From contig JAUIGD010000015.1 in the NCBI GenBank assembly GCA_030430255.1, forward strand, positions 1-35,317: 35,317 nucleotides of DNA. The letters run 5' to 3'. Shown in pieces: positions 1 to 35,317 of this stretch. Under the pieces are notes generated by a model. It was not told the DNA's origin, searched no databases, and saw only the letters and a program-made list of their open reading frames with translations. How positions within the stretch are numbered: position 1 is the first letter of the stretch; every line of letters begins with the position of its first letter. Made by a program: the position numbers and the translations under genes. Source of the DNA: Verrucomicrobiia bacterium (GTDB taxonomy: Bacteria > Verrucomicrobiota > Verrucomicrobiia > Verrucomicrobiales > DEV007).

Positions 1-108
1 GCCTGCACGGTGGTCGGTTTTCCCCTGGGCGCCTCCAGCCCCAAGATCAAGGCCGCCGAGACCCGCCAGGCCGTGCGCGACGGCGCCACGGAAATCGACA
101 TGGTGATC
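1..108 (+). pseudogene. deoC: deoxyribose-phosphate aldolase (DeoC) internal fragment
   Basis: Reading from base 1, 36 codons match the middle of class I deoxyribose-phosphate aldolases of the Bacillus type. Recognisable pieces are [16 protein letters not shown], then AETRQA, then GATEIDMVI, which in intact DeoC is followed by an N-[IV]-G-A-L-K segment. DeoC cleaves 2-deoxyribose-5-phosphate to glyceraldehyde-3-phosphate and acetaldehyde in the cytoplasm. After Ile at 106-108 the homology stops and the downstream bases read as the antisense of a different gene. The fragment has no start (window edge) and no proper end, so it is not a working gene here. It is either a contig-end chimera or a rearrangement scar; I cannot tell which from this sequence. 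Confidence 0.75.
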
Positions 109-3100
109 GCGTCGGCGTCGCCGGTGGCGCTGACTCTGGCGGAGAACTCGGGCCAGGCGGCGGGCGCGGGGTGCTTGCCACCGATGAGGGCCTGGGAGAT
201 GACGGAGGCGGCGCGGGCGACCTCGGCGTCCGGGAGGGTGTTGGCCAGGGCGATGGCGGCGGCGGGGTCCTTGCGCGCGAGGTGCCAGAGGATGGACTCG
301 CGCAGGAGCGGCTGCGGGGTCTCGCGCGCGACTTTGTTGAGGAGGTCGAGCTGGTCGCCGGCGTTGGAGGCGAGGCCGAACCAGACCATCTTCGGGATGA
401 AGCGGTCGTGGGAGTCTTCGGCGCGGGCGGCGAGGGCGAGGAGGATCGGCAGGCGGCTCGCTTCGGCGAGGCGGTGTTGGCAAGCGCCGGCGAGGGCGAG
501 GCGGACCTGCGCGGACGGGTCGGTCTCGGCGAGCTCGAGCAGTGCCGCGTCGAAGGCGGTCGGTTCCGTTTGCGCGTCGTTGGTGATGTAGTGGACCGTC
601 TGGCGGCGCAGGGATTCGTCGGGGTCCTTCAGGAGCCGGGCGATGTCTTCTTCGCCGAGCGCACCTGCGGCGTGGAGGGCGACGAGGTCGCGGAATCGGT
701 GGGGGTTGTCGGCGTTGTCCACTTTGCTCCGCAGCGAAGGCGCGAACTTTGCCGAGAGCGAACCCTTGACCGCGCGCTGCCGGATCTGGTGCTGGGCCAT
801 GCGGGCGAACCACTCGTTGTCGTGGCTCAGGTAGGTGAGCAGTTGTTTCTCCGATGCCGCCGCGAGGTCGGCGAACTTTGCGGGCGCGAAGGTCTCGGTC
901 CAGGACATGCGGTAGAGGCGGCCGTTCGTCCGGTCCCAACGCGCCTCGTCGTTGACGTGGCACTGCTGGGTGTCGTGCCAGTCGATCGAGTAGACCGCGC
1001 CGTCGGGTCCGTATTTGAGATCGACGGCGAGGTATTGGCGGTCGGGCGTGTAGAGCGTGTCCTGGCCGTGGCTGCTGGAGAGGTAGGCGGAGTCGCGCGG
1101 GGCGAGCAGCTCGCGGTTGAGCTGGTGGCCGTGGAGGTTGTGCGTGAAGAGGTCGCCGCGGTATTCGGCGGGCCAGTTGTCGCCGAGGTAGACCATCGTG
1201 CCGACGTGCGAGTGCCCGCCGAAGACCGAGCGCGAGCCATTTTCACCCGCGCCGCCCTCGCCGTGGCCGTAGGCGGCGATGGAGTCGAAGTAGTTGAAGA
1301 GCGGCGTGTTCGTGCGGTTCCAGCCGACCTTGTCGGTGGCGATGAACTCGCGGTGGTTGGAGTTGTTCTGCGTCCAGTAGTGGCCGTCGCGGAAGACCTG
1401 GCTGACGGGGCCGAGCCCCCAGGAGCTGCGGCAGTGGGTCATGAAGAGGGAGCCGTCCGGGCCGTAGTCGAGGCCCCACTGGTTCGAGCCGCCGTGGGAA
1501 TAGATCTCGAAGGCGTGGGTGACGGGGTGGAAGCGCCAGATGGCGGCCTTCATGTCGAGGCGCTGGTCTTTCGGCGTGCCGGGCTTGCCGACGAGCGAGG
1601 GATTGAAGACGCCGTGGCAGCCGTAGAGCCAGCCGTCGTGTCCCCAGAGGAAGGAGTTCGGCGTCTCGTGCGTGTCGCGGATGGAGAAGCCGTCGAGCAG
1701 GACCTGCGCCGGGCCGTCGGGTTTGTCATCGCCGTCGGCGTCCGGGATGAAGATGAACTCCGGCGCGCAGGCGGCGAAGACCCCGCCGTAGCCGATCTCG
1801 AAACCGGAGATGAGGTTGAGGTCGTCGGCGAAGATATTGTGCGTCTCGAAGGTGCCGTCGCCGTCTTTGTCCTCGAGGATGATGAGGCGGTCCTTGCCCT
1901 CGCCCTCGGCACGGCGGCGAGGGTAGGCGAAGGCCTCGGCGACCCAGATGCGGCCGCGGCTGTCGAAGGTGAAGGCGATGGGCTGGCGGAGTTGCGGCTC
2001 GCGGGCGATGGTCTCGACCGCGAATCCGTCGGGGATGAACATGGTGGAGGTGACGTCGCCGGGCTCGCCCGCGGGGTTCTCCTTCAGGCCCCAGAGCAGC
2101 GGGCTGGAGCTGAGGCGGCCGGCCGGTGAGGCGGCGGGGTCGAGCGCCGCGGGCGCGTTCTCGTGGAAGCGGAAGTCGTCGAAGTTGATGTGGCCCCAGC
2201 CGCCGGAGTGCTCGTCGACGACGCGCACGCGGATCTTTTTTCCCACGTGGTCCCCCAGGTCGACGGTGTTGAGCGCCATGTCCTCGATCTGGCCCCGGCC
2301 ACTGGCGCGGTGGATGACGTCGCCCGACCCGGCGTCGAGAATCTCCACCCGCGTCTCCGGGTGCGGGCCGGCGCCGATGCGGTAGCTGGCCCAGGGGTGG
2401 GTGACCTCGAAGGCGTCTGAGGTGAGCGTGCCCTGCGCCTCGTCGCTGATCCAGACCTCGTAACCGCCGACCCAGAACTCCCCGTCGTGGGTGGAGCTGC
2501 CGCGACCGCGACCGGCGACGGTGTCGCCCTTGATCGGGCCTTTCGACCAGACGGTGCCGGTCTGCTCCCAGCCGTCGTAGTTGCCCTTTTCAAAGCCGAT
2601 GTTCGGCGCGTCGGCGGGGACGATGCCGGCGGCTTCGCTCTCGACTTCTGCGGGTGCGTCCGCGGCACCTGCGGCATTCGCTTGGTAAGTCGTCAGCTGG
2701 ACGTCGCGGAACTGGATCTTCGCCGGACCGGCGCCGCTGTGGATCTGGACGGCGAGGAGGCCGGAGAGGTCGGCCGCACCGCGCTGGTAGTCCTCGAGGG
2801 TGGAGAAGTGGATGCCGTTGATGTGGATCTCGATGCGTGCGCCGCGCGCGCGGATCAGGTAGTGGTTCCAGTCGTCGGCCTTGGCGAAGCGCGTCAGCGA
2901 GGCGGGCTCCGAGAAGGGGATGGCGTGGCTCCTCCCGTCAGGGGAAATTTTCGTCAGCGCGCCGCGTTCGGCGATGAGGCCGCGACCGTGCTCGTCGTAG
3001 ATGCGGCCGAGCCAGAGCTTGCCGTCATCGAGGTCGCACTGGTAACCGGCGGCGTGGCCGGTGGCGTCCTTCTGCGAGCGGACCTGGATGCCGGAGTTCG

Positions 3101-3347
3101 CCGTGGGCCCGCCGGTGATGCGGTACTGCAGCGAGAGGTCGAAGTCGGCGGCGGTGCCCTCCCAGTAGAGGAACTCGTTCTTCGCGAGCCGCTCGCCGTC
3201 GGCGATGGACGCGGTGATGGCGCCGTCCTCGATGCGCCAAACCGAAGCGTCGCCCTCCCAGCCGTCGAGCGACTCGCCGTCGAAAAGCGTCAGGGTTTCC
3301 GCCCGGAGCGAGCCGAGGGCGAGGAGGAAAACGAGTAGGGTTCTCAT
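109..3347 (-). CDS. PVC-type DUF1080 / beta-propeller / HEAT protein, 3' end missing
   Basis: The ATG at 3347-3345 opens a frame of about 1079 recognisable codons with no stop before the window edge. Residues 1-16 are a signal peptide ([16 protein letters not shown]). Residues about 18-225 are a DUF1080 (3-keto-disaccharide hydrolase/LamG-like) domain, with [18 protein letters not shown] and [12 protein letters not shown]. Residues about 245-395 are a jelly-roll domain ending [13 protein letters not shown]. From about 415 there is the beta-propeller known as the Pirellula/Verrucomicrobia membrane-bound dehydrogenase domain ([18 protein letters not shown]), followed by HEAT-like helices to about 1060. 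Family members usually end with a CxxCH cytochrome c domain; here the protein is cut at about base 109 by the deoC fragment, so that domain is absent. It is probably periplasmic, acting in carbohydrate oxidation or degradation. The exact substrate is unknown. Confidence 0.85.
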
Positions 3348-3757
3348 GGTGACGGAGGTTTGTTCGGTTGGTGAGAATTGCGTTTGCAGGCGGGTCGAGA
3401 TCAACCGCCGGAAACCATCAGCGTCTCACAGACCGGCGTTTCGGTCGCCCCTAAACTCGGCCGTCTTGGCAAGGCCGGTAAGCGCGGCATAACAATTGTT
3501 TTAAGGCAATTTCCGCACCCTATCTGCAGACCACACTCCCCGATCGGAGTTGGCCCGGATCGATCAGCACATCCGCAGGCGAGGCGCCACCAATCGCTGA
3601 GGCTGAGCGGGCGGCGGCACAAACCGGCGAAGCGGCTGGGTGAACACCCTGCCCGAGGCGATCTCCACGCCTACGCCCTCAGCCTCGACGAGGGCAAGCG
3701 ACAGCCCGGAGCGTGGTGATCGGATTCGGGTGAGGCGCGACCGAGCGGCCCCGACCT
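3348..3757. other. 410-bp intergenic region
   Basis: This gap lies between the minus-strand PVC-type gene start and the stop of the PQQ-like gene. It should hold the promoter of the PVC-type gene near 3350-3520; the A/T-rich stretch around 3488-3512 is the best candidate, though no clear -35/-10 pair stands out. It also holds the 3' element at 3646-3735. Short reading frames across it are antisense or non-coding by composition. Confidence 0.5.
3646..3735 (-). repeat. 3'-UTR structured repeat, copy 1
   Basis: About 90 bp that aligns, with one single-base gap and roughly three-quarters identity by eye, to 28930-29016. It lies 22 nt past the stop of the PQQ-like gene, on the transcribed side. 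It folds as nested stems: outer CCACGC (3665-3670) with GCGTGG (3711-3716), and inner GCCCTC with GAGGGC around AGCCTCGAC. No T-run follows, so it is not a textbook intrinsic terminator. Confidence 0.7.
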
Positions 3758-5032
3758 CTACTCGATACAGAACAGATGCTTCTCGCCGCGGATCAGCAGC
3801 TTCCCGCCGGCGGGGACCGGCGTCGCGATGAGCTGCTCGCCCATGTCGATCTCGGCGATCTGCTCGAAGCCGCCCTCGACATTGGCGGTGAACACGGTGC
3901 CGTCCTCGCGGGCGGCGTAGAGCACGCCGCCGACGATGATCGGCGAGGCATAGTAGTTGGCGCTGCTGCGCGGGAACTCCTCTTCCCAGACCGTCTCGCC
4001 CGACCCCGGATCCAGACACACGACGCCGCCACGGTTGCGCAACAGGTAGACTTTCCCTTGGTACTCGACCGGGCTCGGCACGAAGACGCCGACGTCGAGG
4101 CGCTTCCACTCGTGGTGGGTGTCGGTGACGTCGCCCTCGCCGCCGAGTTTCACCGCGTGCATCCGTGCCTGGCCGCTGCGGTCGTCGCGGCCGACCGGCA
4201 CGATCGCGAGGCCGTCGACGATCAGGGGCGACGCGATCGCCGGCCAGAATCCGGTGGCGTCCGGATTGAACCCGGAGCAGGACCACAAGACTTCGCCGTT
4301 CTCCGCAGAGTGAGCCGTGAGGATATCGGAGCACCACACGAGCAGCGCCGTCTGCCCGTGGTGATCGAAGATGAGCGGTGTGGTATAGCCGTTGTCGTTC
4401 TCCTTCGGCACCTCGTAGTCGCGCGGTTGCTGCCACGCCATCTCGCCGGTCTCGACGTCGAACCCGGCGAGCCAACTTCTGCCCCCGTGCAGACGCGCCA
4501 ACACGACGGTGTCGCCGACGATCACCGGCGAGCTGCCCTGATCCCAGTAGAGGTTTTCGGGACCGTACTCGTCGCTCAGGTTCGTCCGCCAGCGGACCTC
4601 GCCGTCCATCTCCAGCGCCGCAAAATCGCCGCTCTTGAAGTAGACGTAGATGCCCTTCCCGTCGGTGACGGGCGAGGAGTTGCAGCTCGAGCCGAGCTTC
4701 TTGTGCTTCGGCTCCTTGGCCTTGCCGAGCTTGGTGCTCCACAGCGGCTCGCCCGCCATGTCGAAGGCGAGCACGGCGTTGTCTTCGCCATCGGGACAGG
4801 TGACGATGATCGTCCCGTCCCAAACCACCGGGCTCGAGCCGCCCTTGCCCGGCAACGCGACCTTCCACGCGGGCTTGTCTGCGCTCCAATCGGTCGGGCA
4901 GGAGCTGGAATCGAGCGAGCCGTTTTGGTTCGGACCGCGCCAACTCGGCCAATCCGTGGCGGTGGCGGTGGCCGTGGCGAAACTGCCGGCCGAGAGAGAG
5001 ACTGCGAGGGAGAAGAGTCGTGAGGAGTTCAT
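3758..5032 (-). CDS. PQQ-binding-like beta-propeller repeat protein
   Basis: 424 residues, about the usual length for this class. An N-terminal signal peptide (MNSSRLFSLAVSLSAG, cleavage near residue 26) is followed directly by WPSWRGPNQNG, the typical opening of verrucomicrobial and planctomycete PQQ-like proteins. Repeated blades follow, with motifs such as GGSSPVVWDGTIIVTCPDGE, SSPVIVGDTVVLARL and GLAIVPVGRDD, each ending in a strand plus an acidic turn, as in the PQQ_2/BamB fold. The family includes BamB-like scaffolds and sugar or alcohol dehydrogenase relatives. I see no calcium/PQQ catalytic set that would make this a quinoprotein dehydrogenase, so a periplasmic binding or scaffold role is as likely. 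It lies 117 nt downstream of the larger PVC-type gene on the same strand and may be co-transcribed with it. Confidence 0.88.
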   Translation of the reverse strand: MNSSRLFSLAVSLSAGSFATATATATDWPSWRGPNQNGSLDSSSCPTDWSADKPAWKVALPGKGGSSPVVWDGTIIVTCPDGEDNAVLAFDMAGEPLWSTKLGKAKEPKHKKLGSSCNSSPVTDGKGIYVYFKSGDFAALEMDGEVRWRTNLSDEYGPENLYWDQGSSPVIVGDTVVLARLHGGRSWLAGFDVETGEMAWQQPRDYEVPKENDNGYTTPLIFDHHGQTALLVWCSDILTAHSAENGEVLWSCSGFNPDATGFWPAIASPLIVDGLAIVPVGRDDRSGQARMHAVKLGGEGDVTDTHHEWKRLDVGVFVPSPVEYQGKVYLLRNRGGVVCLDPGSGETVWEEEFPRSSANYYASPIIVGGVLYAAREDGTVFTANVEGGFEQIAEIDMGEQLIATPVPAGGKLLIRGEKHLFCIE

Positions 5033-5149
5033 GGTCGTACGGGAACTGCCGGAACGGCCCGATTCTCTCCGGCCAAACGGGGGCTTCTCTCGATCTCTGC
5101 GACCATCACCCGCGCTCCAAACGGGGCCGCCGATCCAAAGCTGAGCCGC

Positions 5150-8100
5150 CTACCGCAGCGGCTCGCCGGGGATCGGTTCGCCATTGGTGCTGACGATGTG
5201 CACTTCGTGCGCGCCGGCTTCCGGGTGGCAAAATTCCCAAACCACCTCCTTGTCCGGGGTCAGCTCGAAGATGCGTGGCTTCTCCGCGTCGCGCTGGCCG
5301 TAGCTGCAGATAATCGTGTTGCCGTTCGGCAGGCGCTGGGCGCCGCAGGGGTCGGCGAAGAGGCCGGGGTTGGTGGTGTTGTCGGCGCGCCAGACGACCT
5401 TCCCCTCCGGGTCGAACTCGACGGTCTTGTTGCCGTGGGTGAGGTTGACCAAGACGTTGCCACCCTCGAGCGGGATGGCGGTGAAGGGCCAGTTCTCGGC
5501 GGCGCGGCCACCGAGCTCCTCGAGGTCGGTGCGGATCGTGCGCACGACCTCGCCGTCCGGGGTGTACTCTTTGACGGCGAAGGCGAGCAGGTGCGGGACG
5601 AGGTAGTTGCCGTTCGGCAGCTTGCGCGCCATGCGGGTCTGCATGTGCTGGTTGTCGGTCTCGGGCTGCAGCGGCACGGCGACCAACACCTTCCCATCGC
5701 GGTCGACCTCCAGGACCTGCGGCTTCTTGCCGAGTTCGACGACCATGGTCACGCCGCCGGCGAGCCGGGTGGCGCGCTCGAGCTCGCCGTTTTCTTCGCT
5801 GATCGTGTACTCCCACACGACCTCGCCGTCGCGCGTGTACTCGCGGGCGTGTCTGGCGTGGGCGATCAAGAGGTTGCCGTCCGGCAAGACGGAGCCGTCG
5901 CGCGAGTTCTCGCCCACCTGCCACAAGACTTCGCCCCCCTCGCCGACCAGCACCGTCTTCGGGCCGGTGATCAGCATGGAGTGCCTGATGCCGGACGCGC
6001 TCACCTGCTTGCCATAGGTGCCCTTCTCGGGTGCGGGCTCGGCTTCGTCCTCCTTCAAAGTGCCGATGTAGGTGATGATGTCGCTGACCTGCTGCGGCGC
6101 CAGCCCGTCGAACAGACCGGGCACCATGAACGAGCGGTTCAGGTAGCGGGCGCGGCGGATCTCGGCCTGCGGGAAGTGCATGTCGACGCCGCCCATGAGG
6201 CGGACCGTGGCGCCGTTCTCGTCGTGCTTGACCATGAAGCCCTCGGCGAGCCGGCCGTCGTGGGTCTCGACCCGGTAGGCGCGGTAGCCGGGTTCGACCG
6301 CGGCGTTCGGGGTGAGGACGGCGCGCAGGAGGCTGTCGAGATCGCGGTGGCCGGAGCCGTCGAGCGGGGGGCCGGCGGCGGCGCCCTCGCCGGCGACCGT
6401 GTGGCAGCTGAGGCAGACGGCTTTGAACAGCACCCGGCCGCGGCCGGCGTCGCCGGGCTGCTGCGCGATGGCGCGGAACTTGGCCAGGCGTTCCTCTTCG
6501 CGCGCGGCCTCGGCTTCGTCGAGCAGATGGGGCGCCTCGGCGACCGCGCTGATCGCGGCGGCACCGTGGAGCTTGCGCGGGTCGCCGCCGAAGGGGAAGG
6601 CGCGGGCGAGGCCGTCGGCGGCGAGCAGGCGGCGGTCGAAGTTGGCGCGGATCTCGTCGGCGCTGCGCTCGACGTCCCAGACGCGGAATTCCATCAGCTC
6701 GCCGGCGGTGCCGGCGTCGGCGGGGGTGGTCTGGCCGATGTTCAGCCCGGCCCAGGTCGCCCCGCTGCGTTTCGAGCCCGGGGTGTCGAGTTCGCCGTTG
6801 ATGTAGATGTGGATCTCACCTCGGGCGCTGCGGGTGACGGCGTAGTGCGTCCACGCGCCGGGGACGGCCTTGCGGGTGGCGACCGCGAGGTCACCGACCC
6901 CCGGCCCGCCGTAGACGCGGAAGCTCTCGGCGAAGAAGTTGAAGTCGGCGCCGCCGGGCCGGCCGAGGATGCCGTCGGCGTTGCTGATGCCGGGGTCGAG
7001 CCGCAGCCAGGTCTCGACGGTGAAGGCGCCCGCGAGGTCGATGCCCGTCGCGGCGTAGTCGGCGGCCGCGCCACCCAGCTTCAGCACGCGGGGGAACTTC
7101 GCGGCCATGGTATTCCAGAGCGCGGTCATGCGCGCGTCGTCGGGGCGCAGCGTGCGCATGCGCTCAAGCACCTCGGGTGTGAGGCCGCTGGTCGGGACCT
7201 TGCCCGCTTCGATGGCGGCGAGCACGACGGCGACGCCGTTGGCCGAACCGGCGAGGCGGTCGACGAGGTCGGCGCGCTGCGGGGCGGGCAGTTCCCCCGC
7301 CGCCGCGACCACCGCGTCGGCGGCGGCCTTTTCCCCGCTGGCGCCGGCGGAGGAGAGGGCGGCGAGCTTCACGGCTGGGGCGGGCGACTTGGTCAAAGCC
7401 AGCACCGCCGGGTCGCCACCCGCGCCGATGCGGTCGAGCGCGTTCAGCGCGGCGATCTTCTGCGGATCGGGCGCGCTCTCTCTCGCGAGAATCCCCAACA
7501 CCTCATCGCGCAGCTCCCCCAAACGGAACGCCGACGCCATCTCGAGCACGAGGTCCTCGCTGCCACCGGCGGCGGCGAGCTCCTTCAAGGCCGGCACCAG
7601 CAGGCCCGCCACCTGCTGCGCATCGACGCGGTCGCCGAGGCGCAGCGTGGCGCGCATCAAGTTCGGCGCCTGCGCGGCGTCGGCGAACAGCCCGGCGACG
7701 ATCGGCGCGAGCCCGGGGTCGGCGTTGCCCCGGAGCAACAGCAGCAGCTCCTCGTCGCTGGGCGGTCGCCCGATGTCGGCCCAGGCCCGGACGAAGCGCG
7801 CGGTGGAGAGCGCCGGCGGCAGCGCGAGCGCGGCGAAGAGCCGGTTCTCGGCGGGGAGTTTTTCCGCGGCGGGGGCGTCGAGGAAGGCGGCGAGCTCCTC
7901 CGGCCAACGCTCCAGCGCGGCGCGCACGAGGTAGCGCTCGAAGGCGCGGTCGTAGGCGGCGCCGGGGGGCAAAGGTTTGCCGTGGCGGCCACCCCACGGC
8001 ACCTCGGCGCCGGCATCGTCGGGCTTCAGCTCGGGTTTCGCGAAAGCGATCAGCGCGGCGATCGATTCCGCACCGCCGCGCGCGAGCGTACGGATCGCCT

Positions 8101-10183
8101 GCGCGCGCACCAGCGGATCCGGGTCCTCGGCGTGCAACGCATCGGCGGCGACGGCTGCGGCCTCGCGGCGGATGTTGTGGTTCTTGTCCGTGCGCAGCGC
8201 CCCGGCGACCGCGGCGTCTGCCAAACCGAGGTCGCGCAAGGCCCAGAGCGCGTGGACCCGCGCGTCGGCCCGGGCTTTGGCATCGCCCGCCAGCGCGCGC
8301 AGCTCCGGGCCGAGCGCCTTCGCGTCGCGGAAGACGATCTGCCGCCACGCGGCGCGCACCGCCCAGGTGGAGTCGGACTTCAGCTGCGCGACGAGCGCTG
8401 CGTCCGGCATCGCCGCGATGTCCGGGACGTCCCGCGCTGTCTGCGAGACGTGGCGCACGCGCCAGACGCGGCCGCGGGTCTTGTCGCGGTCCGGGTGCTT
8501 CCGCGGCACCTCGTTGTGCGAGATGATCTTGTTGTACCAGTCGGTGATGTAGAGGCAGCCGTCGGGACCGAAGCTGATCGCGATCGGTCGGAACCACTCG
8601 TCGTCACAGGTGAGGAAATCGTCGAGCCGCGTGTAATTTTCATCGCCGAGCTTCACGGCGTTGACCGTGCGCGTGATCGGGTTCGCGACGAACATGACGT
8701 CCTGCCACGGCGCGGGGAAGGTGCCGCTCGCGCTGTCGGAAAGAGCCAGCCCGGAGAGCCCGGTGCCGCCGAGTTTGAAGTCCGCGACCGGCGGCGCGAA
8801 GGGCGCGTAGGGTTTGAACTTCTGGTTGCCGATCCCCGGGTAGCTGGAGCCGACCTGGAACGGCACGACGGAGTAGTTCATGTCGTTCGCCTCCTGGATG
8901 AACATCTGCCCCTCGCGCCCGAGCACGAAGCCCCAGATGTTGTTCAAGCCGTAGGCGATGGTTTCAAAGCGGGACCCGTCCGGGCGGAAGCGGCCCATCT
9001 TGCAGTAGTCGAACGACACCGGCCCGTTGCCGCCGGCGACGACCTGCGAGCGGTTGAACGCACCCTGCGCCATCGCGATCCAACCGCCGGGCAACATCGT
9101 GAACTGGTGCGGCATGAGGTGCGAGTCCTGCACGCCGAAGCCCGTCACCAGCACCTCTTTCTTGTCGGCTTTCCCATCGCCGTCGGTGTCGTCGAGAAAC
9201 TGGATCTCGGGCCCCTGGCCGACGATGGCGCCATTTTTCCAAGGCAGCAGCCCCATCGGCATGGCCAGCCCCCCGGCGAAGGTGCGCGGGGTGTGCGGCC
9301 CCTTTCCGAGCGGCTCGTCGAACACGACCACGCGGTCGTTGCCGCCGTTCTTCCAAAGCGCCGCCGCCTGAGCCGGCGACTCGTTGGCATCGACCGGGTA
9401 GTCGGTGGCGGTGATCGCCCACATGCGCCCGGAGTCGTCGAACTGCACCGTGATCGGCTTCGGCAGGCCCGTCTCCTCGCTGGCCACGAGCTCGACCTCG
9501 TAGCCCGCGGGCACGTGGAATGTCTCCAGCTGTTCCGCCGGCGTCAGCGGCGATTCCCTGCGCTCGAACTCCTCGACGGTGATGTCTTTGAACTCGACCT
9601 TCGCCGCGCCGCCGGAGTGGATCTGGACGGCGAACTTCCCCTCGCGGGCGATCTTCGGGTCGCGCTCGATGTAATCGACGGTGAGGACGCCGTTGATCCA
9701 CAGCCGCGATCGCGCGCCCTCGCAGCGGATGACGTACTCGTTCCAATCGTCCCGCCGCACCGCCGGGCCGACCTCCGCGATGTCGCTCTGGGCGATGACG
9801 CGGTTGCGGCGGTGCTCGTCGTAGATGCAGCCCCACCACCCCGGATCACCGATGTCTGCCTGGTAGCCGCTGGCGTGCCCGTCCGGGCGTTCGGCCGAGC
9901 GGAACTGGATGCCGCTGTTGATCATGCCCGTCCCCGGGTCGCCCGTGAGGCGGAACCGACAGCGGAACTCGAAGTCGGCGTACGACCTCTCGGTGAACAG
10001 GAAGTAGTTGTGCGGGATCTTGGTCTCGCCGTCGCCGGCGGTGATCGCCCCGCCCTCGACGCGCCACCGCTCGGGGGTTTTCGAGGTCCAACCGGCGAGG
10101 GTCTCGCCGTCGAAGAGCGACACCGGAGCCGCTGCGGCGTGGATCCCGGCGGACAGGAGGAGCGTGGGCGCGAGGGCTTTCAT
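5150..10183 (-). CDS. DUF1080 / PVC beta-propeller / HEAT / LamG / cytochrome c / C-terminal propeller protein
   Basis: 1677 residues with a signal peptide at 1-18 (MKALAPTLLLSAGIHAAA). Domains in order: DUF1080 at about 20-210 (SLFDGETLAGW, NSGIQFRSAERPDG); the membrane-bound-dehydrogenase propeller at about 220-590 (HVPAGYEVELVASEETGLP, FDDSGRMWAITATDYP); HEAT-like helices at about 600-1020; a LamG/concanavalin-like module at about 1035-1195 (AGAFTVETWLRL, GAWTHYAVTR); and a c-type haem domain with C1257-L-S-C1260-H1261 and distal Met candidates. A second propeller of about 290 residues (from about 1385) has repeated LPDGNLLIAHARH / LPNGNYLVPH / LPNGNTIICSYG motifs. It is probably periplasmic and attached to electron transfer during carbohydrate oxidation. 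The Dabb gene starts 5' of it with only a 20-nt gap, so they probably form an operon. The LamG insertion and the propeller after the cytochrome make it longer than usual. Confidence 0.9.
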   Translation of the reverse strand: MKALAPTLLLSAGIHAAAAPVSLFDGETLAGWTSKTPERWRVEGGAITAGDGETKIPHNYFLFTERSYADFEFRCRFRLTGDPGTGMINSGIQFRSAERPDGHASGYQADIGDPGWWGCIYDEHRRNRVIAQSDIAEVGPAVRRDDWNEYVIRCEGARSRLWINGVLTVDYIERDPKIAREGKFAVQIHSGGAAKVEFKDITVEEFERRESPLTPAEQLETFHVPAGYEVELVASEETGLPKPITVQFDDSGRMWAITATDYPVDANESPAQAAALWKNGGNDRVVVFDEPLGKGPHTPRTFAGGLAMPMGLLPWKNGAIVGQGPEIQFLDDTDGDGKADKKEVLVTGFGVQDSHLMPHQFTMLPGGWIAMAQGAFNRSQVVAGGNGPVSFDYCKMGRFRPDGSRFETIAYGLNNIWGFVLGREGQMFIQEANDMNYSVVPFQVGSSYPGIGNQKFKPYAPFAPPVADFKLGGTGLSGLALSDSASGTFPAPWQDVMFVANPITRTVNAVKLGDENYTRLDDFLTCDDEWFRPIAISFGPDGCLYITDWYNKIISHNEVPRKHPDRDKTRGRVWRVRHVSQTARDVPDIAAMPDAALVAQLKSDSTWAVRAAWRQIVFRDAKALGPELRALAGDAKARADARVHALWALRDLGLADAAVAGALRTDKNHNIRREAAAVAADALHAEDPDPLVRAQAIRTLARGGAESIAALIAFAKPELKPDDAGAEVPWGGRHGKPLPPGAAYDRAFERYLVRAALERWPEELAAFLDAPAAEKLPAENRLFAALALPPALSTARFVRAWADIGRPPSDEELLLLLRGNADPGLAPIVAGLFADAAQAPNLMRATLRLGDRVDAQQVAGLLVPALKELAAAGGSEDLVLEMASAFRLGELRDEVLGILARESAPDPQKIAALNALDRIGAGGDPAVLALTKSPAPAVKLAALSSAGASGEKAAADAVVAAAGELPAPQRADLVDRLAGSANGVAVVLAAIEAGKVPTSGLTPEVLERMRTLRPDDARMTALWNTMAAKFPRVLKLGGAAADYAATGIDLAGAFTVETWLRLDPGISNADGILGRPGGADFNFFAESFRVYGGPGVGDLAVATRKAVPGAWTHYAVTRSARGEIHIYINGELDTPGSKRSGATWAGLNIGQTTPADAGTAGELMEFRVWDVERSADEIRANFDRRLLAADGLARAFPFGGDPRKLHGAAAISAVAEAPHLLDEAEAAREEERLAKFRAIAQQPGDAGRGRVLFKAVCLSCHTVAGEGAAAGPPLDGSGHRDLDSLLRAVLTPNAAVEPGYRAYRVETHDGRLAEGFMVKHDENGATVRLMGGVDMHFPQAEIRRARYLNRSFMVPGLFDGLAPQQVSDIITYIGTLKEDEAEPAPEKGTYGKQVSASGIRHSMLITGPKTVLVGEGGEVLWQVGENSRDGSVLPDGNLLIAHARHAREYTRDGEVVWEYTISEENGELERATRLAGGVTMVVELGKKPQVLEVDRDGKVLVAVPLQPETDNQHMQTRMARKLPNGNYLVPHLLAFAVKEYTPDGEVVRTIRTDLEELGGRAAENWPFTAIPLEGGNVLVNLTHGNKTVEFDPEGKVVWRADNTTNPGLFADPCGAQRLPNGNTIICSYGQRDAEKPRIFELTPDKEVVWEFCHPEAGAHEVHIVSTNGEPIPGEPLR

Positions 10184-10203
10184 CGGGGGTTCCGGTCGGG
10201 GGT

Positions 10204-10509
10204 TCAGGCCACGTCGAAATCGAACACCACCACCCGCTCGAGGCAGGGCACCACGATCTCCTTGACCCGCTCATGTTCGGGGTGCGGCAGGTAGGCGTCG
10301 CGCGACTCCGGGCTGTCGAAGGTCATGATGAAGCCGTGCGTGAAGCCGTCGTTCATGCCCTCCGAACTCTTGTAGGGCCCGTGGATCATCTCGAGCAGGC
10401 CGGGGATCTTGCCGACCATGCCGACCATCTCCCTGAAACACGTATCGATCTGCGCCTGGTCGACGCCGTCTTTGAACTGGAAAACTCCGTAATGTTTGAC
10501 TTGAGGCAT
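10204..10509 (-). CDS. Dabb (stress-responsive alpha/beta-barrel) domain protein
   Basis: 101 residues, the full length of a single Dabb domain. I chose the ATG at 10509-10507 (MPQVKHYGVFQFKDG) because the domain begins there; an upstream in-frame start at 10581 only adds unconserved sequence. Family features are the V-K-H-x-x-x-F-x-F-K first strand, a helix with FREMVGMVGKIPGL, the GPYKSSEGMNDGFTHGFIM strand pair and the HPEHERVKEIVVPCLERVVV end. Dabb proteins are small dimeric ferredoxin-like barrels, some of which are cyclases or decarboxylases (olivetolic acid cyclase type) and many of which have no known reaction. In PVC bacteria they often sit beside DUF1080 genes. Here the stop is 20 nt before the 1677-residue protein's start. 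The 215-nt gap upstream is a divergent promoter region shared with the PEP-CTERM gene. Confidence 0.88.
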   Translation of the reverse strand: MPQVKHYGVFQFKDGVDQAQIDTCFREMVGMVGKIPGLLEMIHGPYKSSEGMNDGFTHGFIMTFDSPESRDAYLPHPEHERVKEIVVPCLERVVVFDFDVA

Positions 10510-10724
10510 AGCGCGCAACGGTGCTGCCGCTGCCCACGCAATGCCATGGGTTTTCGCCACGCCGGGATATGGGTTTTCCACACGGCATGCGAGATGCCCA
10601 CGCCAACATACTCAATCTCCACCAAACCGGCGCCCGCCCCGCATTTTTCATGGCTTTGGTCTTGTCCCGCCCGGCCGCGATCGCTATCAAGGCGGTTTCA
10701 AGTTTTCCTAATCCACGGTTTCCG

Positions 10725-12062
10725 ATGAAGCACTCCCCTCTTCTCCCCTCGCTGGCGGCCCTCGCCCTGCTGGGTTCCGCGAGCCCCGGCGCCGAGCTGC
10801 TCGGCCTCTATGATTTCGAAGGCGACTTCGACGACAGCTCCACCGCCGGCAACAACCCGACCGCCGTCAATCCGAACGTCGGCTTCGTCCCGGGCTTCGG
10901 CGGCGGCCAGGCGGCCGACTTCGATCCCGCCTCCACGGGCATCGGCATCAACCTGCCGATCGACCTCAACACCGCGGTGAACCCGGACCTCACCATCGGC
11001 GCCTGGGTCAACGCCGACGCGGTCGCCAACAGCTCCCCCTTCGGCGGTGACGACGGCGGCTGGGACCGCGGCCTCTCGACGGCGGGCTTCGGCACGACCT
11101 GGGGTGTGTCGAACGGCAACATCTACAACTCCGGCCTCCCGGTCGGCGGCGGCTGGCAGTTCTTGGCGGTGACCTTCCGCAACAACATCATGACCGTCAA
11201 TGTCGACGGGGCGACCTTCACCCACGCCGGCTTCCCCGGCCCTTCCGCCCACACCGGGATCTCCGTGGGCTCGCTCAACCCCGGGGCGACCACCCACCCG
11301 TTCAGCGGCGCCATCGACAACTTCTTCGTCTACGACTCCGCGCTCACCGCGAAGCAGCTCGAGGCGATCCGGACCAACGGCATCAGCGCCATCACCCAGA
11401 CCAACGACGCCAACGTCGGCGCGCGCACGGTGCAGAACACCTGGGATTTCGAATCCGGTGACCTGACGGGCTGGACCGTCCTCGCCGCCGGCGTCCCCGG
11501 CTCCAACAATGTCTTCTCCTCAGGCGGGCAGCCTGCCAACACCACCGACGGCGATAGCGCCAATATCAACGCTACCGCCGAAGGCTCATTTTACGTCCGC
11601 ACCTGGGATGGCCAAGCCGGCGGCCTCGGCCTCAGCGACGAGCCCACCGGCGTCATCCGCAGCGACGAGTTCGTCCTCGGACCGAACGCGGAGTTCGAGT
11701 TCCTCGTCGGCGGCGGCAGCCACGCTTGGACGGGTGATCCGGACGACGCCACACTGGCCGACAACATCACCGCCTTCAATTTGGAGCGCGAGGTGGCGCC
11801 CGGCGACTGGGAGGTCATTTTCACCGCCAGCGGCAACGGCAGCCCCGACGACGGTAACTTCTTCCGCGACGGCTTCTGGGATGCCGGCCTGTTCGAGGGC
11901 GAGACCGTCCGCCTCGGCATCTACGACACCCATCAGGGCGCATGGGGGCACATCGACGTCGACAACATCCGCTACTCGACCGCGCTGACCATCCCCGAGC
12001 CGGCCGTCGCCTCGCTGCTCGGCCTGATCGGTGTCGGCCTCATGTTCCGGCGCCGCCGCTGA
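10725..12062 (+). CDS. LamG-like PEP-CTERM sorting-domain protein
   Basis: 445 residues from the ATG at 10725 (MKHSPLLPSLAALALLGSAS, a signal peptide ending near residue 23). An upstream in-frame start at 10521 would bury the signal peptide, so I rejected it. Residues about 25-200 are a LamG/concanavalin module (LGLYDFEGDFDDSS, LTIGAWVNAD, FSGAIDNFFVYDSALTAKQL). Residues about 225-420 form a jelly-roll ending HQGAWGHIDVDNIRYS, which resembles the [13 protein letters not shown] domain of the PVC-type protein at 109-3347. The C-terminus, IPEPAVASLLGLIGVG followed by LMFRRRR, is a canonical PEP-CTERM tail: PEP, a hydrophobic span and an arginine cluster, processed by exosortase. It is thus a surface or exopolysaccharide-associated protein, monocistronic, with its own terminator at 12088-12123. 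Confidence 0.92.
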   Translation: MKHSPLLPSLAALALLGSASPGAELLGLYDFEGDFDDSSTAGNNPTAVNPNVGFVPGFGGGQAADFDPASTGIGINLPIDLNTAVNPDLTIGAWVNADAVANSSPFGGDDGGWDRGLSTAGFGTTWGVSNGNIYNSGLPVGGGWQFLAVTFRNNIMTVNVDGATFTHAGFPGPSAHTGISVGSLNPGATTHPFSGAIDNFFVYDSALTAKQLEAIRTNGISAITQTNDANVGARTVQNTWDFESGDLTGWTVLAAGVPGSNNVFSSGGQPANTTDGDSANINATAEGSFYVRTWDGQAGGLGLSDEPTGVIRSDEFVLGPNAEFEFLVGGGSHAWTGDPDDATLADNITAFNLEREVAPGDWEVIFTASGNGSPDDGNFFRDGFWDAGLFEGETVRLGIYDTHQGAWGHIDVDNIRYSTALTIPEPAVASLLGLIGVGLMFRRRR

Positions 12063-12087
12063 GGGCGAACCGACTCGACCGCTTTCG

Positions 12088-12123
12088 AACGGGCACCGCG
12101 CGAGAGCCGGTGCCCGTTTTGGT
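12088..12123 (+). terminator. Rho-independent terminator of the PEP-CTERM gene
   Basis: An 11-bp perfect stem, AACGGGCACCG (12088-12098) with CGGTGCCCGTT (12108-12118), has a 9-nt loop and is followed by a T-rich tail (TTGGTTT). It starts 26 nt past the stop codon. Confidence 0.85.
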
Positions 12124-12185
12124 TTCCAGCCAGGCCCGCCGGGCTTGCCAAACGGCCGCGCGCCGGTCATCCTCGCCTCCGCGCC

Positions 12186-15100
12186 ATGTGCACCCCCGCC
12201 CGCCTCCCCCTCGCCGCCGGCCTGCTCGCCGCATCGGCATGGGGCGCGATCGCCGCCGAACCGGTCTTGCGCGGCGCCGGCTCCTTCCGCTTCGACCCGC
12301 GCCTCGAAGAGCTCTTCGAGACCATCGACCCCGCCAAGGCCGGCTGGGAAAGCGAGGTGTTCCACGACGGGGCGAAGGGGCAGCTGCACCACCTCTGCGA
12401 GGCCATCGAGTCCGCCCCCGCGCTGACCGCGGAGGCCGTCGCGGCCTGCGTCGCGGAGGGCGCGACCGCGACCGGCTTCGACCGCGGCTCGCAGACCACG
12501 CGCTCCCAGTTCGACGGCAGCGGCCTGGCCGTGCGCCGCTTCGAGCGCTCCGAAGACGCCGCCCCCCTCCCCCTCGCCGGCGCGCTCGACTCCGCCTTCG
12601 CGGCGATCAAAGGCGGTCCGGACGCGCGCCACGCAATCAAGATCGAGAGCGTCGAGCTCGCCCCCGACGGCACCTCCGCCGCGACCCAGCTCCGCGTGCA
12701 GTTCTGCTGCGACCGCGGCGGGGGGGCGCGGGCACAAATCAACCACCGCTGGACCGCGACCTGGTCGCGCCCCGCCGGCGGCGCGCCGCCGCGGATCACC
12801 GCGCTGGCCTTGATCGACGGCTCCGAGGTGATCCCCGACTCCGCCGACCAATCCGTGCCGGCGCCCGACCGGCTCGCCTTCGCCGACGCCACCGTCGCCC
12901 TGCTCGGCGACAACCCCTGTTTCGCCGCCCAGCTCGCGCCGCCCTACGACCACTGGCGCGCGCGCAGCGACCGCCTGATGGGCACCGACTTCACCAGCAA
13001 CCAGGGGGTCGCGCTCGGCGACGCCGACGGCGACGGGCTCGACGAGCTGTTCCTCTCGCAGCCCGGCGGCCTGCCGAACAAGCTCTTCCGCCACCTCCCC
13101 GACGGGCGCGCCGAGGACATCAGCGCCGCCTGCGGGCTCGACTACCTCGACTTCACCCGCACCGCGCTGTTCGTCGACTTCGACAACGACGGCGACCAGG
13201 ACCTCGTCGTCGGCCTCTCATGGCACCTCATCTTCATCCGCAACGACGGCCCCGCCGCGGGCGGCGGCGTCCGCTTCACCCCGCGCTTCCGCGCCGCCTG
13301 CCCAGGCATGGTCTACGCGCTGGCCGCCGCCGACTACGACGGCGACGGCGACGTCGACCTCTACGCCAGCGGCCGCTACGCCGACGACTCCCTGGCCAGC
13401 GAGCGGCAGGTGCTCGGCATCCCCGTGCCCTACCACGACGCCAACAACGGCGGCCGCAGCTCGCTCTGGCGAAACGAGGGCGAGCTCGTCTTCAAAGACG
13501 TCACCGCCGAGGTCGGGCTCGACCAGAACAACACCCGCTTCACCCTCGCGGCGGCGTGGGAGGACTACGACGGCGACGGCGACCAGGACCTCTACGTCGC
13601 CAACGACTTCGGCCGCAACAATCTCTATCGAAACGATGGAGGCAAATTCACCGACGCCGCGGCGGCGGCGGGAGTCGAGGACATCGGCGCCGGCATGTCG
13701 GCGAGCTGGGGCGACTACGACGGCGACGGGTTGCCCGACCTCTACGTCGCCAACATGTACTCCAGCGCCGGCCACCGGATCGCCTCGCAGGCGCGCTTCA
13801 TGGAGGGCGCCGACCCGCGCACCGCCGCCGCCTTCCTGCGCCACGCGCGCGGCAACTCCCTGTTCCGCAACCGCGGCGACGGCACCTTCGAGGACACCAC
13901 CATGGCCGCCGGCGTCAACATGGGCCGCTGGGCCTGGAGCTCCCTGTTCGCCGACCTCGACAACGACGGCCGCCGCGACCTGATCGTCGCCAACGGCTTC
14001 ATCAGCGCCGAGGGCACCGACGACTTGTGAAGCTTCAACTGGCGGCAGGTCGTGTCGCTCTCCCCCTCCGGCGCCGACCCCGACGGCTCGCTCTTCTCCT
14101 ACCGGCGCGGCTGGTCGGCCATCAACACCCTGCTCGACAAGGGCGCCTCGCTCAGCGGCGGCGAGCGGCACTGCGCCTACCTCAACCTCGGCGACGGCAC
14201 CTTCGCCGACGTCTCGTCGGCGGCGGGGATCGACTTCCCCGACGACGGTCGCTCGCTGGCGCTCGGCGACTGGGACTGCGACGGCGACACCGACCTCTTC
14301 TTCACCAACCGCACCGCCCCGCGGCTGCGCTTCCTGCTCAACGAATCGCGCGGCGACAACCGCTTCGTCGCGATCAAATTGACCGGGACAAGGTGCAACC
14401 GCGACGCCATCGGCGCCCGCCTCGAACTGGCGGTCCGCGACGGGGCGGAGGCCCGGACCTCCGTCGCGACCGTCCGCGCCGGCGACGGCTTCCTCGCCCA
14501 GTCGAGCAAGTGGGTCCACTTCGGCCTCGGCGCCGCGACCGGGATCGAGAAACTCACCGTGCGCTGGCCGGGCGGCGACGTCGAGCAGCACCCCTTACCG
14601 GAAGCAAACGCCTTCTACACCCTCACCCAGGGCGGCGCCCCGGAGCGCTGGACGCCGCCGGGCAAGCCGAAACTCCAACCCTCACCGTTCACCCCGCCGC
14701 CCGCCGAGGAGTCGATCCGCGTCTTCATGCCCGCCCGGGTGCCGATGCCGAACGCGCGCTGGACGGACCTCGACGGCGCCGGGCACGACCTCGTCGGGGG
14801 CGGGGGGGGACCGCGTTTGGTGAACCTCTGGGCCGCTTGGTGCGCCCCCTGCCTCGCCGAACTCGCCGAGTGGACCGCCGCCGCCGAGCAGCTCCGGGCG
14901 CTCGGTTTGGACATCGTCGCCCTCGCCGTCGACGGCATCGATGACGACGGGCGCAGCACCGAAGCCGACGCCCGCGCCAAGATCGCCGAGCTGGGGTTCC
15001 CCTTCCGGGCGGGCTTCGCCGACGAACCCCTGCTCGAGCGCATGGAGATCGTCGCCGACGCGCTCATCGACAAGCACAACTCCCTCCCCGTCCCGACCAG

Positions 15101-16097
15101 CTTCCTGCTCGATGCGCAGGGCGAGGTCGCCGCGATCTACAAAGGCAAGGTCGCGCTCGAGCAGCTCGCCCGCGACGTGCGGGCGCTCGCCGCCCCGCCC
15201 GGCGACTGGCGCTTCTTCGCCACCCCCTTCCGCGGCCGTTGGATCCAGAGCCCGCCTCAGGCCTCGCCCTCGGAGCTGGTCACCAACTTCGTCACCCTCG
15301 GCGACACCGCCGACGCTGAGGACTACCTCGCGCGCTGGGTCGAGGCCCGCGCGCCGACCCCGGGCCGCGACGGGCAGGTCGCCGAAGCGTACTACGCCGT
15401 CGCCGGCGCCTACCGCAGCGCCGGCGACCTCCCGGCGGCGATCGCGAACTACCGCGAGGCGCTCAAGTACTCGCCGCGCCAGCCCAGCATCCACACCGAC
15501 CTCGGCATCGCCCTCGTGCAGACGAAGCGCCCCGACCTGGCCATCCCGCACTTCAGCTCGGCGGTCGCCTCCAACCCCAACGACGTCGACACCCGCCGCC
15601 GGCTCGTGCTCGCCATGGTCTCCGCCCGCCGCGCCGCCGACGCCCTGCCACACCTCGAAGCCCTGTTGGCCGGAGCACCGGACGACCCCACCGGCCAGCT
15701 CCTCTACGCCAAATCGCTCAAGAGCCACGGCCGCGCCGCGGATGCCGTCACCGCCTACCGCAGGGCTCTCGACCTCCAACCCGGCTGGCCTTTGGCGGCC
15801 AACGAACTCGCCTGGACCCTCGCCACCCACCCCGACGAGTCGGTCCGCGACGGCGCCGAGGCGCTGCGCTTGGCGAAGATCGCAGACGCGGCCACCGGCG
15901 GCTCCGAACCGGCCGTCCTCGACACCCTCGCCGCCGCCCAAGCCGAAGCCGGCCTGCTCGACGAAGCCAAGGCCACCGCCGCCCGCGCGATCGAACTCGC
16001 CGAGGCCAAAGGGCAGACCGGCCTCGCCTCGCTGCTGAAAACCCGTCGCGCGGCCTACGAGTCGGGCGCGGCCTTCCGCGAGGGCACGGATCGCTGA
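12186..16097 (+). CDS. candidate selenoprotein: FG-GAP/VCBS – ASPIC/UnbV – thioredoxin – TPR fusion (TGA at 14028-14030 read as Sec615)
   Basis: A single frame of 1304 codons begins at ATG 12186 with a signal peptide (MCTPARLPLAAGLLAASA). Its one internal stop is TGA at codon 615, in DDL-U-SFNWRQVV. Seven calcium-binding-type FG-GAP/VCBS turns lie on both sides of it (for example DYDGDGDQDLYVAND before, DWDCDGDTDLFFTN after), so the propeller needs both halves. ASPIC/UnbV spans about 725-815 (IGARLELAVRDG, VRWPGGDVEQ). A TlpA/AhpC-like thioredoxin domain spans about 855-1000 with W-C886-A-P-C889, and TPRs span about 1055-1270. A bSECIS-like hairpin follows the TGA. The protein should act in the periplasm, perhaps in redox chemistry or protein thiol handling. 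Alternatives: a nonsense change of TGG (Trp) or a sequencing error. Gene callers will split it at 14030 and start the second part at GTG 14052. No selA/B/C/D gene is in the window. Confidence 0.72.
14041..14059 (+). promoter_or_regulatory. bSECIS-like stem-loop downstream of the in-frame TGA
   Basis: GCGGCA (14042-14047) pairs with TGTCGC (14053-14058), including one G·U, and an outer G14041·U14059 can add to it. The loop is GGUCG. The GGU of the loop begins 17 nt after the TGA; in E. coli fdhF the GGUCU loop lies 18 nt after its UGA, and bacterial SECIS apical loops are generally reported at roughly 16-37 nt. The stem-loop overlaps the GTG at 14052 that gene callers would pick as a restart. 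The assignment rests on this visual fold only. Confidence 0.6.
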
Positions 16098-16124
16098 GGG
16101 AGGGGCACGCACCCCAGAGAAAAC

Positions 16125-16155
16125 ATAGCAGACAACTAGTATAGTTGTGTGCTAT
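16125..16155. promoter_or_regulatory. 31-bp palindromic operator candidate for the XRE regulator
   Basis: Arms ATAGCAGACAACTA (16125-16138) and TAGTTGTGTGCTAT (16142-16155) are reverse complements except at one position, with a 3-nt spacer. It is strikingly A/T-rich for this genome and sits directly before the XRE gene. A TATAGT -10 candidate (16140-16145) lies inside it, so binding by the regulator would block transcription. Autoregulation is inferred. Confidence 0.72.
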
Positions 16156-16164
16156 CTTTCGACT

Positions 16165-16407
16165 GTGGAGATCCACGAGCAGATCCGCAGAGTCCGCAAA
16201 GAGCAAAAGATGACCCAAGCTACGTTGGCCGATGAGGCTGACACCAAGGCGGCCGTCATCTGGCAGATCGAGAACGGCGTCATGCACCCGAGCCGCCCGA
16301 TGCTCCACCGCATCGCCGAAGCCCTCGGGCACCGCTACCAGGAGACCCTAGTCCCCAAGGAATCCACAGAACCCGACCCATCCAATCCGAAACACCCACG
16401 ACCATGA
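16165..16407 (+). CDS. small XRE-family helix-turn-helix regulator
   Basis: 80 residues from the GTG at 16165. The core is a Cro/CI-type HTH_3 domain: EIHEQIRRVRKEQKMTQATL, then ADEADTKAAVIWQIENG and a third/fourth helix pair with RPMLHRIAEALG. The tail is short and polar, with no ligand-binding or protease domain, so it is probably a simple dimeric DNA-binding protein. A GTG at 16147 is also in frame, but it lies inside the palindrome and likely upstream of the transcription start. The 16165 start gives the usual XRE N-terminus. Its TGA overlaps the ATG of the next gene (ATGA at 16404-16407), so the two are translationally coupled. It most likely represses its own two-gene operon through the palindrome. 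Antitoxin-like or phage-like origins are possible but not shown. Confidence 0.8.
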   Translation: MEIHEQIRRVRKEQKMTQATLADEADTKAAVIWQIENGVMHPSRPMLHRIAEALGHRYQETLVPKESTEPDPSNPKHPRP

Positions 16408-16775
16408 TCGCCATCTCCTTCTCCCTCAAAGGCCAGCCGCTCGAAGCCATTCTCCCCGTTCTGAAAGAGCTGGCGCTGAAACACAGAGAGGAAACGCTGG
16501 TGCACGCCTTCATGCCGCGGGCGGAGTTGGTCCGCCGCGATTTCGACACCGGCCTCGTGGACGCGCTCGATGGGCTGTTCCCGTTCCAGAGGAGTTTTTT
16601 CCACATCGAAACCGGCGGCCCCTTGCGCACCCAGATGGCGGAACATGTCGCCAGGAACCGCGGCACCGTCTACGTCATCGGCGGGCGCATCGATGGCGTG
16701 AACGACGAGGCCGAACTCTACCGATCGGCGGGCGCAGAAGTGGTGCAGCTCCCCTTGGGTGAAGCTCAGGGGTAG
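16404..16775 (+). CDS. unrecognised 123-aa protein coupled to the XRE regulator
   Basis: 123 residues, starting at an ATG that overlaps the regulator's stop by 4 nt. I do not recognise a family. The pattern is alpha/beta: a first strand (MIAISFSLKG), an amphipathic helix (LEAILPVLKELALKHREE), a strand (TLVHAFMPRAE), a helix region, then GTVYVIGGRIDGVNDEAELY and a final strand (AEVVQLPLG). The Gly-rich VIGGRIDGVNDE followed by a helix recalls nucleotide-binding Rossmann-like folds such as SLOG or deoxyribosyltransferases, but the likeness is loose. There are no signal peptide, membrane segment or Cys residues. Coupling to a small XRE gene under a palindromic operator suggests a controlled effector, possibly toxin-antitoxin-like or a ligand sensor. 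No function is claimed. Confidence 0.65.
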   Translation: MIAISFSLKGQPLEAILPVLKELALKHREETLVHAFMPRAELVRRDFDTGLVDALDGLFPFQRSFFHIETGGPLRTQMAEHVARNRGTVYVIGGRIDGVNDEAELYRSAGAEVVQLPLGEAQG

Positions 16776-16883
16776 CCCGTTCCGGCACGGGAACGCCTTA
16801 GAGGTGGCGGCACGACGCCATGGCGGAGCCCAGCGCCATCTCCGCCTTGGCAACGCGCCTGACCCCGTGCCACGCTGCCGCCC

Positions 16884-17888
16884 ATGAAGACCCTCCGCTG
16901 CGCCGAACCCGGCCGCTTTGAATTCGTCGATCTCCCCGAACCGCAACCCGCGCCGGGCGAGGTGCTGTTGCGGGTGCGGCGGGTCGGCATCTGCGGCACC
17001 GACTACCATGCCTTCCGCGGGCGGCAGCCCTACTTCGAATACCCGCGCGTGCTCGGCCACGAATTGGCCGCCGAAGCCGCCGCGGACGCGGAGGGGTTCA
17101 AAACCGGACAGCCCGTGGTGCCCATCCCCTACCTCCACTGCGGCGAGTGCCCGACCTGCCGCGCCGGCAAGCCGAACTGCTGCCCCTCGATCCGCACCCT
17201 CGGGGTGCACGTCGACGGCGGCATGCGCCCCCTCTTCGCCGTCCCCGCCCGCAACCTCCTCCCCGCCGAGGGGCTGAGCGCAGACCAGATCGCCACCGTC
17301 GAATGCCTCGCCATCGGTGCCCATGCGGTGCGCCGCGCCACCCTCCTGCCCGGCGAGTGGGCAGCCGTGGCCGGCACCGGCCCGATCGGCATCGGCGCCC
17401 TCCACTTCGCGCGCCTCGCCGGGGCGAAGACCATCGCGATCGACATCGACCCCGCGCGCCTCGCCCATTGCCGCGATGTCCTCGGCGTCGACGCCACCGT
17501 CGACGCCCGCGATGAACCGGTCGCCGCCCTGCGCGAGATCACCGGCGGCCACCTCCCCGCCGCCGTGCTCGAAGCCACCGGATCGCCGCCGGCCATGGAG
17601 GCGGCCTTCGAATACGTGGGCCACGGCGGCCGGCTGGTGCTGATCAGCATCGTCAAAGGCCGCATCGGCTTCGAAGACCCGCTCTTCCACATGCGCGAGA
17701 TGACCGTGATGAGCAGCCGCAACGCCGCCCCGCAGGACTTCGAGCACGTCATGGACGCGCTGCGCTCCGGCGCGGTCGACATCGCGCCCTTCGTCACCCA
17801 CCGTTGCCGCCTCGACGAGATCCCGCAGGTCTTCGAGCACTGGTCTGACCCCGCTCACGGCGTCATCAAGGGCATGGCGGAACTTTGA
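16884..17888 (+). CDS. zinc-dependent MDR alcohol/polyol dehydrogenase
   Basis: 334 residues, the normal length for medium-chain dehydrogenases of the sorbitol/threonine/galactitol dehydrogenase and RspB branch. Catalytic zinc ligands are C37 (GICGTDYHAF), H59 and E60 (GHE) and, further on, E140 of the VECLAIG segment. The structural zinc lobe has C86, C89, C92 and C100 (HCGECPTCRAGKPNCC). The cofactor loop GTGPIG is at 164-169, followed by IDID at 186-189; the acidic residue there favours NAD over NADP. The enzyme would oxidise a secondary alcohol of a sugar, polyol or uronate in the cytoplasm. No sugar-pathway partner is next to it, so the substrate stays open. It starts 108 nt after the unknown gene and is probably a separate transcript. 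Confidence 0.92.
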   Translation: MKTLRCAEPGRFEFVDLPEPQPAPGEVLLRVRRVGICGTDYHAFRGRQPYFEYPRVLGHELAAEAAADAEGFKTGQPVVPIPYLHCGECPTCRAGKPNCCPSIRTLGVHVDGGMRPLFAVPARNLLPAEGLSADQIATVECLAIGAHAVRRATLLPGEWAAVAGTGPIGIGALHFARLAGAKTIAIDIDPARLAHCRDVLGVDATVDARDEPVAALREITGGHLPAAVLEATGSPPAMEAAFEYVGHGGRLVLISIVKGRIGFEDPLFHMREMTVMSSRNAAPQDFEHVMDALRSGAVDIAPFVTHRCRLDEIPQVFEHWSDPAHGVIKGMAEL

Positions 17889-17941
17889 CCCAGCCCCCGC
17901 TTCGCAGGCCTGCGACTCCCGGCCAAGATTGGCCCGCAGGG

Positions 17942-18018
17942 GTGACAAAGGCGTCACTTTGGGATGGCTTTTACCCCTTTTCGGGCTAGATTCTCGATCC
18001 GATTTTGCCCAAAATCGG
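17942..18018. promoter_or_regulatory. two palindromes upstream of the VTC gene
   Basis: In the 186-nt gap before the VTC gene, GTGAC (17942-17946) and GTCAC (17953-17957) form a short inverted repeat. CCGATTTTG (17999-18007) and CAAAATCGG (18010-18018) form a perfect 20-nt palindrome ending 56 nt before the ATG. They could be operators of the polyphosphate cluster; the second could also be a hairpin in the leader. Neither resembles a Pho box that I can recognise. Confidence 0.45.
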
Positions 18019-18074
18019 AGCTTTGTCGTGTCCGGCGCCCGGGGTTCCCCGCCGACGACACGCCGATTCTCTCG

Positions 18075-18989
18075 ATGCCCAAAACCCTCCAGATCAAAGC
18101 CCCTCCGCCCGCCAACCAGCCGGACATGCCCCGGCTGCAGGTGGACGCCGGCCCGTCGCGGAAGGACGTCAAAGACAAGATCATCGAGCGCTTCGAGCAG
18201 AAGTACATCATCCACCCGCGGCTCGTCCCGAAAATCCGCGAGTACATCAAGCCCTTCTGCATCCCCGACCCGAACGGCAAGGGCCACATCCCGGAGTACA
18301 CCGTCACCACGCTGCAGCTCGACACGCCGACCATGGACCTGGCGCTCGCCAAGGAGCGCAAGACCTTCGCCCGTTTCAAACTGCGCATCCGCACCTACGG
18401 CAAGGGGGGATCCGCACCCGTGTTCCTCGAGCTGAAACGCAAGGTCGGCGGCGTCATCATCAAGAGCCGCTCGAAGATGACGATGGAGCAGTACCGCGGC
18501 GACAACGATGGCCGCCCCGTCGTCCTCTACCCCCAGGAGCTGCCGCTGCTCAAGAACCCGGTCGACAACCACTACTTCCTGGAGTTCTCACGCGTCGCCC
18601 GCGCCATCGAGGCACGCCCGAAGATGCTCATCCGCTACATCCGCGAAAGCTACTTCGGTGCCAACGACGACTACGCGCGCCTCACCTTCGACCGCCGTAT
18701 CTGCTACCGCCCGACCCGCCGGTGGAACCTGCCGGGCATCGAGGAATCGCGGGGCTGGCGCCCGATGGACACCCAGACGGGCCTCAACCGTCCCTTCGCG
18801 GGCTACATCTTCGAACTCAAGGCCATGCGCGACGCCCCGCAGTGGATGCTGGAGCTCGTCGAACGTTTCAATTTGACCACCACCGGCTTCTGCAAGTACG
18901 CCACCGCCTGGCGGTTGGAGACCCTGTTCCGCGGCTTCGAGTACGACGCCCAGTCGATGAACACGACGGTCACCAACAACAGCATCTAG
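18075..18989 (+). CDS. VTC-domain polyphosphate polymerase
   Basis: 304 residues from the ATG at 18075 (MPKTLQIKAPPP); the longer in-frame extension from 17964 crosses the upstream palindrome and is not conserved-looking. The VTC tunnel-fold domain fills about 36-285: ERFEQKYIIHPRL (start of the barrel), TVTTLQLDTPTMDLAL (the D-T-P motif), the basic strand FKLRIRTYG at 101-109, FLELKRKVGGVIIKSR, RLTFDRRICYRP and a late FELKAM strand. The alternating Lys/Arg/Glu on these strands matches the triphosphate-tunnel pocket that binds NTP and metal. The family makes polyphosphate from ATP; yeast Vtc4 is the type case. No SPX domain is present, as in other bacterial forms. The next gene is DUF4956, a known neighbour of bacterial VTC proteins. 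Confidence 0.9.
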   Translation: MPKTLQIKAPPPANQPDMPRLQVDAGPSRKDVKDKIIERFEQKYIIHPRLVPKIREYIKPFCIPDPNGKGHIPEYTVTTLQLDTPTMDLALAKERKTFARFKLRIRTYGKGGSAPVFLELKRKVGGVIIKSRSKMTMEQYRGDNDGRPVVLYPQELPLLKNPVDNHYFLEFSRVARAIEARPKMLIRYIRESYFGANDDYARLTFDRRICYRPTRRWNLPGIEESRGWRPMDTQTGLNRPFAGYIFELKAMRDAPQWMLELVERFNLTTTGFCKYATAWRLETLFRGFEYDAQSMNTTVTNNSI

Positions 18990-19089
18990 CCCGGCAGATC
19001 CCCCAGACCAACTCCCCCCAAAACCTCCCCCAAACCCCAACCGCCCAACCGAACCGCCCACAACGCCCGCTCACCAGAGACCCTTCCCG

Positions 19090-19773
19090 ATGGATTCCTT
19101 CTTCACCGCTCTTGGCCCCTCGCAGTCCCTCAACGCCATCGACGCGGTCTTCTCCCTGACGCTGAGCTTCGTCCTCGGGCTGGTGCTCGCCACCGTCTAC
19201 CGCTGGACGCACCAGAGCTTCTCCTACGCCCGCTCCTTCCTCCACACCATGGTGCTGGCAGCGATCGTCATCACCGTCATGATCATGGCGATCGGCAACA
19301 ACATGGCGCGCGGCCTCGGCATCATGGGCGCCATGGCCTTCGTCCGCTTCCGGACCCCCATCCGCGACCCGCGCGACATCATCTTCCTGTTCGCCTCGCT
19401 CTCGGTCGGTATCGCCTCCGGCGCCCAGGTGCACGACATCGCCATCATCGGCACGCTCTATTTCTGCGCCACCGCGATGTTCCTCGCCTGGTCGCCCTTC
19501 GCCTCGCGGCGCGAGTTCGAGGGCCTGCTCCGGTTCATGCTGCCGGCGGACTCCCCCTCCCAGCACTACCTGCACGACATTTTCCAAAAGTACGCCAGCA
19601 GCACCGAGATGGTCGCCATGCGCGAGGCCATCCAGGGGGAGGTGCAAGAATACTCCTACCAGATCCGGCTCATCGACCCGTCCTACAAAACCGACCTTGT
19701 CGATACCCTCTCCAAGCTCGAAGATATTTCGGAGGTCAGCCTCGTCATGCAGCGCACCACCGTCGAGATCTGA
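19090..19773 (+). CDS. DUF4956 membrane protein
   Basis: 227 residues. The N-terminal half has four predicted membrane segments at about 17-38, 49-68, 74-84 with 98-110, and 117-136. The conserved loop is GLGIMGAMAFVRFRTPIRDPRDIIFLFASL, the DUF4956 signature (M-A-F-V-R-F-R-T plus R-D-P-R-D). The C-terminal 80 residues form a soluble alpha/beta domain (YSYQIRLIDPSYKTDLVDTL) like the ferredoxin-like cytosolic domain of MgtC-type proteins. DUF4956 proteins are routinely next to VTC polymerases and may form the membrane partner or polyphosphate channel, but this is inference. The gene starts 100 nt after the VTC stop on the same strand, and the two are likely in one operon. Confidence 0.9.
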   Translation: MDSFFTALGPSQSLNAIDAVFSLTLSFVLGLVLATVYRWTHQSFSYARSFLHTMVLAAIVITVMIMAIGNNMARGLGIMGAMAFVRFRTPIRDPRDIIFLFASLSVGIASGAQVHDIAIIGTLYFCATAMFLAWSPFASRREFEGLLRFMLPADSPSQHYLHDIFQKYASSTEMVAMREAIQGEVQEYSYQIRLIDPSYKTDLVDTLSKLEDISEVSLVMQRTTVEI

Positions 19774-19847
19774 CCGCCTCCGCCCGCCCCCACTCACTCC
19801 CCCACCTCTCCGCTCCCCCGAACGCCCCCGCGCACCCCTAAGTCCCG

Positions 19848-20981
19848 ATGAGCAACGAACTCCCCGCCAGCCCGAAGGCGAAAAAGGGTTCTTCCTACCG
19901 CATCCGCCGCATCACCCAGATGTGGCCGCTGCTGATCTGGATCGGCGCCCTCGCCTTCTTCGTCTACCTCTACATCAACCGCGGCGGCTACGAGCGCGCC
20001 AACGGCATGGTCTTCTCGAACACCGAAGACATCGCCGCCCCGGAGGACGGGGTGATCAAGACCGTCCACGTCCGCGATGGCGACACGGTCAAGCGGGGCG
20101 ACACCTTGGTGACCCTCGACCCCACCCTCCTCGAGCGTGAGATGGAACAACTCCGGCGCACCTTGGTGATCGAGGCGCTGGAGCGGAAGCGGCGCTTCCA
20201 GGCGAACTTCGCCGACGCCCGCGACGCCCTCGCCCAAGCACAGGCGGAGCAGGCGCGCGACCAGGTCGATTACGACAACGCCGTGGAGGCCTTCGAACAG
20301 GCCAAGATCGACCGCCAGAACAACGCCATCACCGAACTCCAACTCCAAGAGGCGGAACGCTTGGTGGGCGAACTCAACAGGAAGCTCGGCACCCACACCA
20401 TCAGGATCATGGAGCTCTCCCAGATCAAGCAGGACGCCTTCGACCTGCTCGGAGAACTCCCGGAGACCGCCTCACCGCAAGACCCCGACGAGAAGCCGAA
20501 GGAACTCGTCCTCCTCGAGGAACGCCTCAAGGCCAAGACCATCGTCGCCGACTCCGACGGCGTGGTGCAGAAGGTCCACAAGCTGCGCGGCGTCACCCGC
20601 ATCGGTGACCCCATCCTCACCATCATCCCGACCGACGACGACTCCGACCGAGCGGCGAAGCTGGTGCGCGGGTTCGTCAGGCAGACCGAGCACCCGGAGG
20701 AGCTCCATGTCGGCGACACCATCTGGATCAGCGAGCGCGTCGAGAACCCGGTCGCCTACCCCGCCGAGATCGTCTCGGTCGCCCCGGACATCACCGCCAT
20801 CGAAAACTACGGCACCCAGATCGCCGGCGGTTTCCTCCGCGGCCGCGAGTTCCTCTGCCAGCTCCCCGACGACCTCGCCGAACTCCTCCCCGGCACCTCG
20901 GTCGTGATCCACCGCGAGGAGCCTGGCAAGTTCAACATCTGGACCTTCGGCCGCAATCCGGTCAAGGCGGCGGCGAAGTAG
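19848..20981 (+). CDS. HlyD-type membrane fusion / adaptor protein
   Basis: 377 residues with one membrane anchor at about 26-45 (MWPLLIWIGALAFFVYLYI) preceded by a basic cytoplasmic head. After it come a biotinyl-lipoyl half motif (AAPEDGVIKTVHVRDGDTVK, about 64-83), a long coiled coil rich in Glu, Lys and Gln at about 95-200, and the second lipoyl half (VADSDGVVQKVHKLRGVTRIG, about 236-256). Then comes a beta-barrel region with IWISERVENPVAYPAEIVSV. HlyD-type adaptors link an inner-membrane transporter to the outer membrane. No ABC or RND pump gene is adjacent. Its position 74 nt after DUF4956 suggests it works with the VTC/DUF4956 pair, perhaps linking polyphosphate or its channel to the periplasm; this is inference. 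Confidence 0.88.
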   Translation: MSNELPASPKAKKGSSYRIRRITQMWPLLIWIGALAFFVYLYINRGGYERANGMVFSNTEDIAAPEDGVIKTVHVRDGDTVKRGDTLVTLDPTLLEREMEQLRRTLVIEALERKRRFQANFADARDALAQAQAEQARDQVDYDNAVEAFEQAKIDRQNNAITELQLQEAERLVGELNRKLGTHTIRIMELSQIKQDAFDLLGELPETASPQDPDEKPKELVLLEERLKAKTIVADSDGVVQKVHKLRGVTRIGDPILTIIPTDDDSDRAAKLVRGFVRQTEHPEELHVGDTIWISERVENPVAYPAEIVSVAPDITAIENYGTQIAGGFLRGREFLCQLPDDLAELLPGTSVVIHREEPGKFNIWTFGRNPVKAAAK

Positions 20982-21011
20982 GCACGCGAGCCGTCCCACC
21001 ACCGCCCTCCG

Positions 21012-21105
21012 CCGCGCGACGCCGGAGGGCAAACCTCCCCGTTTGCCGCACGGACGAAGACGGCCGCGCGACGCCGGAGGGCAAACGTCCCCGTTTGCCG
21101 CACGG
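21012..21105. repeat. two copies of a 42-nt hairpin repeat
   Basis: Copy 1 (21012-21053) and copy 2 (21064-21105) differ at one base. Each carries the inverted repeat GGCAAAC / GTTTGCC around a 6-nt loop (21028-21034 with 21041-21047; 21080-21086 with 21093-21099). The 13-mer GCCGGAGGGCAAA within each recurs once more, at 34077-34089 after the histone-like gene. They resemble REP-type intergenic elements. A further 8-bp stem, ATCGGCGT / ACGCCGAT (21118-21125 / 21139-21146), follows. Confidence 0.75.
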
Positions 21106-21216
21106 GTTCGGGGAGGTATCGGCGTTTCGGGGATATCGACGCCGATCGCCGATAGACCCCCAACCCCGGCCGCGTTCTGTCTCGAAAAGCCCGCCGGACC
21201 CACCCATAGTTTCACG

Positions 21217-24200
21217 ATGCCCCGACTCATCTGTGCCCTCGCCACGATCCTCTGCCTCTCGGCCGCCACCGGCCAGGATCCGCTCGCCGCCCCCGACCGC
21301 GACGCCGTGAACCGCGAGTCGGCGCGCCTGGAGGCCGACCTGCGCAAGACCTTGGAGACCTCGCCGGACGGCGCCAAAGCCCTGCTCGCCCTGGTCGATC
21401 ACTACCACCGGCACGGGCGCGCCTTCGGCCTCGTCCAGAGCGCGCGCAAGTTCGTCGCCGCCCAGCCGGGACACCCGCGGCACAAGGAGGTCATGCTGAA
21501 GCTGATGGACGGCCTGACGATCACCTCGCGCCACAGCGACCTCGTCGCCGCCGCGCGGCAGTTCCTCGCCGCCTATGGGGACACCCCGGAAGCCACCCAC
21601 GCCGAGAGGCAGCTCGGCGCGGCGCTGCTGAACTTGGACCGGCGCGCCGAAGCGGCCGACGCCTACCGCGGCGCTTGGGAGCGGTTGGGGCAGAACGGCG
21701 TCGGCGATGCCTTGCTAGCGCTCGACCTGCTGCGCGAGATCGAGGGCAAGGAGGCCTTCGCCGCCTGCGCGGACATCGCCGAAGGCCTGCTCGACCAGCT
21801 GCCGGCCGACGGCCGCGCCACCGAGGTCGGCTGGCTCGGCTTCCGCCAAGCGCGCCGCTTCGACCCCGGGCGCGCCAACGCCATCGCCGCCAAGCTGCTC
21901 GCCAAGGGCGCCCCCCTCGACGCCGCCCGGCTCGCGCAGCTGCACCGCGAGGTCGGCGAGAACCATGCGGGCCAGGGACAACACGCCAACGCCGCCGCCG
22001 CGTTCCGGAGATCGCTCGCCGCCCTCGACACGGCCGACGCCCGGCTGCGGCTCATCGACAGCATGCGCGCCGCCGAAGCGACGCCCGCCGAACTCGGCCG
22101 CGAAGTTTCCGAGCTCCTCAAACGCCACCCGGCACACCCCGGCCGCTGGGATGCCGCCGCGGCACTGGCGGAGCGCTACGCCGCCGCCGGCGACCTCCCC
22201 AACGCGCTCGCCAGCGCCGGGAGGGTGCTCGCCGGTGAGCCCGACGCCCGCGGGCTGCGCAGCCACTTCCTCGGCTGGCTGGGCAGCGAGCCGGCCCCGG
22301 CGGACCTCGCCCGCGCCGAACGCGCGCTGCTGAGCGCCGTCGATGCCAACCCGGACGCCTCTTGGAAGCTGCGCTGGACGCTCGCCTTCGACCTCTACCG
22401 CGACCGGATGAAGGACGTGGGCAAAGCGAAGTCCGTCGCGCGCCAGATGCTCTTCGAGGCCCCGGGCGACGACCCCTACCTGAAGAACGCCCTCGCCTGG
22501 CTGTTCGCCGAGGCGGGCGGCGACGCCGAGTTCCAGGCCGACCTCGACCGCGCGGCCGCCGCGCTGCGGACGTTCTATCATCTGGGCAACTACCGCGGCA
22601 TCCTCGGCGCCTGGGCGCACGACCACCGCGGCGAGCCCGAACTGCGGGACAGGACCCGCGCCGCGAACGAGGCCGCGAAAGCGGTGCACGACTCCGAGTT
22701 CGCGCGCCGTTGGCGGGAAGGCGAGAAAACCCACCAACACGGACGCGACGCGCGCCGCTGGCTGCTGGGGCAAAATCTGTCGCGGGAGCAGCGGGCGCTC
22801 GTCCTGCGGCGCCAGGCCGACTCGCTGCGCCACCACGGCAACGACCCGCAGCGCGCCGAGTCCGTCGCCCTCTACCGCGAAGCACATGGCCTGGCGGCCG
22901 ACCGCGACGATGCCGCCAAAGCGTGGTTGGACGCCGCCGCGGGCCACGGGTCGCCCGACGACTTCCGCGCCGCGCTCGAAGCCGTCCTGGCGGGCGAGCC
23001 GGCCCGCGACCCCTACCTCTGGCGCTCCATGCTCGGCGGCGCGAAACGGGCCGGGGACCCGGCGGCCGCGGGGCGCGCGCTGGCGTGGATCCGCAGGGCG
23101 GAGGGCGATGAACCGGTGTTCGACTACGCGTCCGAACTCGGCGGGCGCCTCATGGAGATGGAGCTGGCCGCCGAGGCCGAAGCCTTCTGGCGCACCCACG
23201 CGGTGCCCGGCGCCGACCACCACGAGGCGCAGAATTGCGCCTGGAAACTGCTGGAGCGTATCCCCTCGGAGAACCGCTCGGCGCGGGCGGCACACATCGA
23301 GAGGTTCCTCGCCGCGGACAGCGACCGCCACGGTGCCTACGCGGCATGGATGGCGGACGAGCACTTCCGCGCCGGCGAATGGGCAGCCTTCGAACAGGTG
23401 CTGTCCGCAGCGAAGGGACGCCGCGACGCCCACCCGTTCCGCGACTGGGGCATGGGCGAATGGCCGGCCCAAGGCTGGCTGGACCAATGCGCGCGCGCGG
23501 AGGACATGACCGAGGACGCCAAGGCGACCGTCTACCGCTCCGTGCGCGACCTCGACATCGGCCGCACCAGCGCCTCCGCCGCCCTGGCGCTGATCGGGCT
23601 CGGCCGCTCGGAGGCGATCTCGCCCACCGCGCAGCTGCTGGCCGTCGCCCGCGCCGCCTCCCTGCGCGACCGTTCCGGCTACGCCTGGGACCGCCTGTGG
23701 CCCCATGCGCAATCGATGGTCGCGACCGGTTCGCCCGAGCGCGGCGCGGTCTTGATCACCGCCATGCTGGCGAACTTGAGCGGCGCCGACGGCGGCAGGA
23801 AGAACGACGGCCGCGCCCTGCTGCGCAAAGCCTACGGCGACATGGGCTCGCTGGGTTTCGCCGTCGACGAGGCCTCGCCGCTGGCTCCGCTGCTGCACAT
23901 CGCCCTCCACCTCCGCCTCGGCGACCAGGACCTCGCCCTGGAAGCCTACCAGAACAACAGGGAGCTGTTCGACGCCAACCGCGAGGCCCTGCCGGCCGAG
24001 GTGGTCGCCTTCGCCGCCGGGTCGGACATCGACGAGGGCGGCGACGCCGCCCACGAACGCGCCGAGGACATCCTGCGCGGCTGGGTCATCAGGAACGGCG
24101 AGGACCCCAAGGTGCCGGACGAGGACAAGGCCCGCATGGGGCTCCTCCTCGCGGAGAACTACCGCCGCGCCGGCCGCTACGAGGTCGCCCGCGCCGAGTA

Positions 24201-27200
24201 CACCTCGGTGCTCAACCGCTTCCCGCAGACCGCGGCGGCGACGGAGGCGAAGTTCGGCATCGGCGAGACCTTCATGGCGCAGAAGATCTACGACCAGGCC
24301 GAGGAGGTGTTCGGCGCGCTCGCCGAGACGCGGGTGCCGCCGGTGGTCCTGCGCGCCGACTTCCTGCGCGGCGTGCTGGCCAGCCGCCGCGGCGACCGCG
24401 ACGCCGCGCGAGAGATCTTTCGCGACGTGCTCGCGCGCATGCCGGACATCGACCTCGCCGACCAGGCGCTCTACGAACTGGCCGAGGTGTACGGCGTGGA
24501 GAAGCGCTTCCTCGACCAGCTCGACCTGCTGCGCACCGTCGGCCGCCTGGGGCGCGGCTCGAAGCGCTGGCACGTCCCCGGCCGCGCGCTGTCGGTGGTC
24601 GTGCAGGACACGGACCTCGGCATCAGCCGCGGCGGCTCGCAGATCCCGGTGGTCGTGCGCACCGACCCCGGCGGCGACGAGGAGCGGGCGGAGCTGGTCA
24701 GCGGCGGCGCGGGGCGCGGCCTGTTCATGGCCGAGGTGCCCACCGCCCTCGGCGGCGCCCGGCCGGGCGACGGCATCCTGCAGGTCACCGGCGCCGACCT
24801 CGTCACCGTCGATTACCCCGAGGAATTCAAATCCCAATTCCGCTTCGACCTGCTCGCCGACAACCAGATCCGGCTCGGCGCCGACGCCGAGTTCGCCATG
24901 GCCAGCGCGCGGATCTTGCCGGAGGACGAGGCCGACTTCACCGACGAGCTGCGCGCCGAACTGGAGCAGCGCGCCGCCGACGAGCGCCGCTCGGTCGCCC
25001 GCCCCGCCTCGCAGATCAAACCCGGCAACCCGATCTACTTCCGCGTCGAGGACCCCGACCGCAACCTCGGCGGCGACCCGGATCCCGTGCCGGTGCGCCT
25101 CGTCGCCTCGGGCGGCGACCAGGTGGAGGTCGAGCTGACCGAGACCGCGCCGCACAGCGGGGTCTTCGAGGGGCAGGCGCGCACCGGCGAACTGCCCGCC
25201 GGCGCGCTCGCCAGCGACTCCGCGATCGGCCAGAGCCCGCTGCTGGCCATCGACCGCGACCCCGGGACCGCCTGGGTCGCGGAACCGGACGGCCGCGCCC
25301 CCAAATGGCTGCTGGTGGACATGAAGGCGCCGGAACTGGTGGCCGAGGTCAAGGTCCATACCCCCGACCCCGAGCGCGGCGCCCCGGTGCGGCTGCGGCT
25401 CGAGGGCAGCCACGACGGTCGCTATTTCTACCCCCTCGCCGAGTTCCCGGCGCGCGGGCCCGACCCGGTACCCCCCGGCGGCGGGGGCGGGGCGATGACC
25501 GCGCGGACCTGGCGGGTCGACAACCCGGAGTTCGCCAACTGGAACCAGGTGGTCGATCTCGCGGGCAGGGAACCGCTTTCCAAAACGACGCCCGGGGGCG
25601 CGCTGCACTGGGCCTTGGAGCTGCCCGCGGACGCCTCCGAAGAGGATGCGGCGAACGCCGGGCGGAGCCACCACGCGGTCCTCTGGCAAGGCCAGATCGT
25701 GCAGGCGAAACGCGGCGCGATGCGGTTGGAGCTGGAGGGCGTCGCGGTCGCGGCGATGGTCGACGGCCGGGTCGTGCTCCCCTTCGGCTCGGAGTCTGGC
25801 AGCGCCGACGTCCTGCTCGAACGCGGCCTGCACGAGGTCGCGTTCTTCGCCACCACCACCGGCACCGCGCCCGCCGCCGCCCGGCGCGCGCGGGAGAACC
25901 CGAACTCGGCCGCGGTGACCATCCTCCCCTTCTCGGCGGACGACCTCGACCTGGCTTCGCCGGTCGCCGCCGAACTCGGGGGCCCGGGGCCGGCGGAGGC
26001 GGCGCCGTCCGCGAGCGCGGAGGCCGGCTCGTGGACTTTCCGGCTGCCCCCGTCCGAGCTGCGCCACGTCCGGATCGTCGTCGACGAATACCTCGGCGAA
26101 TCGCTGGCGATCAACGCCGTCGAGATCTCCGGGCCGGGCGGGGAGACCCACATCCCCACCGAGGCCGACCTGGTGGCGCTGGCCTCGAACGACGTCCTCG
26201 AGATCGCCCCCGGCGACACCGTGACCGGGAGCTACGTCGACGAGTTCACCGACCTCGGTGTCGGCAACCGTTCGCTGAGCCATTCGCTGACCGCCACCTA
26301 CTACGACGGCGAGGTGCTGCCGATCAGCTACGACTTCGTCCGCGCCGCGAACGGCTCGGTGAACGAGATCCGCAAGGAGCTGCTGCGCATCGACCCCGGC
26401 GAGCGCATCGTCATCGAGGTGACCGACTTCGACGCCGACGCCACCGGCGGCGCCGACCAGGTGCCGGTGCGCGTCTCCGCCAACGCCGGCGCGGAGGTCG
26501 CGCTGACCGCGGTCGAGACCGGCCCGAACACCGGCGTCTTCCGCACCCAGATCGACACCGCCGCCGCCCCGGACGGCGGGCAGCTGGCCGTCGCCCCGGG
26601 CGACCGGATCTACCTGCGCTACCGCGACGAGCAAAACACCTTCCCCGGCCACGCCGTCGACCGCGAGTCGGTCGTCTTCGTCCGCACGCCCACCGGGGGC
26701 CGCCTGCGGGTCGTCGAGACCCGCGTCGCCCCGCCGGTGGAAGGCAGCGGCGCCGCGCCCGAGACGCTGTATCTCTCCACCTCGGACGCCCCGGAGGGCG
26801 CGGTCCGCGGCGTCGCCTACTCGGCGCCGCTCACCGTCGAGGTGGTCGACCCCGACGCCGCCCGCGACACCCGCAGCTCGGTCGTCGTCGAGCTGAAGAC
26901 AGAGAACGGCGATCCCGTGCGCGTCCGCTGTGTCCTCTCGACAGCCCACGGCGAGACCGACCCCGCGCTCGCCGAAGTGCGCAACCCGGCGCTCCACCAG
27001 GGCCGCTTCGTCGGCCAGGTCGCCATGCGCCTCGGCGGCCCGGGCAGCCCGAAGCTGGTCCCGGTGGACGCCGACGAGCGGCCGTCGCTGGTTGGCGATG
27101 TTTTGTTCGAAGACGCGGAGGGCACCGGCGGAGAGAGCGGCGCCCTCGCGCCCGTGCTGCTCCCCGTCTTCAACCTCACCGGCGGCGACATCGCCTCGGC

Positions 27201-28500
27201 GACCTACCTCGACGCCGAACGCCCCGGCGGCGCCCCCGCGGCCCTCGCCGAGCGCGCGCGACTGATCAGCGACGGCGAGCTCGCGGCGACCGACGCGGAG
27301 TACGGGGAAGCGGCGGAGATCCTGTTCCTCGGCGAGCGCCTCTACCTGAGGGTCGCCGACGCCGACCGCGACCTCACGGACGCGCGCGATGCGGTCGAGG
27401 TCGCCGTCTCGACGAGCCACGGCGAGCGCGAGCTGCTGCGCCTCGAGGAGACCCTCAGCCACAGCGGCGTGTTCACCGGCTCGTTCCCGCTCGCCGCCGT
27501 GCGGCAGCCGAGCCCGGGCAACGCCGGCGCCGGGCCCGAGGCGCGCGTCGAAGGCTTCTTCGACGAGACCCTCACCGCCACCTACACCGACACCGCGCCC
27601 GCCCGCTCCGGCGAGCCCCTGACCCACGAGATCGCCGTGCCGATCGCCCGCGGCACCGACGGCGTCGTCGCCGCCTTCAGCAAGGCCTTCGCCGACGAGG
27701 AGCTGGCGATCCAGACCCAGTTCCACATCGCCGAGTCCTACTTCGAACTCTTCAAGAGCCACCTCGCCCTCGAGCGCGCCGCGGAGGCCGAGACCAACCT
27801 GGAGGCCGGGCGCAAGGTGCTGGCCGAGCTCGCCGAGGACTACCCCGACCCCCGCTACCGCCCGCGCGTTGAGTATTTGTTAGGCAACTTCGCGCAGGAG
27901 CTGAAGGACTGGGACGCGGCCGCGAAGTCGTACGGGGTCATCGTCCGTGACTACCCCGAACACACGCTCGCCGCGGACGCGCAGTACAAGCTCGGCCAGT
28001 GCCACGAGCAGGCGGGACGCTTCGACGACGCGCTCGAGGCCTACGTGACGCTCGCCGCCACCTACCCGAACAGCCCCCTCATCGCCAGCGTCATGATGCG
28101 CATCAGCGAGCACTTCTACCGCGACGAGGACTACCTCGTGGCGGCCAGCGTCGCCGAGAAGTTCCTGGAGCGCTTCGACGGCCACGAGCACGCGCCGCGG
28201 ATGGCGTTCCGCGCCGGCCAGAGCTACTACAAGGCCGACCAGTTCGGCACGGCCGGGGAGAGTTTCGACGGCTTCGTGAAGCAGTTCCCCGACGACGACT
28301 TGGCCGCCCAAGCCTTGTTCTGGGCGGGCGAGAGCTACCGCGAGGCGAACCAGATCCCCGAGGCGTTCTGGCGCTACAACCGCTGCCGCACCGACTTCCC
28401 CGAGAGCGAGGCCGCCAAATACGCCCGCGGCCGCCTCGCCCTACCCGAACTCCTCGCCCAGTTCGAGCGCGAGGCGGCAGCCATCGAGGAGGGCGAGTAG
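21217..28500 (+). CDS. giant secreted TPR / Ig-like repeat protein
   Basis: 2427 residues from the ATG at 21217, which gives a signal peptide (MPRLICALATILCLSAATGQ). The N-terminal 1110 or so residues are alpha-helical TPR-like repeats (for example ARAEYTSVLNRFPQTAAATE). Residues about 1120-2140 hold four to five beta-sandwich domains of one type, each opening with a D-P-D or D-A-D turn (VEDPDRNLGG, VTDFDADATGG, VVDPDAARDT, VADADRDLTD). Each closes with a H/N-[ST]-G-V-F-x-G/T strand (APHSGVFEGQ, GPNTGVFRTQ, LSHSGVFTGS). A discoidin-like stretch lies at about 1335-1411. The C-terminal 270 residues are YbgF/BamD-like TPRs (YGVIVRDYPEHTLAADAQYK). The protein is likely periplasmic or outer-membrane-facing, acting as a scaffold. 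It lies downstream of the HlyD-type gene, past the hairpin repeats, and upstream of exbB/exbD. Function is unknown. Confidence 0.85.
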   Translation: MPRLICALATILCLSAATGQDPLAAPDRDAVNRESARLEADLRKTLETSPDGAKALLALVDHYHRHGRAFGLVQSARKFVAAQPGHPRHKEVMLKLMDGLTITSRHSDLVAAARQFLAAYGDTPEATHAERQLGAALLNLDRRAEAADAYRGAWERLGQNGVGDALLALDLLREIEGKEAFAACADIAEGLLDQLPADGRATEVGWLGFRQARRFDPGRANAIAAKLLAKGAPLDAARLAQLHREVGENHAGQGQHANAAAAFRRSLAALDTADARLRLIDSMRAAEATPAELGREVSELLKRHPAHPGRWDAAAALAERYAAAGDLPNALASAGRVLAGEPDARGLRSHFLGWLGSEPAPADLARAERALLSAVDANPDASWKLRWTLAFDLYRDRMKDVGKAKSVARQMLFEAPGDDPYLKNALAWLFAEAGGDAEFQADLDRAAAALRTFYHLGNYRGILGAWAHDHRGEPELRDRTRAANEAAKAVHDSEFARRWREGEKTHQHGRDARRWLLGQNLSREQRALVLRRQADSLRHHGNDPQRAESVALYREAHGLAADRDDAAKAWLDAAAGHGSPDDFRAALEAVLAGEPARDPYLWRSMLGGAKRAGDPAAAGRALAWIRRAEGDEPVFDYASELGGRLMEMELAAEAEAFWRTHAVPGADHHEAQNCAWKLLERIPSENRSARAAHIERFLAADSDRHGAYAAWMADEHFRAGEWAAFEQVLSAAKGRRDAHPFRDWGMGEWPAQGWLDQCARAEDMTEDAKATVYRSVRDLDIGRTSASAALALIGLGRSEAISPTAQLLAVARAASLRDRSGYAWDRLWPHAQSMVATGSPERGAVLITAMLANLSGADGGRKNDGRALLRKAYGDMGSLGFAVDEASPLAPLLHIALHLRLGDQDLALEAYQNNRELFDANREALPAEVVAFAAGSDIDEGGDAAHERAEDILRGWVIRNGEDPKVPDEDKARMGLLLAENYRRAGRYEVARAEYTSVLNRFPQTAAATEAKFGIGETFMAQKIYDQAEEVFGALAETRVPPVVLRADFLRGVLASRRGDRDAAREIFRDVLARMPDIDLADQALYELAEVYGVEKRFLDQLDLLRTVGRLGRGSKRWHVPGRALSVVVQDTDLGISRGGSQIPVVVRTDPGGDEERAELVSGGAGRGLFMAEVPTALGGARPGDGILQVTGADLVTVDYPEEFKSQFRFDLLADNQIRLGADAEFAMASARILPEDEADFTDELRAELEQRAADERRSVARPASQIKPGNPIYFRVEDPDRNLGGDPDPVPVRLVASGGDQVEVELTETAPHSGVFEGQARTGELPAGALASDSAIGQSPLLAIDRDPGTAWVAEPDGRAPKWLLVDMKAPELVAEVKVHTPDPERGAPVRLRLEGSHDGRYFYPLAEFPARGPDPVPPGGGGGAMTARTWRVDNPEFANWNQVVDLAGREPLSKTTPGGALHWALELPADASEEDAANAGRSHHAVLWQGQIVQAKRGAMRLELEGVAVAAMVDGRVVLPFGSESGSADVLLERGLHEVAFFATTTGTAPAAARRARENPNSAAVTILPFSADDLDLASPVAAELGGPGPAEAAPSASAEAGSWTFRLPPSELRHVRIVVDEYLGESLAINAVEISGPGGETHIPTEADLVALASNDVLEIAPGDTVTGSYVDEFTDLGVGNRSLSHSLTATYYDGEVLPISYDFVRAANGSVNEIRKELLRIDPGERIVIEVTDFDADATGGADQVPVRVSANAGAEVALTAVETGPNTGVFRTQIDTAAAPDGGQLAVAPGDRIYLRYRDEQNTFPGHAVDRESVVFVRTPTGGRLRVVETRVAPPVEGSGAAPETLYLSTSDAPEGAVRGVAYSAPLTVEVVDPDAARDTRSSVVVELKTENGDPVRVRCVLSTAHGETDPALAEVRNPALHQGRFVGQVAMRLGGPGSPKLVPVDADERPSLVGDVLFEDAEGTGGESGALAPVLLPVFNLTGGDIASATYLDAERPGGAPAALAERARLISDGELAATDAEYGEAAEILFLGERLYLRVADADRDLTDARDAVEVAVSTSHGERELLRLEETLSHSGVFTGSFPLAAVRQPSPGNAGAGPEARVEGFFDETLTATYTDTAPARSGEPLTHEIAVPIARGTDGVVAAFSKAFADEELAIQTQFHIAESYFELFKSHLALERAAEAETNLEAGRKVLAELAEDYPDPRYRPRVEYLLGNFAQELKDWDAAAKSYGVIVRDYPEHTLAADAQYKLGQCHEQAGRFDDALEAYVTLAATYPNSPLIASVMMRISEHFYRDEDYLVAASVAEKFLERFDGHEHAPRMAFRAGQSYYKADQFGTAGESFDGFVKQFPDDDLAAQALFWAGESYREANQIPEAFWRYNRCRTDFPESEAAKYARGRLALPELLAQFEREAAAIEEGE

Positions 28501-28506
28501 CTCGCG

Positions 28507-28854
28507 ATGGCTGCCGGGATCAACGGAGCGCTCGCGCGGTCCTCGACGCGTTGGCTCCTGATCCCTCGCTGTGCCGCCGTAGCACCAACGTTGATTCTCG
28601 CCGCCTGGATATTCTTCCCCCTCATCGCCGACCGGAAAATGGCCTGGGGATATCTAACGTGGAACCTGGCCTGCATTGGGGGTGGCGGGTTCGCTGGAGT
28701 CGGCATCCTCTGCTGGATCGCCGAACGCTCGACCGGCCGAAGCACCCGCGCTTGGATTCTCTTTGTCCTGATCGGAGTCGCGCTCGGCTCGCTGTTCGCG
28801 CTGAAGTGGGGAGCGTTCTACTGGGCATTCGAGCGCGGCTATTTCCTCGATTGA
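28507..28854 (+). CDS. small predicted membrane protein
   Basis: 115 residues, starting 6 nt after the giant protein's stop. Three hydrophobic spans are visible: about 23-42 (AAVAPTLILAAWIFFPLIA), about 46-67 (WGYLTWNLACIGGGGFAGVG) and about 82-100 (AWILFVLIGVALGSLFALKW). I recognise no family. Hydrophobic periodicity, position and the lack of a competing frame support it as real; lower GC than its neighbours suggests either weak constraint or transfer. It might be a membrane partner of the giant protein, but only proximity suggests this. Confidence 0.5.
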   Translation: MAAGINGALARSSTRWLLIPRCAAVAPTLILAAWIFFPLIADRKMAWGYLTWNLACIGGGGFAGVGILCWIAERSTGRSTRAWILFVLIGVALGSLFALKWGAFYWAFERGYFLD

Positions 28855-28929
28855 GATTCTATTGGGGCGTGGGGCACCAGCGATGCCATCCTCGCCCGGG
28901 CCGATCTCAACCGACGCCGACGCCCTAAG

Positions 28930-29016
28930 AACCTGCCCGAGCCGGTCACCACGCGGATCCCCTCAGCGTCAACGAGGGCAGGCCGCCGCCCGGAGCATGG
29001 TCATCGATTCGGGCTA
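28930..29016 (-). repeat. 3'-UTR structured repeat, copy 2
   Basis: The partner of 3646-3735, placed 17 nt past the stop of the minus-strand PVC-type gene. Outer arms are CCACGC (28949-28954) and GCATGG (28995-29000); inner arms are CCCTC and GAGGG. The single outer-arm change leaves a mismatch on plus-strand RNA but a permitted U·G pair on the minus-strand transcript, which fits a fold that acts in the mRNA of the upstream gene. Confidence 0.7.
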
Positions 29017-29033
29017 AGATTCTACGATCGCCG

Positions 29034-32000
29034 CTACCGCAGGGTGGCGAGGTAGCTGACCACGTCGCGGATCTCCTCCGGCTGCAGGATCGCCCCCATC
29101 GGCGGCATGAGCGAGAGGACGCTGTGCGCGGCCACCGCACCGGCCTCGACCACCCGCTCGCCCGCGTCGGGCAGCACCACCGTCCAGGCGCTGTCGGTGC
29201 GCGCCTTGAGCGTCCCGGCGACCCTCTCGCCCCCTGCCAACTCCAACAAGACGGTGCCATAGCCGTCGGCGACGCTCGCCGACGGATCGGCCAGCGCCTC
29301 GACCAGCTCCCGCCGCCCCAGCTTCGCGCCGATCCCCGACAGGTCCGGCCCGATGCCCGCGGCGGGTCCGCCGCCGCCTCGCTCGCCGATCTGGTGGCAG
29401 CGGAGGCATTGGGCGGCGGCGTGGGTGAACACGATCCCTCGGCCGCGCCCGGGGTCGCCGCCGCGCTCGAGGCGATCCGGTGTCGCCGGCAGATCGACGC
29501 CCTTCGCCGCCGCCGCCCGCCAGACCTCCAGCTTCCATCGCGGGTCGATCCCCCCCGCCCGATAGCGTTCGAAGAGCTCCCCCAAGGCCTCACCCGCGGC
29601 CGGGTCATCGAGGTCCGCCAACCCCAAGACGGCCGCGCCTTTGCCCCAGGGGCCGGGCGCGTCGAGCTCGGCGAGCAGGAGGTCGACGGCCGCCAACCCC
29701 GCCGCGTCCGCATGCCGCCGCGCCTCCTCCCGCACGGCGGCGTCCTCCGAACCCAGGGCGAGCTGGACGAACCGGGCGAGCTCCGGGCTCGCCACTTTCG
29801 CGGACGCCGCGAGATAGCGCCGTTGCAACCCGGGCGGCCACGCCGCGAAGCGCTCCCCGGCACCGGCCAACCAAGCCGGTTCGCCGCGGAGCGCGACCCC
29901 GTCCAAAAGCACTTCGGTCAGCTCCTCGCTGGCGAAGATCACATCGCTCAGCGCCGCCACCGCCGCGTCCGCCCCGGCGCCGTCGCGCGGCGCATGCTTC
30001 CGGTAGCGCCCCTCGACCGCATCCAGCACCGGGGGCGCCGACCACCAGAGGATGCTCGCCAACGCGCAGCGCTGCAGGGTCGCGCTCGCCGTGCCGCGCC
30101 GCAAGAACCCGACGAGCAGGTCCAGATCGCGCTCCGCGCCGACGCGCAGCGCAGCGTTGATCGCGCGGCGCAGCGCCGCCTCGCCCGACAGGTCGTCGCG
30201 CTTCAGCACGGCGGCCAAGTCGGGCAGCGCGGCCGGGATCGAGGCGTCGTCGTGGATCGCCCGCGCCGCCTCCAACACCACCAGTTCGTCCGCGTCGGCG
30301 AGGAAGGCGCGCACCTCGGGGGCGGCGAGCTTGCGCAGCGCCACGACGGCACCGAGCCGCACCGTGCGGCTCTCGTGCGACGCCAACCCCGCAAGCTCCC
30401 CCGGCGTCATGGCCCCCTTCAGCCCCATGACCGCCGCGTGGCGCAGGTAGGCGTCCTCCGCCCCGCCGGTCGCCAGCAGCTCGACCAACGCCGGCGCCGA
30501 CGCGCGGTCGCCGCGGTTCCCGAGCGCGATCGCGCAGAAGAACCGCACCCGCGGCGATGCGTGCGCCAGGCCGGCGCGCAGCGCGGGCAAGTCCGCCGCG
30601 CCGCCCTCGACCTCGCCGGTGACCTTCGCCGCCTGAGCGACCAACTCCGGCTCGCCGCTCTCCCAGGCAGGGGCCAGGAGGGGCAGGAGGTCGGGGTCCC
30701 GCCGGGCGAGCTGGCCGATGCCCCAGACCGAATGCAGGCGCCCGACCGGCGTCTCCGCCTCGACGAGCGCCCGCTGCAGATGTTGCACCCCGCCGTCGGC
30801 ACCACGCCGTGCCAGCTCGAGCTGCCCCTTCATGCGCACGCGGCGGTCGGCGTGGTCGAGCCAGGCGACCAGCGCCTCAGGCGCCGCCTCCGCCGAAGGG
30901 GTCGCCAAGATCGCCGCCGTCTCGGCGCGCAGCGGGTGCCGCTCCGCCTCCGGGACGTCGAATCGGTACACCGCGCCGTCCCCCGCGCCGTAGCTGGCGG
31001 CGTAGAGCGCGCCGTCCGGGCCGAAGGCCAGCCCGGTGTTGTTCACCCCGCCGCTCAGCTTCGGCCGCTCGCCGAAGCGGAAGGACGCCCCTTCCGGCTC
31101 GAATTCGAACACGCGCACCTCGCCCTTCTGGTTGGTCATGAAGAAGCTCGTGCCCAGCCCCGGAGACAGCGCCGTGCCCGGGTTGGCGGCGAACCCGCAC
31201 GGCCCGGGGCCGAAATTGCCGATCGTCGGCGTCAGGTACGCGGCGTGCCCCTCGCGGTCCGGCAGGAACAGCTTCTCGTCCATCCACGGGTTGTAGGCCG
31301 GCAGGCCGCTGATCTTGCCGAACTCGCCCTTGCCGAGCCATTGCCAGTTCAGCCGCCAACCGTGCTCGCTGCCCTCGGTGATGTAGAGGGCGCGCTCCAT
31401 CTCGCCCGGGTAGTCGCCGTCGTTGTCCATGCTGAACAGGTTGCCGAAGGCGTCGAAGGCCAGCTCCTGCGCGTTGCGCTCGCCGGTCGAGAAGCGCTCC
31501 ACCCCGCTCCCGTCGAGTTCGCAGCGGAACACGGCGCCGGCGTTGGGCATGTGATAGAGCGCGCCCTCGGCGGTCTCCACGCAGTGCCCCTTGTCGCCCA
31601 GCGACCAGTAGACCCTGCCGTCGGAACCCAACGCGACACCGCTCATGTTGTGCCCGCCCTGCCCCATGTGGACCTGGAACCCGGTGGCGACCAGCTGCCG
31701 CCCGCCGCGGTCGGGCAGGCCGTCGCCGTCGCTGTCGGTGTAGCGGTAGAAGTCCGGCTCGGCGGCGACGAACAGGTCCGCGCCCACCGCGAGCACGCCG
31801 GCGGCGATCCCGGTGACTTCGCTGTGGAAGGCGTCGACCTCCTCCACCGAGCCGTGCGGGCGCACGCGCACGACGCGGTCGCGCTGCACGGTGAGGTCGC
31901 GCCAGTCGCGCGTCCCGTCCCCGTCGCGGTCCGGCAGCCAGCCCGCGCCCGTGAAGTCTTCGCGATACCACGCGCGCCGCTCCTCGACGGTGGTCAGCGA

Positions 32001-32621
32001 CAGGTCCCTCTCCACCAGATCTTGGTGGTGGCGGATGTCGAGGCTCGACTGCTTGCGCCGCTCGGACACCGCGACGTAGGCGTTGCCGCGGTCGTCGAGC
32101 GAGAGCGCGACGCCGTTCTTCAGCGCAGGGTCGGCGACCCACGCCCGGGCCTCGCCCGCGCTCGACTCCAGCGGCGGCACGCCGGGCAGCGCGATCGTGT
32201 GGATGTTCGCCCAGGGGCTCGCCTCGCTCCCGTACACGGTCACCCGGACGAAGCGCGCCTCCACCGGGCCGATCGCGTAGGCGACCGTGCCGGCCTCCCC
32301 CCGGCTCTGCAACCGCCCCCCGGTGCCGCTCTGCCAACGCCCGCCGTCGGGCGAGGTGAAGATTTCGAACCCGTAGTCACGCTCGCCGTGGTGGAAGCCG
32401 ATGCGCACCGAGTCGATGCGAAGCGGCGCGCTCAGCTCCGCCTGCACCCAGCGCCCGTGCCCGTGCGACGACCAGCGGGTGCCGGGGTCGGCGTCGAAGG
32501 CGCCCACCGGCGGGTTGCCGTCCTGCGCGTCGGCCGCGGTGGCCGCCTTGATGGTCACCTCAGCGCGGGCCAAGGTGGCGAACAGCGCGCCGGACGCGAG
32601 GATGAGGGGAGCTTTGGGCAT
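29034..32621 (-). CDS. PVC-type discoidin / beta-propeller / HEAT / cytochrome c protein
   Basis: 1195 residues from the ATG at 32621 (MPKAPLILASGALFATLARA, a signal peptide); a longer frame from 33077 runs antisense through exbB and is not used. Residues about 22-145 are an F5/8-type C (discoidin) domain (FDADPGTRWSSHGHGRWVQA, ARFVRVTVYG). The PVC-type propeller spans about 165-580 (ALSLDDRGNAYVAVSERRKQ, LSMDNDGDYPGE-like blades, NNTGLAFGPDGALYAASYG). HEAT-like repeats fill about 590-1040. The cytochrome domain has C1072-L-R-C1075-H1076 and a distal LMPPMG methionine site, ending IRDVVSYLATLR. It is a likely periplasmic haem protein that passes electrons from an oxidised carbohydrate or alcohol, with substrate unknown. 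It is divergent from exbB across 112 nt, and the 3' element follows its stop. Confidence 0.92.
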   Translation of the reverse strand: MPKAPLILASGALFATLARAEVTIKAATAADAQDGNPPVGAFDADPGTRWSSHGHGRWVQAELSAPLRIDSVRIGFHHGERDYGFEIFTSPDGGRWQSGTGGRLQSRGEAGTVAYAIGPVEARFVRVTVYGSEASPWANIHTIALPGVPPLESSAGEARAWVADPALKNGVALSLDDRGNAYVAVSERRKQSSLDIRHHQDLVERDLSLTTVEERRAWYREDFTGAGWLPDRDGDGTRDWRDLTVQRDRVVRVRPHGSVEEVDAFHSEVTGIAAGVLAVGADLFVAAEPDFYRYTDSDGDGLPDRGGRQLVATGFQVHMGQGGHNMSGVALGSDGRVYWSLGDKGHCVETAEGALYHMPNAGAVFRCELDGSGVERFSTGERNAQELAFDAFGNLFSMDNDGDYPGEMERALYITEGSEHGWRLNWQWLGKGEFGKISGLPAYNPWMDEKLFLPDREGHAAYLTPTIGNFGPGPCGFAANPGTALSPGLGTSFFMTNQKGEVRVFEFEPEGASFRFGERPKLSGGVNNTGLAFGPDGALYAASYGAGDGAVYRFDVPEAERHPLRAETAAILATPSAEAAPEALVAWLDHADRRVRMKGQLELARRGADGGVQHLQRALVEAETPVGRLHSVWGIGQLARRDPDLLPLLAPAWESGEPELVAQAAKVTGEVEGGAADLPALRAGLAHASPRVRFFCAIALGNRGDRASAPALVELLATGGAEDAYLRHAAVMGLKGAMTPGELAGLASHESRTVRLGAVVALRKLAAPEVRAFLADADELVVLEAARAIHDDASIPAALPDLAAVLKRDDLSGEAALRRAINAALRVGAERDLDLLVGFLRRGTASATLQRCALASILWWSAPPVLDAVEGRYRKHAPRDGAGADAAVAALSDVIFASEELTEVLLDGVALRGEPAWLAGAGERFAAWPPGLQRRYLAASAKVASPELARFVQLALGSEDAAVREEARRHADAAGLAAVDLLLAELDAPGPWGKGAAVLGLADLDDPAAGEALGELFERYRAGGIDPRWKLEVWRAAAAKGVDLPATPDRLERGGDPGRGRGIVFTHAAAQCLRCHQIGERGGGGPAAGIGPDLSGIGAKLGRRELVEALADPSASVADGYGTVLLELAGGERVAGTLKARTDSAWTVVLPDAGERVVEAGAVAAHSVLSLMPPMGAILQPEEIRDVVSYLATLR

Positions 32622-32733
32622 CGGGGACTGGACACCCCGACCCGCCCTTCCGTCAACGCCCGCCGGACCGGGCTCCAACTCCCTGAAAGACAAGCGTGCG
32701 ATCGCGGCGTAAGAAACGCCGACACCCTGCACC

Positions 32734-33435
32734 GTGCCCGATCCCACCCCCGCCTCCACCCCGCTCCCCGGCGCCCTCGGCCTGCTCGTCGAGGGCGGTA
32801 TCTTCATGTGGCCGATCCTCGCGCTGCTGGTCGTCGCGGTCGCCGTGATGATCGAGCGCTGGCGCAGCTTGAAGATGCTCGACGTCGACTCCTCGGCGCT
32901 GCGGGAGCGGGTCGGTGAACATCTGACGCGCAATGAGATCGAGGCCGCGCTCGAGCTGACCGAGAACGCCCGCGGTCCGGTGGCGGGGATCTTGGCCAAC
33001 GGCCTGCGCAAGTACCTCGTGCTGCGGCGCCTCGGCCACGATGCCGCCCGCACCGAAGAGGGCGTCCTGAAGAGCATGGAGAGCTACGGCTCCCACATCG
33101 TCGCCGCGCTCGAGAGGCACCTGCCGGTCTTGGCCACGGTGGCCAGCGTCGCCCCGATGCTGGGCTTCCTCGGCACCGTCGCCGGCATGATCGAGTCGTT
33201 CGGGGAGATCGTCGCGACCATGGGCGAACAGAACATCGTCGAAGCTGCCGCCGACGGCATCAAGACGGCGCTGCTGACGACCTGTTTCGGCCTCATCGTC
33301 GGCATCCCCGCCTACATCGCCTTCAACTACTTCACCGGCGTCATCAACGGCTTCGTGCTCGAGGTCGAAAGCTCCGCCGCCGAACTCGTCGAACACGTCA
33401 CGGTGCAACTCACGCTCGAGGAGGGGGAGGCCTGA
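32734..33435 (+). CDS. exbB: MotA/TolQ/ExbB proton channel family protein
   Basis: 233 residues from a GTG at 32734. Three membrane segments: about 21-40 (GGIFMWPILALLVVAVAVMI), 132-154 and 176-200. The signature PMLGFLGTVAGMIESF at 141-156 and the TM3 stretch ALLTTCFGLIVGIPAYIAF at 179-197 are those of ExbB/TolQ, including the Thr pair that lines the proton path. With ExbD it forms an inner-membrane stator that uses proton-motive force to drive an energy-transducing partner (TonB-like or TolA-like). ExbD follows after 32 nt. No tonB or tolA is in the window; the giant TPR protein nearby is a conceivable partner. Whether it is ExbB or TolQ by orthology cannot be decided here. Confidence 0.92.
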   Translation: MPDPTPASTPLPGALGLLVEGGIFMWPILALLVVAVAVMIERWRSLKMLDVDSSALRERVGEHLTRNEIEAALELTENARGPVAGILANGLRKYLVLRRLGHDAARTEEGVLKSMESYGSHIVAALERHLPVLATVASVAPMLGFLGTVAGMIESFGEIVATMGEQNIVEAAADGIKTALLTTCFGLIVGIPAYIAFNYFTGVINGFVLEVESSAAELVEHVTVQLTLEEGEA

Positions 33436-33467
33436 GGCCGATCTCGCTCCCCGTCCGCATCCGAACG

Positions 33468-33902
33468 ATGCCCCGGCCCCTCCAGTTGCGCCGCCAGAAG
33501 CTCTTGGTCGAGTCGCCGGCCAGCGCCGCGACGGACATCGCCTTCATCCTCATCATCTTCTTCCTCGTGTGCGCGAGCGTGCAGCCCGACACCGGCCGCG
33601 AACAGGTGCTCCCCCGCAGCGAGGAGCAGGAGGACAAGGCGCAGCAGAGCCAGAACATCGAGGTCTCCATCTCTCAGGGGGCGGTGGTGGTCAACGGCAA
33701 CATCACCGAACCCGCCGCCGTGACGGGGAAGCTGCGCACCCTGCTGGCCGGGCGGGTCGCCGAGGCGGACCGGGTGGTGATCGTCAAGAGCACGCCCGAC
33801 ACCAGCTACGAGCGCTGGATCGACATCACCGGGCAGATCGAGAAGGCCGGCGGCATCGTCACCCTCAAGCTGGAGAAGACCCGCGAGGTCTTGGTGCCGT
33901 GA
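33468..33902 (+). CDS. exbD: ExbD/TolR-type biopolymer transport protein
   Basis: 144 residues. A basic N-terminus is followed by one membrane helix at about 22-38 with the essential family aspartate at D23 (AATDIAFILIIFFLVCASVQ). The periplasmic domain (about 45-140) carries NIEVSISQGAVVVNGNIT and a C-terminal VTLKLEKTREVLVP strand, as in ExbD/TolR dimerisation domains. The aspartate carries protons between the ExbB helices. Co-transcription with exbB is expected from the 32-nt gap. After its stop there is about 118 nt without a gene and then the large hairpin. Confidence 0.92.
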   Translation: MPRPLQLRRQKLLVESPASAATDIAFILIIFFLVCASVQPDTGREQVLPRSEEQEDKAQQSQNIEVSISQGAVVVNGNITEPAAVTGKLRTLLAGRVAEADRVVIVKSTPDTSYERWIDITGQIEKAGGIVTLKLEKTREVLVP

Positions 33903-34020
33903 GCCGCGGCGCTCCGGGACGGAGACAGGCAGGGGGCGGCGGAAGCTCGATACGCGGCACGCGGATGCCGTCGTGGCGCGGAGGGGGGCGCCCGGCCCCG
34001 ACCGGGGTCCACGGAACAGA

Positions 34021-34052
34021 GAGAGGCCAACCGGCGAGCCGGTTGGCCTCTC
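34021..34052. terminator. 14-bp perfect hairpin between convergent genes
   Basis: GAGAGGCCAACCGG (34021-34034) and CCGGTTGGCCTCTC (34039-34052) with a CGAG loop. It sits between exbD (plus) and the histone-like gene (minus) and probably ends both transcripts. There is no strong T-run on either strand, so the terminator role is likely rather than certain. Confidence 0.75.
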
Positions 34053-34063
34053 GTGATTGTCGT

Positions 34064-34084
34064 CCTCCGGCCGGATGCCGGAGG
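34064..34084 (-). terminator. hairpin downstream of the histone-like gene
   Basis: CCTCCGG (34064-34070) pairs with CCGGAGG (34078-34084) across a 7-nt loop, 20 nt past the histone-like stop. Its right side overlaps the GCCGGAGGGCAAA 13-mer shared with the 21012-21105 repeats. Confidence 0.5.
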
Positions 34085-34104
34085 GCAAAGCCTTGGGGAG
34101 ATGA

Positions 34105-34416
34105 CTAGCGGCGACGGGCAGCCTTCTTCTTGGCAGCTTTCTTCGCGGCCTTCTTCTTCGGCGCAGCCTTCTTCTTGGCAGCTTTCTTCGCGGCCTTCTT
34201 CTTCGGCGCGGCCTTCTTCTTGGCAGCCTTCTTCGCGGCCTTCTTCTTCGGCGCGGCCTTCTTCTTCGCTACCTTCTTCGCAGGAGCGGCTTTCTTCTTG
34301 GCGGCCTTGCGGGCCGGGGCCTTCTTCTTGGCCACCTTCTTGGCGGCCTTGCGGGCCGGGGCCTTCTTCTTGGCCACCTTCTTGGTAGCGCGTTTTGCGG
34401 CTTTCTTCTTTGCCAT
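34105..34416 (-). CDS. lysine/alanine-rich histone H1-like protein
   Basis: 103 residues made almost entirely of Lys, Ala, Pro and Arg, beginning MAKKKAAKRATKKVAKKKAP and ending KKKAARRR. It has the AKKxAAPKKK repeat of bacterial histone H1-like C-terminal tails (Hc1/Hc2 of Chlamydia, AlgP). Such proteins bind and compact DNA through unstructured basic tails. No globular domain or signal peptide is present. The coding DNA carries perfect or near-perfect tandem repeats, so length probably varies between strains. The start is clear because the frame is not open further upstream. It is monocistronic, divergent in spacing from ispH by 559 nt. Confidence 0.88.
   Translation of the reverse strand: MAKKKAAKRATKKVAKKKAPARKAAKKVAKKKAPARKAAKKKAAPAKKVAKKKAAPKKKAAKKAAKKKAAPKKKAAKKAAKKKAAPKKKAAKKAAKKKAARRR
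34118..34252. repeat. 45-nt tandem repeat, three copies, inside the histone-like gene
   Basis: Units at 34118-34162, 34163-34207 and 34208-34252, each encoding a 15-residue Ala/Pro/Lys block; the third differs at a few bases. Confidence 0.85.
34300..34383. repeat. 42-nt tandem repeat, two identical copies, inside the histone-like gene
   Basis: 34300-34341 and 34342-34383 are identical base for base, which indicates a recent duplication or gene conversion. Confidence 0.88.
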
Positions 34417-34975
34417 GGCAGTAGTGGTTGTCGTGGTTAAATCGGCCCCGTCTTCGGAAGCCGCGCCAAAGATGCGATCTCAGCTTACCCATGCAATAAG
34501 ATTTTCTGCGCTAGCGAAACGCTGGAGGCTCAACCAGGCGCGGACGCCAGCGGCGCCGCGCCGCGTTCGTTGAATCAATGTTAGAATTTTTATATCCTTC
34601 TTTTAGTTAGCGCAAAACGCCCTAACCGACCTGCATTTTTAAAATCCGCCGGCGCGGCGCGGCGCCTCCCCCCCGCGTCGGGGAAGCGGACAGCCATGCG
34701 GGATGCGCTACTGCGGCAGGCGCCGCCCCCCGGCGCGGACCCCGTCGCCGCCGCGGCCGCACCCCGCCCGGCCGTAAATTTTATGGCCGCGCCAAGCCGC
34801 CCGACCGCGGGCGGTTGAGTTTGCCACCAAATAGTTGTTAGAAAACGGCCTCTAACATTTGGAAAACCCAGCCCAGCCACGCCTCCGGCAACCGAAAAAA
34901 AAATTCGGAAAAGCGCTGCCGCGATCGGCCCGGCCCATCGTCGGGCACAAAAAGCGAACAATTCCCCCCCGTCGA
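34417..34975. other. 559-bp non-coding region with A/T islands and hairpins
   Basis: It holds the 5' region of the histone-like gene (an A/T-rich stretch at 34576-34612, read on the minus strand with TATAAA-like bases, is the best promoter candidate). It also holds the 3' region of ispH. Visible inverted repeats are CGGCCGTAA / TTATGGCCG (34768-34788 area, one G·U) and TGTTAGA / TCTAACA (34836-34842 / 34851-34857). An A9 run near 34897 reads as a T-run after a small GCCG/CGGC hairpin and could end ispH. I see no convincing gene. Confidence 0.5.
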
Positions 34976-35317
34976 TCAGCCCCCGACGATCTCTTCGAGG
35001 GGGTGTCCCCGCAGTTCGAAGACGCGCAGCACGGTCGCCTCGATGAGGTTGTTCGGGCACGACGCGCCGGCCGTGACGCCGACGGTCACCGGCCGGTCCC
35101 GGTCGAGCAACACCTGCGGGTAGCTGTTCACCTCCGCCTTCTGCTCGAGGTCGAAGTGCAGGATCTGTTCGAGCGACTCCAGGCAAGCGGCGTCGCGGAT
35201 GAAGAAGGAAGGCAGGGTCTCCGATCCGATCTCGACGAGGTGCGTGGTGTTCGAGCTGTTGTAACCGCCGACGACCAGGAGCATGTCCATCGGTTCGCGG
35301 AGCATCTCGAACAGCGC
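34976..35317 (-). CDS. ispH: 4-hydroxy-3-methylbut-2-enyl diphosphate reductase, C-terminal part
   Basis: The last 113 residues of IspH run off the window edge. Recognisable motifs are MLLVVGGYNSSNTTHLVEI (the substrate-binding S-S-N-T loop) and VGVTAGASCPNNLIEATV (the TAGAS-x-P motif). The stretch between them, with a helix and an HFDLEQKAEV insert, fits the longer plant/cyanobacterial-like form rather than the short E. coli form. IspH is a cytoplasmic iron-sulfur enzyme that performs the last step of the MEP pathway, making IPP and DMAPP. The cluster-binding cysteines lie in the missing N-terminal part. The stop is TGA at 34978-34976. Confidence 0.93.
   Translation of the reverse strand, partial: ALFEMLREPMDMLLVVGGYNSSNTTHLVEIGSETLPSFFIRDAACLESLEQILHFDLEQKAEVNSYPQVLLDRDRPVTVGVTAGASCPNNLIEATVLRVFELRGHPLEEIVGG

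Follow-up and report, generated by a model that had tools for sequence, protein, structure and literature searches.

Within a window of 35,317 nucleotides (the whole stretch of DNA analysed here), we identified a forward-strand gene of 1303 codons (12186-16097) that very probably encodes a selenoprotein, its single internal UGA being read through as selenocysteine (Sec), the rare 21st amino acid. The predicted product combines an FG-GAP beta-propeller, an ASPIC/UnbV domain, a thioredoxin-like domain and TPR repeats, and would belong to a CRTAC1-like selenoprotein family that is large, distributed over several phyla and apparently undescribed. This assignment derives from computational analysis alone, and the incorporation of selenium remains unproven in the absence of any experiment. 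The original prediction had seen a single gene; its status as a candidate Sec gene stands, but it is actually one member of this multi-phylum family.

Reading frame and conservation of the UGA codon

As originally predicted, a single frame runs from 12186 to 16097, interrupted by exactly one stop, the TGA at 14028-14030 (codon 615), and closed by a true terminator that is also a TGA (16095-16097). Homologous full-length frames were found in 24 relatives. The anticipated continuity of domains across the TGA was confirmed with Pfam, which placed FG-GAP_3 (5 stretches), UnbV_ASPIC, AhpC-TSA and TPR matches on both sides of it in one continuous frame. All on the forward strand, these comprise the propeller (12933-14400, also supported by the AlphaFold model and Foldseek), the ASPIC/UnbV domain (14406-14618, aa 741-811), an AhpC-TSA/TlpA-like thioredoxin domain (14751-15134, aa 856-983) with WCAPC at 14838-14852, and the TPR repeats (15375-15977). 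FG-GAP and UnbV were detected in all 25 full-length members, AhpC-TSA in 14 and TPR in about 12 of them. The protein begins with the stretch MCTPARLPLAAGLLAASAWGAIAA (12186-12257), which looks like a signal peptide from its translation, no signal-peptide predictor having been run; many homologues look like lipoproteins, with a lipobox-like LxGC at the N-terminus (alignment consensus MxRxxRxxxxxxxxxxLxGC).

The first relatives were recovered by scanning GTDB genome contigs, and the site codon was UGA in 15 out of 15 loci aligning across it (L009-L019 and the more distant L021, L026, L031 and L040), labelled as Verrucomicrobia(les), Planctomycetota, Acidobacteria and one 'Proteobacteria'. The same scan returned other FG-GAP proteins devoid of the Sec-bearing segment. 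The host assembly itself harbours nine members of the family, every one with a single in-frame TGA, and in addition a paralogue (L106) with TGC, hence Cys, at this column. The UGA could in principle be an ordinary stop in a split or decayed gene, leaving downstream either a pseudogene or a protein with its own start, as the GTG-start frame at 14052-16097 would allow. We consider this highly improbable, since different phyla, as well as the nine members in the host genome, share this UGA and the homologous frame that follows it, with homology retained on both sides of the codon and both halves conserved.

Read over 123 family sequences, the column contained UGA in 69, the others having C, G, S, N, A, E, Q, D, R, P or a gap. 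Homologues with uniform Trp at this position, or reads showing TGG, would have refuted Sec decoding; the column is not Trp, and the recurrence of TGA in many independent genomes rules out a read error of TGG. None of the refutation tests named and run contradicted Sec, and its assignment to residue 615 is thus supported. By contrast, the expectation that homologues would carry either Cys or an in-frame TGA was only partly fulfilled: TGA indeed extends across phyla, and Cys occurs in a single side clade (including L106 and the homologues of genomes G290 and G340), but the usual replacement is not Cys. Where Sec has been lost, the column mostly contains Gly, Ser, Asn, Ala, Glu, Gln, Asp or Arg, indicating that a plain swap of thiol for selenol does not hold as a rule and that the data do not compel a redox role. 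A tree of 84 rows, based on 148 columns only and with many unresolved forks, requires a minimum of five transitions between Sec and non-Sec states. Non-Sec forms may have lost a Sec-dependent activity.

D613, U/C615, W619 and E660 are among the positions that do not vary between the aligned Sec and Cys forms, the last of them lying within a conserved SGxERx loop (14154-14171); apart from position 615, the propeller has no invariant Cys. A link between the loss of Sec and the replacement of Glu660 by Gln, as seen in L130, L131 and L154, was considered and rejected, Glu being kept in most non-Sec forms. Two acidobacterial groups were also observed. Loci L224-L237 exhibit a near-identical motif, [DE][LIM][G/S/N/A/Q]SFFWRQV, with Gly, Ser, Asn, Ala or Gln in place of Sec and a decayed hairpin, and a divergent subfamily with the motif -DLU-LP[FY]- (L245, L246, L247, L249 and L251) has UGA at the same column.

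The hairpin downstream of the UGA and the codon preceding it

In bacterial selenoproteins of the E. coli FdhF type, the UGA is followed by a SECIS element with a GGUC-type loop, which is read by SelB. The hairpin predicted for the window gene is present, with a 5' arm GCGGCA (14042-14047), an apical loop GGUCG (14048-14052) beginning 17 nt past the UGA, and a 3' arm TGTCGC (14053-14058). Folded alone, its stability is unremarkable (z=+1.7 over 48 nt, -0.2 over 38 nt and -2.3 for the 24-nt core). Not being significant over 38-48 nt, single-sequence folding was rejected as a proof of SECIS, and we relied instead on comparison.

When synonymous codons were resampled with amino acids kept fixed, the hairpin exceeded the null mean in 23 of 24 genes (mean z 1.7), a result that is only indicative as these genes are related. 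RNAalifold yielded no structure on all 24 mixed sequences, because two registers were mixed, but succeeded once the classes were separated: on 49 aligned genes, it returned exactly the stem 14042-14047/14053-14058. In this alignment, 98.9% of the stem cells were paired, and two-sided changes occurred in 13 cells, versus 2.1 in shuffles. The innermost pair is A-U where the protein has Gln/His...Val/Leu and G-C where it has Arg...Ala/Thr (8 of 9 Arg cases), so that the coupled Gln>Arg and Val>Ala substitutions are two amino-acid changes preserving one RNA pair.

A further comparison was restricted to close homologues sharing the protein motif around the site: the six base pairs are all preserved in 51 of 53 UGA genes and in only 1 of 38 sense-codon homologues (p=6e-22), meaning that the hairpin depends on the UGA and not on the protein motif. 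This retention of the hairpin only alongside the UGA also argues against an ordinary stop. From covariation and UGA-dependence, we regard the hairpin as a real SECIS, and both recoding and SECIS were established computationally. GGUC loops also extend to divergent members, on a different stem in L021 (GCGCAC[GGUC]GUGCGC) and as GCGC[GGUC]GCGC or GUGC[GGUC]GCAC in the -DLULP- group. The UGA-containing selD gene of the host (L157:265-267, G000 C531) has a hairpin CCC[GGUC]GGG, with the same loop letters as the family SECIS. Searches against Rfam returned no SECIS family match, even at lax thresholds.

A further cis feature lies immediately 5' of the Sec codon, where the Leu codon is TTG (14025-14027). 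TTG is strongly favoured across the family at this position, being used in 15 of 20 genes versus 2.8 expected from the usage of the genes themselves, and in 36 of 53 UGA genes versus 1 of 38 sense-codon homologues. This bias, additional to the SECIS, remains without explanation and possibly reflects an upstream recoding context.

Selenocysteine machinery and distribution of the family

The host assembly, a metagenome-assembled genome of 6.6 Mb (89% complete, 6.75% contamination), encodes the complete set of genes that Sec decoding had been predicted to entail, namely selA, selB, selD and a tRNA-Sec (63.7 bits, with ARAGORN in agreement). SelD is itself UGA-containing, with TGA as the active-site codon of the usual CGUAAK motif. 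An organism-wide reassignment of UGA, for instance to Trp or Gly, could also account for in-frame UGA in several host genes. It is nevertheless even less credible than an ordinary stop: UGA still terminates the window gene (16095), several paralogues and the upstream gene (TGA 12060), none of the relatives read has Trp at the column, and tRNA-Sec and SelB are present. Ending at UGA itself, the window gene indicates that this codon has not been globally reassigned. Since the assembly is a metagenome-assembled genome, the conclusion that a single cell has both the gene and the machinery also rests on their co-occurrence across other genomes.

SelB was detected in 25 of 388 genomes of the host's phylum, and the two with the TGA form (G000 and G350) both have it. 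Four further genomes (G290, G340, G311 and G224), all 97% complete, have full-length homologues without TGA, in which the columns read contain Cys, Gly or Asp; neither SelB nor tRNA-Sec was found in these four. Overall, tRNA-Sec was present in 17 of 17 UGA-form genomes (the 15 of the first TGA loci, G350 and G000), versus none of the four with full-length non-UGA forms only (Fisher p=1.7e-4). Among the 15 first-locus genomes, SelB passed the cut-off in 12 and fell just below it in a 13th, versus 23 of 386 genomes in the sample of the window's phylum (p=1e-11), a comparison that crosses phyla. In the phylum sample of the Planctomycetota locus, 109 of 392 genomes had a family match, 69 being listed with TGA, and SelB was found in 64 of these 69 versus 141 of 283 family-free genomes (p=3.6e-12). 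The corresponding acidobacteriotal sample had family matches in 88 of 391 genomes, many with TGA. The family thus occurs in about a quarter of the sampled planctomycete and acidobacterial genomes, with UGA in many of its members, and the expectation that its presence follows the Sec machinery across genomes was met. The sampled genomes are interrelated, and these p-values overstate the number of independent events.

No conserved gene neighbourhood emerged among 50 neighbours. In the window, the gene directly upstream (10521-12062, forward strand) encodes a protein with a LamG domain, whose last residues, EPAVASLLGLIGVGLMFRRRR, resemble a PEP-CTERM anchor. Two large flanking reverse-strand genes (5150-10183 and 29034-33077) encode DUF7133 and cytochrome c proteins, one with 3-keto-disaccharide hydrolase and LamG domains, the other with HEAT repeats and F5/8 type C. 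On the forward strand, genes for VTC-domain, DUF4956 and HlyD/biotinyl-lipoyl-like proteins stand in a row (17964-20981), perhaps forming a polyphosphate or surface-export cluster.

Fold, potential function and novelty of the family

An AlphaFold model of 12933-14672 (24 rows) reached a pLDDT of 87.9 and a pTM of 0.90, and its top Foldseek match was murine CRTAC1 (9etn, E 3.8e-26, TM 0.68/0.71), which was also the best sequence match among solved structures (4.9e-38). Both the family and its fold are computational results. The propeller and ASPIC/UnbV domain are common to the window protein and the CRTAC1/ASPIC-UnbV FG-GAP proteins (PF07593, PF13517). However, the alignment with the CRTAC1 profile flanks the Sec-bearing insert without running through it, and the thioredoxin-like and TPR regions are additions of the window protein. 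In the model, a helix within this inserted segment starts with Sec (model residue 366).

Under our preferred reading, SelB carrying Sec-tRNA-Sec would bind the SECIS hairpin at UGA 14028, and Sec would be inserted as residue 615 in place of release-factor termination, producing a CRTAC1-like selenoprotein whose export is inferred. The predicted Sec would begin a short helix in the propeller insert, as part of the motif D-x-U-S-x-x-W-R, with the conserved SxSGxE loop about 40 residues further on. Among possible activities, a redox-active site outside the cytoplasm, peroxidase or thiol-oxidoreductase-like, appears the most likely, but this extracytoplasmic redox role is an inference that we advance tentatively and with less than even confidence, Sec chemistry and catalytic function being unproven. 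In the window protein, the C-terminal TlpA-like CxxC domain would probably supply reducing equivalents, and the TPR region would probably serve for docking. Such in-cis reduction, itself inferred, cannot be general, as 11 of the 25 members match no AhpC-TSA model.

Sec might instead be inserted without being catalytic, and serve to bind a metal, to store selenium or to act as a regulatory, selenium-sensing switch that selects between a short and a long product. Non-Cys replacements are common, failed read-through would yield a 614-aa instead of a 1303-aa protein, and one genome harbours nine copies, all of which would be compatible with such roles. On the other hand, the position of Sec at a helix N-terminus, in a motif whose Asp, Trp and Glu do not vary, looks like a site, and thioredoxin-like domains are fused in 14 of 25 members. 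A non-catalytic Sec is thus unlikely, without being negligible.

The window gene resembles FdhF-type selenoproteins by its UGA, its hairpin with a GGUC-type loop beginning 17 nt downstream and the full Sec machinery of its host, but its Sec lies in a propeller and not in a molybdopterin enzyme or a Trx-fold site. The restriction of Cys relatives to one clade further distinguishes the family from other bacterial selenoproteins. Its C-terminal domain with WCAPC recalls the TlpA/ResA/DsbE thiol-disulfide oxidoreductases; in this family, however, it is merely an appended domain, absent from many members.

The prior supposition that no ASPIC/UnbV selenoprotein had been described agrees with the sources consulted. 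The catalogue of 119 prokaryotic selenoprotein families of Zhang et al. 2026 (PMC13188914, Table 1) contains no FG-GAP, VCBS, ASPIC, UnbV or CRTAC1 family. It includes thioredoxin-like selenoproteins (Redoxin family, TlpA-like), from which the window protein differs in that its thioredoxin-like domain keeps CxxC and its Sec is in the propeller. No CRTAC1-like propeller family appears in deep-Sep (PMC12013277), no NCBIfam (June 2026) selenoprotein model matched the window protein over the cut-off, and the literature searched revealed no ASPIC/UnbV or FG-GAP selenoprotein, the families of Haft & Tolstoy 2025 (mSystems) being compared only as represented in PMC13188914.

Taken more broadly, and with somewhat better than even confidence, these sequences may represent an undescribed and very widespread superfamily of exported CRTAC1-like propellers in Planctomycetota, Verrucomicrobiota and Acidobacteriota, with up to nine copies per genome and its own co-evolving recoding cassette (a UUG-biased pre-UGA codon and a GGUC/GGUCG SECIS). 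It would have been overlooked because the mostly non-Cys replacement of lost Sec defeats gene finders based on Sec/Cys pairs, and its Sec chemistry is possibly other than thiol-disulfide exchange. Methods depending on Cys relatives would tend to miss such a family, suggesting that selenoprotein numbers are underestimated in surveys built on Cys homologues; the deep-Sep authors acknowledge that their own method may miss selenoproteins without Cys homologues (PMC12013277). Gene callers stopping at UGA would likewise split its genes. Among the bacterial selenoprotein families of environmental genomes, this one seemingly ranks with the more numerous; its propeller fold is absent from the PMC13188914 catalogue, and the family offers a handle on the role of the poorly understood ASPIC/UnbV propellers and on why the phyla concerned use selenium.
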